64,000 nucleotides of DNA from NCBI RefSeq assembly GCF_013408825.1, contig NZ_JACCBZ010000003.1, positions 62,001 through 126,000 on the forward strand. Direction: 5' to 3'. The first letter of the stretch is position 1, and every line of letters starts with the position of its first letter. This document shows, one piece after another, positions 1-64,000 of this stretch. A program made the position numbers and the translations under genes. This DNA is from Mucilaginibacter tundrae (GTDB lineage: Bacteria > Bacteroidota > Bacteroidia > Sphingobacteriales > Sphingobacteriaceae). Below the pieces are notes generated by a model. The model ran no database searches, was not told the DNA's origin, and saw only the letters and a list, made by a program, of their open reading frames with translations.

Positions 1-2338
1 GTTCCAATGTTTTACGTTCAGTACAAAGCGATACAAAAGCTTCTCTTTCCAGTCCTAACAGGTAATCTTCACTTACAATGTTTGGTTGCGATAAATCGCC
101 ACCTGCCATTACATAAGCTAGTTTTTGCGAGATCTTCACATCATGTTCGCTGATATAATTACCACTGTACATGGTGTTTGCGCCTACATAGCCCAAGCCT
201 AAAGCCTGTTTGCCTAACACCCTAATATCTTTGCGCGGGATAGGTTGTACATATCCCTCATCAGCTAATTGCAAACAATGTTGTTTGGCTTCAGCTAATA
301 AACGGTTTTGCGATACGACAACTACATCGTGCCCTTTTTTAAGGTAACCATATTCAAAAGCTTCATAGGCTGATGTGGATACTTTAGCCTGACCAATAGT
401 CAAGAACCGATCACGAAAATTATTCGTTTCGATATCGCCATCCTGTAGTTCGTCGGATAATCTCAAAGCAAACTCCTTAGTGCCGCCGCCGCCCGGAATC
501 AGTCCAACACCAAACTCAACTAGACCCATATATAATTCAGCATGAGCAACTACCTTATCGGCATGTAAACATATTTCACAACCACCGCCTAAAGCCATTT
601 GATGAGGCGCAACAACAACCGGAATAGATGAGTAACGAACGCGCATCATGGTATTTTGAAATGCCTTGATAACCATATTCAACTCATCAAACTCCTGATC
701 AACTGCCAGCATGAATATCATGCCCACATTAGCGCCCGCACTAAAATTAGCGCCTTCGTTAGAGATCACTAAACCTTTATAGCTGGCTTCGGCAAGTGTG
801 ATGGCTTTGTTAACACCTTCGATTACCTCACCACCAATCGTATTCATTTTGGTATGGAATTCCAGGTTAATGATACCATCGCCAATATCGGTTATGGTAG
901 TACCACTGTTTTTCCAGATGGTATGAGTTGGGCGAATATTATCCAGCAATATGAATTGCTCCGTACCCGGTATTATTTTGTAACTTTTTGATGGAATATC
1001 GTAATATAAACGTTTCCCATTCTCCACTTTATAAAAGCTTTGGATGCCTGCTGCAAGCATATCATAAACCCATTGCGCAGGTTTATTATTCAATGCATCC
1101 ATCGCTTTTACGGTATCGGCAACGCCTAGTGCATCCCATTTTTCAAATGGCCCCATTTCCCAGCCGAAACCAGCATTCATGGCGGCGTCTATTTTATAAA
1201 GTTCATCTGAAATTTCAGGAATACGGTTACTCGAATATGCAAACAACTGGTAAAAAGTTGAGCGATAAAAGTCACCCGCTTTATCTTTTGCGGCAAATAA
1301 TATTTTGAGGCGGTCTTTTAAATTATCAATTGTTTTTGTGGTTTCTAAAGATGCAAACTTTACTTTTTGTGAGGGTTTGTATTCCAGTGTCTTCAGATCA
1401 AGCGCGAAAAACTGGTTAGCTCCGTTCACTTTTTCCTTTTTGTAGAAACCCTGACCAGTTTTACTACCTAACCAATTATTTTTAACCATGCCGGTTACAA
1501 ACTCAGGTATTTGGAATAGCTCTTTTGCTTCATCATTAGGTGCATTTTCTGCCAGACCATTGGCAACATGCACCATTGTGTCCAGTCCAACCACATCATT
1601 GGTACGGAAGGTTGCTGATTTTGGGTGGCCGATGACCGGGCCGGTGAGCTTATCTACTTCTTCAACCGTCATGCCTGTTTTATCAACATAGTGCAAAACA
1701 CTCATGATGCTGAAAACACCAATGCGATTACCTATAAATGCTGGAGTATCTTTAGCTAATACCGTGGTTTTGCCCAGGTATTTTTCTCCATAAAGCATCA
1801 GGAAATCAACCACAACGCTTAATGTATCTTTTGTTGGGATGATCTCCAACAGTTTCAGATAGCGTGGCGGATTAAAAAAGTGTGTTCCGCAGAAATGCTT
1901 TTTGAAGTCTTCGCTTCTACCCTCCGTCATTAAATGAATTGGGATACCTGAAGTATTTGAAGTAATCAGCGTACCCGGTTTACGATATTTCTCAACCGTT
2001 TCGAATACTTTTTGTTTGATATCTAAACGTTCAACTACCACCTCTATAACCCAATCACAATCCGCAATTTTGGGCATATCATCATCGAAGTTGCCGGTGG
2101 TAATTCGCTTTGCAAATGATTTAAGATAGATTGGCGATGGATTCGATTTCAAAGCGAAAGCAAGTGCATCATCCACAATTTTATTCCTGGCTTTTTTATC
2201 ACCTGCCGGTGCATCTTTGGGTACAATATCCATCAACAAAACTTGCAGACCTATATTAGCGAAATGGCATGCAATCCTACTGCCCATAACACCAGATCCA
2301 AGTACAGCAACCTTTTTTATAATTCGTTTAGCATCCAT
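1..2338 (-). CDS. 3-hydroxyacyl-CoA dehydrogenase / enoyl-CoA hydratase, partial (C-terminus outside window)
   Basis: This is the multifunctional beta-oxidation enzyme that hydrates trans-2-enoyl-CoA and oxidises the resulting 3-hydroxyacyl-CoA with NAD+. I translated it from the ATG at 2336-2338; the frame is open to the window edge. The N-terminus has a Rossmann dinucleotide site (VAVLGSGVMGSRIACHFAN, from about residue 10), followed by 3HCDH elements (TSNTSGIPI, GTHFFNPPRYLKLLE, GNRIGVF). The crotonase part follows near residues 480-680 (KMNTIGGEV, QMALGGGCEICLHAD, VGLIPGGGGTKEF). Dehydrogenase first and hydratase second is the reverse of the E. coli FadB order. It lies 30 bp downstream of the DUF2147 gene and is probably co-transcribed with it. 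A thiolase gene beyond the left edge would fit but is not visible. Confidence 0.93.
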   Translation of the reverse strand, partial: MDAKRIIKKVAVLGSGVMGSRIACHFANIGLQVLLMDIVPKDAPAGDKKARNKIVDDALAFALKSNPSPIYLKSFAKRITTGNFDDDMPKIADCDWVIEVVVERLDIKQKVFETVEKYRKPGTLITSNTSGIPIHLMTEGRSEDFKKHFCGTHFFNPPRYLKLLEIIPTKDTLSVVVDFLMLYGEKYLGKTTVLAKDTPAFIGNRIGVFSIMSVLHYVDKTGMTVEEVDKLTGPVIGHPKSATFRTNDVVGLDTMVHVANGLAENAPNDEAKELFQIPEFVTGMVKNNWLGSKTGQGFYKKEKVNGANQFFALDLKTLEYKPSQKVKFASLETTKTIDNLKDRLKILFAAKDKAGDFYRSTFYQLFAYSSNRIPEISDELYKIDAAMNAGFGWEMGPFEKWDALGVADTVKAMDALNNKPAQWVYDMLAAGIQSFYKVENGKRLYYDIPSKSYKIIPGTEQFILLDNIRPTHTIWKNSGTTITDIGDGIINLEFHTKMNTIGGEVIEGVNKAITLAEASYKGLVISNEGANFSAGANVGMIFMLAVDQEFDELNMVIKAFQNTMMRVRYSSIPVVVAPHQMALGGGCEICLHADKVVAHAELYMGLVEFGVGLIPGGGGTKEFALRLSDELQDGDIETNNFRDRFLTIGQAKVSTSAYEAFEYGYLKKGHDVVVVSQNRLLAEAKQHCLQLADEGYVQPIPRKDIRVLGKQALGLGYVGANTMYSGNYISEHDVKISQKLAYVMAGGDLSQPNIVSEDYLLGLEREAFVSLCTERKTLE

Positions 2339-2368
2339 TCTATGTGCTTATTTATTTAATTAAAGTCT

Positions 2369-2821
2369 TTATTCAGCTCTTGACCAAGTAGTTGTCCTGC
2401 CGAAAAGTGAGATTCCTATATAGCCGCGTATGGCCAGTGTTTTACCTTTGTAAGTAATTGTACAAGAGTATGTTTTACCATTGTTCGGATCATAAATTGT
2501 TCCGTCGGTGTATTTATCATCGCCATCTTTCACAAAATCTGCCAAAACAGGCAAGCCTAATCTTGGTCGGCTGCGAAGTTTTTCATCCTGATTTAGTTCA
2601 TCAACTTTGGGTTTGCCATTTTTTAGCGGTTCCCGAAGCCATACCACTTTACCATAAAACTTGCCATTTGGTTGTTTGTAGATAAGTATTTTACCACTTT
2701 TTACATCGTTATACCAAAGACCTTCAATCTTGTCGGTTTGCGCTTTGGCTGAAAGACTAATTGATGTAATGGCTAATACTAAAACCATTAGGCGAATGAG
2801 ATACTTTTTGTGTACTGACAT
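2369..2821 (-). CDS. DUF2147 domain secreted protein
   Basis: A 150-residue protein with a signal peptide (positive N-terminus, hydrophobic stretch, cleavage after SAKAQ near residue 28). The mature part is a DUF2147 domain: IEGLWYNDVKSGKI at its start, FYGKVVWL, the charged LRSRPRLGLPVL, GTIYDPNNGKTYS, and the ending RGYIGISLFGRTTTW. DUF2147 is a small lipocalin-like domain found mainly in Bacteroidota and Proteobacteria with no settled function. The protein is predicted periplasmic or outer-membrane associated. It sits directly ahead of the beta-oxidation gene and below a degenerate copy of the operator-like motif, so a role in lipid uptake or handling is plausible but is inference. Confidence 0.88.
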   Translation of the reverse strand: MSVHKKYLIRLMVLVLAITSISLSAKAQTDKIEGLWYNDVKSGKILIYKQPNGKFYGKVVWLREPLKNGKPKVDELNQDEKLRSRPRLGLPVLADFVKDGDDKYTDGTIYDPNNGKTYSCTITYKGKTLAIRGYIGISLFGRTTTWSRAE

Positions 2822-3009
2822 GTTTGTAAAGATTAATATCGGTTAATAAATTCGGTTAACAGGATACACCCACAAGGTATGCAAAACACACGCAAAATGG
2901 AATATTCCTGATTAAAGGCGAATAAAAATCAGTCGATAGTTAATAAGTTTAGTATTGGTTTACTGTTAACAAATATCCTTTTACAAAGCCAAATACAAAG
3001 GGCTAAATG

Positions 3010-3035
3010 GCGGAAAGATTTGTCAAAATTACGGA
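3010..3035 (-). promoter_or_regulatory. degenerate third copy of the beta-oxidation operator-like motif
   Basis: Read on the + strand, GCGGAAAGATTTGTCAAAA plus the following bases match 20 of 26 positions of the 29-bp motif found identically at 7546-7574 and 8603-8631. It keeps the GCGGA, GTCAAAA and CGGA blocks. It lies about 190 bp upstream of the DUF2147/hydroxyacyl-CoA dehydrogenase pair, in the same orientation relative to that pair as the other copies are to their genes. Spacing to the gene is longer than at the other two sites. Binding is inferred. Confidence 0.5.
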
Positions 3036-3045
3036 TAGTGTGCCC

Positions 3046-3300
3046 TTAGCTTTTCAAACCGTCTACAACAGCAATATATTGATGCATTGCGTCATCGGCA
3101 GATGTACCTTTTAGCTTTGTCCAGGCATCATATTTTGCTTTGGCTACAAAGTCAAACATCCCCGGTGGATCACTATTGATATCACCTTCGGTAGCTTGCT
3201 TGTAAAGGCTGTATAATTGTAATAACGTTTCATTATCCGGTCGAGATGAAATTTGTTTGCTTTCAACTACCGCCTTATCAAAATTCTCTTTCAGTTCCAT
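3046..3300 (-). CDS. acyl-CoA-binding protein
   Basis: An 84-residue four-helix acyl-CoA-binding protein that sequesters and carries long-chain acyl-CoA in the cytoplasm. The family hallmarks are visible: the first helix with FDKAV, LLQLYSLYKQATEGD in helix 2, then AKYDAWTKLKG, in which the Tyr and Lys contact the acyl-CoA phosphate in known members. The length is typical (85-90 aa). The gene starts 3 bp after the thioesterase gene ends, so the two are surely one transcript. The family is patchy in bacteria, and its place here ties it to fatty-acid use. Confidence 0.93.
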   Translation of the reverse strand: MELKENFDKAVVESKQISSRPDNETLLQLYSLYKQATEGDINSDPPGMFDFVAKAKYDAWTKLKGTSADDAMHQYIAVVDGLKS

Positions 3301-3303
3301 TGG

Positions 3304-3753
3304 TTAGTTTTTAGGTTTTGCCTGTTCCTCCATGTAATCATGGCCTTGGGGTGAATTCATGAAATGCTCCATTAATTCGGCAGGCAGGGCAGCCAATTTT
3401 CTTTTTTCAAGGTCGATCCAGGCACCTTCTACAATTATGGTGGCTGCTTTTACGCCGTCGCTACGAAATATCTCGTGGCGCATTGTCCATCTTGAACCAT
3501 CCACTCTTGATTTTATCAGTTCGCAGGATACTTTGATGCGCTCATTGATACCCACTTCACGAGTGTAAAACAGCTCTTCCCTGAATAAAACCGGGCCAAT
3601 GTTGTATTTTAATAATGCTTTAAGATCCAGTCCCAGACTTTCCATCATGGTTAACCTGGCCTGTGCACCAAAATCAGCATAGGCAGAATGGCGCATATGC
3701 TGGTTGGCATCAATCTGCGACCATAGAACCTGGCCCTCATAAAACACATTCAT
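3304..3753 (-). CDS. acyl-CoA thioesterase (4HBT hot-dog fold)
   Basis: A 149-residue single hot-dog-domain thioesterase, predicted to hydrolyse acyl-CoA to free acid and CoA. It opens with YEGQVLWSQIDANQHMRHSAY, where the D-x-N-x-H-x-x-H pattern is the 4HBT active-site segment with Asp in the catalytic position. A central helix (DFGAQARLTMMESLG) and beta strands with IKVSCELIKS and RWTMRHEIFR follow. It sits between etfA (8-bp gap) and the acyl-CoA-binding protein (3-bp gap). The substrate chain length cannot be read from the sequence. It probably prevents acyl-CoA overload during beta-oxidation. Confidence 0.88.
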   Translation of the reverse strand: MNVFYEGQVLWSQIDANQHMRHSAYADFGAQARLTMMESLGLDLKALLKYNIGPVLFREELFYTREVGINERIKVSCELIKSRVDGSRWTMRHEIFRSDGVKAATIIVEGAWIDLEKRKLAALPAELMEHFMNSPQGHDYMEEQAKPKN

Positions 3754-3761
3754 AACGTATT

Positions 3762-4736
3762 TTATTTATGTTGTTTGAATTTTTTAACAGCTTCGGTAAG
3801 CTTTGGTAGAATTTCCATCGCATCACCAACTACGCCATAATTTGCCGCTTTAAAAAACGGTGCTTCGGGATCTTTATTGATGACAACGATTACTTTAGAA
3901 CCGTTAACACCCGCCAAATGCTGGATAGCACCCGATATACCTACGGCGATATATAAATTAGGACGAATAGTACCCCCTGTTTGGCCTACGTGCTCATGGT
4001 GTGGTCTCCATCCGGCATCCGCTACGGGGCGAGAACATGCCGTTGCAGCGCCTAATTCTTTAGCCAGATCTTCAATCAATCCCCAGTTTTCAGGGCCTTT
4101 CATACCACGACCGCCGGATACTACCAACTCTGCGTCAGCAAGTGATACTTCCCCGGTTACTTTATCTACTGATTTTACTTTTATGCCGAAATCTTTATCG
4201 CCAAAAGTCACATCCAATCTCTCAATTGATGCTTTTCCGCTACCGGGCGCTAATGGGAACGAATTTGCCATTAAAGTAATTACCTTAACATCACTGGTGA
4301 TATTAACAAAAGCAAATGCTTTACCGGAGAATACTGCTTTTTTAAGCACAAAACCTTTATCCAGATCAGGGTAAGATAACGCACCTGATACCAAACCAGC
4401 TTTCAATTTTACAGCTACACGTGGGGCTACAGCTTTGCCATTGATATCGTGTAAAGCGATAATAATTTTGCTTCCCTCCTTTTGGGCCGCAGCTATCAAT
4501 GCTGAAGCATAGGCACGGGCATGTAATTCATTTAGTTTCTCATCAGCTACATGTAATACTTTTTGTACGCCATGTGTACCAAGGTTTTCAAGTTCACTGT
4601 CAGCAATTGTTCCTAAAACTAAAGCGGTAGCGGTTGTATTTGTTTTTTTAGCTATCTCCGCGGCGTATTGCACTGCTTCAAAACTTTTCTTTTTTATGTT
4701 TCCATCGGTGTGCTCCACCAATACTAATACAGACAT
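3762..4736 (-). CDS. etfA: electron transfer flavoprotein subunit alpha
   Basis: A 324-residue alpha subunit of electron-transfer flavoprotein, which takes electrons from acyl-CoA dehydrogenases and passes them to the ETF:quinone oxidoreductase. The N-terminal half is the ETF alpha/beta fold (SVLVLVEHTDGNIKKKSFE). The C-terminal FAD domain contains VSGGRGMKGPENW, the Arg/Pro segment CSRPVADAGWRPHHEHVGQTG, and IAVGISGAIQHLAGVNGS with VVINKDPEAPFF. The length is normal. It follows etfB by 15 bp and precedes the thioesterase by 8 bp. Assignment is secure. Confidence 0.97.
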   Translation of the reverse strand: MSVLVLVEHTDGNIKKKSFEAVQYAAEIAKKTNTTATALVLGTIADSELENLGTHGVQKVLHVADEKLNELHARAYASALIAAAQKEGSKIIIALHDINGKAVAPRVAVKLKAGLVSGALSYPDLDKGFVLKKAVFSGKAFAFVNITSDVKVITLMANSFPLAPGSGKASIERLDVTFGDKDFGIKVKSVDKVTGEVSLADAELVVSGGRGMKGPENWGLIEDLAKELGAATACSRPVADAGWRPHHEHVGQTGGTIRPNLYIAVGISGAIQHLAGVNGSKVIVVINKDPEAPFFKAANYGVVGDAMEILPKLTEAVKKFKQHK

Positions 4737-4751
4737 ATTTTCAGGTTTTAA

Positions 4752-5495
4752 TTAAATAACTTTTGCTTCGGAATGCAGTAACTCAACCAGTTCGTCCATA
4801 TTATCCGGACTAACCATTTTAACACCTGCTTTTGCCGGAGGCATCTCGTAAGATAAAATAGTAGTTACAGCAGCACTTGCGGTTGGTGTAACCACATTTA
4901 ATGGTTTGGTGCGTGCTGCCATAATTCCGCGCATATTTGGTATACGGGCTTCGGCAACGCCTTTTTGGCAAGCGATTACTACAGGGAAATTAACCACATC
5001 TGTTTCTTCACCACCTTCAATTTCACGTTTTACTGTTGCAATAGTTCCTTCAACCTGAATGTTTGTTGCAAAACCGATATAATCGGCGTCCAATAATTCA
5101 GCAATCATTACACCTACTGACCCATTATTGTAATCAATAGATTCCTTACCGCATAAAACCAAGTCGTAGCCTACGGTTTTAGCATATTCAGCTATATAAT
5201 TAGCAGTTTGGTAGGGATCAATGCTATCAGCATCAATACGTAACGCCTGATCGCCACCTAAAGCTAATGCTTTGCGGATAACCGGTTCGGTGTCGGCTTT
5301 GCCAACGGTTATTAAATGCACATCGGTAGCTACTACACTTTCTTTTAATTCAAGCGCGCGAATTAAAGCGTACCATTCATCGTAAGGATTTATAATGTAA
5401 GTTGTACCCTGTGAATTTACAGCGGTATCGTTGTCTTTTAGCATAATTTTAGTGCTGGTATCCGGCACCTGGCTTATGCAAACTAGTATTTTCAT
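4752..5495 (-). CDS. etfB: electron transfer flavoprotein subunit beta
   Basis: A 247-residue ETF beta subunit, partner of EtfA, binding the structural AMP. I place the start at the ATG at 5493-5495 (MKILVCISQVPDTSTKI), the usual family start. The frame stays open 51 bp further upstream only because it runs into the palindromic repeat at 5512-5602, so the longer version is rejected. Visible family segments are NPYDEWYALIRALELKE, GGDQALRID, DLVLCGKESIDYNNGSVGVM and the signature around VIACQKGVAEARIPNMRGIM. It probably belongs to the acyl-CoA dehydrogenase transcript, read through the hairpin, or has its own promoter. Confidence 0.97.
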   Translation of the reverse strand: MKILVCISQVPDTSTKIMLKDNDTAVNSQGTTYIINPYDEWYALIRALELKESVVATDVHLITVGKADTEPVIRKALALGGDQALRIDADSIDPYQTANYIAEYAKTVGYDLVLCGKESIDYNNGSVGVMIAELLDADYIGFATNIQVEGTIATVKREIEGGEETDVVNFPVVIACQKGVAEARIPNMRGIMAARTKPLNVVTPTASAAVTTILSYEMPPAKAGVKMVSPDNMDELVELLHSEAKVI

Positions 5496-5511
5496 GTTAG
5501 ATGTATAATTA

Positions 5512-5602
5512 TTGTCATTTCGAACGGAGAGAGAAATCTTCTTCAATTCGCATAAGCGCTATGCATATCTTATAAGATTTCTCTCTCCGTTCGAAATGAC
5601 AA
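5512..5602. repeat. dispersed palindromic repeat, copy 1 (29-bp perfect arms)
   Basis: Arms 5512-5540 and 5574-5602 are perfect reverse complements over 29 bp, around a 33-bp loop that has a weaker inner dyad. The arm begins TTGTCATTTCGAACGGAGAG. A second, diverged copy lies at 38621-38711 and shares the TTGTCATTTCGA outer edge and the GAGAAATCTTC inner edge. As RNA it would form a very strong hairpin between the acyl-CoA dehydrogenase stop and the etfB start. No transposase is nearby. Confidence 0.9.
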
Positions 5603-5619
5603 ATTGGTTTATTATGGTA

Positions 5620-7416
5620 TTAAAAACAATATTTATTCTCTTCAATTAATTTAGCTGCAATGTTTCTGCGGGCCTGGGTTGTATTAAAATCTTCGGTTTT
5701 GGTGAAGCGTTTTAAACCCATCATCATCATACGGCGTTCATCGCCGTCGGCAAACGAATTTATGGCTTCTTTACCAGATTTAAATATCTTTTCGGCCGCA
5801 TCGTTAATATAAACACGCATAATATCCAATTGTTCTTTGCAGGCTTCTTCGCCACGCATGCCAACCAATTTTTCAACGCGTAATTGAGTCGACTCAGCTA
5901 CATACAATTCAATCAACATATCAGCTAAGTTCATTAAAACTTCCTGTTCCTTACCCAACTGCTGCATTAGTTTTTGTACTGCCGAACCTGCAACCATTAA
6001 AACCGCCTTTTTGAATAAAGCAATGTATTTTTTCTCTTTCGAGAACAGTGTTTCCTCTTCCGATCCACCAAAATCAGGGATGCTCATTAACTCACCGGCA
6101 ACTTTTTGTGCTGGCCCCATTAAATCAAGCTCGCCTTTCATGGCACGTTTAAGCATCATATCAACGGTTAACATACGGTTGATCTCGTTAGTGCCTTCAA
6201 ATATTCTATTGATACGTGAATCGCGGTACGATCTATCCATAGGCGCTTCTGCGCTGTAACCCATACCTCCATATATTTGTACGCCTTCATCAACTACGTA
6301 ATCTAATGTTTCGGATGCATTTACTTTGATTATCGCAGCCTCGATAGCATATTGCTCTGTACCTTTTAACTTAGCTTTGATTGGGTCCATACCGGTTTCA
6401 ATTAAATGTTCGGTAGCCTGCTCCATGTTTTCGCTGGCACGATACGCAGCAGATTCTGACGCATAAGTTTTTATAGCCTGTTCAGCTATTTTATATCGGA
6501 TTGCACCATATTTAGAAATCGGCCTGCCAAATTGTTCGCGCTCATTAGCATAATTTATAGCTGTGCTAATTACTTCCTTACTTGCGCCGATAGTACCACC
6601 ACCTAATTTAATACGGCCGAGATTCAATATGTTAACGGCTATTTTAAAACCGTTCTGACGTTCAGATAACAGGTTTTCAACCGGTACTTTACAATCGTTA
6701 AAAAACACCTGGCGGGTAGAGCTGCCTTTGATGCCCATTTTATGTTCTTCAGGGTTTAAAGTAATCCCTTCAAAAGTTTTTTCCACAATAAAAGCGCTTA
6801 GGTTTTCATCGTTATCGATTTTAGCGAAAACCGTGAATATATCAGCAAACCCCGCGTTGGTGATCCACATTTTTTGTCCGTTAAGGATATAATGTTTGCC
6901 ATCATCAGTAAGTTTTGCACGTGCCTTGCCTGAATTTGCATCGGATCCTGAACTTGGTTCGGTTAGGCAATAAGCGCCTTTCCACTCACCGCTGGCCAGT
7001 TTAGGGATGTATTTAGCCTTTTGTTCATCAGTGCCATAATATAATATAGGCAATGTACCGATGCCTGTGTGTGCCGAAAATGCTACTGAAAACGAATGTC
7101 CTGCGCCTAATTTTTCGGTTACCAGCATAGAGGTTTTAAAATCTTTACCAAAACCACCGTATTCTTCGGGTATGGATATACCTAATAAACCTAAAGCACC
7201 GGCTTCATCCATTAAATGTGGCATTAAGCCTTCTTCCTGTTCGTCAATACGCGCTAAATTCGGGGTTACGTGTTGTGCAAGAAAATTAGTGCATGTTTCA
7301 GCAATCATCAGTTGTTCTTCATTCCATTCCTCAGGAATAAAAACAGATTCTGCAGGGGTTTCCCTGATCAGGAACTCTCCACCTTTTATCGCCTTTACAG
7401 CTTCAGTATCATTCAT
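5620..7416 (-). CDS. acyl-CoA dehydrogenase, long form
   Basis: A 598-residue FAD enzyme that makes trans-2-enoyl-CoA, the first step of beta-oxidation, and reduces ETF. The core acyl-CoA dehydrogenase fold covers about residues 30-430: EYGGFGKDF, GAYCLTEPSSGSDA (FAD/substrate loop), WITNAGFADIF, HKMGIKGSSTRQVFF, REQFGRPISKYGAIR, and IYGGMGYSAEAPMDR followed by RIFEGTNEINR, whose Glu is the expected catalytic base. About 150 further residues form a C-terminal extension, as in VLCAD/ACAD9-like and Bacteroidota long forms. Its promoter region carries an exact copy of the 29-bp operator-like motif, about 130 bp upstream. Confidence 0.95.
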   Translation of the reverse strand: MNDTEAVKAIKGGEFLIRETPAESVFIPEEWNEEQLMIAETCTNFLAQHVTPNLARIDEQEEGLMPHLMDEAGALGLLGISIPEEYGGFGKDFKTSMLVTEKLGAGHSFSVAFSAHTGIGTLPILYYGTDEQKAKYIPKLASGEWKGAYCLTEPSSGSDANSGKARAKLTDDGKHYILNGQKMWITNAGFADIFTVFAKIDNDENLSAFIVEKTFEGITLNPEEHKMGIKGSSTRQVFFNDCKVPVENLLSERQNGFKIAVNILNLGRIKLGGGTIGASKEVISTAINYANEREQFGRPISKYGAIRYKIAEQAIKTYASESAAYRASENMEQATEHLIETGMDPIKAKLKGTEQYAIEAAIIKVNASETLDYVVDEGVQIYGGMGYSAEAPMDRSYRDSRINRIFEGTNEINRMLTVDMMLKRAMKGELDLMGPAQKVAGELMSIPDFGGSEEETLFSKEKKYIALFKKAVLMVAGSAVQKLMQQLGKEQEVLMNLADMLIELYVAESTQLRVEKLVGMRGEEACKEQLDIMRVYINDAAEKIFKSGKEAINSFADGDERRMMMMGLKRFTKTEDFNTTQARRNIAAKLIEENKYCF

Positions 7417-7545
7417 AAAAAGTTAATTTTAATGATGTAATCGTATGTTTATAATTAAACAGTAGTGTAATTGACCACCACTATAACTTGGGGTTTATAA
7501 TTAACGGTAAAATTATAAGGGTTGTTGTTTGATTAAAAGGTTTAC

Positions 7546-7574
7546 AATGCGGAGATATTCGTCAAAAAGTCGGA
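7546..7574 (-). promoter_or_regulatory. 29-bp operator-like motif upstream of acyl-CoA dehydrogenase
   Basis: The 29 bp here (AATGCGGAGATATTCGTC onward on the + strand) are identical to the reverse complement of 8603-8631. Each copy lies upstream of its gene in the same orientation relative to that gene: here 129 bp separate it from the acyl-CoA dehydrogenase ATG; the other is 101 bp from fadL. The AraC-type regulator gene lies between the two copies. Perfect conservation of a non-coding 29-mer within 1.1 kb is very unlikely by chance. That it is the regulator's binding site is inferred. Confidence 0.75.
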
Positions 7575-7580
7575 AAGAGA

Positions 7581-7639
7581 TGTAAGTCAAAAATCAAAAT
7601 TAAAAAGTCAAAAGTGCAAACGATTTATTTTGACTTACA
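7581..7639 (-). terminator. possible terminator hairpin at the end of the AraC gene
   Basis: TGTAAGTCAAAA at 7581-7592 is the reverse complement of TTTTGACTTACA at 7628-7639. The arm at 7628-7639 overlaps the AraC stop codon. The loop is A-rich, and an A/T run lies between the arms rather than a clean U-tract after them, so this is a weak call. Confidence 0.3.
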
Positions 7640-8522
7640 ACGCAGTGGCTACGCGATAATCTGATGGTGACTGACCGGTATGATTTTTAAAATACTTACC
7701 GAACGAAGACTGGTCAGGGAAATTGATACCTTCGGCTACTCGGGCTATGCTGATGTCATGGTTTCTCAATAATACTTTTGCCTCTAATATTACAGCGTCA
7801 TCTATCCACTCCCCGGCTGTACGGCCGGTAACCTCTTTTATAGTTTCAGTAAGATGTTTAGATGATACGAATAATGAATCGGCATAATATTGCACATTGC
7901 GGTGCTCTTTATAATGATGAAAAACCAATTCCTGGAATAAAACATTTAATTCCTGTTTTCGGGTTTGCTTACCTTTTACCATTACGTGGTGGCTGGTATA
8001 AATAGATTCCACCTCATATAATAATGATGTTAAAATACTTCTGGATATTTCCATCCGGTAAGGATGCTCTTCCCTATCCAGCTTTTTCTTCATCAACATA
8101 TAAATATCCAACAACATGTTAATTTCGTCATGCGTGGGATAAATTACAGGCAGCGAAGCACTTTTAAAATAACTGAACGATTCCAGAAAATGGCTATTAA
8201 CATTGTTCTCTGTCAGAAATGCTTTAGAGAACACAATAAAACGACATAAAAACTCCTCGCTGCTGTTATATATCCTTAAAATATGAAAGGGGGTTGCCAA
8301 TAACATAGCGTCGGCTTTGGCCTCATATATCTGCAGGTTTACTTCAACCTGCGCAGTGCCACGTGTACAAATCCCTATAATATAACCATCAGAACGATAG
8401 GGATATTCGCTTAAACTAAGCAGTTGTTTTTCATCCGTAATAAAAAAATCAGGCCCCACCAGTTTGTCGGCATACAGATCTGCAAATTTGGATAAACTTA
8501 GGTGCGCGATTTTTTTATTCAT
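7635..8522 (-). CDS. AraC-family transcriptional regulator, candidate regulator of the fatty-acid genes
   Basis: A 295-residue regulator starting at the ATG at 8520-8522; a TTG three codons further up is a less likely start. An N-terminal cupin-like sensing domain (about residues 1-170, e.g. RSDGYIIGICTRGTAQVEV, typical of the AraC jelly-roll arm) precedes a C-terminal double helix-turn-helix. The first helix pair includes NVQYYADSLFVSSKHLTETIK; the second is ISIARVAEGINFPDQSSFGKY followed by FKNHTGQSPSDYR, the AraC signature. It sits between the acyl-CoA dehydrogenase and fadL, both of which carry the same 29-bp upstream sequence, which makes it the obvious candidate regulator. The ligand, perhaps an acyl-CoA or fatty acid, is unknown. 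Confidence 0.9.
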   Translation of the reverse strand: MNKKIAHLSLSKFADLYADKLVGPDFFITDEKQLLSLSEYPYRSDGYIIGICTRGTAQVEVNLQIYEAKADAMLLATPFHILRIYNSSEEFLCRFIVFSKAFLTENNVNSHFLESFSYFKSASLPVIYPTHDEINMLLDIYMLMKKKLDREEHPYRMEISRSILTSLLYEVESIYTSHHVMVKGKQTRKQELNVLFQELVFHHYKEHRNVQYYADSLFVSSKHLTETIKEVTGRTAGEWIDDAVILEAKVLLRNHDISIARVAEGINFPDQSSFGKYFKNHTGQSPSDYRVATAL

Positions 8523-8602
8523 GTACTGCAATATATGACTTTATAGCTATTTTTGTTAAAACCTCTTACCTAAAACTTAAACAATGCTGACTAAAATCTT
8601 TA

Positions 8603-8631
8603 TCCGACTTTTTGACGAATATCTCCGCATT
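8603..8631 (+). promoter_or_regulatory. 29-bp operator-like motif upstream of fadL
   Basis: An exact reverse-complement copy of 7546-7574. On the + strand it starts TCCGACTTTTTGACGAAT. It lies 101 bp upstream of the fadL ATG and 80 bp upstream of the divergent AraC gene's start, so it could serve both fadL activation and autoregulation. It has no clean dyad; two GTC/GAC-type triplets separated by an A/T run suggest a direct-repeat site as AraC proteins prefer. Confidence 0.75.
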
Positions 8632-8732
8632 ATAGCCCTTTTTTTACTATTAAACCAAGCTAAATTTATTTTTTTAAACCATGCGGCCTTTGCACCTAGC
8701 AAACTGCGTTTTATAAACCAATTATATCAATT

Positions 8733-9959
8733 ATGAAGAAACTCTTACTATTAGTGTTCGCACTGATGCCTGTTATTTCGTTTGCACAGGGTTTCCAGGT
8801 AAATCTGGAAGGTGAAAAGCAAATAGGCATGGGCCATACAGGCACCGGCCTTGTCCAGGATGGAGCATCTGTATTTTTCAACCCGGGCGCGGTAGCCATG
8901 TTACCGCAAAATTATGTTCAGGGTGGTATAAGTCCCCTATTATTCAAATCAACCTTTAATCCACAAGGCACAAATGTAGAGGATCATACCGCAAATAAAA
9001 TTGCCACTCCATTTACTTTTTATGCTGCATGGGGGCCAAAGGATTCATTTTGGAAACTTGGATTAGGTGTTTATACCCCATTTGGTGGCTTAGCAGACTG
9101 GGGTGATAACTGGCAAGGAAAGTATGTACTGGAAAGCCTAAACCTTAAAGCTATTTATATACAACCAACTTTAAGTATAAAATTAGCCGACTTTTTAAGC
9201 GTAGGCGGTGGCTTTGTATATAACAGAGGTAGCGTTGATTTGACGCAAGCAATTCCGTTGACAAATTCTGCAGGACAGGATGGGCAAGCAGAACTTAAAG
9301 GAACTGGTAAAGGTTATGGCTGGAACGCCGGTATATATATTGTTACCGAAGCAGGTATTACCGTAGGTATAACCCATCGTTCAGAAGTAAATACTACTAT
9401 TAATAATGGTACCGCTTTATTCACAGTACCATCATCATTATCGGCACAATTCCCTCAGCCTAATACATTTTCATCAAGTATACCTTTGCCGGCTACTACT
9501 TCGATAGGTTTTGGCTTTTACCCTACAAAGCAATGGACTTTAGCGCTTGATGTAAACATGATCGGTTGGGATGTGTATAAGGTATTAGCCTTTAATTACG
9601 GTACAGTTGAACCTGCTGGCTTACAAAACACAGTAGAGCAACGAGACTACCAAGATGCATTTAGCTTTAGAGGCGGCGCACAATATAAAACCAACAAAAA
9701 TTTGGCTATACGTTTTGGCGGAGGCTACGCGACTACTGCAGTTGAAGATGGTTTTGTATCGCCGGAAGCACCTGATGCCAACCGTGCATTTGTAACTGGT
9801 GGATTGGGATATACATTTGCCAATCATTTAGATCTTGATGTTTCATTTGAATACGAGCATGTTATGTCTCGCGATCAAACCAACATACAAACTCAGTTAG
9901 CAGGCACTTTTGAAACTAATGTTTATATCCCTGGTATATCACTGGCTTACCACTGGTAA
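8733..9959 (+). CDS. fadL: FadL-family outer-membrane fatty-acid/hydrophobic transport protein
   Basis: A 408-residue OMPP1/FadL/TodX-family beta-barrel. The signal peptide (MKKLLLLVFALMPVISFAQ) is followed directly by the family N-terminus GFQVNLEGEKQIGMGHTGTGLV, then ASVFFNPGAVAML, equivalent to the hatch region. Repeated amphipathic strands follow (LSVGGGFVYNRGSVDL, WTLALDVNMIGWDVY, NLAIRFGGGYATT, LDLDVSFEYEHV) and it ends on an aromatic residue (YHW). It should import long-chain fatty acids or other hydrophobic compounds across the outer membrane. It is followed 15 bp later by an esterase lipoprotein and preceded by the 29-bp motif, consistent with one regulated uptake operon. Confidence 0.93.
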   Translation: MKKLLLLVFALMPVISFAQGFQVNLEGEKQIGMGHTGTGLVQDGASVFFNPGAVAMLPQNYVQGGISPLLFKSTFNPQGTNVEDHTANKIATPFTFYAAWGPKDSFWKLGLGVYTPFGGLADWGDNWQGKYVLESLNLKAIYIQPTLSIKLADFLSVGGGFVYNRGSVDLTQAIPLTNSAGQDGQAELKGTGKGYGWNAGIYIVTEAGITVGITHRSEVNTTINNGTALFTVPSSLSAQFPQPNTFSSSIPLPATTSIGFGFYPTKQWTLALDVNMIGWDVYKVLAFNYGTVEPAGLQNTVEQRDYQDAFSFRGGAQYKTNKNLAIRFGGGYATTAVEDGFVSPEAPDANRAFVTGGLGYTFANHLDLDVSFEYEHVMSRDQTNIQTQLAGTFETNVYIPGISLAYHW

Positions 9960-9974
9960 TTAAAAAATAACAGC

Positions 9975-11285
9975 ATGAAGAACTTTAAATTATATATACT
10001 ATCAGGCTTGCTATTTATAGCTGCCTGTAAACCCGAGATCCATACACCAACATTAAGCAAGGGTACTGCTAATTTTTCCCGCTTTATTGCTGTAGGAAAT
10101 TCACTAACCGCTGGTTATTCAAATGGCGGCTTATATCTTGATGGGCAGTTGAACTCATACCCTTCAATTATGGCCAAACAAATGGCGCAGGTAGGTGGCG
10201 GAGCTTTTAACCAGCCTTTATTTACAACAGCGCAAGCGAATGGGTCTGGCTATTTAACTTTAACCGGATTTGATAAAAGTGGCAATCCGATAACTGCGCC
10301 AGTTACAACCGACCTTGCCGTTAGGGGTGAATACAATGCACCAGGATTTGGAACCGTTGTTTTATACACTAAATACACTGGCGATATTGAAAATTATGGT
10401 GTACCTGGAATAAAACTGTATAACATCACTACTCCTCAGTACGGTAATTACAATGGGTATTTTGAGCGTTTATTACCCGGTGACGGATCAACGACAGTAT
10501 TAAATACTGATTACCTTGATTTTGTAACCGCTAAACCATTTACTTTTTTCACTGATTGGTTAGGCAATAACGATGCCTTAAGCTACGCGACCACAGGTGG
10601 TGCTGGCGATGTGCTTACTGATAAAACAACATTTGCACAGTTATATGAGTTATCGCTACAACAATTAACAGCAAGTGGAGCAAAAGGTGTAGTAGCTACT
10701 ATACCGGATGTTACATCTATACCATACTTTAATACAGTTACTGTTGCTGCAATTAATGCTGAAGTAGCTTCAACTGGCCTTAAACTGTATGTTAATGCCT
10801 TAGTATCCGGCACCACTTATGCGCCAAGGCTCGCTACAAACAATGACCTGATCGTGCTCACATTTCCTACAAGTATGATAGGAACCATGGTAACTACACC
10901 ATATGGCCCGTTGCCTTACGGTCTGACACCCGTTACCCCGGTCGATAATCAATATGTACTGGATGCGAATGAAGTCGCATTAACCCGAGATTATGTTCAA
11001 TCTTACAATGCTACGATCACGACGCAAGCTGCAGCAAAAGGATTGGCTGTATTTGATGCTTATACCTATTTAAATAATGTAAAACTGCATGGTTTAGAGA
11101 TTGATGGTATTTCTTTATCATCAGCGTACATTACCGGCGGTTTATTTTCATTGGATGGCGTTCACCTTACCCCTCGTGGGTATGCTATTATAGCTAACGA
11201 GTTTATAAAAGCTATTAATACAACATATAATGCAAATGTTCCGCTTGCGAATGTTGCAAGTTACCAGGGATTAAAATTCCCATAA
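9975..11285 (+). CDS. SGNH/GDSL-family lipoprotein hydrolase
   Basis: A 436-residue predicted outer-membrane lipoprotein: the signal peptide ends in a lipobox, LFIAAC, with Cys18 as the lipidated residue. The SGNH block I is FIAVGNSLTAGYSNGG with Ser43 as nucleophile. Block III may be DWLGNNDAL. Block V is LDGVHLTPRGY with Asp394 and His397 completing the triad. It probably hydrolyses acyl esters at the cell surface. Co-transcription with fadL (15-bp gap) suggests it releases fatty acids that FadL imports; this is inference from context. The natural substrate cannot be read. Confidence 0.88.
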   Translation: MKNFKLYILSGLLFIAACKPEIHTPTLSKGTANFSRFIAVGNSLTAGYSNGGLYLDGQLNSYPSIMAKQMAQVGGGAFNQPLFTTAQANGSGYLTLTGFDKSGNPITAPVTTDLAVRGEYNAPGFGTVVLYTKYTGDIENYGVPGIKLYNITTPQYGNYNGYFERLLPGDGSTTVLNTDYLDFVTAKPFTFFTDWLGNNDALSYATTGGAGDVLTDKTTFAQLYELSLQQLTASGAKGVVATIPDVTSIPYFNTVTVAAINAEVASTGLKLYVNALVSGTTYAPRLATNNDLIVLTFPTSMIGTMVTTPYGPLPYGLTPVTPVDNQYVLDANEVALTRDYVQSYNATITTQAAAKGLAVFDAYTYLNNVKLHGLEIDGISLSSAYITGGLFSLDGVHLTPRGYAIIANEFIKAINTTYNANVPLANVASYQGLKFP

Positions 11286-11305
11286 ATAATATTTATTGTT
11301 TAAAA

Positions 11306-11336
11306 TGGTGCATAATTCCTATGCACTATTTTTTTT
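11306..11336 (+). terminator. rho-independent terminator of the fadL operon
   Basis: A stem of GTGCAT (11308-11313) and ATGCAC (11321-11326), with flanking pairs and a 7-nt loop, is followed at once by a run of T. It starts 20 bp after the esterase stop codon. Confidence 0.75.
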
Positions 11337-11765
11337 TCAAAACAAAATGAATACCAATTTGGTTTTTGGTATAAAAATACCTTATTTTTATGTAATGAAA
11401 AACTATTTTAATCATGAGCAGAGAACTAACAGAATTTTCAACACTGATTGATGAGCAATTTGAGATTATAATTGTTCAAAAAATAAATTTCTGGAATTAT
11501 TTGTTAAGCTTATTTAATTAAAAACTTAAATCATCAAAGTTTAACCGGAATAGTATATCTGTTCCTAACCTGTTTTGTGCTTATATATTCACGGTCATTT
11601 CCCTATCACTATAACGATGTAGCAAATAATAAACGCCTATTATTTGAAAGCCTGTTACTACATTGATATTTTTGAATGGTATAAATGCTCTAATCATAAT
11701 ATATTTTTAGCGCTTTTACACACCAATTAAAACTTAAAATACATCTATTATTAAATAATAAAAAA
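11337..11765. other. intergenic stretch with one doubtful 35-codon ORF
   Basis: The region is AT-rich. The only start-to-stop reading of note is 11414-11521 (+), 35 codons beginning MSRELTEFSTLIDEQFE, with no recognised relatives. It begins a few bases after an A-rich stretch, so it may be a small peptide or chance. I see no other gene, tRNA or repeat here. Confidence 0.4.
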
Positions 11766-12581
11766 TTGGAAAATCAATTTTCGTTAGCAGGCAAAGTAAT
11801 TGTTGTGACCGGTGGTACCGGGATATTAGGCAACTCATTTGTGAATGGCATAGTTGAGGCTGGCGGCGCGGTGGGCATTTTAGGCAGAAATGCCGAAGTT
11901 GCCGAAGAGCGTGCAACTGCTATCAATAAAAGTGGTGGTAAAGCAGTTGCTTTAGTTGCTGATGTTTTAGATGAAGCTGATCTTCAAAAAGCTAAAATAA
12001 AGCTGTTGGACACTTTTGGGCGATTAGACGGCTTAGTGAATGGCGCTGGCGGCAATATGCCGGAAGGCGTGCTGCAAAACGAAGAGGATATTTTTAAAAT
12101 GAATATCGCCGGGATGAAAAAGGTAATGGAGGTAAATACCTGGGGAACAATAATACCTACACAGGTTTTTGGGGATGCTATTGCTAAAACAGGTAAGGGT
12201 AGCATTGTAAATATATCCTCCATGAATTCAAAACGGGCTATTACTAAAGTATTGGGATATAATATAGGCAAAGCGGCGGTAGATTGCTATAACCAATGGT
12301 TTGCCGTTGAATTGGCTAACCGATATGGTGATGCCATTCGTATGAATGCGCTTGCTCCTGGCTTTTTCCTTACTGAACAAAACCGCAACCTGCTTACGAA
12401 ACCCGAAGGTGGTTACACACCTCGTGGTGAATTGGTTATTAACCAAACTCCGTTTAAACGCTTTGGCCATCCAGACGAACTGATAGGTGCTTTGATTTGG
12501 TTATTAAGCGATGCTTCGAAATTTGTTACCGGGTCAATGATCTGTGTGGATGGCGGTTTCTCCATATTTGGTGGAGTGTAA
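11766..12581 (+). CDS. short-chain dehydrogenase/reductase, D-mannonate oxidoreductase-like
   Basis: A 271-residue classical SDR starting at TTG (MENQFSLAGKVIVVTGG); no ATG lies suitably upstream. It has the TGGTGILG cofactor motif at about residue 15, the NGAGG motif, ISSMNS with the catalytic Ser, and YNIGKAA supplying Tyr-x-x-x-Lys. The C-terminus has NALAPGFFLTEQNR and VTGSMICVDGGFSIFGGV. The overall pattern, especially the inserted EEDIFKMNIAGMKKVMEVN and the TEQNR..LL region, is that of SDRs annotated as mannonate (fructuronate) oxidoreductases. No other hexuronate gene is adjacent, so the substrate remains open. It converges on the small gene at 12594. Confidence 0.85.
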   Translation: MENQFSLAGKVIVVTGGTGILGNSFVNGIVEAGGAVGILGRNAEVAEERATAINKSGGKAVALVADVLDEADLQKAKIKLLDTFGRLDGLVNGAGGNMPEGVLQNEEDIFKMNIAGMKKVMEVNTWGTIIPTQVFGDAIAKTGKGSIVNISSMNSKRAITKVLGYNIGKAAVDCYNQWFAVELANRYGDAIRMNALAPGFFLTEQNRNLLTKPEGGYTPRGELVINQTPFKRFGHPDELIGALIWLLSDASKFVTGSMICVDGGFSIFGGV

Positions 12582-12593
12582 TTACCTTTATAG

Positions 12594-12830
12594 TTAAATA
12601 TTATATGATTCAATCTGCTCGGCCACAAGGTCGAGCAAATCTTCTTCCTCCACTCCTGCATTTTTACAAATATGTAAACGTTTGTGTGCACCCGGTTCAA
12701 AACTGGCTATAAATACTCCTTGTTTATAAAGCTCAAATTTACATTGCTCTCCCTCGTGATGCATATAGTCACGCACTTCAAAATGATGATTCTCGTTTTT
12801 GTAGCTCACTGATATTTCAAATAGTTCCAT
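12594..12830 (-). CDS. small hypothetical protein
   Basis: A 78-residue acidic cytoplasmic protein beginning MELFEISVSYKNENHHFEV. I place the start at the internal ATG at 12828-12830, because the eight residues above it look like untranslated AT-rich leader. It has a strand-rich first half (FEVRDYMHHEG, KFELYKQGVFIASF) and a helical acidic end (VEEEDLLDLVAEQIESY). I recognise no domain. It is convergent with the SDR (12-bp gap) and divergent from the DUF3606/ligD pair. The codon usage matches its neighbours, so it is probably real. Confidence 0.6.
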   Translation of the reverse strand: MELFEISVSYKNENHHFEVRDYMHHEGEQCKFELYKQGVFIASFEPGAHKRLHICKNAGVEEEDLLDLVAEQIESYNI

Positions 12831-12904
12831 ATTCCTGTATATTATAATATTCAAACCATATTATGGCCTTATTGTTGTAATTATAACCAACATATAAATA
12901 CGAT

Positions 12905-13075
12905 ATGGAAAATAACTACACCGCATTAAGTCTTGATAATGGCATTATCAACATGCATGAATATTACGCGATTGAGTATTGGACAAATAAGTTTGGCATT
13001 AATCGTGAGGCATTGCAAAAAGCGGTAGATGCCGTTGGTAATTCTGTTGACGAAGTAAGAAAGTATTTAAAATAA
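12905..13075 (+). CDS. DUF3606 small protein
   Basis: A 56-residue protein read directly from the ATG at 12905. INMHEYYAIEYWTNKFGIN, then REALQKAVDAVGNS and VDEVRKYL, match the DUF3606 pattern, in which a Trp-containing first helix is followed by a second helix ending in VRxYL. The function of the family is unknown. It ends 5 bp before ligD, so the two are almost certainly co-transcribed. DUF3606 genes occur often beside DNA-repair and stress genes in soil bacteria. It is easily missed by length cut-offs. Confidence 0.85.
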   Translation: MENNYTALSLDNGIINMHEYYAIEYWTNKFGINREALQKAVDAVGNSVDEVRKYLK

Positions 13076-13080
13076 CAATT

Positions 13081-15825
13081 ATGAGCCTGGTTAAATACGC
13101 ACAGAAGCGAGATTTTAAAAAAACCGCTGAACCAAAAGCTGGAAGAAGTAAAGACAAAGCTCATTTAATGTTTGTTATTCAAAAGCATGATGCATCGCGT
13201 TTACACTATGATTTCAGGCTTGAGATGGATGGAGTGTTAAAAAGCTGGGCTGTACCAAAAGGCCCATCAACCGACCCAAAAACTAAACGCCTGGCCATGA
13301 TGGTTGAAGATCACCCTTTCGACTATCGAAATTTTGAAGGCATTATCCCGCAAGGCCAATATGGCGGTGGGACTGTGATTGTTTGGGATGAAGGCACATA
13401 CGAACCAATTGAAGAAATAAAAGGTAAGAAAGCACAGGAAAAACACTTGTTAGAGCAATTAAAAGCAGGCTCCTTAAAAATAAAACTTCATGGCGAAAAA
13501 TTGCATGGTGAATACGCATTGGTGAAAACACACGGGATGGGCGAAAATGGATGGTTGCTCATTAAACATAATGATCAGTTTGCCAGTACCGATGATATTA
13601 CAAAAGAAGATCAATCTGTTTTATCCGGCAAAACCATCGAAACGATGGAGAAATCAAGCGATAAAGTTTGGCAACATGGTCACGAAGAGGATTTAAAAGA
13701 ATCACCGAAAAGCAGTAAAAAAAAAGCCCCGGCAAAACCGGCTGAGGAAGTGGTGGGTGAAAAGTTGGCTGAGAGACAAGTGGATACGGTTGTAGACGTA
13801 GCCGAACTAATCAAATCAGCCCCCAAAGCTACTATCCCCAAAAATATCCAACCAATGAAGGCCACATTGGTTGATGAACCTTTTGACGACCCAAACTGGG
13901 TATATGAAGTTAAATGGGATGGCTATCGTGCTATTGCTACGATCAACAAGGGCGAAGTGGAACTCATCTCACGCAACAATAAAACCTTTAACGATAAATT
14001 TTACTCCATCCATAAACTAATGCAGAAGTGGAAGTTCGATGCGGTGCTTGATGGCGAGATTTTGGTTTTGAATGATAAAGGTATATCGGACTTTGGCGCG
14101 CTACAAAATTGGCGCAGTGAGGCGGATGGTGAATTGGTATTTTACGTATTTGATATTCTTTGGTATGAGGGTAAAAACTTGATGGAATTGCCATTAATAC
14201 AACGTCAAGCCATTTTAAAAGATATATTACCTACCGATGATGACCACATCCGTCAAAGTAAGGTATTTAATGCCGGGGGAATAGACTTTTTTAATGCCGC
14301 ACAGCGAATGGGATTAGAAGGTATAATAGCCAAGAAGGCGGATAGCACATATACCTCGGATTTACGCTCAAAAGAGTGGCTCAAGATAAAAGTTCATCAA
14401 CGCCAAGAGGTTATTATTGCCGGATTCACTAAAAACGACGGTACAAATAAATCATTTAGCGCATTGGTTTTAGCAGTCTATGACGGTGGCGAGTTGAGAT
14501 ATGTAGGCAAAGTTGGTACCGGCTTTAATGATAAAGTGCAAAAGGAAATGATGGAACAGTTTAAGCCGCTTATCACCAAAACAAGCCCGTTTGAAGTTGA
14601 GCCTGATGTAGATAAACCATCGAGGTTCCGCCCGAAACGTATGGGCGCCAAACCAACCTGGTTAAAGCCGGAATTAGTTTGTGAAGTTGCTTACGCCGAA
14701 GTTACGAGCGATGGCGTTTTCAGGCAAGCATCATTCAAGGGGATGCGCATTGACAAAAAAGCAAAAGATATTGTGTTGGAAACACCTAAAGGGACACATG
14801 AAACTGTAAAAGATGCTGAAATGGAAACAAAAATTGAAGCTAAAAATACTCATAACGATGCAGTGACGCCACCCAAAAGTAAAGACCGTAAAACGCTTTT
14901 AAACCCAACGGACGAGACGCAGGTACGAAATATATGCGGGCACGATATTAAGTTTACCCACTTAAGTAAGGTTTATTGGCCAGAAGATAATGTAACCAAA
15001 CGTGATATGTTTAACTATTATTACCAGGTTGCAGATTATATTTTGCCCTATTTAAAGGATAGGCCAATGTCGCTTAATCGCTTCCCTAATGGGATTCACG
15101 GTTCAAGTTTTTATCAAAAAGATGTAAAAGGCAAAGCACCTGATTGGATCACTAAAACCTTCCCTTATACAACCAGCGATGGTGAGCATAAGGAATATTT
15201 GGTTGGCTCTGATGAATCCTATTTGTTGTGGATGGCTTCATTAGGTTGCATTGAAATGAACCCATGGTTTAGTCGTGTTAGAACTCCTGATAATCCAGAT
15301 TATTGCGTGATTGACCTTGATCCTGATAAAAACACGTTCGATCAGGTAATAGCAGCTGCTTTGGAAGTTAAAAAAATGCTGGACGCTATTGATGTGCCAT
15401 CCTACCCTAAAACTTCCGGCTCAACCGGAATGCACATTTATATTCCGTTAGGTGCTAAATATACATACGATCAATCGCAAATGTTCGCCAAAATTATAGT
15501 GCAATTAGTTCACAAACAGATCCCAGACTATACCAGTTTGGAGCGCATGGTAGCGAACCGTAAAGGAAAGATGTACCTTGATTTTTTACAAAATCGGCCA
15601 GGAGCAACCATTGCCGGTCCATACTCACTCCGCCCAAAAATTGGCGCAACTGTGTCAATGCCATTACTTTGGGACGAAGTAAAGCCGGGCTTAACAATGA
15701 AAGACTTTACCATATTTAATTCTATAAATAGATTAAAAGAAACCGGTGATTTGTTTAAAGGTGTGTTGGCTAAAGGCATCGACTTAGAAAAAACGATAGA
15801 AAAAGCGCAACGCATTTTTAAATAG
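13081..15825 (+). CDS. ligD: DNA ligase D, multifunctional end-joining ligase
   Basis: A 914-residue non-homologous end-joining enzyme with all three modules. The 3'-phosphoesterase covers about residues 30-180 (HDASRLHYDFRLEMDG, SWAVPKGPS). An adenylating ligase covers about 255-560, with the nucleotidyl-lysine motif EVKWDGYRA (Lys278) and LDGEILVL. The archaeo-eukaryotic-primase-type polymerase occupies about 620-914 (RPMSLNRFPNGIHGSSFYQKD, CVIDLDPD, SGSTGMHIYIPLG). The phosphoesterase-ligase-polymerase order is as in Pseudomonas LigD. A lysine/proline-rich linker lies near residues 205-225. Its usual partner Ku is not encoded in this window. Loss of any module is not evident, so it should be functional. 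Confidence 0.97.
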   Translation: MSLVKYAQKRDFKKTAEPKAGRSKDKAHLMFVIQKHDASRLHYDFRLEMDGVLKSWAVPKGPSTDPKTKRLAMMVEDHPFDYRNFEGIIPQGQYGGGTVIVWDEGTYEPIEEIKGKKAQEKHLLEQLKAGSLKIKLHGEKLHGEYALVKTHGMGENGWLLIKHNDQFASTDDITKEDQSVLSGKTIETMEKSSDKVWQHGHEEDLKESPKSSKKKAPAKPAEEVVGEKLAERQVDTVVDVAELIKSAPKATIPKNIQPMKATLVDEPFDDPNWVYEVKWDGYRAIATINKGEVELISRNNKTFNDKFYSIHKLMQKWKFDAVLDGEILVLNDKGISDFGALQNWRSEADGELVFYVFDILWYEGKNLMELPLIQRQAILKDILPTDDDHIRQSKVFNAGGIDFFNAAQRMGLEGIIAKKADSTYTSDLRSKEWLKIKVHQRQEVIIAGFTKNDGTNKSFSALVLAVYDGGELRYVGKVGTGFNDKVQKEMMEQFKPLITKTSPFEVEPDVDKPSRFRPKRMGAKPTWLKPELVCEVAYAEVTSDGVFRQASFKGMRIDKKAKDIVLETPKGTHETVKDAEMETKIEAKNTHNDAVTPPKSKDRKTLLNPTDETQVRNICGHDIKFTHLSKVYWPEDNVTKRDMFNYYYQVADYILPYLKDRPMSLNRFPNGIHGSSFYQKDVKGKAPDWITKTFPYTTSDGEHKEYLVGSDESYLLWMASLGCIEMNPWFSRVRTPDNPDYCVIDLDPDKNTFDQVIAAALEVKKMLDAIDVPSYPKTSGSTGMHIYIPLGAKYTYDQSQMFAKIIVQLVHKQIPDYTSLERMVANRKGKMYLDFLQNRPGATIAGPYSLRPKIGATVSMPLLWDEVKPGLTMKDFTIFNSINRLKETGDLFKGVLAKGIDLEKTIEKAQRIFK

Positions 15826-15916
15826 GGCTTTTGGCAATATCAGCAAAACCATATAGCTGAAATTGCTGTTATGTTTTTATTTATTAATCTGCTGTTAATA
15901 TTTGACTTTACACCTG

Positions 15917-18322
15917 ATGAGCCACTCTTTTTCTTTAGATAAAGATCAAATATTGGAAGTTCTTTCTCTTTCTCAAAACGCCACGGCTATTTATGCCGGT
16001 GATGATATTTTTATACAAGCAGCCAATGATGCCATGATTGCTTTTTGGGGCAAAGACCGAAGCATTATAGGCAAACCGTTGGAAGAAGCGGTGCCAGAAC
16101 TTAAAGAACAACCATTTAAACATTTGTTACAAGAAGTACTTAGAACCGGGGTTGATAACATAGGCATCGCTGTACCCGCGACATTATTGGTTAATGGCAA
16201 ACTTCAAACATCATATTACGACTATAATTACCGCGCAATCAAAAATCAGTCGGGTGAAACTTACTGTATCCTGCATACAGCAATCGATGTAACAGAAAGA
16301 GAACTTAATAAAATAGCATTACAAAAAGCTAAGGAACAGGAAGAAGCTCAAAATAAAGCGCTATTGAAAAACGCCCGGAACCTTCGAAGGTTTATTCTAC
16401 AAGCCCCTGTAGCTATCGCGCTTTTTAAAGGACCTGATTTTGTTGTTGAACTTGTTAACAACCGGGCATTAGAATTATGGGGACGAAACTTAGCGCAGGT
16501 GTTGAACAAGCCTATTTTGGATGCGATGCCCGAACTAAAAGCGCAAGGAATTAAAGAACTTTTAGATAATGTTTATACAACAGGAGAAACATTTTCGGCA
16601 ACGGAACTGCCTGTAAAGATTATGCATGATAAGAAGCCGGTAACAGCGTACATCAATTTTATTTATGAAGCCCAATATGATGCTGATGGTAACATTAATG
16701 GTTTAATAACTATTGGTACTGAAGTTACAGAGCATGTTATTGCGCGAAAAAACATCGAACGGAGCAATGGAGAACAATTAGCGTTAAATGAAGAGCTTAC
16801 CGCATCTAATGAAGAATTATCAGCAACCAATGAGGAACTTATTGAAACACAAGAGCAGCTTCAACAAATAGTAAATGCTCTGGAGGAAAGTGAATCGCGG
16901 TTTCGATACTTGGTACAACAGGCGCCTGTTGCTATATTTATTTTAAATGGCAAAAGCTTGCGCATTGAAACCATGAATGACCGGATGTTAAAAATGCTGG
17001 GTAAAACGGCGGATATTGTTGGTAAAACATATGTTGAAGCATTACCGGAATTTGCCGATCAACCATTTTTTAAATTATTAGATGACGTATTTGCTACTGG
17101 CGAAACATTTTATGGCAATGAGATCAAGGCTGTAATTGAATTTGATGGGATATTTAAAGAAGGTTATTACAATTTCACATACCAGCCAATTAAAGATAAT
17201 AATGGTATAACAAACGGCATAATTTGCGTTTCGGTGGATGTAACCGAACAAGTAAATGCCCGCAAAAAAGTTGAGCGTGCCGAAGAAAGTTTGCGTATGG
17301 CTGTTGAGGCGGCCGAGCTTGGTTCTTATTATATTAACGTTGTGGACCGGATCTTCGTCCCATCTCCCCGCCTAAAAGAATTCTTTGGTTACGCTCCGGA
17401 TGAAGAAGTGCCTTATGAAGCCGCTATAAATCAAATTCATCCTGATTACCGCCAGGCAGCGGCAGATATGGTTGAGGCTGCCATTACAAAGGGCATTAAG
17501 TTTGACATGGAATACCCGGTTATAGGACATAATGATGGAAAAATGCGTTGGGTAAGGGGTATAGGAACCGTACAACATGATAACAACGGTGTTGACAGTT
17601 ATTTCACTGGTGTGCTACATGAGATAACTGAAAAGAAACAAGATGAAATGAGAAAGAGTGACTTCATTGGCATGGTTAGTCACGAACTTAAAACACCGTT
17701 AACCTCCTTAACTGCAATTGTACAAGTAATGAATGCCAAACTCAAAAACAGCGACGATGCATTTATAGCTAATGCAATGGGCAAGGCTAACATCCAGGTA
17801 AAAAAAATGGGTAATATGATCAATGGTTTCTTAAATATATCAAGGCTGGAATCAGGGAAAATGTTCATCGAAAAACACATCTTTGAAATTGATGCACTCA
17901 TCCTTGAAGTTATTGATGAAATTCAGATGACGGCCTTTATGCACAGCATAGCTTTGGCCTCCTGTCCTCCTATTAAAGTAAATGCTGATCGTGATAAAAT
18001 AGGTTCCGTAATTTCTAACCTTTTAACAAATGCAATAAAGTATTCGCCAAAGGCCCAGCAAATTATTGTGAACTGTGAGAAGATTGACACCTTTGTACAA
18101 ATAAGTATTAAGGATGAGGGAATGGGTATTGATGCTGATGATTTGGATAAATTATTCGATCGCTACTATCGCGTAGAAAGCAAACATACTTCACATATTT
18201 CAGGATTTGGTATTGGGTTATATTTGAGTGCCGAAATTATTAAGCAGCATGGTGGTAGAATTTGGGCCGATAGTAAACCTGATGTTGGTTCAACGTTTTA
18301 TTTTACTTTACCAATTGTCTAA
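15917..18322 (+). CDS. multi-PAS sensor histidine kinase, cytoplasmic
   Basis: An 801-residue kinase starting at the ATG at 15917; five codons above, a TTG is rejected. There are no transmembrane segments. Four PAS modules occur in tandem (about residues 15-130, 155-285, 325-455, 460-570). The first three share the phrases EALPE, TGETF and GLITIGTEVTE or their variants, which implies internal duplication. A coiled coil (EELTASNEELSATNEELIETQ) separates the second and third. The HisKA box is MVSHELKTPLTSL with His589. The HATPase domain has SNLLTNAIKYSP, DEGMGI and GFGIGLYLSAEI. No receiver domain or adjacent response regulator is present, so the output partner is unknown. Confidence 0.93.
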   Translation: MSHSFSLDKDQILEVLSLSQNATAIYAGDDIFIQAANDAMIAFWGKDRSIIGKPLEEAVPELKEQPFKHLLQEVLRTGVDNIGIAVPATLLVNGKLQTSYYDYNYRAIKNQSGETYCILHTAIDVTERELNKIALQKAKEQEEAQNKALLKNARNLRRFILQAPVAIALFKGPDFVVELVNNRALELWGRNLAQVLNKPILDAMPELKAQGIKELLDNVYTTGETFSATELPVKIMHDKKPVTAYINFIYEAQYDADGNINGLITIGTEVTEHVIARKNIERSNGEQLALNEELTASNEELSATNEELIETQEQLQQIVNALEESESRFRYLVQQAPVAIFILNGKSLRIETMNDRMLKMLGKTADIVGKTYVEALPEFADQPFFKLLDDVFATGETFYGNEIKAVIEFDGIFKEGYYNFTYQPIKDNNGITNGIICVSVDVTEQVNARKKVERAEESLRMAVEAAELGSYYINVVDRIFVPSPRLKEFFGYAPDEEVPYEAAINQIHPDYRQAAADMVEAAITKGIKFDMEYPVIGHNDGKMRWVRGIGTVQHDNNGVDSYFTGVLHEITEKKQDEMRKSDFIGMVSHELKTPLTSLTAIVQVMNAKLKNSDDAFIANAMGKANIQVKKMGNMINGFLNISRLESGKMFIEKHIFEIDALILEVIDEIQMTAFMHSIALASCPPIKVNADRDKIGSVISNLLTNAIKYSPKAQQIIVNCEKIDTFVQISIKDEGMGIDADDLDKLFDRYYRVESKHTSHISGFGIGLYLSAEIIKQHGGRIWADSKPDVGSTFYFTLPIV

Positions 18323-18326
18323 AAAC

Positions 18327-19071
18327 ATGGAGGCATCAGCCAAATTTTATGGCGGTACCAGCGGATTGCAGTTACCAATGCCAAAGCGTGATTTCCCAAC
18401 CGAATACGCTGATAAAAGCAGGATATATTTCTATTCAACAATATTAAACAGTTTGGAAGTAAACAGTTCTTTTTATAGAGTTCCTTTAGCCTCTACAGTA
18501 AAAAAATGGTCGGAAGATGTGTGCGGCGATTTTAAATTCACATTCAAACTTTGGCGGGATATTACACATAATAAGGGGCTGGAATTTAAAGTGGATGATG
18601 TTCAAAAATTCATGTCTGTTATTGATGCTGCAGGAAATCGAAAAGGATGTTTGCTTATCCAATTTCCTCCAGGCATTACAATTTTTAATAAAAATCAGTT
18701 ACAAAATTTATTATCTGTAGTTAATAGTTATAATCAATGTGAATGGCCTGTAGCGGTAGAATTTCGCCATCGGTCATGGTATCAGGATGATGTTTATGAA
18801 TTGATTGAAAAATATAAGGCCAGCTTAGTAATACATGATATGCCAGCCTCGGCATCTCCCCTGGATCCGATCAATAATAATTTTGTTTATCTGAGGTTTC
18901 ATGGCCCTGATGGAAAATAGGGGTAGTTATTCCGACGCGTTTTTGTCAGAATATGCAAGTTATATTAATGATTGGCTGGATGAAGGGAAAACTGTTTACA
19001 CCTATTTTAATAATACAATGGGTAATGCACTTCAAAATTTAATGACGTTAAAAACATTTATCAATGCATGA
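18327..19071 (+). pseudogene. DUF72 family protein, frameshifted near the C-terminus
   Basis: The frame opens at the ATG at 18327 (MEASAKFYGGTSGLQLP) and reads a typical DUF72 TIM-barrel protein: LNSLEVNSSFYRVP, FKFTFKLWRDITH, CLLIQFPPG, VAVEFRHRSWY, LVIHDMP and YLRFHGPDGK. A TAG follows at 18918. Shifting frame there continues perfectly as GSYSDAFLSEYASYINDWL, then TVYTYFNNTMGNALQNLMT, to a stop at 19069-19071. The expected tyrosine-arginine codons would be restored by two extra bases (TATAGG instead of TAGG). So either a 2-bp deletion has truncated the last 50 residues or the read is wrong. It begins 4 bp after the kinase stop. Confidence 0.85.
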
Positions 19072-19073
19072 TA

Positions 19074-19122
19074 TTTATATAGAAAAAGCCGGGAATTCAC
19101 CTCCCGGCTTTTTCTATATAAA
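19074..19122. terminator. bidirectional terminator
   Basis: A 21-bp perfect stem (19074-19094 with 19102-19122), AGAAAAAGCCGGGA paired with TCCCGGCTTTTTCT, and a 7-nt loop, with A-runs before and T-runs after. It serves the DUF72 gene on + and the KGG gene on -. Confidence 0.9.
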
Positions 19123-19140
19123 AACAATTGCTTTTATCAA

Positions 19141-19326
19141 TTAATGTCTCCCGGTTGAATTACCGCCTGTATGAGAGGCCTTTCCACCTTTACTTGCCAT
19201 TTCTTTTTGCTTGTTTTCATCCATGTTAGCAAAATTTCCGGAATTATTGTTACCTGTTGACCTGTTATGGCTACCTTGGTTTGCCTTACTTCCGTTTCCT
19301 GAATGGTTTTTTTGAGTAGTTGCCAT
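19141..19326 (-). CDS. KGG-repeat stress-induced small protein
   Basis: A 61-residue highly hydrophilic protein rich in Gly, Asn, Ser and Lys. It has no hydrophobic core and is predicted disordered. The segment NKQKEMASKGGKASH is a KGG motif, as repeated in E. coli YciG and the Bacillus GsiB general-stress protein. A hydrophilin-like protective role during desiccation or osmotic stress is the usual interpretation of the family. It stands alone, ending in the shared terminator. Upstream (19327-19854) there is a long AT-rich leader that could hold its promoter. Confidence 0.85.
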   Translation of the reverse strand: MATTQKNHSGNGSKANQGSHNRSTGNNNSGNFANMDENKQKEMASKGGKASHTGGNSTGRH

Positions 19327-19854
19327 TTTAGTAATTTTAATGGTTTATAATCTATTAATTAGATAATAAATAACTAGAAATATGCCTACTGATTGCTATT
19401 ATTTTAATAGACCTGATTTACAGAAGCTTACAAAAATTAATTTTTAATTAAACAAATGGGCAACATTTTAGTACTCGAAACCAATGTCCCCCAATCAACA
19501 CATAAATGTATAGAATTTCCAATTAGCGTTTAAACAGCTATATATTCATTAATTACTCTCCATTTTAGGGTGTTCTATTTGTAATTAAACTATAACGCAA
19601 TATTTTCTTATTTCCATCAACCTTTATGTAACTAATTCCGTACAAGCACGTAAATACATTTTAACATGACATTAATTAATAACTTATTTACCGCAATACT
19701 TAAAGCAGTTTGCGCACCTGCAAACAATGGTGGTCTATTTAAAAAAGTAAAAAAAGCCCCTTTTAATCCCAAAATTACTTTAGGATTTAATTTTTAATTC
19801 TGATCCTAATACTTCCCGGCGATAATTTTATATTGTAATTAGTACTTTTACCTG
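19327..19854. other. 528-bp intergenic region with one possible small ORF at 19666-19797
   Basis: Mostly AT-rich non-coding sequence between divergent KGG and MOSC genes. The reading 19666-19797 (+) gives 43 residues beginning MTLINNLFTAILKAVCAP with a basic middle (GGLFKKVKKAPFNP) and ending TLGFNF. It has a clean ATG and stop but no recognised relatives, so I hold it at low confidence. I see no tRNA or repeat here. Confidence 0.35.
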
Positions 19855-20685
19855 ATGCTCCAGGTAAGCGAATTATACATTTATCCTATTAAATCATTGG
19901 GTGGCATTGCACTTAACAGTGCCGAAATAACCGATAGAGGTTTTAAGTACGACCGCCGTTGGTTATTGATTGATGAAAACAATCGTTTCTTATCGCAACG
20001 AGAATTACCCGCAATGGCCTTATTAAAGGTTACCATTATCACCAATGGGTTATTTGTAACACACAATCCTACATCCGACAATATTCTCATTCCATTTACT
20101 CCGCAAACGAGCGAACACTGTATGGTAACTATTTGGGACGATGTATGCACAGCTGTATATGTTAGTGATAGTACAGATAAATGGTTTGCTGAAAAACTTG
20201 GCGTAAAATGCCGGCTCGTATACATGCCGGATGATTACAAAAGACAAGTAGATGAAAAATATGCACCGAAAGGTTTTGTGACTTCTTTTTCTGACGCCTA
20301 CCCTTTTCTTATCATTGGTCAGGCTTCGCTTGATGATCTAAATGACCGCCTTACAGATAAACTCCCCATAAACAGGTTTCGACCAAACATTGTATTTACA
20401 GATGGCAAACCTTTTGAAGAAGATATAATGGATCACTTTATTATCAATGATATCAATTTTCACGGTGTAAAATTATCCGCACGTTGCATACTTACTACTA
20501 TTGATCAAATTACAATCGCAAAAACGAAAGAGCCGTTGAAAACATTGGCCAAATATCGGCGGCGTGGAAACGATGTTTTTTTCGGTCAAAACTTGATACA
20601 TACAGGTAGCGGTTTTATATCTGTTGGCGATGAAATAAGCGTAAAAAAATATCATACCGAAGAACGATTCTTTTTAAAGGCTTAA
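19855..20685 (+). CDS. MOSC domain protein with N-terminal beta-barrel
   Basis: A 276-residue protein of the MOSC family, whose members handle sulfur or nitrogen transfer with molybdenum cofactor or act as N-hydroxylated-substrate reductases (YcbX, mARC). The N-terminal MOSC_N barrel is clear: LYIYPIKSLGGIALNSAEI, GFKYDRRWLLIDENNRFLSQRE. The MOSC domain follows (DAYPFLIIGQASLDDLND, NRFRPNIVF), with the conserved cysteine in ARCILTTIDQ near residue 207 as likely Moco or persulfide ligand, and YRRRGNDVFFGQNL. There is no ferredoxin domain, unlike E. coli YcbX. It is monocistronic, upstream of the sulfite operon. Confidence 0.88.
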   Translation: MLQVSELYIYPIKSLGGIALNSAEITDRGFKYDRRWLLIDENNRFLSQRELPAMALLKVTIITNGLFVTHNPTSDNILIPFTPQTSEHCMVTIWDDVCTAVYVSDSTDKWFAEKLGVKCRLVYMPDDYKRQVDEKYAPKGFVTSFSDAYPFLIIGQASLDDLNDRLTDKLPINRFRPNIVFTDGKPFEEDIMDHFIINDINFHGVKLSARCILTTIDQITIAKTKEPLKTLAKYRRRGNDVFFGQNLIHTGSGFISVGDEISVKKYHTEERFFLKA

Positions 20686-20747
20686 TACATTCTTATGTAA
20701 AAAATTGAAAATTTCATTAAAAAACTACTAGTTCTCTATACAATATG

Positions 20748-20892
20748 TATATTTGGCTAATGATACTCATTAATAACACTTGCTGCAATAAGGTAATTTG
20801 CTGTATATATAGCAAGTGGATCCAGCTATAAGAGGAATTAAACATTCATAATCACGACGCCTCTTTAGTTATAAGCCGAAGAGGCGTTTTTG
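20748..20892 (+). promoter_or_regulatory. leader of the sulfite-reduction operon: -7 element and terminator-like hairpin
   Basis: TATATTTG at 20748-20755 fits the Bacteroidota -7 consensus TAnnTTTG; I see no convincing -33 TTG. The predicted leader of about 150 nt contains a stem (ACTTGCT ... AGCAAGT) and then ACGCCTCTT (20857-20865) paired with AAGAGGCGT (20879-20887) followed by TTTTTG, which ends 25 bp before the operon's ATG. This is either the MOSC gene's terminator or a transcription attenuator for the operon. No known riboswitch consensus was recognised. Confidence 0.5.
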
Positions 20893-20912
20893 TAATATAT
20901 TAAAATTAAAAC

Positions 20913-23000
20913 ATGCAAAGTTTTAGAACGGAACTGGAGAACCCGGTAGTTGAACAGGATATAATAGATCTGGAAAAAAAGATCAGGGCATTTCGCGACG
21001 GCAAAATACATGATGAGAAATTCAGGAGTTTGCGCCTAGCCAGGGGTGTATATGGCCAGCGCCAACCCGGTGTGCAAATGGTGCGTATCAAACTACCATT
21101 TGGTAAAGTTACGTTTAAGCAATTGCTGCGTATTGCTGATGTATCAGACGAATATGCCAGCAGAAATTTGCATTTAACAACGCGCCAGGATATTCAGATA
21201 CATTATGTGAGCCTTGACAGAACACCCCAACTATGGGCTGAGCTTGAGCGCGATGATATTACCTTACGTGAAGCTTGTGGTAACACCGTTCGTAACGTAA
21301 CTGCATCACCAACCGCGGGTATTGATCCGTTGGAGCCTTTTGATGTATCACCTTATGCCTATGCTACTTTTGAATATTTTTTACGGAACCCAATCTGCCA
21401 AGATATGGGCCGCAAGTTTAAGATCTCATTTTCATCAAGTGACGCTGACACCGCGTTTTCTTATATACATGACATTGGCGCCATCCCAAAAGTAAATGAA
21501 AAGGGCGAACGTGGCTTTAAAATATTATTAGGTGGCGGCCTTGGCGCCCAACCCCTATTAGCAAGCCTGGTTGAAGAGTTTTTACCTGAAGACCAACTGA
21601 TTCCATATATCGAATCTATTATTCGTGTATTTGACCGTTATGGTGAACGAAACAACCGGAATAAGGCCCGTTTAAAATATTTGATACAAAAATTTGGTTT
21701 GGATGAAGTTATCCGCCTGGCTAAAATAGAGCGTACTGCTAATAAGGTAAAATCATATACTGTAAATCGCAATACGGTTGATGCACCGGTTCTTCCACAA
21801 ACCACTATGTATCCTGAAGTAACTATAACAAACCCTCTTCGCTATGAGCAGTGGCTTGCCACTAACGTTTTTGAGCAAAAGCAGGAAGGTTTTTATGGTG
21901 TTTATGTTAAAGTACCCGTTGGCGATATCCCGTCAGACACTGCACGTAAATTAGTTGCAGTATTAACACCATTGGTTGCTGATGAAATACGCATCACCCA
22001 AAACCAGGGCTTATTATTAAAATATGTGCGCAAAGAAGCTTTGCCCGCATTATACAACGGTTTAACTGAGCTGGATCTTTCAGCGCCAGGCTTTGATAGT
22101 TTGGCTGATGTAACCACCTGCCCTGGTACTGATACTTGTAATTTAGGCATATCCAATAGCATGACCCTATCTAAGGTTTTAGAGGATGTGATCTATAATG
22201 AATACGAAGATTTTATCTACAACCGAGAGATCAAAATCAAAATCAGCGGTTGTATGAATTCATGCGGTCAGCATGGTTTGGCGCATATTGGGTTTCATGG
22301 CAGTTCGTTAAAAGCCGGTACAAGAGTATTACCATCTGTGCAAGTATTACTAGGCGGTGGCACGGTTGGCGATGGCGTAGGCCGCGCTGCTGAGAAAGTA
22401 ATTAAAGTACCGGCAAAAAGAGCTACCCATGTTTTAAGGGCGGTATTAAATGATTATAAAGCGAATTCTATACAAGATGAAACTTTCCATAATTACTATG
22501 ATAGGCAGGGTAAAGATTATTTCTACCAGCTATTAAAGCCATTAGCTAACCTGGAAACACTTACTGAAGACGAATTTGTGGATTGGGGTCATCAGGAAAC
22601 ATTTGCTACCGCGATTGGTGTAGGCGAATGCGCGAGCGTAATTATTGATTTGGTAGCTACCTTATTATACGAATCTGAAGAAAAAATGGGTTGGGCAAAC
22701 GGGGCTTTCGAAAAAGGCGCCTGGGCTGACGCGATATATCATTCATATAATGTAATGATAAGTTCTGCAAAAGCTTTATTGTTAGATAAAGGCGTAAGCA
22801 GCAGTACACAAGCGGGTATTATTAAAGAATATGACGCTCATTATGTATCAACAGGTGAAATGCCTTTGGATGGATCGTTCAGCGATTTAATATTGCAGAT
22901 CAACAAAAATGAGCCTTCGCATGAGTTTGCGACAAAATATAAAGCAGCTGCCGAAGAATTCCTGGCTGCAAGTAAAGTAAAAAGAGAAACCCTGGCATAA
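20913..23000 (+). CDS. siroheme sulfite (or nitrite) reductase with C-terminal HEPN-like domain
   Basis: A 695-residue six-electron reductase using siroheme and a [4Fe-4S] cluster, here probably sulfite to sulfide given its neighbours. The N-terminal ferredoxin-like domain has LRLARGVYGQRQPG and ASRNLHLTTRQDIQ. The cluster ligands are Cys403, Cys409, Cys447 and Cys451 (TCPGTDTCNLGI; GCMNSCGQHG). The reductase ends near residue 530. About 140 further residues, including AIYHSYNVMISSAKALLLDKG and AGIIKEYDAHY, look like a HEPN helical domain, although the RNase RxxxxH motif is not evident. Its stop overlaps the cobA start (TAATG). Confidence 0.9.
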   Translation: MQSFRTELENPVVEQDIIDLEKKIRAFRDGKIHDEKFRSLRLARGVYGQRQPGVQMVRIKLPFGKVTFKQLLRIADVSDEYASRNLHLTTRQDIQIHYVSLDRTPQLWAELERDDITLREACGNTVRNVTASPTAGIDPLEPFDVSPYAYATFEYFLRNPICQDMGRKFKISFSSSDADTAFSYIHDIGAIPKVNEKGERGFKILLGGGLGAQPLLASLVEEFLPEDQLIPYIESIIRVFDRYGERNNRNKARLKYLIQKFGLDEVIRLAKIERTANKVKSYTVNRNTVDAPVLPQTTMYPEVTITNPLRYEQWLATNVFEQKQEGFYGVYVKVPVGDIPSDTARKLVAVLTPLVADEIRITQNQGLLLKYVRKEALPALYNGLTELDLSAPGFDSLADVTTCPGTDTCNLGISNSMTLSKVLEDVIYNEYEDFIYNREIKIKISGCMNSCGQHGLAHIGFHGSSLKAGTRVLPSVQVLLGGGTVGDGVGRAAEKVIKVPAKRATHVLRAVLNDYKANSIQDETFHNYYDRQGKDYFYQLLKPLANLETLTEDEFVDWGHQETFATAIGVGECASVIIDLVATLLYESEEKMGWANGAFEKGAWADAIYHSYNVMISSAKALLLDKGVSSSTQAGIIKEYDAHYVSTGEMPLDGSFSDLILQINKNEPSHEFATKYKAAAEEFLAASKVKRETLA

Positions 23001-23788
23001 TGGAAACTCAAATAAAAAAGGAAGTTAAAGAACCACGCATAACCCTTGTTGGTGCAGGCCCGGGCGATGCTGATTTAATAACTATAAAAGGTATTAAGGC
23101 TTTAAAAACAGCTGATGTTGTTTTGTATGATGCTTTGGTAAATGAAGAAATATTAGAGTTCGCTCCTGAGGATGCGGTTAAAGTTTATGTAGGAAAACGC
23201 TCAGGAGATCATTCATTTTCTCAGGATACTATTAACAAACTAATGATTGATTATGCGCTGAATTATGGACATGTTGTTCGCCTTAAAGGTGGCGATCCGT
23301 TTGTTTTCGGTCGCGGTTATGAGGAGTTAGATCATGCTGCATCATTCAGTATACCAGCAACGGTAATCCCGGGTATCTCCAGTTCGATAGCAGTACCGGG
23401 CTTACAGCAAATACCCGTTACCCACCGTGGTTTAAGCGAAAGCTTTTGGGTAGTTACGGGTACTACAAGCAACGGTAAAATTTCCGCGGATATTTATACT
23501 GCCGCGCAAACTAATGCAACAATTGTAGTATTAATGGGTGTACATAAATTAGCTGAGATCACACAAATATTTAAAAACCAGGGCAAAAATCGTTTGCCGG
23601 TGGCCGTTATCCAAAGCGGGTCAACCGAAAACGAGAAGGTCGCCATTGGTACTATAGATACTATAGTAGAACAAGTAGAAGAAAAGAAAATATCTTCCCC
23701 TGCCCTGATTGTAATTGGCGAAGTGGTTTCTTTACATCCATCATTCCAGTCAATAAAAGAGTTTTATGACATTGTTGCCGAAGGATAG
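23000..23788 (+). CDS. cobA: uroporphyrinogen-III C-methyltransferase
   Basis: A 262-residue SAM-dependent enzyme that methylates uroporphyrinogen III at C2 and C7 to precorrin-2, the first step to siroheme. The signature regions are ITLVGAGPGDADLITIKG at the start, DVVLYDALVNEEIL, GDHSFSQDTIN, VRLKGGDPFVFGRGYEE, VIPGISSSIAVPG and PVTHRGLSESFWVVTG. It is a stand-alone CobA rather than the C-terminal half of CysG. The start overlaps the reductase stop by one base and its end overlaps the next gene by 23 bp. It supplies the cofactor for the upstream reductase. Confidence 0.96.
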   Translation: METQIKKEVKEPRITLVGAGPGDADLITIKGIKALKTADVVLYDALVNEEILEFAPEDAVKVYVGKRSGDHSFSQDTINKLMIDYALNYGHVVRLKGGDPFVFGRGYEELDHAASFSIPATVIPGISSSIAVPGLQQIPVTHRGLSESFWVVTGTTSNGKISADIYTAAQTNATIVVLMGVHKLAEITQIFKNQGKNRLPVAVIQSGSTENEKVAIGTIDTIVEQVEEKKISSPALIVIGEVVSLHPSFQSIKEFYDIVAEG

Positions 23789-25280
23789 TAATTTAAATAT
23801 CATACAGGATGATAAAACACCGGGTAACAACCAGTTATTCCCTGTATTTATCAAGCTGAATGAATTACATACCGTGCTTATTGGGGCGGGCAATATTGGT
23901 TTGGAAAAACTAACCGCTATTGTTAATAACAGCCCGCTTGCAACAGTAACAATTATTGCCCGTACACTTTCACCAGAAGTACATGCGCTTGCCTCCCAAT
24001 TTAATGGCGTTAAAATTTTACAAAAAGCTTTTGAAGATACTGACCTCGATAATGCCAACCTGGTAATTGCAGCGACCAATGACAACGCGTTGAACGAATA
24101 CATTGTTAAAGCTGCCCATGAGCGTAACTTATTAGTAAACATTGCAGATAAGCCCGCCCTATGTGATTTTTATTTAGGGTCGATAGTGCAAAAAGGTGAT
24201 TTGAAACTGGCGATATCAACTAACGGAAAATCACCTACTGTAGCTAAAAGAATTAAAGAGGTTTTAAATGAAAGTATCCCCAATGAGATTGATGATACTT
24301 TACAGCAAATAGCCGCACTTAGGCAAACGCTTACGGGCGACTTTGCTTACAAGGTTAAAAAATTAAACGAAGTGACATCTGTATTAGTTAGTAAAAAAGA
24401 GCAAAACAGTAACAAGAGCATTATTTGGTTGATATGGGGCGCAATCATTTTAGCTCTAGGCGTTGCGATTGCATCCTTTTGGTTTAAGGAACCGGCTTTT
24501 AAAACTTATGTACAAAACATTAACCCGCTATTTTATTATTTTTTAGGGGCGGGGTTTCTATTCGCGTTGGTTGATGGCGCAATCGGTATGTCGTACGGTG
24601 TAACGTCAACTTCATTTTCACTTACAATGGGCATCCCTCCTGCTGTAGCAAGCTTGGGTGTGCATCTATCTGAGATATTAAGTAATGGTATTGCGGGCTG
24701 GATGCATTACCGGATGGGCAATATTAACTGGAAGTTATTTTGGATGCTGTTATGGACAGGTATTATAGGTGCGGTAACAGGGGCTTATATACTTTCTTCG
24801 TTAACACAATATAGCCAGTACACTAAACCATTTGTATCATTGTACACCTTGATTTTAGGGCTGGTTATCCTGTCGAAGGCATTTAACCTTAAACGTAAAC
24901 GCAATACTGAAAAAATTAAACGAATCACTTTATTAGGTTTGGGTGGTGGCTTTATTGATGCTGTCGGCGGCGGCGGCTGGGGATCTATCGTACTTTCAAC
25001 GCTGATAGCAGGTGGACGTAACCCACGGTTTAGTTTAGGTACTGTGAAATTATCCCGCTTTTTTATAGCGCTTACGAGCTCGGTTACTTTTATATATATG
25101 CTTCATGTCAATCACTGGGAAGCTGTTGGCGGATTAGTGATCGGTAGTGCGCTTGCATCTCCTATCGCGGCGAAAATTTCCAATAAAATATCAACAAAAG
25201 CTATCATGATCTCGGTTGCCGTTATTGTTATCCTGATAAGTGTAAACAGTATTTGGCACTTTTTAGTTAAAGTTATTTAA
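23766..25280 (+). CDS. fusion of precorrin-2 dehydrogenase/ferrochelatase domain and TSUP (TauE/SafE) permease
   Basis: A 504-residue two-part protein. Residues about 25-215 are the CysG-N/Met8-like domain: LFPVFIKLNELHTVLIGAGNIGLEKL, an NAD site, then VIAATNDNALN, LVNIADKPALCDFYLGSIV and AISTNGKSPTVAKRIKE, the siroheme-synthase signature. After a short linker the rest is a TSUP-family membrane transporter of about eight segments, with two related halves (GAIGMSYGVTSTSFSLTMG and GGFIDAVGGGGWGSIVLST). It should oxidise precorrin-2 and insert iron in the cytoplasm while the membrane part moves sulfite, sulfate or another sulfur anion. It overlaps cobA by 23 bp. Confidence 0.9.
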   Translation: MTLLPKDSNLNIIQDDKTPGNNQLFPVFIKLNELHTVLIGAGNIGLEKLTAIVNNSPLATVTIIARTLSPEVHALASQFNGVKILQKAFEDTDLDNANLVIAATNDNALNEYIVKAAHERNLLVNIADKPALCDFYLGSIVQKGDLKLAISTNGKSPTVAKRIKEVLNESIPNEIDDTLQQIAALRQTLTGDFAYKVKKLNEVTSVLVSKKEQNSNKSIIWLIWGAIILALGVAIASFWFKEPAFKTYVQNINPLFYYFLGAGFLFALVDGAIGMSYGVTSTSFSLTMGIPPAVASLGVHLSEILSNGIAGWMHYRMGNINWKLFWMLLWTGIIGAVTGAYILSSLTQYSQYTKPFVSLYTLILGLVILSKAFNLKRKRNTEKIKRITLLGLGGGFIDAVGGGGWGSIVLSTLIAGGRNPRFSLGTVKLSRFFIALTSSVTFIYMLHVNHWEAVGGLVIGSALASPIAAKISNKISTKAIMISVAVIVILISVNSIWHFLVKVI

Positions 25281-25281
25281 A

Positions 25282-25983
25282 ATGAGTATCCAGGCAGAAA
25301 ATATAAAACAACAATTAACCGGGCTTGATCCTGTTGGGGCGCTGGCACTACTGGCATCAGAACATCCTGGTAAAATCATTTTTTCAACCAGCTTTGGCTG
25401 GGAGGACCAGGTTATTACCCATATGATATTCAAGAATAACCTACCAATTAAAGTTTTCACATTGGAGACTGGGCGTTTATTCCCTGAAACGTATTATACA
25501 TGGAACCGTACCATGGAAATGTATGAGAAACCCATACATGCTTATTATCCAAACAACCAGGCCTTAGAAGAAATGGTTAATGCGAAAGGGCCGAATAGTT
25601 TTTATGAATCGGTGGATAACCGTAAAGAGTGCTGCGGGATACGTAAGGTTGAACCATTAAAGCGTGCTTTGGCTGGTAACGATGTTTGGATCACAGGAAT
25701 ACGTGCCGAGCAATCTGCCAACCGCCACTCTATGGACGATGTGGAATGGGACGATCAAAATAATCTAACTAAATTTCATCCGATATTTCACTGGAGCCTT
25801 GAGGAAGTAAAGGAATACATCAGGTTAAACAATATCCCGTACAACCCATTACATGACAAGGGCTTCCCAAGTATAGGCTGCCTGCCCTGCACGCGCGCAG
25901 TACGTGAAGGCGAAGATTTTCGGGCTGGCCGATGGTGGTGGGAAGAACAAGATAAAAAGGAGTGCGGCTTACATAGTGCTTAG
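25282..25983 (+). CDS. cysH: adenylyl-sulfate (APS) reductase, [4Fe-4S] type
   Basis: A 233-residue CysH-family reductase making sulfite and AMP from adenylyl sulfate with thioredoxin. The P-loop-like motif FSTSFGWEDQVITHM is near residues 34-48. Cysteines Cys117-Cys118 (KECCGIRKVEPL) and Cys200-x-x-Cys203 (SIGCLPCTRAV) are the cluster ligands that mark the APS-using form rather than the PAPS enzyme of E. coli. The catalytic cysteine is in KECGLH (Cys228). It starts 1 bp after the fusion gene stop and ends the operon. Sulfate adenylyltransferase genes are not in the window. Confidence 0.95.
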   Translation: MSIQAENIKQQLTGLDPVGALALLASEHPGKIIFSTSFGWEDQVITHMIFKNNLPIKVFTLETGRLFPETYYTWNRTMEMYEKPIHAYYPNNQALEEMVNAKGPNSFYESVDNRKECCGIRKVEPLKRALAGNDVWITGIRAEQSANRHSMDDVEWDDQNNLTKFHPIFHWSLEEVKEYIRLNNIPYNPLHDKGFPSIGCLPCTRAVREGEDFRAGRWWWEEQDKKECGLHSA

Positions 25984-26286
25984 CAAACACTTAACCGAGA
26001 GTTATACTTAGGAATCCAATATTAACAAATCGTTAAAATTCAGCTTTAATTCACTTATTTTTTAAAAAAGACTTGCAAGCTCTGTTTTAATTTGTACTTT
26101 TACACTACTAAATCAATAGACATTATGGATTTAGTAGATTATACATGAATTTTTCAAAACCACACCATCTTTTACGCCCCATGTTATGCCACTACTCTAT
26201 AGTGGATAAATACATCTGTTGTTGATTCCCTTCACAACTGTATTGCTAATTTTTCTATTTCAACTTAATCATTTAAACTATAACAC
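25984..26286 (+). promoter_or_regulatory. 303-bp promoter region of the phosphate operon with a Pho-box-like repeat
   Basis: At 26022-26038, TTAACA and TTAAAA are separated by 5 bp, and TTTAAT at 26045 continues an approximately 11-bp phase. This resembles the direct repeats bound by PhoB/PhoP response regulators. An AT-rich stretch and an imperfect -7-like TAATTTG (near 26091) follow, leaving a long untranslated leader of roughly 185 nt before the porin ATG. I see no gene in this stretch. The regulator assignment rests on the pst genes downstream. Confidence 0.4.
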
Positions 26287-27444
26287 ATGAAAATTAATTA
26301 CTTAAAGTATTTATTTATACTAGCACTAGTATTCCCCGCATTCGTATCTAAAGCGCAACAAAACGATGATCTTTTAAACGTACTTGTTAAAAAGAACGTC
26401 ATTTCTGAACAAGAAGCTGATTCACTAAGATCAGATGAAGCTATTAAAGCTCAAAAGAAAAAAGACCAGGATGTAGCTAACCAACACAGCATAACTATTG
26501 GTACAAGGGCATTACAAATAAGTGGTTTGTTACAAACAGAATATGAAGGATTTGAACAAAGCACCAAAACAAACACTTTTTTATTGCATAGAGCAAGGCT
26601 TGATGTTAAAGGAAATATATCCGACGATTGGAGCTACGAAGTGTATACCGAATTTGCAGGTGTAACACCAAAATTGCTTGATGCTTATACCACTTACAAG
26701 ATAACTGACTATTTGAAAGTAACAGCCGGACAATTTAAAGTGCCATTCTCTTATGAGAGTTTAGTATCCGATGCTGACCTGGAATTTATTGACCGCACGC
26801 AGGTTGTAAACGCGCTTTCAGGTAGATCAACTGATGTTATTGGTAACCAGAATGGCCGTGATATTGGCGGTGAATTGACCGGTAGCTTCGCTAAACTTAA
26901 TGACCATTACCTGTTTGATTATTATTTTGCTGTGGTTAACGGAGCAGGTTATGATGTGACAACCGACAACAATAACCACAAGGATATCGCAGGTCGTTTG
27001 GCTATCCACCCTATTCAAAACCTGACTATCGCTGCTGATTTTTATCATGGTATTGATCTGTTTACCGTTGCCGCAGGTACAGCTAAAGCTAATACCTACA
27101 ATTTGAGAAACCGCCAGGGGATTGATGGCCGTTACGTTTGGAAAAAACTGTCGTTAACTGCTGAGTATGACAAAGGTACTGATGCTCACCTTAACAGGAA
27201 CGGCTGGTACGGGCAAGCTGCATACTTTGTATGGTCGAACAAATTACAATTGGCAGCAAGGTATGATACTTTTGATCCTACCCAAACAATTACAACTGAC
27301 CGCACTACAGATTATACCGGTGGAGTAAATTACTTCTTTAACAAATGGGCAAAATTTACAGTTGATTACATTGATGCACGTGAGCAGACTGCAACACAGA
27401 TCAAAAACAATTTATTCGAAGCTCAATTACAGCTAACATTCTAA
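26287..27444 (+). CDS. phosphate-selective porin, OprO/OprP family
   Basis: A 385-residue outer-membrane beta-barrel. The signal peptide (LFILALVFPAFVSKAQ) is followed by a short helical/coiled segment (LVKKNVISEQEADSLRSDEA) as in OprO/P porins, which may serve trimer formation. Then come barrel strands: LQISGLLQTEYEGF, FLLHRARLDVKGNISDDWSYEVYTEF, LKVTAGQFKVPFSYE, LIDRTQ-like FIDRTQVVNAL, and C-terminal FEAQLQLTF ending in Phe. Members are anion or pyrophosphate/phosphate channels. Its position 10 bp upstream of pstS in one operon supports phosphate as the substrate. Confidence 0.9.
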   Translation: MKINYLKYLFILALVFPAFVSKAQQNDDLLNVLVKKNVISEQEADSLRSDEAIKAQKKKDQDVANQHSITIGTRALQISGLLQTEYEGFEQSTKTNTFLLHRARLDVKGNISDDWSYEVYTEFAGVTPKLLDAYTTYKITDYLKVTAGQFKVPFSYESLVSDADLEFIDRTQVVNALSGRSTDVIGNQNGRDIGGELTGSFAKLNDHYLFDYYFAVVNGAGYDVTTDNNNHKDIAGRLAIHPIQNLTIAADFYHGIDLFTVAAGTAKANTYNLRNRQGIDGRYVWKKLSLTAEYDKGTDAHLNRNGWYGQAAYFVWSNKLQLAARYDTFDPTQTITTDRTTDYTGGVNYFFNKWAKFTVDYIDAREQTATQIKNNLFEAQLQLTF

Positions 27445-27454
27445 TTATTTAAAC

Positions 27455-28444
27455 ATGCCTATGAAAAAGCTCATTCTAAAAAATAAATTGTCACTGGTAA
27501 TACTTACAACGGTGGGTATAGCTATAACGGCTTCGTCTTTTGTCAGTCCAAAACCAAAAACGACACCAGTTGCTGATGATTTGGAAGGTACGATAAGTAT
27601 TTCGGGCGCATTTGCCTTATATCCTATCACCGTTAAATGGGCGAGCGAGTTTAAAAAACTTCATCCCAAAGTAACCTTTAACATATCGGCAGGTGGTGCC
27701 GGGAAGGGTATTACTGATGCGCTTTCGGGCTTAGTTGATATTGGTTTAGCTTCCCGCGATATCGATCCATCCGAAGTAAAAAAAGGCGCTTATACCGTTT
27801 ATGTAACTAAAGACGCGGTTGTGCCAACCTTTAATACCGGCAATCCTGATGCTGCAGCATTGTTAGCAAAGGGTGTTAAAAGAGACCAGTTTTTAAGTGT
27901 ATTTGTAACCGGTAGTATTACCAACTGGAAACAATTAGGCGGCAAAGTTTCGGTTCCTATTCACGTTTATACCCGCTCAGATGCTGCGGGTGCAGGTGAA
28001 ACCTGGGCTAAATATTTCGGTAAAAAACAGGAAGATCTTTTAGGTGTTGGTGTTTACGGTGATCCCGGATTAGCACAGGCTGTTAAAAAGGACGTTACAG
28101 GAATAGGTTACAATAACTTAGCTTATTTATACGACCTAAAAACCCGCAAGCAAATACCTGGCATTAGTGTTTTACCTATCGATGTAAACGGAAACGGGAA
28201 AATTGATCCAAGCGAAAATTTCTACGGGACAATAGACCAGCTAACTGAGGCGATTGCTACGGGAAGATACCCTTCGCCACCGGCACGTAACCTTGGTTTT
28301 TTATTCAAAGGAAAACCAAAGAAAAAGGAATTGATCGAATTTGTAAAATACGTATTAACCAGCGGTCAAAAATTTGTTGACGAAAATGGTTATATCGCTC
28401 TATCGAATGCTAAACTGCAGGAAGAGCTTAAAAAGGTAAATTAA
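27455..28444 (+). CDS. pstS: phosphate ABC transporter substrate-binding protein
   Basis: A 329-residue periplasmic phosphate-binding protein. The first of two ATGs six bases apart (27455, 27461) is used. A hydrophobic signal (LVILTTVGIAITASSFV) precedes the PBP fold: SISGAFALYPITVKWASEF, NISAGGAGKGITDALSGLVDIGLASRDI, then VYTRSDAAGAGETWAKYFG, where Ser, Arg/Asp and Gly residues make up the typical phosphate site. The C-terminal part has YPSPPARNLGFLFKGKPKK, as in PstS. It is somewhat longer than E. coli PstS family cores because of an EF-hand-like insert, DVNGNGKIDPSE, a possible calcium loop. Confidence 0.92.
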   Translation: MPMKKLILKNKLSLVILTTVGIAITASSFVSPKPKTTPVADDLEGTISISGAFALYPITVKWASEFKKLHPKVTFNISAGGAGKGITDALSGLVDIGLASRDIDPSEVKKGAYTVYVTKDAVVPTFNTGNPDAAALLAKGVKRDQFLSVFVTGSITNWKQLGGKVSVPIHVYTRSDAAGAGETWAKYFGKKQEDLLGVGVYGDPGLAQAVKKDVTGIGYNNLAYLYDLKTRKQIPGISVLPIDVNGNGKIDPSENFYGTIDQLTEAIATGRYPSPPARNLGFLFKGKPKKKELIEFVKYVLTSGQKFVDENGYIALSNAKLQEELKKVN

Positions 28445-28526
28445 GATCTACAATTGGTTAATCGGGTTGATCGGGTAAGTGATTTCATCACCATCTGGTC
28501 AACCCATTAGCTATTATATATAGTTG

Positions 28527-29423
28527 ATGCAAACAATACGTTTATTAAAAGATAAAATAATTTCCAAACTGATGCTGCTGTTTACAGTATTATCAGTTTC
28601 GTTAGTTTTCATAATTGGTATCGGGTTATACTACAAATCGATACCAGTACTTCAAAATTCCACATGGTGGCACCTCCTAACCTCCAGCGTTTGGAAACCG
28701 CTTAAAGGTTTATTTGGTTTTTATCCATATATTATGGGTACGCTTTGGGTAACGGGCATTGCTATTATTATCGCTTTACCATTATGTGTACTTACCTCAC
28801 TTTATATTGTTGAATATGCGCACTCGCGTGTCAGGCGTATATTAATGCCATTTGTAAATTTACTTTCTGGCATCCCTCCTGTTATTTTTGGGGTATGGGG
28901 TGTGTTGTTTATCATTCCCTTAATTCAGGATCATATTGCGCCGCATTTTGTTGAATTTTCAACCGGGTATAGTGTTTTGGCAGGCGGTATTGTTTTGGCG
29001 GTGATGATATTCCCGTTGATCGTGAGCATTATCAACGAAGTGTTGCGCACTATGCCGCAGGAATTAAAGGATGCCTCGCTGGCATTGGGTGCTACTAAAT
29101 GGGAAACCGTTAAAAAAGTAATATTACGCAAAGCATTGCCCGGTATAATCGCGGCAACAGTTTTGGCAATATCACGTGCCTTTGGGGAAACCATTGCCGT
29201 GCTAATGGTCTGCGGAAATAATGCAGTTGTGCCACACTCAGTTTTTGATGCAGGGTATCCCCTACCTGCTTTAATCGCGAATAATTATGGCGACATGATG
29301 TCGATACCGCTTTATGATTCGGCATTGATGTTCGCGGCATTATTATTATTTATCATTATTCTGTTGTTCAATATTATTTCAAGAATAATATTGACCCGTT
29401 TGGAAAGGAGAATATCAGCATGA
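28527..29423 (+). CDS. pstC: phosphate ABC transporter permease PstC
   Basis: A 298-residue inner-membrane permease starting at the ATG at 28527; a TTG one codon upstream is not favoured. Six hydrophobic segments are visible. The ABC-permease EAA loop is LRTMPQELKDASLALGATKWETVKKVILRKALPGIIAA, here quoted in pieces: ELKDASLALGATKWETV, then KALPGIIAATVLAISRAFGE. The N-terminal GIPPVIFGVWGVLF is the PstC/PstA-specific segment. It overlaps pstA by 4 bp (ATGA), showing translational coupling. With PstA it forms the channel of the high-affinity phosphate importer. Confidence 0.94.
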   Translation: MQTIRLLKDKIISKLMLLFTVLSVSLVFIIGIGLYYKSIPVLQNSTWWHLLTSSVWKPLKGLFGFYPYIMGTLWVTGIAIIIALPLCVLTSLYIVEYAHSRVRRILMPFVNLLSGIPPVIFGVWGVLFIIPLIQDHIAPHFVEFSTGYSVLAGGIVLAVMIFPLIVSIINEVLRTMPQELKDASLALGATKWETVKKVILRKALPGIIAATVLAISRAFGETIAVLMVCGNNAVVPHSVFDAGYPLPALIANNYGDMMSIPLYDSALMFAALLLFIIILLFNIISRIILTRLERRISA

Positions 29424-30265
29424 GAAGGCGCAATTTAGAAGAACTCTTTTTTAAATTTCTGATGGTTTTAGCTACGCTGATTGTCGGCGGGAGCTTTTTC
29501 CTGATCGTGGGAACCATATTTTATAAAGGCGCGCCATATATGACCTTTGATATGCTTACCAAAATTCCAGGCGGTGGCTTTTACATTGGTAAGGAAGGCG
29601 GTATATTAAACGCCATTATCGGATCGATGTACGTGGCCGGCGGTGCAACTATATTGGGCCTGATCATCAGTATACCTGTTGCCATCTACATTAATATGTA
29701 TATGGACGGCCAAAAGTTTTTAGCAAATACGCTACGGATGGTATTTGATGTGCTTTTTGGGATCCCATCTATTGTTTACGGCGCATTTGGCTTTTTGATC
29801 ATGGTTTATTTTGGATTAAGGGCATCATTATTAGGTGGTATTATAGCCGTAACCCTGTTGGTTATCCCGATTTTGGTGCGCACGCTGGATGAAGTGATCA
29901 GAACTGTACCGTTGGAACTAAGAGATGCCGCACTATCGCTTGGCTCCACACGCTGGGAAACGGCAAAGGTTGTGTTAAGAGCAATCAGACCCGGAATTAT
30001 CACAGCTATACTTATTTCATTTGGCAGGGCTATAGGCGATGTTGCAGCAGTGTTATTTACAGCCGGTTTTAGTGATAATATTCCTACCTCTTTACACGAG
30101 CCCGCCGCCACTTTGCCTTTGGCCATATTCTTCCAATTAGGCAGCCCGATTGAGGAAGTACAAGGACGGGGGTACGCCTCTGCTTTGATATTAACTATTG
30201 TAGTATTGATAATAACCATTTTATCAGAACTACTTGTGAAAAAATTTTACAAACATAAATCATAA
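29420..30265 (+). CDS. pstA: phosphate ABC transporter permease PstA
   Basis: A 281-residue permease, partner of PstC. Hydrophobic segments alternate with ISIPVAIYINMYMDGQ, FGIPSIVYGAFGFLIMV and the EAA loop VPLELRDAALSLGSTRWETA, followed by AIRPGIITAILISFGRAIGD. The periplasmic segment SDNIPTSLHEPAATLPLAIF is typical of PstA. The start codon overlaps the pstC stop and one base separates it from pstB. No anomaly is seen. Confidence 0.95.
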   Translation: MRRRNLEELFFKFLMVLATLIVGGSFFLIVGTIFYKGAPYMTFDMLTKIPGGGFYIGKEGGILNAIIGSMYVAGGATILGLIISIPVAIYINMYMDGQKFLANTLRMVFDVLFGIPSIVYGAFGFLIMVYFGLRASLLGGIIAVTLLVIPILVRTLDEVIRTVPLELRDAALSLGSTRWETAKVVLRAIRPGIITAILISFGRAIGDVAAVLFTAGFSDNIPTSLHEPAATLPLAIFFQLGSPIEEVQGRGYASALILTIVVLIITILSELLVKKFYKHKS

Positions 30266-30266
30266 C

Positions 30267-31031
30267 ATGACTAAAGATAAAGCGCATATCAGTGTACAGG
30301 ATTTAAATGTGCATATAGGCGGCAACCATATATTAAAAGATATCAATATTGATATCCCTAACAAAAGTGTTACTTCTATTATAGGGCCATCCGGCTGTGG
30401 TAAAACTACGCTGTTAAAAACCTTTAATCGTTTGCATGATACTGCTGCTGATGTTAAGGTAACTGGTAAGGTTTTGGTTGATGGTGAAGATATTTACGAT
30501 CCCAATACCGAAATTACCCACATCCGCAAAAAAATGGGTCTACTTTCGCAAAGGCCGTATCCATTGCCCATGTCTATTTATGACAATGTAGCTTACGGGC
30601 CACGTATACATGGTATCCGCAAAAAACAGGACCTGGATATTATTGTAGAAAAACAGCTAAAAGCAACTGCTTTATGGAACGAGGTTAAAGATCGTTTAAA
30701 TTCTTCCGCTACACGTTTATCCATCGGCCAGCAACAACGCCTGTGTCTTGCACGCGGATTGGCTGTAGGCCCAGAGATCATCTTAGGCGACGAATCTACC
30801 TCAGCGCTTGATCCGGTCTCTACAAGTATTATTGAAGATCTGTTTGTCAAATTAAAGCAGGATTATTCTATTGTACTGGTTACGCACATTTTACGCCAGG
30901 CGGCGAGGGTTTCTGATTATATCATTTTTGTATACAATGGGCGCATAGTTGAATACGGTAAAACCGAACAAGTTTTAAGAGATCCGCATGAGGAGTTGAC
31001 AAAAGAATACGTAAAAGGTTATATTGTATAG
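30267..31031 (+). CDS. pstB: phosphate ABC transporter ATPase PstB
   Basis: A 254-residue ATP-binding subunit. The Walker A motif is GPSGCGKTTL near residue 36. The PstB-typical TFNRLHD and GEDIYDPNTEITHIRKKMG follow, then the ABC signature RLSIGQQQRLCLARGLA, Walker B ILGDESTSALDP and the H-loop VLVTHILRQAARVSDY. The signature reads LSIGQQQ instead of LSGGQ, a common PstB variant. It ends the pst operon; phoU, usually next to pstB, is not in the window. Confidence 0.97.
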   Translation: MTKDKAHISVQDLNVHIGGNHILKDINIDIPNKSVTSIIGPSGCGKTTLLKTFNRLHDTAADVKVTGKVLVDGEDIYDPNTEITHIRKKMGLLSQRPYPLPMSIYDNVAYGPRIHGIRKKQDLDIIVEKQLKATALWNEVKDRLNSSATRLSIGQQQRLCLARGLAVGPEIILGDESTSALDPVSTSIIEDLFVKLKQDYSIVLVTHILRQAARVSDYIIFVYNGRIVEYGKTEQVLRDPHEELTKEYVKGYIV

Positions 31032-31170
31032 AGTAAAAAACGATAAATAAAGGGCATTTTATATCATAATATATACATTTTAACTATGTTTTAATATAAA
31101 AATATAGATTTTAACACATTATGCTATATTTTACCCCAACATATTTACACATAAAAACAATTTTTAATGT

Positions 31171-31206
31171 AAAAATCCATAAAAATCAATTTTTCATGGA
31201 TTTTTT
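31171..31206 (+). terminator. terminator-like hairpin between pstB and proB
   Basis: AAAAATCCAT (31171-31180) pairs with ATGGATTTTT (31196-31205) around a 15-nt loop and runs into T6. The stem is AT-rich. It separates the phosphate operon from proBA, 30 bp before proB. The rest of 31032-31235 is AT-rich with no gene. Confidence 0.55.
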
Positions 31207-31235
31207 GCTTAATATTGATTGTTTTTTAGTAAAAA

Positions 31236-32312
31236 ATGAGTCATAACTACCATAGAATAATTATTAAAATCGGGTCTAACGTTTTTACCAAAAGCGATGG
31301 ATTGCCTGATATTGAACGCATTGGAAACATTGTAAAACAAATCGCGGCCATCAAAAAACAAGGTAAAGAGGTGATATTAGTATCATCAGGCGCTGTAGCT
31401 TCTGGTCGTAGTTTAATTACTGTTTCTGAAAAATATGATGCCATTGCGACCCGGCAATTATTAGCTTCTATTGGTCAGGTAAAGCTTATCAATACCTATT
31501 CCCATCTTTTTGAAAAATTCGGCATATTATGTTCACAGGTATTAGTCACTAAAGAGGATTTTCGCGACAGAATGCATTACCTGAATATGAAAACCTGCCT
31601 CGATCTTTTGTTGCAGCACGAAGTTATTCCTGTGGTTAACGAAAATGATGTAGTATCGGTAACAGAACTGATGTTTACGGATAATGATGAATTAGCCGGA
31701 CTTATCGCATCTATGCTAAATGCGCAGGCATTAATTATCTTAACTAATGTAGATGGTATTTATAATGGCGATCCAAAACTGGCGTCGTCAGAAGTTATAG
31801 ATAAGATCAATGGTAAAAGCCTCGACTTTTCATCATTCATTTCATCCGGGAAATCGCAATTTGGGCGTGGGGGAATGATCACAAAGTCGACCATGGCGCA
31901 AAAAGTGGCCGCATTAGGCATCGCGGTACATATTGCTAACGGAACTAAGGACGATGTACTTACTGACCTGCTTCAGAATGACGTTACCCACACTCATTTT
32001 CTACCCAATAAAAATGCGTCAGGTAAAAAGAAATGGCTTGCTCATTCAGAAAACTATGCCACGGGAATGGTTCAGGTTAACGATGGCGCAAAGACTGCCC
32101 TTACGTCCAAACGGGCCACCAGCTTATTACCTATAGGCCTGGTAAGTATACTTTCCGATTTTAAAAAAGGTGACATTATCAAATTAGTTGATGCCGATGA
32201 AAAGCTGATAGGCCTTGGTATAGCGGAATATAGCGCCGATAAGGCCAGGGAAAATATTGGCCTGAAAAATCAAAAACCATTGGTACATTATGATTATCTT
32301 TATTTACCATGA
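31236..32312 (+). CDS. proB: glutamate 5-kinase
   Basis: A 358-residue kinase that phosphorylates glutamate, the first step of proline synthesis. The amino-acid-kinase domain has [42 protein letters not shown] (substrate site), [28 protein letters not shown] and [20 protein letters not shown]. The C-terminal PUA domain starts near residue 275 ([39 protein letters not shown]). The length matches two-domain ProB enzymes. It overlaps proA by 4 bp, so translation is coupled. Confidence 0.97.
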
Positions 32313-33568
32313 TAGATACAGCAGATTATACCGCCTATTTTGAGAACGCGAGGCTGGCTGGCCGTAAAATGAACTTGTCGGCTGAAGTGATCAATTCAGT
32401 ATTAGAAGATGTGGCTGAAGCAGCGGTTGCTGATACAAAGGAGCTTTTATTGGAGAATCAAAAGGATTTGGACAGGATGGATAGATCCGATCCCAAATAT
32501 GATCGTTTAAAATTAACATCTGAACGCATAAAGGCCATAGCGAATGATATTAAGGATGTAGCCCGGTTGGAAAGCCCCCTAGGGAAAGTACTTTTGGAAG
32601 ATACCCGCCCCAATGGCATGCGCCTCACAAAGGTAAGGGTACCATTAGGCGTTGTTGGTGTAATATATGAGGCAAGACCTAATGTTACCTTTGATGTATT
32701 CGCATTATGCTTTAAAACAGGCAATGTAGCCGTTTTAAAGGGCGGTAGCGACGCGGACTATAGTAACCGTGCCATCATCAAGATAATTCATCAAGTACTG
32801 TTAAAACACAACATTGATGTAAATACGGCAACTTTATTACCACCTGATCGAGAAGCAACTGAAGCATTACTAAATGCCCGTGATTACGTTGATGTACTAA
32901 TTCCGCGAGGTAGCCAGGGGTTGATAAATTTTGTGCGTAACAATAGTAAGGTACCTGTAATTGAAACAGGCGCAGGCATTGTACATACCTACTTTGATGA
33001 ATTTGCTGATTTAGATAAGGGTATTGAGATCATTTTTAATTCAAAAACCCGTAGGGTAAGCGTTTGTAATGCTTTGGACTGTTTGCTTATTCATAAAAAT
33101 AGATTAAACGACTTGATAAAGATTGCCGAACGCCTGGCAGAAAAACAGGTTGAACTATTTGCTGATGAGCAGTCATATCACATGTTGAGAGGCCACTACC
33201 CTATCAGTTTATTAAGCAAAGCAGAACCAGCGCATTTTGGCACTGAGTTTTTATCCATGAAACTAGCTATTAAAACAGTTGATAGTTTAGATGCCGCATT
33301 GGATCATATTGCCCAATACAGCTCAAAACATAGCGAGGCAATAATATCAGAAGATAATATTAGCATAGAAAGATTTTTAAATGAAGTTGATGCAGCGGCA
33401 GTTTATGCCAATGCATCTACCGCTTTTACCGATGGTGCACAATTTGGTTTAGGTGCCGAAATTGGCATCAGCACACAAAAACTACACGCCCGTGGCCCCA
33501 TGGGTTTAGATGAACTAACCAGTTATAAATGGATTGTTAAAGGCAATGGCCAAACACGCAATCCATAA
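32309..33568 (+). CDS. proA: gamma-glutamyl phosphate reductase
   Basis: A 419-residue NADPH-dependent enzyme of the aldehyde-dehydrogenase superfamily that reduces glutamyl-5-phosphate to the semialdehyde. Family segments include [67 protein letters not shown] and [15 protein letters not shown], which carries the catalytic Cys. The C-terminal part has [21 protein letters not shown] and [17 protein letters not shown]. It is the last gene of the proBA pair and is followed by a clear terminator. Confidence 0.97.
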
Positions 33569-33581
33569 CCCTTAAAAACAG

Positions 33582-33616
33582 AAAAGGTGCTTATTAAAAA
33601 TAAGCACCTTTTTGGG
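33582..33616 (+). terminator. rho-independent terminator of proBA
   Basis: AAAAGGTGCTTA (33582-33593) and TAAGCACCTTTT (33601-33612) form a 12-bp perfect stem with a 7-nt loop, followed by T. It lies 14 bp after the proA stop. Confidence 0.92.
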
Positions 33617-33631
33617 GGTTGTTTGCTATGA

Positions 33632-33727
33632 TTATACCAGGTAATCAATAACAGCAACAAAACAAATCAAAACAAGAATAATTCCTTGTATTTTTTGTTC
33701 AATTGGCATTTTAGCAATAGTTTTCAT
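33632..33727 (-). CDS. possible 31-residue small membrane protein
   Basis: The minus strand from the ATG at 33725-33727 reads MKTIAKMPIEQKIQGIILVL, continues with hydrophobic ICFVAVIDYL, and stops at 33632-33634. The plan (basic N-terminus, one amphipathic turn, then a single hydrophobic helix of about 18 residues) is that of small membrane proteins. It converges on the proBA terminator. I know no named relatives, and the length alone would allow chance, so this is tentative. Confidence 0.4.
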   Translation of the reverse strand: MKTIAKMPIEQKIQGIILVLICFVAVIDYLV

Positions 33728-34203
33728 TATTATATTTAATTAAGGGTATAACAAATATATATTGTAATGAGTATGTTACAATAGTCGATCACATTTTTAC
33801 TAATATTTAAACAAAAAGCTTTTTAACCAATATTAAAATTACCGGTGCTGTTATTTTAATATAAAAACGGCAAAAAAAATGGTTTATTTTTAATTTTCCA
33901 GGGTACAAAACTACTATAAAAGCAGCTTTAGAGTGGTTTAAACCGCGATTTTTCAACCTATCGCAGCAAGCTCGAAATATTTCACCTGTATCAAATTGTA
34001 CCAATACTGAAACAAAAATAGATCTTTACTATGACCTACTTGAATTTAACACGAATAAAAGGAGCAATTTTTAGCGTTTTTTAATGAAAATTTGATCAAA
34101 AACGGATTAAAACCGAGTGTTTTATGGTCAAATTTGATACTTCTTAGGTCTATTTTAGCTCAAAAAGTGATCTAATAATGCCCTTTTTGGATCGTATTGG
34201 GCA
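33728..34203. other. AT-rich intergenic region upstream of mnmA
   Basis: No convincing gene. A 65-codon minus-strand reading at 33807-34004 has no recognisable features. The stretch carries many A/T tracts and several TGTACCAA-like words (for example near 33998), suggesting decayed copies of the inverted repeat at 34204-34261. Confidence 0.4.
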
Positions 34204-34261
34204 TTTTTGGGGGTAAAAGTGTACCAAATGTACCAAGGTGTTTCACTTGTTTCATGGTACA
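34204..34261 (+). repeat. left inverted repeat flanking mnmA
   Basis: A 58-bp sequence starting TTTTTGGGGGTAAAAGTG. It ends in a 33-nt dyad (34229-34261, TGTACCA ... TGGTACA). It is homologous, in opposite orientation, to 35446-35503 immediately after the mnmA stop; the first 33 positions agree at about 28. Confidence 0.75.
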
Positions 34262-34340
34262 GTTCGCTTTATAATAAATTGGGGTACGAATTCTTACCCT
34301 ACCCTGACCTTTGGCGTTATCATCATAAATCACAATAATG

Positions 34341-34348
34341 TATCTTTG
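34341..34348 (+). promoter_or_regulatory. -7 promoter element of mnmA
   Basis: TATCTTTG matches the Bacteroidota -7 consensus TAnnTTTG. It lies only 8 bp before the mnmA ATG, which would make the transcript nearly leaderless. No -33 element stands out at the expected distance. Confidence 0.45.
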
Positions 34349-34356
34349 CAGCTAAT

Positions 34357-35445
34357 ATGAGTAAGCACGGCAGGATATTAGTGGCAATGAGCGGCGGAGT
34401 TGATAGTTCGGTAGCGGCAGTAATGCTGCATGAGCAGGGCTACGAAGTTATCGGCCTAACCATGAAAACCTGGGACTATGCTTCATCAGGCGGAAGTTCT
34501 AAGGAAACCGGCTGTTGCAGTTTAGATAGTATTAATGATGCGCGCGCTTTAGCCGTTGGCTATGGCTTCCCACATTACATATTAGATATCAGGAGTGAAT
34601 TTGGCGATTTTGTGATCGACAATTTTGTTGACGAATACCTTGCGGGGCGTACGCCAAACCCATGTGTTTTATGTAATACCCACATTAAATGGGAAGCATT
34701 GCTTAAGCGTGCCGATAAACTGGATTGCGAGTTCATAGCTACCGGACATTATGCTAATATCAGGTTACAGGATAGTGGCAGATATGTAATTTCAAAAGGT
34801 AAGGACGAAAACAAAGACCAATCTTATGTGCTCTGGGGTGTATCACAAAAGAATTTGGCACGCACCCGTTTTCCGTTAGGTAGCTTCTCTAAGCCTGAAA
34901 TCAGGCAAATGGCCTTAGATATGGGCCAGATTGAACTTGCCGGTAAAAGCGAAAGCTACGAAATATGCTTTGTGCCAGATAACGACTACAGATCGTTCCT
35001 GCGCCATAAAGTAGAGGGCTTGGAAGCACGTGTTGCTGGTGGCAATTTTGTTTTAGCAGATGGCACTATAGTAGGCAAGCATCAGGGCTATCCTTTTTAC
35101 ACCATCGGCCAGCGAAAAGGCCTAGGCATTGCTTTAGGGCAGCCAATGTTTGTTACCAATATCGACCCGGTTACCAATACTGTTGTTTTAGGTACCGCCG
35201 ACCAGTTGGAACGTAAGCAAGCCTGGGTTAAAAACCTTAACCTGGTTAAATATGAGAGTATAACCGAACCTTTAGAGGCGGTCACTAAAATACGTTATAA
35301 GGATGCAGGTGCCCAAAGCACCATTTTACAAATGGGTGAACACATGAAGGTGGACTTTATGCACAATGTATCGGGCATTGCACCGGGGCAGTCGGCGGTG
35401 TTTTATGAAGGTAACGATTTACTTGGCGGTGGTTTCTTGATGTAG
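34357..35445 (+). CDS. mnmA: tRNA-specific 2-thiouridylase
   Basis: A 362-residue enzyme that thiolates U34 in the anticodon of Lys, Glu and Gln tRNAs. It begins RILVAMSGGVDSSVAAVML with the PP-loop (SGGVDSS, residues 12-18). The catalytic nucleophile cysteine is in TPNPCVLCN (Cys103; Cys106 nearby) and the persulfide cysteine in SYEICFVPDN (Cys204). ATGHYANI, GKDENKDQSYVLWG and YTIGQRKGLGI are further family marks. The usual start is retained. The gene stands alone between two inverted repeats, which is odd for a housekeeping gene. Confidence 0.97.
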   Translation: MSKHGRILVAMSGGVDSSVAAVMLHEQGYEVIGLTMKTWDYASSGGSSKETGCCSLDSINDARALAVGYGFPHYILDIRSEFGDFVIDNFVDEYLAGRTPNPCVLCNTHIKWEALLKRADKLDCEFIATGHYANIRLQDSGRYVISKGKDENKDQSYVLWGVSQKNLARTRFPLGSFSKPEIRQMALDMGQIELAGKSESYEICFVPDNDYRSFLRHKVEGLEARVAGGNFVLADGTIVGKHQGYPFYTIGQRKGLGIALGQPMFVTNIDPVTNTVVLGTADQLERKQAWVKNLNLVKYESITEPLEAVTKIRYKDAGAQSTILQMGEHMKVDFMHNVSGIAPGQSAVFYEGNDLLGGGFLM

Positions 35446-35503
35446 TGTACCAAAGTTACGAATGAAACAGTTGGTACATTTGGAACACTTTTCACCCCAA
35501 AAA
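35446..35503 (-). repeat. right inverted repeat flanking mnmA
   Basis: It starts at the base after the mnmA stop with TGTACCAA, closes a 33-nt dyad at 35478 (TTGGTACA), and continues as GGAACACTTTTCACCCC to an A-run. Its reverse complement aligns with 34204-34261. Confidence 0.75.
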
Positions 35504-35756
35504 CACCCTAAAAAGCCTTAAAAAAGCGGTTTTTACATACTGATTTAGCTGCTTTTAAAGCCCAAAATGCTGAAATAACGGCTAAAAAAACGGAAATTAT
35601 GCCTAAAAAAGCTCAAAAAACAGTCTTTTTAAACGTTTTTTACCCATCATTTCAACAAAAAACCTGTCAGTTTTACATCATTTCGATACACCATTGCTAA
35701 AAACAAGTTTGCGTTTCGCATTCTTTATGTTTTATTTGCAGAAAAAAATTGCTTAA
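35504..35756. other. A-tract-rich intergenic region before topA
   Basis: Runs of four to seven A or T recur roughly every 9-12 bp from 35510 to 35650 (for example AAAAAAGCGGTTTTT, GCTAAAAAAACGG, CCTAAAAAAGCTCAAAAAAC), which predicts curved DNA. No gene is seen. An imperfect -7-like TTTATTTG near 35734 may drive topA. Confidence 0.45.
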
Positions 35757-38102
35757 ATGGCTAAAAATCTATTAATAGTTGAATCACCGGCGAAAGCCAA
35801 AACCATAGAAGGTTACCTCGGTAAGGACTTTACAGTGAAATCGAGTTACGGCCATATACGTGATTTAATTAAGTCGGAAGATGCCATTGATATCGCCCAT
35901 AACTTCGAACAAAAATATGAAGTACCTGCAGATAAGAAACAGGTAGTAAGCGACTTGAAGAAATTAGCTAAGGAAGCCGACATGGTGTGGCTGGCATCGG
36001 ACGAGGACCGCGAGGGAGAAGCTATATCATGGCATTTATTTGAAACTTTAGGTTTAAAAGATGCCACTACCAAACGTATAGTATTCCACGAGATCACCAA
36101 GCCTGCTATTATGAAGGCTATTGAGAATCCGCGCAAAATAGATTACAATTTAGTGAATGCCCAGCAGGCACGCCGCGTTTTGGACCGTTTAGTTGGTTTT
36201 GAATTGTCGCCAGTGTTATGGAAAAAAGTAAAACCATCACTTTCTGCTGGCCGTGTACAATCGGTTGCTGTGAGATTGATTGTTGACCGCGAACGCGAGG
36301 TAAACAAGTTTACTTCAGAAGCCGCTTTTAAAATAGTAGCCATATTTGGCAAAGGGAAAGAAGCATTTAAAGCTGAATTATCTGAGCGCTGGGCTAAGCA
36401 AGATGATGCCGAAAAGTTTTTACAGGATTGTATCAATGCCGACTTTGATGTGAAATCGTTAGATACACGCCCGGCTAAACGTTCACCAGCAGCACCTTTT
36501 ACTACCTCTACCCTACAACAGGAGGCTAGTCGTAAACTGGGTTTTTCGGTTTCGCGCACGATGACTGTAGCGCAAAAACTTTACGAATCAGGACATATCA
36601 CTTATATGCGTACCGATTCAGTTAACTTATCTGATACTGCATTAAATGCTGCTGCCGACGAGATCACATCTGCCTACGGCGATAAATATTATCAGCACAG
36701 AAAATATAAAACCAAGAGTGCCGGTGCGCAGGAAGCTCACGAAGCTATACGTCCAACCTATTTTAATCATCATACTATCGATGGCGATAATTCTGAGAAA
36801 AGACTTTACGAACTGATCTGGAAACGTGCGATAGCTTCACAAATGAGCGAAGCTCAGTTTGAGAAAACCACTGCAAAAATAAGTATATCAACACGTAAAG
36901 AAGAATTAGTCGCCAACGGCGAAGTAATGAAGTTTGATGGTTTCTTAAAGGTTTACCTGGAATCAAACGACGACGAGGAAGAAACTGATACTTTAACAGA
37001 TAGCGAAGATACCATACTCCCACCTTTAACAAAAGGCCAGCGGTTGGCTTTGCAGGAGATGACTGCTACTGAACGCTTCTCTCGCCCACCTGCGCGCTAC
37101 ACCGAGGCAAGTTTGGTTAAGAAACTGGAAGAATTAGGCATTGGCCGACCATCCACTTACGCCCCTACTATTTCAACCATACAAAACCGTGGCTATGTGG
37201 TTAAAGAGGAACGCGAGGGTAAGCAACGTGCATACCGTGTGTTAACGCTTAAAGGTGGAAATATTGTAAAAGAAGCGAAAACCGAAAATACAGGTGCCGA
37301 AAAAAACAAACTTTTCCCTACTGATATTGGCGCTGTTGTAAATGACTTTTTAGTTAGCCATTTTGAAGGTATTGTTGACTTTAACTTTACCGCCAGCGTT
37401 GAAAAACAGTTTGATGACATTGCACAGGGATTAACCGAGTGGACTAAAATGATCCGTACTTTTTATGATCCTTTTCACGAGAATGTAGAAAGCACTATAA
37501 AAACTGCCGATAAAGCTACCGGTGAACGCGATTTAGGTTTACACCCAATAAGTGGTAAAAAAGTTTCAGTACGCATAGGCCGTTACGGCCCTTTTGTACA
37601 GGTAGGTGATAATGCTACCGAAGAAGAGCCTGAAAAGCCTCTATACGCCAGCCTGCGCAACGGGCAAAGCATAGAGACGATCTCTATAGAAGATGCCTTA
37701 GAGCTATTTAAATTACCTAAAAAGGTAGGCATATTTGAGGATAAGGAAATGACTGTTGCCATTGGCAAATTTGGCCCTTACATCAGGCATAACAGCGTAT
37801 TTGTTTCTTTGCCAAAAGGCATCGATCCGTTAGATGTTACCGAAGAAGGTGCTATAGATCTGATATTAGAGAAACGTAAAAAGGATGCCGAAAAGCTGAT
37901 TAAAGCATTTGATGAAGACCCTACCGTTAAAATATTGAACGGTAGATGGGGCCCATATATAGAATTTGGCAAACAAAACGTTAAAATCCCTAAGGATAAA
38001 GAACCGCTTGATTTAACTTTTGATGAGTGTAAGGCATTAGCTGCCGCCGACGAAAAAGCTCCTAAAAAAGGCGGTAAAAAGTTTGCCAAAAAGAAGAAGT
38101 AG
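35757..38102 (+). CDS. topA: DNA topoisomerase I
   Basis: A 781-residue type IA topoisomerase relaxing negative supercoils. The TOPRIM domain occupies the N-terminus (LLIVESPAKAKTIEGYLG, ASDEDREGEAISWHL with the acidic DxD-type residues). The breakage-rejoining core contains VGFELSPVLWKKV, SAGRVQSVAVRLI and the active-site GHITYMRTDSVNLS with Tyr283. Instead of the E. coli Cys4 zinc fingers, the C-terminus carries three topo-C repeats (GRYGPFVQVGD, GKFGPYIRHNS, GRWGPYIEFG) and a lysine-rich tail, as is usual in Bacteroidota. Confidence 0.97.
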   Translation: MAKNLLIVESPAKAKTIEGYLGKDFTVKSSYGHIRDLIKSEDAIDIAHNFEQKYEVPADKKQVVSDLKKLAKEADMVWLASDEDREGEAISWHLFETLGLKDATTKRIVFHEITKPAIMKAIENPRKIDYNLVNAQQARRVLDRLVGFELSPVLWKKVKPSLSAGRVQSVAVRLIVDREREVNKFTSEAAFKIVAIFGKGKEAFKAELSERWAKQDDAEKFLQDCINADFDVKSLDTRPAKRSPAAPFTTSTLQQEASRKLGFSVSRTMTVAQKLYESGHITYMRTDSVNLSDTALNAAADEITSAYGDKYYQHRKYKTKSAGAQEAHEAIRPTYFNHHTIDGDNSEKRLYELIWKRAIASQMSEAQFEKTTAKISISTRKEELVANGEVMKFDGFLKVYLESNDDEEETDTLTDSEDTILPPLTKGQRLALQEMTATERFSRPPARYTEASLVKKLEELGIGRPSTYAPTISTIQNRGYVVKEEREGKQRAYRVLTLKGGNIVKEAKTENTGAEKNKLFPTDIGAVVNDFLVSHFEGIVDFNFTASVEKQFDDIAQGLTEWTKMIRTFYDPFHENVESTIKTADKATGERDLGLHPISGKKVSVRIGRYGPFVQVGDNATEEEPEKPLYASLRNGQSIETISIEDALELFKLPKKVGIFEDKEMTVAIGKFGPYIRHNSVFVSLPKGIDPLDVTEEGAIDLILEKRKKDAEKLIKAFDEDPTVKILNGRWGPYIEFGKQNVKIPKDKEPLDLTFDECKALAAADEKAPKKGGKKFAKKKK

Positions 38103-38117
38103 CGAGTAGTTGGATTA

Positions 38118-38161
38118 AGTTGATTGAGTTAAGTAGTTTGTAACCATTCACTTAATCAACT
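38118..38161 (+). terminator. imperfect hairpin after topA
   Basis: AGTTGATTGAGT (38118-38129) and ACTTAATCAACT (38150-38161) pair at 11 of 12 positions. There is no T-run, so termination is uncertain. The 79-bp gap is otherwise made of GTTGATT/AATCAAC words. Confidence 0.35.
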
Positions 38162-38182
38162 AATAAACCCAATCAACTAACA

Positions 38183-38587
38183 ATGATTAAAGACCTTCCT
38201 GAAAATAGAGTTGAAGATATAGCCGTAGCTGTAGCGCTTGAAAAAGAAAGCGCTGAAACCAAGCTATGGTATGTATACCTGATCAACCTAAAAAAAGAAG
38301 CTATAGAGAATGTATTGATCACATCCAAAGGGTATGGTGAAAAGGATGGTGAGCCGGTAAAAACTTCTGTTTTACGCCACATGTTTCCTGTTGTGCCCAG
38401 CAATTCATTTGTATTGATTGAACCTATTGATGAGCAAACCTTTGGGTTAAATAATGAATATTGGATAAGCTATTACATCGGGAAAGAGATTTTCGATAAG
38501 AAATTCATCTTCCTGCCTGAAAGTATTGTGGAAATGCATTTTATCAAGCTACCGGTTGTCAATAAACCCGGGGTGATGATTAAGTAG
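38183..38587 (+). CDS. conserved Bacteroidota protein of unknown function
   Basis: A 134-residue soluble protein beginning MIKDLPENRVEDIAVAVAL. It has a mixed strand/helix pattern (TKLWYVYLINLKKEAIENVLITSKGYGE), then VKTSVLRHMFPVVPSNSFVLIEPI and EYWISYYIGKEIFDKKFIF. I have seen sequences like this annotated as phenylalanyl-tRNA synthetase alpha subunit, but nothing of the synthetase catalytic core is present and that name should not be trusted. It follows topA by 80 bp and is separated from the exonuclease by a palindromic repeat. The function is unknown. Confidence 0.75.
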   Translation: MIKDLPENRVEDIAVAVALEKESAETKLWYVYLINLKKEAIENVLITSKGYGEKDGEPVKTSVLRHMFPVVPSNSFVLIEPIDEQTFGLNNEYWISYYIGKEIFDKKFIFLPESIVEMHFIKLPVVNKPGVMIK

Positions 38588-38620
38588 ATAATTCTATTTT
38601 TTGCTTATATTTATTTCCAA

Positions 38621-38711
38621 TTGTCATTTCGACCAGAGGGAGAAATCTTCTTCGTCATGCATTCACGTTCTGCATATTGCAGAAGATTTCTCCCTCTGGT
38701 CGAAATGACAA
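38621..38711. repeat. dispersed palindromic repeat, copy 2 (31-bp perfect arms)
   Basis: Arms 38621-38651 and 38681-38711 are perfect reverse complements over 31 bp with a 29-bp loop. The arm begins TTGTCATTTCGACCAGAG and ends GAGAAATCTTCT. The outer 12 bp and inner GAGAAATCTT agree with the copy at 5512-5602. The middle differs, but in both arms alike, so each copy has kept its pairing. Confidence 0.9.
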
Positions 38712-38729
38712 GGTTAACTATTTTACCTC

Positions 38730-39437
38730 ATGCTCGAACAATACGATCTGCATAACCTAATGGTACTTGATATTGAAACCGTGCCACAATATAGTAGCCA
38801 TGATCAGGTGCCTGAGCATTTCCAGAAACTTTGGGATCGCAAAACACAATCTCAACGCAAGGAAGAAACCGCCGAAAACTTTTATGAGCGTGCAGGCATC
38901 TGGGCTGAGTTTGGTAAGATCATTTGTATATCCGTGGGGATATTCACTAATGGAAAAAGAACGGGATTACGTGTAAAATCTTTTGCATCGCACGATGAGA
39001 AAGAATTATTAGAAAGCTTTTCGGCTATGTTAGCTTCTCAACCCTCTAACCTCATATTATGCGCCCATAACGGTAAAGAGTTTGATTTTCCATATATCTG
39101 CCGCCGTATGCTGATTAATGGGATGCGGATGCCGGTTCAATTGGAAATAGCAGGTAAAAAGCCATGGGAGATAAATCATCTTGATACCATGGAACTATGG
39201 AAATTCGGAGATTATAAAAACTACACATCATTAAGCCTGCTTACTGCGATATTTAACATCCCTACCCCAAAGGATGATATTGATGGTAGCCAGGTTGGTA
39301 ATGTATACTGGAATGAAAACGACTTACCCCGCATTTGCACTTATTGTCAAAAGGATGTAGTGGCCACCGCGCAATTGCTCAGGCGCTACCGTGGCGAAGA
39401 ACTGATAACAGATGATTGCATAACCATTGTTAGCTAA
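38730..39437 (+). CDS. predicted 3'-5' exonuclease, DEDD/PolB-like RNase H fold
   Basis: A 235-residue nuclease of the family resembling the proofreading domain of polymerase B. Exo I is LMVLDIETVPQY, with Asp and Glu as metal ligands. Exo II is LCAHNGKEFDFPYICRRML, with the Asp in EFDFP. Exo III is TYCQKDVVATAQLLRRY, with the final Asp. It covers single-strand DNA or RNA 3' ends; the biological substrate is not known. Its stop overlaps the ABC ATPase start by one base (TAATG), so the two are co-expressed, although no functional link is obvious. Confidence 0.87.
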   Translation: MLEQYDLHNLMVLDIETVPQYSSHDQVPEHFQKLWDRKTQSQRKEETAENFYERAGIWAEFGKIICISVGIFTNGKRTGLRVKSFASHDEKELLESFSAMLASQPSNLILCAHNGKEFDFPYICRRMLINGMRMPVQLEIAGKKPWEINHLDTMELWKFGDYKNYTSLSLLTAIFNIPTPKDDIDGSQVGNVYWNENDLPRICTYCQKDVVATAQLLRRYRGEELITDDCITIVS

Positions 39438-41146
39438 TGATGTTGCAGGTAAACCGGCTGGATGTTCAGTTTAAAACACAAAACGGTTTGTTTCACGCAG
39501 TTAAAGGTATTTCTTTCAATCTTAATAAAGGCGAAACCATTGGTATAGTCGGAGAATCAGGCTCTGGCAAATCGGTTACTTCATTAGCCTTAATGCGATT
39601 ACTTAATGTTGATCAAACCAAAATTGGCGGACAGGTAATTCTAGATGAAACCGATCTTTTTCATTTAGCCGAAAAAGATATGCAAGCCGTTAGGGGCAAT
39701 CGCATAGCGATGATATTTCAGGAACCAATGAGTTCTTTAAATCCGGTATTAATCTGTGGCTACCAGGTTACAGAATCCATACGCCTGCATTTAAAGCTTG
39801 ATAAGGCTGATGCTAAAAAAAGGGCTATTGAGTTATTTAATGAGGTGCAATTACCAAGGCCGGAGGTTATTTTCGATAGTTACCCTTATCAACTATCTGG
39901 CGGCCAAAAGCAGCGGGTAATGATAGCCATGGCGCTAGCCTGTGATCCGGAAATACTAATAGCCGACGAGCCAACTACCGCCCTGGATGTAACGGTACAA
40001 AAAACTATTATCGAATTATTGCGACGCTTAAAAGCGGAGCGTAAAATGAGCCTTATTTTCATATCACATGATTTAGGTGTTGTGAGTGAAATAGCCGACC
40101 ATGTGTTGGTAATGTACAAAGGCGAAATTGTTGAAGAGGGGTCAGTAAAAAATTTATTCAACAAACCTCAGCATCCATACACTAAAGGCTTGCTAGCTTG
40201 CCGCCCCTCTCCTGCTCATCACTTAAAGCAATTACCTGTTGTTAGTGATTTTATTAATGCTGATGGTACAGGAAAAAACATCAGCATTGATAGCATTCGT
40301 AAACAATATGAATACCCACAAAGCGAACTTGATGCACACAAAAAACAACTTTACAGTAAACCTCCAATTCTAACTATCAATAAACTCACTAAAGAATATC
40401 AAATTGGCTCCGGTTTATTTAGCCGGTCAAAAGGCGTGGTAAAAGCCGTTAACGACGTAAGTTTTGACGTCTACCAGGGGGAAACCCTGGGTTTGGTTGG
40501 AGAATCTGGTTGCGGGAAAACTACATTGGGCCGAAGCATATTGCGATTAATAGAACCTAACCTGGGTAGTATTAAATTTGAGGACGTTGATATTTTGTCG
40601 CTTAGCAAAAAAAACATGCGAAATATAAGGCGCGATATGCAAATTATTTTCCAGGATCCATATTCTTCTCTTAATCCTCGCCTAACTATTGGCAGTGCGA
40701 TAATTGAACCGCTTCAGGTTCATAAATTTTATAATAATGATAAACAGCGCAAACAAAAAGTAATGGAACTATTAGAACGCGTGAACCTGATGCCTGAACA
40801 TTTCAATCGCTATCCTCATGAATTTTCGGGTGGACAACGGCAACGCATAGCAATAGCCAGGGCGCTTGCCTTGCAGCCTAAATTTATTATTTGCGACGAG
40901 TCGGTTTCAGCACTTGACGTATCTGTACAAGCACAAGTACTTAATTTACTGAGAGAACTACAGCAGCAATTAAACCTAACCTATATCTTTATTTCTCATG
41001 ACATGGCTGTTATAAAACATATAGCAGACCGTATTATGGTGATGAATAAAGGTGAAATAGTAGAAACAGGCTCTCCTGATGAAATATTTAAAAGTCCAAA
41101 ACAAGACTATACTAAGAAATTGCTATCCTCTATTCCCGGATTTTAA
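39437..41146 (+). CDS. peptide/nickel ABC transporter, double ATPase
   Basis: A 569-residue protein holding two complete oligopeptide-type ATPase domains (DppD and DppF halves, as in YejF/GsiA). Walker A motifs are GESGSGKS (about residue 40) and GESGCGKTT (about residue 355). Signatures are LSGGQKQR and FSGGQRQR, Walker B LIADEPTTALD and IICDESVSALD. Each half ends with the oligopeptide-family extension (PQHPYTKGLL, PKQDYTKKLL). An alternative start is the next ATG, one codon later. No permease or binding-protein gene is adjacent. Confidence 0.93.
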   Translation: MMLQVNRLDVQFKTQNGLFHAVKGISFNLNKGETIGIVGESGSGKSVTSLALMRLLNVDQTKIGGQVILDETDLFHLAEKDMQAVRGNRIAMIFQEPMSSLNPVLICGYQVTESIRLHLKLDKADAKKRAIELFNEVQLPRPEVIFDSYPYQLSGGQKQRVMIAMALACDPEILIADEPTTALDVTVQKTIIELLRRLKAERKMSLIFISHDLGVVSEIADHVLVMYKGEIVEEGSVKNLFNKPQHPYTKGLLACRPSPAHHLKQLPVVSDFINADGTGKNISIDSIRKQYEYPQSELDAHKKQLYSKPPILTINKLTKEYQIGSGLFSRSKGVVKAVNDVSFDVYQGETLGLVGESGCGKTTLGRSILRLIEPNLGSIKFEDVDILSLSKKNMRNIRRDMQIIFQDPYSSLNPRLTIGSAIIEPLQVHKFYNNDKQRKQKVMELLERVNLMPEHFNRYPHEFSGGQRQRIAIARALALQPKFIICDESVSALDVSVQAQVLNLLRELQQQLNLTYIFISHDMAVIKHIADRIMVMNKGEIVETGSPDEIFKSPKQDYTKKLLSSIPGF

Positions 41147-41164
41147 ATTTTATAATTTTAAAGC

Positions 41165-41626
41165 ATGCAAACCAATCAAGTTATCCTTAAAAGAACAAGC
41201 AATACTGAAACTGATTTCAAAAAGCTGATAAGTAAATTAGATAAATATCTTTCTATTGTTAATGGAGAACAGGATGCATTTTATGCGCCTAACAATGTTT
41301 TAGATCCGTTAGATACAGCCGTAATAGCCTATTACAATAATAAGCCTGTTGGTTGCGGATGCTTTAAAAGATATGATGAAGACTCTGTTGAAATCAAAAG
41401 GATGTATGTAGATCCGGATTTACGAGGCCGGGGAATTGCATCAACCATTTTAAATGAGCTTGAAAAATGGGCAAAAGAAAATGGATTTAAATATACTGTA
41501 TTAGAAACTGGGCTAAAGCTAGATGATGCTAACGCGTTATACCGTAAGCAAGGCTATGAAGTAATTGAAAATTATGGCCAATATGCGGGAATAACAAGCA
41601 GTGTATGCATGAAAAAAACATTATAG
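41165..41626 (+). CDS. GNAT-family N-acetyltransferase
   Basis: A 153-residue acetyltransferase. The acetyl-CoA-binding region reads IKRMYVDPDLRGRGIASTILN, with the R/Q-x-x-G-x-G/A pattern, preceded by PVGCGCFKRYDEDSVE and followed by FKYTVLETGLKLDDANALYRKQGY, the classical GNAT strand-helix end. The acceptor substrate cannot be predicted. It is 18 bp after the ABC ATPase and ends at a strong terminator. Confidence 0.9.
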   Translation: MQTNQVILKRTSNTETDFKKLISKLDKYLSIVNGEQDAFYAPNNVLDPLDTAVIAYYNNKPVGCGCFKRYDEDSVEIKRMYVDPDLRGRGIASTILNELEKWAKENGFKYTVLETGLKLDDANALYRKQGYEVIENYGQYAGITSSVCMKKTL

Positions 41627-41647
41627 TAGTATAATCACAAAACGCAA

Positions 41648-41670
41648 AAAGGCCGCTTAATGCGGCCTTT
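41648..41670. terminator. terminator between convergent genes
   Basis: AAAGGCCGC (41648-41656) and GCGGCCTTT (41662-41670) form a 9-bp GC-rich stem with a 5-nt loop, flanked by A- and T-runs. It serves the acetyltransferase (+) and the cold-shock cluster (-). Confidence 0.9.
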
Positions 41671-41691
41671 TATACGTATTAGTAAATTTAG

Positions 41692-41931
41692 TTAGTTTTG
41701 CCAGGAGGTTTTCAAAAGCTTATATTTTTCCGTCTCTTCTAACGTTAAGCTAGATAAAATATTAAGAGATTTCCCGTCCTTACCTGTAAAGCCATAATTG
41801 CTTTTCTGGGCAGTTTCAAAAAATTGGATAGTATATTGATCTTTCAACTTTGAATTATTCTTTATAATTTCTGCAAATTTAATTTTGAAATTTTCCTTCT
41901 GAATTGCCGACGCTGTTGTTTTGGCCATCAT
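41692..41931 (-). CDS. small hypothetical protein in cold-shock cluster
   Basis: A 79-residue protein (MMAKTTASAIQKENFKIKFAE at its start; the second ATG one codon later is equally good). It has a helical, lysine-rich first half, a short Gly-containing turn (NYGFTGKDGKSLN) and a helical end (LTLEETEKYKLLKTSW). I recognise no domain. It follows the extended cold-shock gene by 2 bp, so it is translated from the same message and may be regulated with it. No signal peptide is present. Confidence 0.6.
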   Translation of the reverse strand: MMAKTTASAIQKENFKIKFAEIIKNNSKLKDQYTIQFFETAQKSNYGFTGKDGKSLNILSSLTLEETEKYKLLKTSWQN

Positions 41932-41933
41932 AT

Positions 41934-42383
41934 TTATTTCTTTTTTACTTTAATTGCAGATAGCCCTTTTTGCCCTTGTTCGGTTTCAAAAGTGACCATA
42001 TTATTTTCTTTTAAAGGTTCAGTTAAAGCATTAATGTGTACAAAAATACTTTCCTGTGTTTGCATGTCTTTTATAAAGCCATACCCTTTTGATTCATTGA
42101 AAAAGCTTACTATACCAGTCCTCACCGTATCATAAGGAATATCTTCCTGTTTAGCTACAGCAATCTGAATATCTTCTGAATTGATCTTTATCTTCCTTGA
42201 AGGATCTGGTGGCGTTGATGTTATATTGCCATGTTCGTCAATATAAGCCATCATGTCTTCCAGGCTTTTGCCTTTTCCGGCATTAGCTTTCCGTTCCTCG
42301 GCCCTTTCCTTCTTTTCCTTAGACTTTTTTAGGCGAGCCTTTTCTTTTTCCTTTTTACTAAATGTTTCTGTCGATCTTGCCAA
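41934..42383 (-). CDS. cold-shock-domain protein with lysine-rich N-terminal extension
   Basis: A 149-residue protein in two parts. Residues 1-45 are a charged coiled, disordered tail rich in Lys, Glu and Ala (KKEKEKARLKKSKEKKERAE). Residues about 83-149 are a cold-shock OB fold with RNP1 SKGYGFIKD and RNP2-like SIFVHINAL, ending GQKGLSAIKVKK. The middle (MMAYIDEHGNITSTPPDP) is a pattern shared with other Bacteroidota CspA-like proteins. It should bind single-stranded RNA or DNA as chaperone. It lies 4 bp below a classical csp gene and 2 bp above the 79-aa gene. Confidence 0.9.
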   Translation of the reverse strand: MARSTETFSKKEKEKARLKKSKEKKERAEERKANAGKGKSLEDMMAYIDEHGNITSTPPDPSRKIKINSEDIQIAVAKQEDIPYDTVRTGIVSFFNESKGYGFIKDMQTQESIFVHINALTEPLKENNMVTFETEQGQKGLSAIKVKKK

Positions 42384-42387
42384 AAGC

Positions 42388-42579
42388 TTATGCTATTTTA
42401 ACGTTAACCGCACTTGGGCCTTTTTTGCCTTCTTCTACATCGTAGCTAACCGCATCGTTTTCACGGATGTTGTCGATCAAGCCTGTTACGTGTACGAAAA
42501 CTTCTTTGCCGCCACTTGTTGGTGTAATAAAGCCGAAGCCTTTTGATTCATTGAAAAATTTTACTGTTCCTGTTGCCAT
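42388..42579 (-). CDS. cspA: cold-shock protein CspA family
   Basis: A 63-residue classical cold-shock protein, an RNA chaperone. I start it at the ATG giving MATGTVKFFNESKGFGFI; a longer in-frame reading adds ten residues from the leader and is rejected. RNP1 is SKGFGFI and RNP2 is VFVHVTGL. It ends GPSAVNVKIA. Its 5' region (42580-42795) is a long AT-rich leader, typical of cold-regulated mRNAs, though no cold box was identified. It heads the three-gene minus-strand set. Confidence 0.96.
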   Translation of the reverse strand: MATGTVKFFNESKGFGFITPTSGGKEVFVHVTGLIDNIRENDAVSYDVEEGKKGPSAVNVKIA

Positions 42580-42795
42580 TATTTTATTGTGTAAGTTGGC
42601 AAGGTACATTTAATTATTGGTATAATTAGTTATTAATGAACTAAAAACAAATCAAATAGTATTTTTAGCATTGGAGATTACCGGAGATTTGAAAAAATAA
42701 TGCTAATTTTTAAGCTAGAAAGAAAACTTAGGCTTAATGCATAAGCCACAAAGATAAATCCTGACTACAAGTAAATTATGGTAACTTAGATCGAT

Positions 42796-43014
42796 TTGGA
42801 TACCATATTTGACGAACTCATCGACACTTACCTAGCCACCAATGTGGGTACGGTTAAAAATTTCCTCAGCCCGTTATTATCGGCACATTTAGTGGATAAT
42901 ATAACTGCGCTTTATGCAGATGACAGATTACTACCTGCCGGTACAGGTAATAAACTCGTCATAAATCATAACAAACTTATAAGAAACTATGCACCGTTCA
43001 TTACATTTACATGA
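42796..43014 (+). pseudogene. truncated 2OG-Fe(II) oxygenase, N-terminal remnant
   Basis: The reading from TTG at 42796 gives about 65 residues (FDELIDTYLATNVGTVKNFL, LVDNITALYADDRLLPAGTG, LVINHNKLIRN) that look like the start of SM-20/PHD-type 2OG-Fe(II) oxygenases. In relatives as I recall them this N-terminus is followed by DAIYWLD and the iron-binding His-x-Asp...His core. Here the similarity stops after IRN and the frame ends 8 residues later. The catalytic domain is missing. The break is directly against the YdcF-like start, suggesting a deletion. Confidence 0.65.
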
Positions 43015-44255
43015 TGAGACGATTATCTGTTTTAATTTTAGGGTTTCTATTTACAATTACAGCCAATGCGCAATCTACTACTGTAAATTATCAACTGATT
43101 AAGAATGGCAGCGTACAGGCCAAGAATTTTTATCTGCTTACACTCTTACAAAATGATCCAACAATGAGCAGGGTAATTGAAACGGACCCCATACTCTCCC
43201 ACATAGCGTTAAACCAAAAACAAACGATTGTAAATAATTTGAATACAAGTCTTGATTACCGACAAATAACAACAAATCTTAAACTAACATCACAACAAAT
43301 TGAACAAATCGGTGCCGAGCTATCTAAAATTTACAATCAAAATAAGGATTTACAAAGCTTGGTAAAATACAAGCTAATTCCCTCAAAAGCATATATTCAT
43401 TACGAAAATCTTAAACCCAGGGATCAGTTAATAAAAGCATGGCAGCAGGATGCAGAAGACATTAACCATACTATCGCTGTTTATGCTGACGGAGAAAAAC
43501 CTAATTATCCTGATATAGATTCCGTTAGTTTTAATGTACACAACAAAAATTATATTAATATAATTAAACAAGCTACCCGACAAATCATCAAGAAAGTTGG
43601 GCGTTCAAACGCCTGCTTTATCCCATCCATGACAGCAGCACTTACTTTTTTGGATATAAACAACCGAAACGATGCCGGTATTTACGAGCCAATGGAAACT
43701 ACAGTAAATAAAGCCGCACTACAAAAAGCGAACCGTACTAATTGGAAAAATTATAAATACACCGTTTTATTAGTGCCGGGAGAAGGCCCTGATGACAATA
43801 GTGTACAAATTAGCAAAGGAAGCATAGCACGCTGTAAACTTGCAGCTACTGCTTATATAAAAGGATTGGCACCATTTATCATGGTATCAGGCGGCAGGGT
43901 TCATCCATATAAAACACGTTATGTTGAGGCTGTGGAAATGAAAAAATATATGGTTGATAGTTTAATGATTCCCGCTAAAGCTATTATTATTGAACCACAT
44001 GCACGACATACTACAACTAATCTGCGTAATGCATCAAGGTTGTTAATTCAATATCATTTCCCACTAAAGCGGCCTGCTTTAGTTATCACCGATGTGTCGC
44101 AGAGTATCTATATTAGTAATATGGCCGAACGATGTATACAGGAGTTGGGCGATGTACCTTATAGATTAGGTGAACGCGTTTCGCTTACCAGTCAGGAGTT
44201 TTATGCATTGCCCTCTGCTTTACAGATTAATCCATGGGAGCCACTTGATCCGTAG
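43011..44255 (+). CDS. YdcF/DUF218-family exported protein
   Basis: A 414-residue protein with a signal peptide (LSVLILGFLFTITANAQ). The N-terminal 230 residues are helical and unrecognised. The DUF218 domain lies at about 245-400: YTVLLVPGEGPDDNSVQIS, ARCKLAATAYIKGLAPFIMVSGG, EAVEMKKYMVDSLMIPAKAII, EPHARHTTTNLRNA and LVITDVSQSIYISNM. DUF218 proteins (YdcF, SanA, ElyC) act in or near the envelope; several are tied to peptidoglycan or polyprenyl-carrier steps. It is periplasmic by prediction. Two ATGs in tandem mark the start, overlapping the oxygenase remnant's stop. Confidence 0.85.
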   Translation: MMRRLSVLILGFLFTITANAQSTTVNYQLIKNGSVQAKNFYLLTLLQNDPTMSRVIETDPILSHIALNQKQTIVNNLNTSLDYRQITTNLKLTSQQIEQIGAELSKIYNQNKDLQSLVKYKLIPSKAYIHYENLKPRDQLIKAWQQDAEDINHTIAVYADGEKPNYPDIDSVSFNVHNKNYINIIKQATRQIIKKVGRSNACFIPSMTAALTFLDINNRNDAGIYEPMETTVNKAALQKANRTNWKNYKYTVLLVPGEGPDDNSVQISKGSIARCKLAATAYIKGLAPFIMVSGGRVHPYKTRYVEAVEMKKYMVDSLMIPAKAIIIEPHARHTTTNLRNASRLLIQYHFPLKRPALVITDVSQSIYISNMAERCIQELGDVPYRLGERVSLTSQEFYALPSALQINPWEPLDP

Positions 44256-44449
44256 TTAAAAATGAAGGCACAATGCGGGGATAATTATTTCCAGTGTTTA
44301 AACTTTTTAGTGGCTGCCGCCATGGCATTATATTTTTGATTTAAATTAGGTCAAACCCCTACATACATTTTAAGGATACGTTATAGATGAAAGCTATAGG
44401 CATTAAAAACTATCGATTTTTTAGCATGCATCATATGCCTTAACTTTAA

Positions 44450-46753
<2,304 letters not shown>

Positions 46754-46775
46754 TTCTAAGGCTATATTATTGATT

Positions 46776-46810
46776 AAAAGATAGACTGCTAGCAGTCTAT
46801 CTTTTATATT
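46776..46810 (+). terminator. terminator of katG
   Basis: AAAAGATAGACTGCT (46776-46790) and AGCAGTCTATCTTTT (46791-46805) form a perfect 30-bp palindrome, followed by ATATTT. It starts 22 bp after the katG stop. Confidence 0.85.
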
Positions 46811-46911
46811 TACCATCTCAAGTGATTCAGAGTCATTGTTCACTCCATTCTTGAATACCTTTAATTTATTCAAATAGAAATAATAAATTCGGGCAATCAA
46901 TCTACTACAAG

Positions 46912-47589
46912 ATGTCACAACAGCTTAATTCATTTATACATCTGGTTTTCCTGGGATTTGTAGCGCTCTTTCCTGTAGTTAATCCTATAGGAACGGCATT
47001 TATCATAAGCCCATATTTTTCAGAATTAACGAGAGCAGAGCGGCTTACAGTTGTAAAAAAGATTACATTTTATTCATTCATCATTTGTGCTGTAACCCTA
47101 TTTGTAGGGCACTGGATTTTAGAAGTATTCGGACTATCAGTTCCAATTATCCAATTAGCCGGAGGGATCATGATATGTAAAATCGGTTGGGGTTTTCTTT
47201 CCTCAGATACTAATGATAAACCCGATGAAAAAACTTCCACTCAAATTGATTTGGATCGTATCCCTTTAATTCAAAACAAAATTTTCTATCCCATTACTTT
47301 CCCTATAACTACAGGCGCCGGCACAATTTCGGTTCTTTTTACGCTTAGCGCAAGTAGTGCTAATCAAGACATGTCTCTTTATCTGGTAAACGTTGGTGCT
47401 TTATTGGTTTCTGTTATTGGTATATGTGTTTTAATTTTCATATTCTATTTAAATACAAACCGCCTGATCAGCTATATCGGTTCACATAATGAAAAGATAA
47501 TCAATAGTATAATGGCGTTTCTAATATTCTGTGTTGGCCTTCAAATAGCGATAGGCGGCATTTTTCATTTAATTAAAACTTATTCGTAA
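46912..47589 (+). CDS. MarC-family integral membrane protein
   Basis: A 225-residue membrane protein with six hydrophobic segments. The MarC signature NPIGTAFIISPYF lies in the first loop (residues about 25-38), GGIMICKIGWGF in the middle and a second re-entrant-like PITFPITTGAGTISVLFTL near residue 135. The last segment ends IGGIFHLIKTY. MarC (UPF0056) was once linked to multidrug resistance, but the function is unsettled. It stands alone, and an 8-bp inverted repeat, CTTATTCG/CGAATAAG, spans its stop codon. Confidence 0.93.
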   Translation: MSQQLNSFIHLVFLGFVALFPVVNPIGTAFIISPYFSELTRAERLTVVKKITFYSFIICAVTLFVGHWILEVFGLSVPIIQLAGGIMICKIGWGFLSSDTNDKPDEKTSTQIDLDRIPLIQNKIFYPITFPITTGAGTISVLFTLSASSANQDMSLYLVNVGALLVSVIGICVLIFIFYLNTNRLISYIGSHNEKIINSIMAFLIFCVGLQIAIGGIFHLIKTYS

Positions 47590-47676
47590 CGAATAAGAGC
47601 CATTTCATTTATTAGTTTTTTGATTCCGGCTTATTATCCAACGATCAAATAAAATTCAAATGCTTAAAATTGCAGC

Positions 47677-49671
47677 ATGAACGCCAAAGCGCAATTAGCA
47701 CAAGATTATGTGGAATCTACCAATACCACGGTTTTTCTTACCGGGAAGGCAGGCACAGGTAAAACCACCTTATTGCAGCAGGTTAAGCAGGAAACCAAAA
47801 AGAAAATGGCGGTTGTAGCGCCAACCGGCGTAGCCGCGATTAATGCGGGCGGAATGACTATACATTCTTTCTTCCAGATTCCTTTCGGGCCGCTTATACC
47901 GGGCGGCAATGCCCGGCCGGAGATGCATTATAGTCCTGAAAAGAAAGAATTGCTTTACAATTTAGAATTATTGGTTATTGATGAAGTGAGCATGGTACGG
48001 CCAGACGTCCTGGACCATATCGACTTGATCCTGCGTAACGTAAAGGAATCAACGCATCCTTTTGGTGGAGTACAACTATTGCTGATCGGCGATCTTTCAC
48101 AACTCAGCCCAATTATCCGGGAGGAAGAATGGGCTATGCTCGGCAAATATTACAGTAATCCGTATTTTTTCGCGAGCCAGGTGCTGCAAAAAATGGCTTA
48201 TGTGCGCATTGAGCTCGACCATGTTTATCGCCAGAAAGAACAATCGTTTGTTGATCTGCTTAACGAAGTGCGCAACCAATCGATTAGCGCTCAAAACTTA
48301 ATGATGCTCAATGACAGGCTCCAACCAGATTTCCGCCCAACCGCCGAAGATCCTTATATTACGCTTACCACACATAACAGCATAGCTAACAAAATCAATT
48401 CGGAGTACCTGGAAGCGCTATACGGTGAGGTATCAGAATTTAAAGCAATCATACGCGGCGATTTTCCAAAAGACGCCTACCCTACCGAAACGGATCTTGC
48501 ATTAAAGGTTGGCGCACAGGTCATGTTCGTCAAAAATGACAGCTCTATTGAGAAGCTTTATTATAATGGCAAGATCGGAACGGTAACGCGCATAGAGGAA
48601 AATACAGTTTATGTGCAATGCGGTTTTGAGAACAAGGAACTGGCTGTAGAAGCGCAGGAATGGTCAAATATAAAATACAAGCTGGAAGACGAGCAGATCA
48701 GCGAAACTAATGCGGGCAGCTTCGCACAAATACCGCTAAAACTGGCATGGGCAATCACTATTCACAAAAGCCAGGGACTGACATTTGACAAAGCAATCAT
48801 TGATGTCAGCGAAGCTTTTGCACACGGGCAGGCATATGTCGCGCTTAGCCGCTGCCGCACCCTTTCAGGAATTGTGCTCCGCAACCCGATAAGCGCTCAA
48901 AACATTATAGGAGATCCCGCTGTAATACGTTTTAATGAACAAGTACACAGGCTACAAACCGATGCTGACCGCCTAGAAATTGACCGTCAGCATTATGCAG
49001 CTTATTTGCTTTCCGAATTGTTCAATTTTAGCGGCCTGACTAATCGTATTGATGGCTTTGAAAAACTACTGCCTGGATTGGAGAGCAAAGTATTTTCCGT
49101 GGCACAAAAATCCATGCGCCAACTCAAGCTTAACGAACCTGAACGCGTCAAGAAAGCCGCGGTCTATTTTTTTATAGAATTAAAACAAGCCGCCGAAAGC
49201 CTGCACACACAGTTGCCACATTTGATCGGCACCTCCAAAGAAGGGGCGGCAAAAGCCGACCATCTGTTGCAATGGATCATGACACGGATCAGTTTAATGG
49301 AGTATTTTTCTAAAGAAGATTTCGACGTAAACGCTTATCTAAACGCTAAGAAAGATGCACTGGCTGCAAAATCATCATATTCATATGTAAAAGCACTTAA
49401 CGCTAAACCCAACGAAAAGCTCTATGAACAAATATTAGAATGGCGAGAGCGTAAAGCCGGAAACGAAAAGCTAATGCCAAACGGAATCCTATCTGAAAGA
49501 GCTGCCGCCACTATTGCTGAGAAGCTGCCCGCTACCATCAAGGCTCTTGGTGCCATTAAAGGTGTAGGCTCACAAAAAGCTAATCAATATGGCCCCGAAC
49601 TTATCTTGATGATCCGGACATACGGTAACGAACAATCAGGACTTGGAAAAGATCAAGTCAGCTTATTTTAA
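47677..49671 (+). CDS. PIF1/RecD2-like superfamily-1 helicase with HRDC domain
   Basis: A 664-residue helicase. Walker A is LTGKAGTGKTT (Lys29), then VVAPTGVAAINAGGMTIHSFF (motif Ia), LLVIDEVSMVR (motif II, DEVS as in Pif1), LLIGDLSQLSPI (motif III), and AWAITIHKSQGLTFDKAIID and AYVALSRCRTLSGI (motifs V and VI). About 160 residues with unknown role follow, then a C-terminal HRDC domain from about residue 580 (YEQILEWRERKA, GILSERAAATIAEKLP, LGAIKGVGSQKANQYGPEL). The likely role is unwinding DNA, perhaps G-quadruplexes or stalled forks. No partner gene is nearby. Confidence 0.93.
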   Translation: MNAKAQLAQDYVESTNTTVFLTGKAGTGKTTLLQQVKQETKKKMAVVAPTGVAAINAGGMTIHSFFQIPFGPLIPGGNARPEMHYSPEKKELLYNLELLVIDEVSMVRPDVLDHIDLILRNVKESTHPFGGVQLLLIGDLSQLSPIIREEEWAMLGKYYSNPYFFASQVLQKMAYVRIELDHVYRQKEQSFVDLLNEVRNQSISAQNLMMLNDRLQPDFRPTAEDPYITLTTHNSIANKINSEYLEALYGEVSEFKAIIRGDFPKDAYPTETDLALKVGAQVMFVKNDSSIEKLYYNGKIGTVTRIEENTVYVQCGFENKELAVEAQEWSNIKYKLEDEQISETNAGSFAQIPLKLAWAITIHKSQGLTFDKAIIDVSEAFAHGQAYVALSRCRTLSGIVLRNPISAQNIIGDPAVIRFNEQVHRLQTDADRLEIDRQHYAAYLLSELFNFSGLTNRIDGFEKLLPGLESKVFSVAQKSMRQLKLNEPERVKKAAVYFFIELKQAAESLHTQLPHLIGTSKEGAAKADHLLQWIMTRISLMEYFSKEDFDVNAYLNAKKDALAAKSSYSYVKALNAKPNEKLYEQILEWRERKAGNEKLMPNGILSERAAATIAEKLPATIKALGAIKGVGSQKANQYGPELILMIRTYGNEQSGLGKDQVSLF

Positions 49672-49700
49672 GATCGACCTACGCCGGTTGTCTATAGAAA

Positions 49701-51074
49701 TTAACCCACTGCCTTATTTAGCGCGATAATAGCGGTTTTAAATTGCTCCCTCGCAATCAGAAATTGGATATTGACCTTGCCTTTAGCCAAGCCTGCACTA
49801 ATAATATTGATATCATATTTAGCCAGGGCGGCCGCGGCATTCGCTAATAATCCGGGCTGGTCCATATTAGAGCCCAGAAGGCAAACCATGGCGACCGCTT
49901 CAGTGCTTACCCTTTCAAATTTTTGTTGCAGGTCAGCGATTAGTTCGGGCTTAAAATCGCTTTCCCAAATAACTATACTGATGCTATTGGCGCTGGTTAC
50001 TTTAAAAGTATAACTTATACCATGCCCATAAAATATTTGCATGATGGCGAGGTCGGAACCAACGTTACCGGTCATGAGCGGGTCGTAAATATCAATAAGC
50101 AGCTGCTGATCGGTTCCGGTTATTACCTCTACCCTTTTTATTTTACTGATATAATTTTTGGTAATCAGTGTGCCGGGATGAGCTGGTTCAAAAGTATTTT
50201 TGATGCGCAGGTGGATACCAGCCATTTCCAGCGGCTTGGCAGCTTTGGGATGAATAGCTTCCATACCTACATCGGCCAGTTGGTCAGCAATATCGTAATT
50301 GGTATAGCCAACAGGTTTTACGTTTTCAATACCGACCAGGCCTGGATCTGCAGTGGACAGGTGATATTCTTTATGGATAATTGCTTCCTGCGGTTTCAGG
50401 ATTTCCGCGATCTTGCTGAAGGTAACTTCGGAATAACCACGGTCGAATTCACGCATAATTCCTTCAGTTCCTTTGGCATAACCTGTGACAATGCAAACGC
50501 AATTCTCCAGTTCGATGTTCTTAAAGGAATCTGCGATTCGTTCACTGATAGTCAGTGGACGGCTATCCGCAAAACCAGCGAGGTCAATTAATTGCGTATT
50601 GATATTTTTTTGCTGCAAGATGGTGGCCAGTACATAAGCTGAATGACTTTCGCCTAGCGATGCAAGAATTTCCCTTGCAGCAAGCAGCACGCCTTCATTT
50701 AGATAACCTGATGCCAGCATAGTTACCGCGCTGTCCAGATAAGTTAACGCAATCCGGAGTTGATTATCCACAAAGTCATTCGCACCCGCAATATCCAGCC
50801 CGAGCGGTTCAAAGCTTTCATTTAATGATTTCAGTTGTGTGGCCACCTCAGCCAGTTTACCGTGAAAATCATCTCCATTAGCCAGTTGCTGATAAACGCC
50901 TGGTGCTTTGGTCTTTTTATTTTCAAGCAGCAGGTTGGTAACGCCAGAAAACGCGGAAACCACGAAAACACGGTTATAGAGTTCCTGCCCTGCCCTATTA
51001 TAGCAAATAATATTATTGATTACTTCCGGCAGCGCGCTCATAGAGGTGCCACCAATCTTTTCCACGGTTAACAT
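49701..51074 (-). CDS. aspartate kinase, resembling the ectoine-pathway type (Ask_Ect)
   Basis: A 457-residue aspartokinase phosphorylating aspartate, first step to lysine, threonine, methionine and, in some bacteria, ectoine. The N-terminus VEKIGGTSMSALPEV, VFVVSAFSGVTNLLLE, GYSEVTFSKIA, IHKEYHLSTADPGLVG, YDIADQLADVGMEAIHPKA and RIKNTFEPAHPGTLI agree closely with what I remember of Ask_Ect enzymes. Two ACT domains occupy about 320-457 (VEVITGTDQQLLIDIYDP; VCLLGSNMDQPGLLANAAAAL). Ask_Ect enzymes are less feedback-inhibited. No ectABC genes are in the window. It is convergent with the helicase gene. Confidence 0.88.
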   Translation of the reverse strand: MLTVEKIGGTSMSALPEVINNIICYNRAGQELYNRVFVVSAFSGVTNLLLENKKTKAPGVYQQLANGDDFHGKLAEVATQLKSLNESFEPLGLDIAGANDFVDNQLRIALTYLDSAVTMLASGYLNEGVLLAAREILASLGESHSAYVLATILQQKNINTQLIDLAGFADSRPLTISERIADSFKNIELENCVCIVTGYAKGTEGIMREFDRGYSEVTFSKIAEILKPQEAIIHKEYHLSTADPGLVGIENVKPVGYTNYDIADQLADVGMEAIHPKAAKPLEMAGIHLRIKNTFEPAHPGTLITKNYISKIKRVEVITGTDQQLLIDIYDPLMTGNVGSDLAIMQIFYGHGISYTFKVTSANSISIVIWESDFKPELIADLQQKFERVSTEAVAMVCLLGSNMDQPGLLANAAAALAKYDINIISAGLAKGKVNIQFLIAREQFKTAIIALNKAVG

Positions 51075-51118
51075 GCCGTCGAAAATACGGATTTCCGGAT
51101 TTTTAAATAATTTTTATT

Positions 51119-51394
51119 TTATTCTGCCACCAAATCACCCAGCGAAATGTTGAGCAATTGACAAAATTCGCCGAGGCTTTCTGTAGTATGCATGTAGCTG
51201 TTACCCAACCATAGCCTTAAAGGCTGTATCTCCCGGCGCATTAAAATCGCGAAATGACGTCGTGACCAGCGGTTGTGCAGAATTATTTTTTCAATGCGTT
51301 CCGCAATCAACTGGCGGTTTTCTTTTAAGCTGATATCTGCAGGGTTGAACTTATTTAAAATTACAGATAGCAATGAGTTGCGGTCGTTTGTCAT
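51119..51394 (-). CDS. small helix-turn-helix protein, XRE-like
   Basis: A 91-residue protein; I start it at MTNDRNSLLSVILNK, because the 17 residues above are A/T-rich leader. A helical N-terminus is followed by an HTH of XRE character: RWSRRHFAILMRREIQPLRLWLGNS, then TTESLGEFCQLLNISLGDLV, in which the second helix and the ESLGEFCQLLNISL tail are typical of antitoxin-type regulators. It ends 44 bp before the aspartate kinase start on the same strand. No toxin gene is adjacent. It could regulate the aspartate kinase. Confidence 0.7.
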   Translation of the reverse strand: MTNDRNSLLSVILNKFNPADISLKENRQLIAERIEKIILHNRWSRRHFAILMRREIQPLRLWLGNSYMHTTESLGEFCQLLNISLGDLVAE

Positions 51395-51483
51395 ATCGTA
51401 AGTTTTAATGGTGGATTGATTAAAATTAAAAAAAAGATTTGGCAATTAAAAGGGCGATGGGTGGAATTAACATAACAATAATG

Positions 51484-51801
51484 TTACCGCCTTTCCCGTT
51501 CCGGATTATACGCAACAAGATATTCCCATCGATTTAGCTTGATATCTTTAATATCAGGCACTTCTGTTAAAGACTGTTTTAGACCGGTTTGAACTAATCC
51601 AAACATAGCCAATAGTACCTCTGGAATTGCCTTAGCGGCAATTGCTGCATGATAGTTTTTCTCAATAGCATTTTTTTCGGCTATGGTTGCCAAGCTGACG
51701 TGCCATTTTTCATCCGGCTTAAAGCCGCTTTCTCTTGCTTTGTTTTGCAGGTCGTAGAGATATTCTTTTGCCTGTCTTTCGGCTGATTGCATATTGCTCA
51801 T
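51484..51801 (-). CDS. hypothetical protein
   Basis: A 105-residue, mainly helical soluble protein beginning MSNMQSAERQAKEYLYDLQNK. A central alpha-helical block (ATIAEKNAIEKNYHAAIAAKAIPEVLLAMFGLVQ) and a basic C-terminus (LNRWEYLVAYNPERERR) are visible. I recognise no family. It starts 1 bp after the small basic protein gene at 51803-51934, so both are one transcript. The coding quality is consistent with neighbours. Confidence 0.6.
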   Translation of the reverse strand: MSNMQSAERQAKEYLYDLQNKARESGFKPDEKWHVSLATIAEKNAIEKNYHAAIAAKAIPEVLLAMFGLVQTGLKQSLTEVPDIKDIKLNRWEYLVAYNPERERR

Positions 51802-51802
51802 A

Positions 51803-51934
51803 CTATTTCTTTTTGCTACCAGTCGTGGAATCGCTAGATACAGACTTTTTTCCAGCCTGGTAATCAGAGTTCGTTTTCGTATGATCTGCCGCAGGTGCTT
51901 TTTTTACATTTTTACTGCCTTTGTCTTTACTCAT
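51803..51934 (-). CDS. small lysine/serine-rich hydrophilic protein
   Basis: A 43-residue protein, MSKDKGSKNVKKAPAADHTK then TNSDYQAGKKSVSS, ending in GSKKK. It is short and disordered, with no hydrophobic core. The opening SKDKGSKNVKKAPA recurs, as far as I remember, in small Bacteroidota proteins of unknown function. It starts the two-gene transcript with 51484-51801. Its composition suggests a nucleic-acid-binding or hydrophilin-like role, which is speculation. Confidence 0.65.
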   Translation of the reverse strand: MSKDKGSKNVKKAPAADHTKTNSDYQAGKKSVSSDSTTGSKKK

Positions 51935-52117
51935 GATATTTGTTTTAATAGTGAATTACGCCTGCTTTTTACGGCGGAGTGGGTGGTTATGCATTGGTTG
52001 TTCAATAGTACAATATTATGAACGTTTGATAGAAGGGATTGTTGTAATAATATTTTGTAATGTTATATCCAATTGATTCCAGCGATAGGAATACTGATAT
52101 AATATAACGGATCATCA

Positions 52118-53281
52118 TTATTTGTCTCTGTTAAATATCACTAGCATTTTTTCAAGCGCATCTTCCGAGTGCATTCGCTCACCATTTTCAAGCGATTGTT
52201 TTGCGGCCACAGCTGCTCTTTTGCGCATAGCTATTTCATAAGAAGAAATGGCTTCCTGTACGTTTTGATATTTATCAGATGTTAAACATTCACTCAATTC
52301 CAAAGAATCAAGCATGGCCATATTTGCTCCCTCACCTGCAAAAGGTGGCATCACATGAGCGGCATCGCCAATAACGGTTAAGTTGGGCAATGATTTCCAG
52401 GTTTGATCTAAAGGCATACAATAAATCGGACGAGGGAAAACAGGCATTGCTGCGGTTTCAAATAGTTTATGCCAAATGGCGCTCCATCCGGAATATTCTT
52501 TTTTAAACCATGCCAATAATTGCGCTCTATTAGAATAATCAAGACCATTACCTGTTACCCAGTTTTCATCTGCCTTAAAAGTTGCATAAAACCCAAGGTC
52601 GCCATTGGCTTTTTGTCCGCCCAAAATGTTCTTGCCATTTCCAAAAGCCATTACTTTTCCCCCATTCAGCAATATGTAAATTTCAGGTATTGCTTTTTGC
52701 GCATCATTAACATTGATTTCAAGCATGATAATACCGGTATAAAAAGCTTTGATGTCTGTAATGTATGGACGAATCTTAGAATTAGCTCCATCAGCTGCAA
52801 CCACCATATCTGCGTAAGCAGATGTACCATTTTTAAAATACAATAACCAACCTTCATTCTGCTTTTCCATCGAAATAAACCAACTGTCCCATACAACCGT
52901 TTCCGGTTGTAAAGACTCCAGCAATATTTTTCGCAATTCTCCACGGCCTATTTCAGGGTTGGAAGGCTTACTGTCACCATCTTTATCTGGTTTAATTTCA
53001 TGATCACTCAAAACTACTTCTGCGTATTTATTTACAACTATCCTTTTATCAGCACCGACGTAAACACTTTTATGAAACACTTCTAACAAGTTCGCTTTTT
53101 TTAGTGCTGCATATCCTGATTCTTCATGCATATCAAGCGGTGAACCTTGAACACGGGCATCTTTGTTAAGATCTCTTTCATATACTTTTACGTTTGCATC
53201 CTTTAGTTGTAAAAGTCGGGCCAAGGTTAGTCCGCTGGGGCCACCGCCAATAATGGCAATTTCTTTGTTCTTCAGTATCAT
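52118..53281 (-). CDS. Tet(X)-like FAD-dependent monooxygenase
   Basis: A 387-residue class A flavin monooxygenase, the length of Tet(X). I start it at MILKNKEIAIIGGGPSGLTLARLL; a longer reading adds 48 hydrophobic residues that look like translated promoter sequence. The GxGxxG FAD site is residues 12-17, the DG-like segment is ADMVVAADGANSKIR, and the second FAD motif is GDAAHVMPPFAGEGAN from residue 305. VYERDLNKDARVQGSPLDMH, GRGELRKILLESL and WDSWFISM parallel Tet(X) strongly. Tet(X) hydroxylates and inactivates tetracyclines; whether this protein does is untested. It is divergent from an AraC regulator. Confidence 0.88.
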   Translation of the reverse strand: MILKNKEIAIIGGGPSGLTLARLLQLKDANVKVYERDLNKDARVQGSPLDMHEESGYAALKKANLLEVFHKSVYVGADKRIVVNKYAEVVLSDHEIKPDKDGDSKPSNPEIGRGELRKILLESLQPETVVWDSWFISMEKQNEGWLLYFKNGTSAYADMVVAADGANSKIRPYITDIKAFYTGIIMLEINVNDAQKAIPEIYILLNGGKVMAFGNGKNILGGQKANGDLGFYATFKADENWVTGNGLDYSNRAQLLAWFKKEYSGWSAIWHKLFETAAMPVFPRPIYCMPLDQTWKSLPNLTVIGDAAHVMPPFAGEGANMAMLDSLELSECLTSDKYQNVQEAISSYEIAMRKRAAVAAKQSLENGERMHSEDALEKMLVIFNRDK

Positions 53282-53371
53282 GAATTTACATTTATTACAA
53301 TGCAAATTTATTGAGTAAATTAGAAGCAAAATAACTACAATAGACACAAAAATAGTCGTAAAAGACTTTTT

Positions 53372-54334
53372 ATGGAAAATCATAAACAGCAAACTATACC
53401 GAGTATTTTGAAAATACTTGCTCATTCTTTAGGTACTGAAGTAAAAAACGGGAGATTAGACATTCCATCAAAATTTGGAACTGGCTATTGTGCAGGTTTC
53501 GTTTTTAATAAGTATATCAGGATGTTGATACTCAATTATGATCTCAATGTGGATCTTATTATTGAAAATCCGGAAATCAATGCGGTTGATCGAATGATTC
53601 TATTTAAGTTCCAAAACATTTTCCCTCAAACAGATATATTATTAGCGGCGAAGCAGTTAAAGGCACCCCCCTCAGTTTTAATTGCCACCAGCAGTCTGAA
53701 TACTGATGCCGCCATTCCAGTTCATACCAATATTGCGACTATTAATATAGAAGTAGACGCAAATTATTTGAGCGGACTATTTGACACATCAGAAAAAACG
53801 CCGGTTTTGCAAAGTCTGTTACAAAATTCTCAGCCGTTGCTATTCGAACAATTAATTTATCCTTCTTTACAGAAAACCGTAGATGAGATTGTTACAGAAT
53901 CAGTTAATGAAACTTTTAAACTGTTTTTTTTAAGGGTAAAGGCGGAAGAATTAATTTGCAGGCTATTAATGGAACTGGAAAAACGGGAGGAGAAACATCT
54001 TTTCGCTTTAAATAATCATGATATACAGGCAATATATAAAGTAAAAGAGCGGATGCTTCAACACCTGGAAACCCCGCCCATAATAAAAGAGATAGCATTT
54101 TCTGCGAAAATGAGTCCAACCAAGTTGAAACGTTTATTTAAGCAAATATTTGGAAGTAGTATTTTTAATTATTATCAAAAATTCAGGATGAAAGAAGCTG
54201 CCATGTTACTAAAAGACAATAAGCTCTCTGTATCAGATGTAGGCTACAAGCTCGGCTTTACTAACTTAAGTCATTTTTCAAGAGTATTTACAGAACATAT
54301 TGGTAGTAAACCTAAACAGTATAGTCGGTCTTAA
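53372..54334 (+). CDS. AraC-family transcriptional regulator divergent from the Tet(X)-like gene
   Basis: A 320-residue regulator. Residues 1-215 form a sensing domain with cupin-like strands (FGTGYCAGFVFNKYIRMLILNYDL) followed by helices. The C-terminal DNA-binding domain has IKEIAFSAKMSPTKLKRLFKQ as the first HTH, then FGSSIFNYYQKFRMKEAAMLL, and LSVSDVGYKLGFTNLSHFSRV with FTEHIGSKPKQYSRS as the second HTH and AraC signature. Its start is 90 bp from the monooxygenase start; the two share a promoter region, so this is the likely regulator of that gene. No duplicated operator was found. Confidence 0.9.
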   Translation: MENHKQQTIPSILKILAHSLGTEVKNGRLDIPSKFGTGYCAGFVFNKYIRMLILNYDLNVDLIIENPEINAVDRMILFKFQNIFPQTDILLAAKQLKAPPSVLIATSSLNTDAAIPVHTNIATINIEVDANYLSGLFDTSEKTPVLQSLLQNSQPLLFEQLIYPSLQKTVDEIVTESVNETFKLFFLRVKAEELICRLLMELEKREEKHLFALNNHDIQAIYKVKERMLQHLETPPIIKEIAFSAKMSPTKLKRLFKQIFGSSIFNYYQKFRMKEAAMLLKDNKLSVSDVGYKLGFTNLSHFSRVFTEHIGSKPKQYSRS

Positions 54335-54592
54335 ATTTGGGTTGGATAATTTGAGCGGTTTATAAGAGGCTATCTTTTATCGGATTCTTAACCAATTCAG
54401 AACTTTTAATAATATAGATTAGATCCCTAATTTGATTTAATCGCTAATATTTTATTATAATCACTCTTAATTTTTTAATATTTCAAGGCAACGCATTCAA
54501 TATTATTATTTAAATTATAAACATTACATTTCCTCAAATCAAAATCAGGAAAACACATAATTAAGCAGAGATTTTGCACGTTTTTTATAGGC
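54335..54592. other. AT-rich spacer before the GC-rich block
   Basis: About 258 bp of very AT-rich sequence with no gene, tRNA or clear repeat. The composition changes abruptly at about 54,595, where the GC-rich remnants begin. This marks the left border of the accessory block. Confidence 0.5.
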
Positions 54593-54991
54593 TCAAAGTC
54601 CGGGTGGTCCTAAAATGCTGGACACCATCCGGACGGTCTCATAGCTGCAGGGCGCCAGTAAGGCTTCATCGAAATCGTTAAGGTCGAAATAGACGAGTTT
54701 ATTATCGCCCTTATAGCTGCCAAAATTCTCAATATGCAGGTCGCCGCAAATCCACGCCAAAAGCGATAAAGGTAACGGCTCGGCCACTGCCAGGTCTTCA
54801 TAAAATAAATGGCAGGTGCCGCGGAAGAAGCGAAAAGCGTTCTCGGCCATGGCCTCATATTTCAGTTGTACCATTTCGGGCAGCATCCCTTCATTGAAAG
54901 CGGTTATCCTCTCTTTTAACCCGCTTATTTTTCCTTCTTGTGGTATTGTGATTTCCGCTGTTGATTCTCTTCCACCGCGTCTATCGAACAT
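54593..54991 (-). pseudogene. DUF2252 protein, truncated remnant
   Basis: Up to 132 residues, of which LKERITAFNEGMLPEMVQLKY, ENAFRFFRGTCHLFYEDL, WICGDLHIENFGSYKG and LVYFDLNDFDEALLAP are the opening of DUF2252, a family of usually about 400 residues with a kinase-like fold (GDLHxxNFG like an aminoglycoside phosphotransferase loop). The reading stops at SSILGPPGL, where relatives go on for another 250 residues or more, so two thirds are missing. The start is unclear: the first ATG at 54991 overlaps the iron-permease remnant by 67 bp, the next ATG is residue 36. Confidence 0.8.
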
Positions 54992-55370
54992 GTTTTGGTC
55001 AGGTCGCTTTCTTTTTCGGCAAGGCTGGCCAGTTGCCGGTAAAATTTATATAAGTGATCGAGCTCTTCGTCGGTTAGGTCCTCAATGTTGACCATTCGGT
55101 TGCTGGTACCTTCGTGCAAGGCCAGCAGTTCGTTCAGCTGTAAGTGGATCGCCCTGGAATCCTTACTTTGAGATTTTGGATCAGGAAAACCATCAGGAAG
55201 GTAATGATCGTGGTTCCGGTGTTTATGATAAGCTGCCAGGTTCCGAATAATTAAATACCGGCCCGGTGACCGCCCATATAAGAATGGTCAGGGTAGCGAT
55301 GATAATGGCTGCCGGTCGCCGCAGTGGCCAAGTTCGAGAATCGTTCGAATGAATTCTTTTTCTTTCTCAT
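54925..55370 (-). pseudogene. low-affinity iron permease family protein, frameshifted
   Basis: From the ATG at 55368-55370 the frame reads MRKKKNSFERFSNLATAATG and then breaks. A second frame continues [24 protein letters not shown], a third [17 protein letters not shown], and a fourth [26 protein letters not shown] through NIEDLTDEELDHLYKFYRQL to the stop at 54925. Joined, these give a complete low-affinity iron permease-type protein with two membrane segments. At least three small indels are needed; two look like lost A residues in short A-runs. The ATG overlaps the stop of the 737-aa gene (ATGA). Confidence 0.8.
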
Positions 55371-57580
55371 GTTTTTCTCCAGTTGATATGAATTTCGCTG
55401 TCTCCAGGAACGGTAAATTCCAAATGCCCGTCTTTAGTTTTTTTGCCAGTCAAAGGCGTTTTGCTGCCGCCGATGGTTACTTTGAAGTCTGGCATTTTCC
55501 CCTTGTCCGTTTTGACCAGCATCAACCGGCTCGTGAGCCTACCATCGCCAGCGAGGCGAAATATTGCAGGACGATGTTTGTGTGAAGCAAAGCCGTAGGT
55601 TGGGTAGTCAGTATAAATCATAAACGGTTTGCCTTCCACTTGCATATAGTGCCGCGGCAGGATACCGAAGGCATTGCCGGCACCATAAACTTCCTGGCCC
55701 ACGGCGCCGGATTTTTCCCAGCCATCGTGCAGGTCCTCCAGCGCGATCCATAAATTGGGGTCTACCTGGCCGACCTTGACCTCTTCGGAAAGCATCTCTC
55801 CAGGCAGCACCGTCGGATAATAATACACAGCGCGGTCCACTAAGAAACGAATGTATTCCGCCATTAGTAAGCGCAGCGATGGTAAAATGTCTTGTCCTTC
55901 CGCATGCCGCAGGTAATCGTGAAAGGCGCAGAAAACTTCCTGTTCCTCGTACACCGCGGTATAAGGCGCATCGTTCAGCGGGAACAGCGCAAAGAAAGTC
56001 GGGAAGTTTTGACCGTAGCCATAATTGCAGTCCCATAGCTTGACATTCTTGAAAACATTCGCCAGGCATAAATAACTCAGTTCCTTATAGACTTCTTTTT
56101 TAGTGATCTTGTACAGGCGGAGCATAGCGCCTGCCGAAAAAGAGGTGTTATTGGCCTGGTAAAATAATTCAAAGCCCAGGCCCTTTAATTTGAGCGCTGC
56201 TTTTTCTGCCTCGGCCAAATAGCGTTTGCTGCCGGTCAGTTCCCAGGCCTGTAGCATGACATGCGCGTATAGCCCCGGCACGTCCTTCTCACCGCCCTTG
56301 CCGGGTTGGGTTTCGGCTTTGACCACTTCCAGCGTATCCATTTTGTAGAATACCGGCCAGCTGTAATTAAAATGGTGCGCGACTTTGATGGCAAACTCGA
56401 GCGAATCAAGAAAAAGTTTTTCAGCAACCTGATCGCCTTTTAGCGCCAGGCGCGACAGGTTCAATAAAGGGTGTTGCAAATACCAGGAGTCCATAACTAG
56501 CGGCTTTTTCTGCTCCTCGTCAGCTTCCATCTTATCCGCGGCTTTTGGGTGCCAGCGCATGATGGTCCCAAACTTTTCATCGAAAAAGGCCGGCAGCCCC
56601 TCCTTGATCTTTTTCATGACCGCCAGCTGCGCGTCGTTCCATTCTACATAATCCAGCAAGGGCAATAGCACCGCCAGCTGTACCATGATCTCCGGAGGCG
56701 TCGCATAATCGCACACATAGGCATTAAAATACTGGTGGCCGGCCACCTGCGACCAGCAGGCGGGGCTTTCGATCAGGTCTTCGAGGCCCTTGCTAAGCAC
56801 ATCCGGCCAATGTTTATAGGTAGTGGCGGGTTTGGGTATGGCCAGGTAAACCGCGGCCAGCAGGTCAAGGTACTGGCGCACCATCGCGGGTTCTTCCGCC
56901 GGCACTTCGTCCGAGAAAGCCAGGAAAACGTCGCTTAGCACATAACTTTTACCGGCCTCAAGCGGCTTATTTTTTAAAGTCGGCGGCAGCGCAAACCCGA
57001 TCTCTGGCCACTCTCCGCCGACAGTGTCGCCGGCTGAAGTTTCGGTCGCCTGGTTATAATCAGCAAGCGCAGTGAGGTTTTGCAAATACAATACTGCTCC
57101 GGCCTCCGGCCTGGTCAAACTGAAATACAGCTGCCCGGAGCGGGTACCGACCTGGCTGACTTTGATCTCACCCTCCGCCAGCTTTTTTCCGGGGGCGCCC
57201 AGCGGCACGATATCCCGCGGCCAGTAAGGGAATAATAAAGGTGCGGCAGCTTTCAATGTCGTGGTTAGCCTGCATACTGCATTTGCAGTGGATGGCAGGC
57301 TGAGCACGGATTCATAGTCGCCTAGTAGCGACCCTAACAGGAAGCTAACCTGCCCGTCCTGCTCTTCAATCTTTTTTAATTCCAGCTGGTCATCTGGCGA
57401 ATAGGCCATCCGGAAGGCGATTCGGCTTCCGGATGGCCAGGAGACGGCCAGCCAGCAGGAATCCCCGGTCGGGAAAACTTTGTATAAATAACCGCCGGCC
57501 TGCTGCTCGTAGACAGCGGTCAGATCCGGGCTGTTTAACTTGATGTTGGCTGATAAGAGCCAGGCTGAAATTGCATTCAT
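55367..57580 (-). CDS. 737-aa predicted carbohydrate-active alpha-barrel protein, unnamed family
   Basis: A 737-residue soluble protein without signal peptide. The first 250 residues are beta-rich (LTAVYEQQAGGYLYKVFPTG, IAFRMAYSPDDQL, GQLYFSLTRPEAGAVLYLQNL). The middle, about 250-600, is a series of helical hairpins with W, Y and acidic residues (MDSWYLQHPLLNLSRLAL, VPGLYAHVMLQAWELTGS, YGYGQNFPTFFALFPL). A small beta domain closes it (FKVTIGGSKTPLTGK). The layout resembles (alpha/alpha)6-barrel glycosidases and phosphorylases, but I cannot name a family or catalytic residues. GC content is clearly higher than in the core genes. A coupled iron permease gene followed before decay. Confidence 0.7.
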   Translation of the reverse strand: MNAISAWLLSANIKLNSPDLTAVYEQQAGGYLYKVFPTGDSCWLAVSWPSGSRIAFRMAYSPDDQLELKKIEEQDGQVSFLLGSLLGDYESVLSLPSTANAVCRLTTTLKAAAPLLFPYWPRDIVPLGAPGKKLAEGEIKVSQVGTRSGQLYFSLTRPEAGAVLYLQNLTALADYNQATETSAGDTVGGEWPEIGFALPPTLKNKPLEAGKSYVLSDVFLAFSDEVPAEEPAMVRQYLDLLAAVYLAIPKPATTYKHWPDVLSKGLEDLIESPACWSQVAGHQYFNAYVCDYATPPEIMVQLAVLLPLLDYVEWNDAQLAVMKKIKEGLPAFFDEKFGTIMRWHPKAADKMEADEEQKKPLVMDSWYLQHPLLNLSRLALKGDQVAEKLFLDSLEFAIKVAHHFNYSWPVFYKMDTLEVVKAETQPGKGGEKDVPGLYAHVMLQAWELTGSKRYLAEAEKAALKLKGLGFELFYQANNTSFSAGAMLRLYKITKKEVYKELSYLCLANVFKNVKLWDCNYGYGQNFPTFFALFPLNDAPYTAVYEEQEVFCAFHDYLRHAEGQDILPSLRLLMAEYIRFLVDRAVYYYPTVLPGEMLSEEVKVGQVDPNLWIALEDLHDGWEKSGAVGQEVYGAGNAFGILPRHYMQVEGKPFMIYTDYPTYGFASHKHRPAIFRLAGDGRLTSRLMLVKTDKGKMPDFKVTIGGSKTPLTGKKTKDGHLEFTVPGDSEIHINWRKT

Positions 57581-57780
57581 TGTAATAAAAATTTAATCGT
57601 TAAACAAAACTTTAATACGCCGTGAACGCTGCGGTTAGCGCCAATATAAAATGGTAAGACATTAACCGGACACCAATAATATTGTTTTAATATTTCTTAT
57701 AAAATTATAATATTAATTTAAAACATAAAATAAGCCATATTAGTTATATAGGCAGACATTAACCATCAAAACTTAATATC

Positions 57781-57930
57781 ATGTTTCACCATGTAAAAGA
57801 CCTACAATTCAACGCCAGGGTCACCCGCCCTGACCCGCGTTTTCCAACTTATTGCTAGAGCAATTCGGCGGGGAGAACGGAGAGCTGGCTGCAGCCATGC
57901 AATACTTCACCCAGGCCTTTGGCGCCAAAG
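57781..57930 (+). pseudogene. manganese catalase, N-terminal remnant with frameshift
   Basis: MFHHVKDLQFNARVTRPDPRF from the ATG at 57781, then a stop two frames off; shifting by one base gives NLLLEQFGGENGELAAAMQY and FTQAFGAK. Together this is the beginning of a dimanganese catalase (the Glu in LEQFGG is a metal ligand in the family). One base is missing after the RF codons and everything beyond about residue 50 is lost. It abuts the GH130 gene tail-to-tail. The 200 bp upstream of it (57581-57780) are AT-rich promoter-like sequence. Confidence 0.8.
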
Positions 57931-57951
57931 TGCCGCACCTGCTTTTCAATG

Positions 57952-58998
57952 TTAGTGTAGTTCCTTTAATATTTCTTTGATCGAAAAGTGTGCGCCGCAG
58001 ACAAATTCATCCGCTGCGCCATAATAAATGGTCAGCCGGTCGCCATCCAGGATATGGCCATTGGTAAAAACCACATAGCCAAAAAAGCCGCTCAGTTCAT
58101 AAGCTTCCGTGGGAACCATGATGGGGTATTTGGTGCGGGCAATGATTCTGGAAGGGTCATCAATATCCATCAAAAATGCGCCTAAGCAATATTGATGCTC
58201 GTCATTGGCCCCGTGATAAATCTCCAGCCAGCCTTTATTGGTCCGTATAGGCGCCGCGCCGGCACCAACGCGGGCGCTGTCCCACATTCCCGGCCTGCTC
58301 TTAATGAGGCATTGGTGGTTGCCCCATTGCAGGCCGTCGGATGATTCGGCCAGCCAGATATAATTGCCGCCGATCTCCTTACTGCTGGGACGGTGCAGGC
58401 AGTAATATTTCCCACCAATTTTTTCTTCGAAAATAGCGCAGTCCTTGTTATGTGGGGGCAGGATCATGCCGCCACGCTTAAAATCCTGCCAGTCTTTGGT
58501 AGTCTGCAGGCCGACGCCCGCGCCGCTGTCAGACACTGCCGTATAAGTCAGGTGATAGGTATCGCCGATCTGCGATACCCGGCAATCCTCGATGCCGAAG
58601 CGCTCCAAATATCCTTTCCCGAATAAAGGCAGATAGCCATCTTGTTCGCTAAAATGAATGCCATCGTCACTGGCCAGTAAACGCAAATGCGAAACAGTTG
58701 TGAGGTAATCCAGCCCTTTGTAATTGACCACGCGGGCATCGGTGGCAATAAGATCGGGGTCGTTTAACGGCACTTCAATGATCTCCATGTTACCCGTGGC
58801 ATTCAGCGCCGGGAAAAACAAAACGCCTTCTTTTTGCATGACGCCTTCGGCCACCCGTACGATCAACCATATTTTCCCATTAAAACGAAACACGCCGGGG
58901 TTCAAAAGGCTGATGATCTGCAGGCCTTCGCGGCTTGGCGCAAGGTCCTTAGGCAAAAGCAATGGGTTTTCGGAAAACCTTTGGGCGATATCTTTCAT
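57952..58998 (-). CDS. glycoside hydrolase family 130 (mannoside phosphorylase-like)
   Basis: A 348-residue five-bladed beta-propeller of GH130. The family includes beta-1,4- and beta-1,2-mannoside phosphorylases that act on mannose-containing oligosaccharides. Visible are LLNPGVFRFNGKIWLIVRVAE, LTTVSHLRLLASDDGIHF, the catalytic region ERFGIEDCRVSQIGDTYHLTYTAVS with Asp138, HNKDCAIFEEKIGGKYYCLHRP with the phosphate-binding-type His/Arg, and WDSARVGAGAAPI. Usual EDPR is EDCR here. There is no signal peptide, so it is cytoplasmic. Its ATG overlaps the stop of the FAD-Rieske gene (ATGA). Confidence 0.9.
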   Translation of the reverse strand: MKDIAQRFSENPLLLPKDLAPSREGLQIISLLNPGVFRFNGKIWLIVRVAEGVMQKEGVLFFPALNATGNMEIIEVPLNDPDLIATDARVVNYKGLDYLTTVSHLRLLASDDGIHFSEQDGYLPLFGKGYLERFGIEDCRVSQIGDTYHLTYTAVSDSGAGVGLQTTKDWQDFKRGGMILPPHNKDCAIFEEKIGGKYYCLHRPSSKEIGGNYIWLAESSDGLQWGNHQCLIKSRPGMWDSARVGAGAAPIRTNKGWLEIYHGANDEHQYCLGAFLMDIDDPSRIIARTKYPIMVPTEAYELSGFFGYVVFTNGHILDGDRLTIYYGAADEFVCGAHFSIKEILKELH

Positions 58999-60524
58999 GG
59001 TTGGCTTTCTGTGTTGATTTTGGCAAGGGATTTTGTAGCCGGGCCGGTAAGCACATTTCCGCTGGTGTCATAACGCGCGCCATGGCAGGGGCAGTCCCAG
59101 GATTTCTCTTCGCTATTCCAGTTCACGATACAAGCCGCATGGGTGCATACCGGGTCCAGGGCGTGGATGGTACCGTCCTGATCACGGTAAGCGGCTATTT
59201 TTTTACCATTCACTTCCACCAGTTTTCCCTGGCCTTTTTCCAGTCTTTTCAGCGAATCGGTTTTGTGCAGGCCGAAACGGTCGGCGACGAAATGATAGGC
59301 CACGTCGGCGTTTTCTTTTACAAATTCGCTAAAGCTATCGACAGGTTTAATGCGGCCCGGATCGAATAGTTTTTCATACGGGCTTTGCTTGCCCGCTGCC
59401 AGGTCAGCAAGTATCTGGCCTGCAATACTGCCCAGCATCATGCCATTACCATTATAGCCGGTTGCGCAGTAAATACCATCAGCAGCCATAGGCATTTTTC
59501 CGATATAGGGCAAGCCGTCTACCGGTACGTAATACTGGCTCGACCACCGGTATTTGACATCTGAAATATGATAATATTTGCGGATATATTTTTCCAGCTC
59601 TGCAAAAGCTTTTTCGGGATCTTCGTGGCCGGTTTTATGGTCCAGTCCGCCTACAAGCAGCAACTGTTCGCCGTCGATGTTATGTGTACGGACATAATGA
59701 TAAGGTTCCTGGCTGTCGTAGATCAGCGCATCCGGGTATTTACCGCTTCTCAGCTTAACGCCCATTACATAGCTGCGGTAGGGTGCGCATTCAAAATTAA
59801 ATACATTGATATTTGGCGGCGTATGGGTGGCATAGATCACCGCCCTGGCCCGGATATCCCCGGAAATATGCAGGCTTTCCTTTTGTTTTATCTTTTCAAC
59901 CGTGGTATTTTCCCGGATCACGCCGCCAGCAGCTAAATACGCTTTTTGCAAACCCGTTAAATATTTGAGAGGGTGGAACTGCGCCTGTCCATGGAATAAT
60001 AGGGCCTTTTTAAACGGCACCGGCGTCGGCACTTCACTGGTATATGCAGCCGCTACGCCGACCTTTATTGCGCCATTATAAATGTCGTCCAGTAATTTCG
60101 CTTCGTCTCCATTCTCTGCGTATAAATAGCCTGGCTTGCTTTCATAATCACAATCGATCTGATGATGGTCGATATTTTTCCTGATCAAGCCAAAAGCTTC
60201 GTTAATGGCATCAGCGAATAACTGCGCACCTTCTTCGCCAAAAGCGCTTTCAACTTCCTTATAGGTCGTATCGGCGAAGGTATTGATATGGGCGCTTGTC
60301 CCCCCGGTTGTGCCAAATCCAATACAATGAGCATCTGCAATGATGGTTTGCTTACCGGCTTTCTGCAGCAGCAGGGCCGCAGTCAGCCCAGTTATGCCGC
60401 CGCCGACAATTAAGCAATCATAGTCTCCCGTAAGGCTTGACGCGACGTGGGATATTAACGCTATTTCTTTTTGCCAGGGACTTTCCAGCGCCCCGTCCCT
60501 TGGAATGATATTTGTGTTTTTCAT
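58995..60524 (-). CDS. FAD-dependent oxidoreductase with C-terminal Rieske domain
   Basis: A 509-residue fusion. Residues about 35-400 are a DAO-type flavoprotein (YDCLIVGGGITGLTAALLLQKAG as FAD site, TSAHINTFADTTYKEVE, RYRWSSQYYVPVDGLPYIG, GYNGNGMMLGSIAG). The last 90 residues form a Rieske [2Fe-2S] domain: Cys460-x-His462 (CTHAACIV) and Cys478-x-x-His481 (DCPCHGARYD). Such fusions are widespread but have no agreed substrate. It should oxidise an amine or similar compound and pass electrons through the cluster. GC-rich; translationally coupled to GH130. Confidence 0.92.
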   Translation of the reverse strand: MKNTNIIPRDGALESPWQKEIALISHVASSLTGDYDCLIVGGGITGLTAALLLQKAGKQTIIADAHCIGFGTTGGTSAHINTFADTTYKEVESAFGEEGAQLFADAINEAFGLIRKNIDHHQIDCDYESKPGYLYAENGDEAKLLDDIYNGAIKVGVAAAYTSEVPTPVPFKKALLFHGQAQFHPLKYLTGLQKAYLAAGGVIRENTTVEKIKQKESLHISGDIRARAVIYATHTPPNINVFNFECAPYRSYVMGVKLRSGKYPDALIYDSQEPYHYVRTHNIDGEQLLLVGGLDHKTGHEDPEKAFAELEKYIRKYYHISDVKYRWSSQYYVPVDGLPYIGKMPMAADGIYCATGYNGNGMMLGSIAGQILADLAAGKQSPYEKLFDPGRIKPVDSFSEFVKENADVAYHFVADRFGLHKTDSLKRLEKGQGKLVEVNGKKIAAYRDQDGTIHALDPVCTHAACIVNWNSEEKSWDCPCHGARYDTSGNVLTGPATKSLAKINTESQP

Positions 60525-60661
60525 GGCTCGCTTACAGGTTTTTCAAGCCGTTTCCAGCTCGATTAGTTTTTTATTTTTTTTAAAACCCGCTTAACCGGGA
60601 ATTGTTCAAAAAATATTAATATGATAATAAATTAATTAACAATTATAAAAAGACACTATTT
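60525..60661. promoter_or_regulatory. divergent AT-rich promoter region of the FAD-Rieske operon
   Basis: This 137-bp AT-rich stretch lies between the FAD-Rieske start (-) and the alcohol dehydrogenase remnant (+). It includes an A/T-run around 60,570-60,650. No consensus elements were recognised with confidence. Confidence 0.35.
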
Positions 60662-60760
60662 ATGAAAGCATCGGTATTTCACAAACCGGGCGATATCCGT
60701 TATGATACCATGCCGTTCCCGCGTATTTTACCTATTAGAAGCCAAGACCAAAATACCTAG
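60662..60760 (+). pseudogene. zinc-type alcohol dehydrogenase, N-terminal remnant
   Basis: The ATG at 60662 reads MKASVFHKPGDIRYDTMP, the usual opening of zinc-dependent medium-chain alcohol/formaldehyde dehydrogenases (MKA.VFHKPGD). It then turns into unrelated sequence (FPRILPIRSQDQNT) and stops at 60760. The remaining 350 or so residues of such an enzyme are absent. Confidence 0.65.
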
Positions 60761-61329
60761 CGATCTGCTAAGACTAACCTTGCCTTTATCGATCCCAATA
60801 ATGAAGACTCTGTCAAAGTGGCGATAGTCGGTATCCGCAAACAAATTGCAAGTAAAGAAAAGACTTTTGATCTTGGTTTCCGCCATCTACCGCTTTGGCC
60901 AATGGCTACCTTGTTAATTTCGTGGAACGCACTGTGGAGCGACTACTGGAATCGCCCTCTACGGTTAATCTAATGTAAATAGGCGCAGTTCCATTGGCTA
61001 AAACCTTGCTTTTTTTGAGTGTAAAGTTTAAACAGGCTGAACTAATCATAACCTGATTATAAAGCATTTACCTTATTTTTTTTCAGTTCAGCGAGACCTA
61101 AATTTACGGCGACTCGATAGGTCTCGGTAAGTTTGAGAAATTTTGGTCTGTTTTGGATAGCATTATAGCAAAAAGGGCCTAAAATCGTTGATTTTAAGCC
61201 CTTTTAATCCTGTTTGTATAGTACTCAGCGGTGAGGGAGGGGATTGTATTCTTCCAGCACCGTATTGAATGTCAATATGTTATATGGTTTAGCAAAATAA
61301 ATAACAATAAGCGACAAATAGACGATGAA
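60761..61329. other. non-coding tail of the decayed block with two hairpins
   Basis: 60,764-60,975 has gene-like composition (one frame reads NLAFIDPNNEDSVKVAIVGI, then RKQIASKEKTFDLGF) but no recognisable family and no good start; it is probably another gene scrap. A hairpin of CGAGACCT (61092-61099) and AGGTCTCG (61119-61126) follows. A terminator-like stem AAAAGGGC...GCCCTTTT with further pairing lies at about 61,172-61,206. The rest has no gene. Confidence 0.45.
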
Positions 61330-62691
61330 TCACGTTCTTGGTACTGTGAAGTTAAAAATGCTGCCCGTCCCTTCTTCAGATTCAACCCAAATTTCCCCAC
61401 CCAAGTATTCAACTACTTTTTTGGTAATGCACAAACCCATACCTGTCCCTGCATATTCTTCCTTAGAATGTAATCTTCTGAAAATTATAAATATAGTGTC
61501 AAAATCCACTTTTTTTATACCAATACCATTGTCTTTGACGGAGAACACCCATTGTTTTTCTTCTTCTTTACAGGTTAGGGTAATTACTGGCATGTTACCG
61601 GGCTTTTGGTATTTCAATCCGTTAGCTATAAGGTTCTGAAACACCTGCCTTATGGGGCCTTTAACTGTTTGCATAACTGGCAGGTTATCATACAAGATTT
61701 GAGCACCCTGTTCTTGTAACTGTTTCTGGAAAGACTGCCTTATTTCTTTAACCAGCTGTTGCACATTTACCTCTTCGCGTTTGTCTTCTGCATTGCCCGC
61801 TCTAGAAAATTCAAGAAGGTCAATAATAATCTGCCGCATCCTATGTGCCCCATCTACCGCAAATTGGATATACTGTTTTCCCTTATCGTCAATATGGTCA
61901 TTATATTTCTTTTCTAACAAATTCAGAAACGAGGTAATTGTCCGGAGCGGTTCCTGCAGATCATGCGAAGCTACATAAGCAAATTGCTGCAATTCAGAGT
62001 TAGAAAATGCCAGTTCTTTTGCCTGCAAAACAAGTGTTGTATTGAGCTTACGTAATTCATCAGCATGTTGTTTACGTTCATTTGATAACTGGGCATCTTT
62101 TTGCAATTCTGCCATTTGTATAGTTTGAACGATAAATATTTCGTTAAACCTTTTCAGGCGGTATGCCCACAGACCGCAGATAAAAAATATGACGGCGGTT
62201 AAGAAAATATGTATAATAAATGCCTGCAAATCAAAGTAATCCAACTGTGTAAAATACACGTTATGAAAACCCGAATTCTGCAGATAGCTAAAGAAGGCAT
62301 GATGAATGAACACTAAGATCAGTATTGGAATTTGCAATTTCCATTTTTGATAGATGATCAGTACAGCGCTGCCGATAAAGGCAAAAAAATGCATTTCGAA
62401 CAGGCCATGCATTTGGTAGATAAATTGGGCCATAAAAACACCCAAAACAACACTTAAAACATATTGATATAATGATGAGCCCGGTAGCAGTATTTTAGCG
62501 GAATAAAAGGCCAATAGCGAAAGTCCGCCAACGCCAAAAGCAATAAGCCATGTCTCGTAAAAAAAAGCGAATATTATTCCTAGCAAAAAATAACCGGCCA
62601 GAAAGTAATTCATTAACCTGTCCGACTTTTCTTTTATTTCTAAATGAAAAATGTCGGCCAGATCGCCAGGTTGTTCATGGGGATTGTTCAT
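61330..62691 (-). CDS. membrane sensor histidine kinase
   Basis: A 453-residue kinase. Residues about 28-182 contain six hydrophobic segments (LAGYFLLGIIFAFFYETWLIAFG, VLSVVLGVFMAQFIYQMHG, IPILILVFIHHAFFSYLQ, FIIHIFLTAVIFFICGLWAY) with little loop, so sensing is probably within the membrane. A coiled coil (residues 185-235) leads to the HisKA box FAYVASHDLQEPLRTITSFL with His243. The HATPase region has VFQNLIANGLKYQ, VKDNGIGI, and GTGMGLCITKKVVEYLGGEIWV. The catalytic style is that of phytochrome-type kinases. It lies 7 bp after the thioredoxin-fold gene. No response regulator is in view. Confidence 0.93.
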   Translation of the reverse strand: MNNPHEQPGDLADIFHLEIKEKSDRLMNYFLAGYFLLGIIFAFFYETWLIAFGVGGLSLLAFYSAKILLPGSSLYQYVLSVVLGVFMAQFIYQMHGLFEMHFFAFIGSAVLIIYQKWKLQIPILILVFIHHAFFSYLQNSGFHNVYFTQLDYFDLQAFIIHIFLTAVIFFICGLWAYRLKRFNEIFIVQTIQMAELQKDAQLSNERKQHADELRKLNTTLVLQAKELAFSNSELQQFAYVASHDLQEPLRTITSFLNLLEKKYNDHIDDKGKQYIQFAVDGAHRMRQIIIDLLEFSRAGNAEDKREEVNVQQLVKEIRQSFQKQLQEQGAQILYDNLPVMQTVKGPIRQVFQNLIANGLKYQKPGNMPVITLTCKEEEKQWVFSVKDNGIGIKKVDFDTIFIIFRRLHSKEEYAGTGMGLCITKKVVEYLGGEIWVESEEGTGSIFNFTVPRT

Positions 62692-62698
62692 GTGGGTT

Positions 62699-63292
62699 TT
62701 ATTTGGTGCAATTAGGTAAGCGGCAACCGTACGCCGTTAATGCCAGATTACCAAAAACAAGATGTGTGTTATGGGCAAGCAATCCATCGATCGCTGCTTT
62801 TGCATAATTGGTTTTTTCATCAGTACAATATCTCTCCCTGTTATAATTTCCGCGATAATACAATTTGTGCCCGGCATCCAGCAGCACAACCTGTGGCGTA
62901 GAGTATACGCCGCAGGAGATTGCTATCGCCGGGTCAAACAAAACAGGTAAGCTAAGATCAAATTTATCCTGGATATCTTTAACTGTAAAGGTTTTACTGC
63001 TCATAACCACAATAACAAAGTTTAGCCGCTTATTGTATTTTGCATAGATATGTTCAAAGTTTGAGATGTTAAACTTGGAGCAAGGGCAATCGGGGTTGAA
63101 GAAATGCAGGAATACCGGTTTATTAATATCCTTTACCGTCAAATCAATTTTAATTATTTCCCCGGGGTCGACTGCTTTGTAATTTGGGGGCACAGGGGTT
63201 GGTAAACTAAACACCCAATCATTATACCAAAACAAACCTCCTGCTATAAAAAGGAGGAGGAGAAGCCAAACGATAACAATTGTTTTTTTCAT
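62699..63292 (-). CDS. membrane-anchored thioredoxin-fold protein with CPC motif
   Basis: A 197-residue protein with one N-terminal membrane anchor (IVIVWLLLLLFIAGGLFWY). The periplasmic part is a thioredoxin fold: PVFLHFFNPDCPCSKFNISNF, with Cys69-Pro-Cys71 in place of CxxC, and CGVYSTPQVVLLDAGHKLYYRG, with the cis-Pro. It resembles the DUF6436-type redoxins. A CPC instead of CxxC active site is unusual and suggests isomerase, metal or single-electron chemistry rather than a standard disulfide reductase. It is tightly packed between a PAS protein and a histidine kinase, suggesting redox input to signalling. Confidence 0.8.
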   Translation of the reverse strand: MKKTIVIVWLLLLLFIAGGLFWYNDWVFSLPTPVPPNYKAVDPGEIIKIDLTVKDINKPVFLHFFNPDCPCSKFNISNFEHIYAKYNKRLNFVIVVMSSKTFTVKDIQDKFDLSLPVLFDPAIAISCGVYSTPQVVLLDAGHKLYYRGNYNRERYCTDEKTNYAKAAIDGLLAHNTHLVFGNLALTAYGCRLPNCTK

Positions 63293-63295
63293 TTC

Positions 63296-64000
63296 CTATA
63301 GGTAGTTTGAATAACATAAAAGCATATCGCTTTTAAAGTCGTTGTTATCTTCTTCAATGTTTGTTTTTTCTGTTATGCCCTTTATAATTTCATCTAATTC
63401 ATTTGCCGACAGCAATAAATAAGCGAGCATTTTTCCCTTCTCAATATCATCTATCTTTATATCGTTGATGAGACTGACCAAACCTAATATCCGGGCTACC
63501 GGTGCCCTCACCAGGTGCGATTGCACCCATGATATTTCTCTCAATTTTTCATTTTGCGTTTCAATTGCTTTTATATAATTCAATCGTTCGGTTACATCAG
63601 TCGCTATGGTAACTTTTGCATTTTTCCCCTTGTAATCAATAAAATTAGCTTGAATATCAACCTGGATGATATCACCGTTCTTTTTTTTATGTATATATAT
63701 ACCCAAGCTATGGTTTTTGTGTGCTTTGCTGTCCGTTAATATCCCGGCTTCAAGCACTTCAACCTCTTCGGGCGGCCTTATTTGTTTCAAATCCATATTA
63801 GAGAGCTCTCCCCGGGTGTACCCGTATTGTTTTATAAATGCATCATTTACATCTAAAAATTTCAACGTCGCCAGTTCAAAAACATACATAGGCTGCGGGC
63901 TTAAATGAAATAGCTCGCTGTACTGTTTCTCAGACCTTTCAAGTGCGACGATGGCCTTTTTACGTTCTGAACTATATACTATGCTTTTGTAAAGCATGTT
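63296..64000 (-). CDS. PAS-domain signalling protein, partial (N-terminus outside window)
   Basis: The frame is open at the right edge, so the true start may lie outside; the ATG at 63997 is the first inside. One PAS/PAC module is complete (SEKQYSELFHLSPQPMYVFEL, LDVNDAFIKQYGYTRGEL, GIYIHKKKNGDIIQVDIQAN, TIATDVTERLNYIKAIE). It is followed by LREISWVQSHLVRAPVARILGL, a helix shaped like the HisKA dimerisation helix including His, and LLLSANELDEIIKGITEK. The protein stops there: no ATPase domain follows. It is 3 bp ahead of the thioredoxin-fold gene. Confidence 0.85.
   Translation of the reverse strand, partial: NMLYKSIVYSSERKKAIVALERSEKQYSELFHLSPQPMYVFELATLKFLDVNDAFIKQYGYTRGELSNMDLKQIRPPEEVEVLEAGILTDSKAHKNHSLGIYIHKKKNGDIIQVDIQANFIDYKGKNAKVTIATDVTERLNYIKAIETQNEKLREISWVQSHLVRAPVARILGLVSLINDIKIDDIEKGKMLAYLLLSANELDEIIKGITEKTNIEEDNNDFKSDMLLCYSNYL

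Follow-up and report, generated by a model that had tools for sequence, protein, structure and literature searches.

FadR, a member of the GntR family, and the TetR-family regulators of the PsrA/FadP type control uptake and beta-oxidation genes together, and they are mostly repressors of degradation. Within the AraC family, ToxT and Rns are proteins with solved fatty-acid complexes, and at the E. coli pBAD promoter the araI half-sites have a 21-bp period, the proximal half overlapping the -35 element. E. coli AraC is described as shifting onto araI1/araI2, close to the polymerase (PMC6018408). In Bacteroidota, the control of fatty-acid uptake and oxidation seems to be little described: among the best matches in the open-access literature, judged by titles and abstract openings, we found no AraC-type fatty-acid regulator from this phylum.

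Here we describe a locus of Mucilaginibacter tundrae in which a gene for an AraC-family protein lies between two inverted copies of a sequence element, one before a gene for an acyl-CoA dehydrogenase and one before fadL (Table 1). We refer to the whole stretch of DNA that was analysed, 64,000 nucleotides, as the window. We propose, with a probability of roughly four in five, that the element is the operator of the regulator encoded between the copies, and that it would serve class II activation of three lipid units, likely in response to a fatty-acid or acyl-CoA signal.

Table 1. Genes, predicted operators and putative promoter boxes of the locus, numbered from the first letter of the window.
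Feature	Position	Strand	Remarks
DUF2147 protein	2369..2821	-	sequence relative of HP1028 (PDB 4inn)
Putative -7 box of DUF2147 promoter, GATATTTG	2970..2977	-	34 bp after 24-bp core
Third predicted operator, before DUF2147 gene	2997..3035	-	half-site 1 3035-3018, half-site 2 3014-2997; 42.9 bits, profile R1
4HBT-type thioesterase	3304..3753	-	domain match
Electron transfer flavoprotein alpha (EtfA)	3762..4736	-	domain match
Electron transfer flavoprotein beta (EtfB)	4752..5495	-	ATG at 5495; mechanical ORF extends to 5546
Acyl-CoA dehydrogenase	5620..7416	-	NCBIfam FadE model NF058590, 807.5 against a cutoff of 600
Putative -7 box of acyl-CoA dehydrogenase promoter, TAATTTTA	7508..7515	-	35 bp after 24-bp core
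Predicted operator before acyl-CoA dehydrogenase	7536..7574	-	half-site 1 7574-7557, half-site 2 7553-7536; 49.9 bits, profile R1
AraC-family regulator, 295 aa	7635..8522	-	HTH_18 + HTH_AraC; predicted binder of the three operators
Predicted operator before fadL	8603..8641	+	half-site 1 8603-8620, half-site 2 8624-8641; 55.2 bits, profile R1
Putative -7 box of fadL promoter, TAAATTTA	8661..8668	+	34 bp after 24-bp core
FadL/TodX-family outer-membrane transporter (PF03349)	8733..9959	+	domain match
GDSL-type lipase/acylhydrolase	9975..11285	+	15 bp after fadL

Judging from their order and strand, the genes of the locus probably form operons. The best solved relative of the DUF2147 protein is HP1028 (E 2e-8), which is assigned to the lipocalin family according to a title cited in PMC5956850 and PMC9570263. 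Among the ortholog matches, the nearest named isolate is Mucilaginibacter sp. L196, whose AraC protein is 99% identical. Two near-palindromic hairpins, apparently of one family (TTGTCATTTCGAnC..GAGAAATCTTC and its complement), lie at 5512-5602, between the acyl-CoA dehydrogenase gene and etfB, and at 38621-38711; they are possibly dispersed intergenic repeats, and a plasmid search with the hairpin region 5505-5610 gave no match. Three further positions in the genome partially match the stretch 7581-7637 (GTAAGTCAAAA...TTTTGACTTAC), which lies just 3' of the AraC gene.

The inverted pair is real and beyond chance. The initial annotation had reported that AATGCGGAGATATTCGTCAAAAAGTCGGA at 7546-7574 has its exact reverse complement, over 29 bp, at 8603-8631, that both copies have the same orientation relative to their own downstream genes at 129 bp (acyl-CoA dehydrogenase, start 7416) and 101 bp (fadL, start 8733) from the start codons, and that an AraC-family gene lies between them; the sequence bears out all of this, and an independent listing agrees on the repeat itself. 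In a window of such composition, about 2e-8 exact inverted 29-mer pairs would be expected by chance. Two further inverted pairs in the window, 29 and 31 bp long, are close-set hairpins. Random positions in the genome had been named as a finding that would speak against a dedicated element, and this is not what we found: when the 4.83-Mb genome was searched with the 24-bp core at up to 3 mismatches, only the two promoter sites were recovered, and the reversed-pattern control of the same search gave no matches. In a model-free repeat search of the window, the ungapped likeness of the pair reached 55 nt at 87%. The same search matched the fadL copy, over 41 nt at 78%, to a third and diverged copy at 2997-3037.

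We found that the element is larger than the exact repeat. The operator spans 39 bp and consists of two half-sites, TCCG-N3-TnTnG-N-C, placed 21 bp apart as a direct repeat in gene orientation, so that all three operators read TCCGACTTTTTGACNAATATC-TCCGCATTATAGCCCTTT or variants thereof. When a profile of half-site 1 (the first 18 columns) was slid along the 27, 45 and 28 distinct sequences of the three promoter classes, one class at a time, its top score fell at +21 bp every time, and the observed +21 score was reached by 1, 1 and 0 of 2000 joint column permutations, respectively. The consensus half-sites agree at 10, 9 and 12 of 18 positions in the three classes. Two half-sites repeated directly at a spacing of about 21 bp are characteristic of AraC-type class II operators; they are present here, with 21 as the best offset in all promoter classes.

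The operators also hold a fixed position relative to a putative promoter. We looked for a -7-like box from 26 to 43 bp after the 24-bp core, and the best one (TAATTTTA, or GATATTTG for DUF2147) starts 34-35 bp after it in 27/27, 44/45 and 28/28 distinct sequences of the three classes. The flavobacterial -7 consensus is given as TAnnTTTG at -12 to -5 (PMC9723704). If the boxes found here correspond to it, the halves would be located at approximately -70 to -53 and -49 to -32, and half-site 2, placed by reference to the putative -7 box, would overlap about the -33 region. As predicted, this geometry is that of an AraC-type class II activator site and resembles araI1-I2.

The site before the DUF2147 gene was also found by scanning AraC loci at up to 6 mismatches, with the core copy of the window itself at 3012-3035. 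It is diverged yet equally conserved, and has the same orientation relative to its gene. To describe the sites jointly we used a sequence-only profile, R1, built from 44 of the 91 distinct 44-mer sites. A whole-genome search with R1 returned three strong sites, at 55.2, 49.9 and 42.9 bits. R1 was trained on these sites, which makes their own scores circular, and the genome search speaks to their uniqueness and is not an independent discovery; the support that is free of this training comes from the model-free repeat search, a search with a 15-mer pattern and the lag test. A fourth operator was not accepted, the next R1 match in the genome scoring only 13.1 bits, and the same search gave no further operator for the rest of beta-oxidation. 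By these sequence comparisons, the predicted regulon is one of three sites.

The conservation of the sites was assessed in 149 genomes of the genus, 63 of which encode an ortholog of the AraC protein at E <= 1e-60 and 69 of which contain the exact 15-mer TNGTCAAAAAGTCGG. All 63 AraC loci, that is, the window and L093-L154, were examined; because the genomes are kin, locus counts are not counts of independent events. Wherever the fadL start was found (56/56 loci), a site with at most 3 mismatches precedes it at 101-119 bp; fadL was unscorable in 7 loci, owing to a contig end or the lack of a fadL match in the fetched stretch. Before the first gene of the second operon, a site with at most 6 mismatches is present in 59 of the 61 scorable loci (L141 and L153 were unscorable), and the remaining two, L145 and L148, have degenerate sites with 8 mismatches at the usual distance. 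The DUF2147 site is present with at most 4 mismatches in 36/37 scorable loci, and with 7 in L139. Absence of the motif from close relatives had been put forward as a further finding that would count against the reading, and across the 63 AraC loci the sites are kept before the genes.

What lies behind the second-operon site is more variable than the site. The gene is an acyl-CoA dehydrogenase in 49 loci, etfB in 9 (11 with the two degenerate sites) and a thioesterase in 1, such that 12 of the 61 scorable loci have second operons that are not headed by the dehydrogenase; in the 11/61 that are headed by etfB, no acyl-CoA dehydrogenase match was found in the fetched stretch. This variation in the gene behind the site indicates that the site tracks the promoter and not one gene. 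In L095-L097 and L134, other ORFs intervene between araC and the promoter, and the site remains at the promoter. A few single loci depart from the common arrangement (positions in AraC orientation). L120 (G116) has two sites before the acyl-CoA dehydrogenase gene, at 6927-6950 and 7056-7079, with 4 and 0 mismatches. In L137 (G138), EtfA is fragmentary at 9037-9356, and in L132 (G125) the DUF2147 match is split at 10661-11109, which suggests that single members of the cluster decay while the operators persist.

If the element belongs to the regulator, the two should occur in the same genomes. The 15-mer is found in 61/63 genomes with the AraC ortholog and in 8/86 without it (Fisher p 3e-30, with kinship ignored), while its reversed-pattern control is found in 16/63 and 19/86, respectively. 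Since the reversed control occurs in 19 of the 86, the 8 AraC-less genomes that bear the motif are no more than chance would give. The two genomes that encode the ortholog and lack an exact 15-mer, G066 and G034, contain mismatched versions of the site.

Two of the eight AraC-less genomes carry the site before an acyl-CoA dehydrogenase gene. In G136, which has no AraC match, the contig starts 163 bases ahead of the site and the acyl-CoA dehydrogenase gene follows it, so the araC side falls outside the sequence. In G163, the AraC gene of locus L164 (G163:C129, 1893-3704) is represented by its C-terminal part alone and the operator before the acyl-CoA dehydrogenase gene is intact; two ORFs beside the remnant look like an IS-type transposase pair. 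For the other six (G008, G076, G102, G121, G126 and G159), none of the nine query proteins of the cluster matched at 1e-10 in the fetched stretches, and their 15-mers are taken as chance, given the reversed control of 19/86.

We also examined genomes in which the target genes occur and the regulator does not. Seven of 20 AraC-less genomes of 99-100% completeness encode a FadL ortholog (E <= 1e-40), at 8 loci, and none of these loci has the operator, the best match anywhere in a locus having 8 mismatches. EtfB (E <= 1e-30) is encoded in 15 of the same 20 genomes at 49-53% identity, as against 71-96% among the AraC loci listed. In a family-wide draw of 399 genomes, the AraC ortholog was found in 2 genomes of one other genus, and both have the sites.

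The initial annotation had interpreted the pair as a dedicated operator of beta-oxidation with its linked AraC regulator. Conservation, fixed promoter geometry and co-occurrence strongly favour the operator and its link to the regulator; the unit has to be revised from 29 bp to a 39-bp double half-site, and the number of copies from two to three. The label of beta-oxidation does not quite fit, in that the predicted regulon takes in outer-membrane uptake, a GDSL hydrolase, a lipocalin-like protein, acyl-CoA dehydrogenase, the electron transfer flavoprotein and a thioesterase, and genome-wide there are only three strong sites, with no other operon.

We conclude that the AraC-family protein is probably an activator dedicated to the hydrolysis and uptake of lipid and the oxidation of acyl-CoA, with its binding, activation as opposed to repression, and its ligand all predicted. 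An AraC dimer would most likely bind both half-sites and, once bound, would recruit RNA polymerase by class II activation. This would switch on fadL and the GDSL hydrolase gene as one unit, acyl-CoA dehydrogenase-etfBA-thioesterase as a second, and the DUF2147 lipocalin-like gene as a third. The signal is likely a fatty acid or acyl-CoA, a guess from the content of the regulon. The outcome would be that exogenous lipid is hydrolysed, imported, carried and oxidised on demand. The fadL operator, situated in the divergent fadL-araC gap, may in addition tune the expression of the regulator itself.

It is possible, but in our estimation unlikely, that operator and regulator are as proposed and that the AraC protein represses, or that it responds to a compound that is no fatty acid, such as an aromatic hydrocarbon brought in by a FadL of the TodX type or a different ester product of the GDSL enzyme. 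As to the direction of control, binding over -33 can obstruct polymerase as well, but AraC-family proteins on direct repeats that abut the core promoter are typically activators. As to the ligand, the regulator has the C-terminal double helix-turn-helix (HTH_18 68.7 bits, HTH_AraC 39.4 bits, both above cutoff), and the Pfam search reported no sensor domain. Seven strands are predicted in the N-terminal region, at residues 26-98 (model mean pLDDT 75.9). In a Foldseek search with the AlphaFold model, ToxT and Rns came first by E-value, but the alignments span whole chains with an rmsd near 20 A and a TM of about 0.3, and the match may partly reflect which full-length AraC-family structures are solved. 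Among the sensor domains listed, that of RhaR, which senses a sugar, gives the N-terminal domain its highest target TM (0.76, with AraC at 0.60); this counts in favour of another ligand, as does the fact that PF03349 spans FadL and TodX transporters. Against this, the FadE-type acyl-CoA dehydrogenase, the electron transfer flavoprotein, the thioesterase and the lipocalin-like DUF2147 protein together point to acyl-CoA metabolism. The structure model does not discriminate between ligands, and we do not take it as support.

Far less probable is a reading in which the elements serve as core promoters of an alternative sigma factor, with the AraC gene uninvolved. The conserved block does extend into the -33 region at a fixed distance from the -7 box, as such a promoter would, but the box itself resembles the ordinary TAnnTTTG type, and the direct repeat with its 21-bp period, which spans about -70 to -32, lies beyond the upstream reach of sigma contacts. 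Moreover, the presence of the sites follows that of the AraC gene, and three diverged AraC paralogs, in genomes that lack the ortholog, have adjacent versions of their own. The 21-bp repeat and the co-occurrence with AraC thus disfavour an alternative sigma promoter. Finally, we reject the idea that the pair bounds a mobile or invertible araC segment as its terminal inverted repeats, which the exact inverted repeats on either side of a single gene would fit: the sites lie at fixed distances from promoters and not at gene ends, a third copy exists with none elsewhere in the genome, and, with araC set to +, fadL reads away in 56/56 loci and the second operon reads along in 61/61, a constant orientation that means no inversion is seen in any scored locus.

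A further and independent test of the link between regulator and operator arose by the way. R1 gave matches at E <= 0.1 in 31 AraC-less genomes (G136 and G163 left out), and 11 were inspected. Three of the 11 are full-model matches, in G025 (26.0 bits), G068 (23.9 bits) and G113 (18.8 bits), and each is located in the gap directly 3' of an AraC paralog that is 30-32% identical to the regulator described here, with both halves kept at 21 bp apart. The gene after these sites is cupin-like (by a Pfam match of the G025 copy), and in G025 the gene that follows it looks like an outer-membrane efflux protein. The remaining 8 of the 11 are partial, 7 being inside ORFs of at least 110 aa and 1 at a contig end; one of those inside an ORF, in G065, has no AraC neighbour and at 20.6 bits outscores the G113 match.

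At most of the other paralog loci, no clear operator was recovered. R1 run on 35 paralog loci had 3 matches at E <= 1, the best at 13.6 bits. A weight-matrix scan of 30 paralog loci, which also took in the own locus and the ortholog L281, had 4 clear hits, L272 (34.2), L273 (32.0), L275 (28.4) and L297 (21.8), the first three of which had been preselected by the R1 genome search; the other 26 scored at most 12.3. The L297 hit is a weaker two-part site 3' of the paralog gene of G098. The pair in G208 (L295) is weak, and 21 is not its best lag in the stretch as cut. Near 1947-1985 of L283 (G072:C1:310108-314992), a strong 21-bp direct repeat, ACCGCCTTTTACACAT / ACCGCCTTTTGCACAT, is found just 3' of an AraC paralog gene that is 39% identical.

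In an unbiased lag test on 40 clusters of 76 AraC genes, lag 21 came first in both flanks, with a mean of 10.05 against 9.19 (sd 0.26) on the 3' side and 9.98 against 9.36 (sd 0.29) on the 5' side, an excess that is modest and concerns a lag that is a multiple of 3. Inside the AraC genes, 24 came first, and 21 was level with 33 and 12. From these sequence patterns, a part of this AraC branch seems to carry the operator design along with it. We would go further only tentatively, to an operator code common to a Bacteroidota AraC branch, in which a 21-bp-period repeat of (T/A)CCGnC-TnTTGAC, often just 3' of the regulator gene, reads into the next operon and has here been put to use in a fatty-acid sensor that parallels FadR. 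If true, such a shared code would make targets predictable for many unstudied AraC regulators.

Altogether, as read from its sequence, the locus adds a new local regulon to a known type of regulator, and this regulon appears real, conserved and mechanistically legible. It offers a small testable regulon, with one predicted regulator, three candidate operators, and defined half-sites and promoter boxes. The weaker and wider lead is that some related AraC proteins have operators of the same grammar by their own gene, which, if it holds, would make the targets of a large unannotated regulator family predictable. Among the closest known systems is E. coli AraC at araI1-araI2 of pBAD, which likewise has direct-repeat half-sites with a 21-bp period and a regulator gene beside a divergent target, and in which the proximal half overlaps the -35 element, as is predicted here. 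The half-site sequence is different here, however, the targets are lipid genes, and the regulator scores 65.7 bits, far below the curated cutoff of 208 of the E. coli AraC model (NF007860). ToxT and Rns share the AraC-family architecture and have the best Foldseek E-values, as a weak whole-chain match, but are virulence regulators. With FadR (GntR) and the PsrA/FadP-type proteins (TetR), the locus would share the joint control of uptake and beta-oxidation genes. Those systems, in contrast, use other protein families and other operators: the linked regulator has only AraC-type DNA-binding domains, with no GntR or TetR domain found in it, and its predicted operators are direct repeats.
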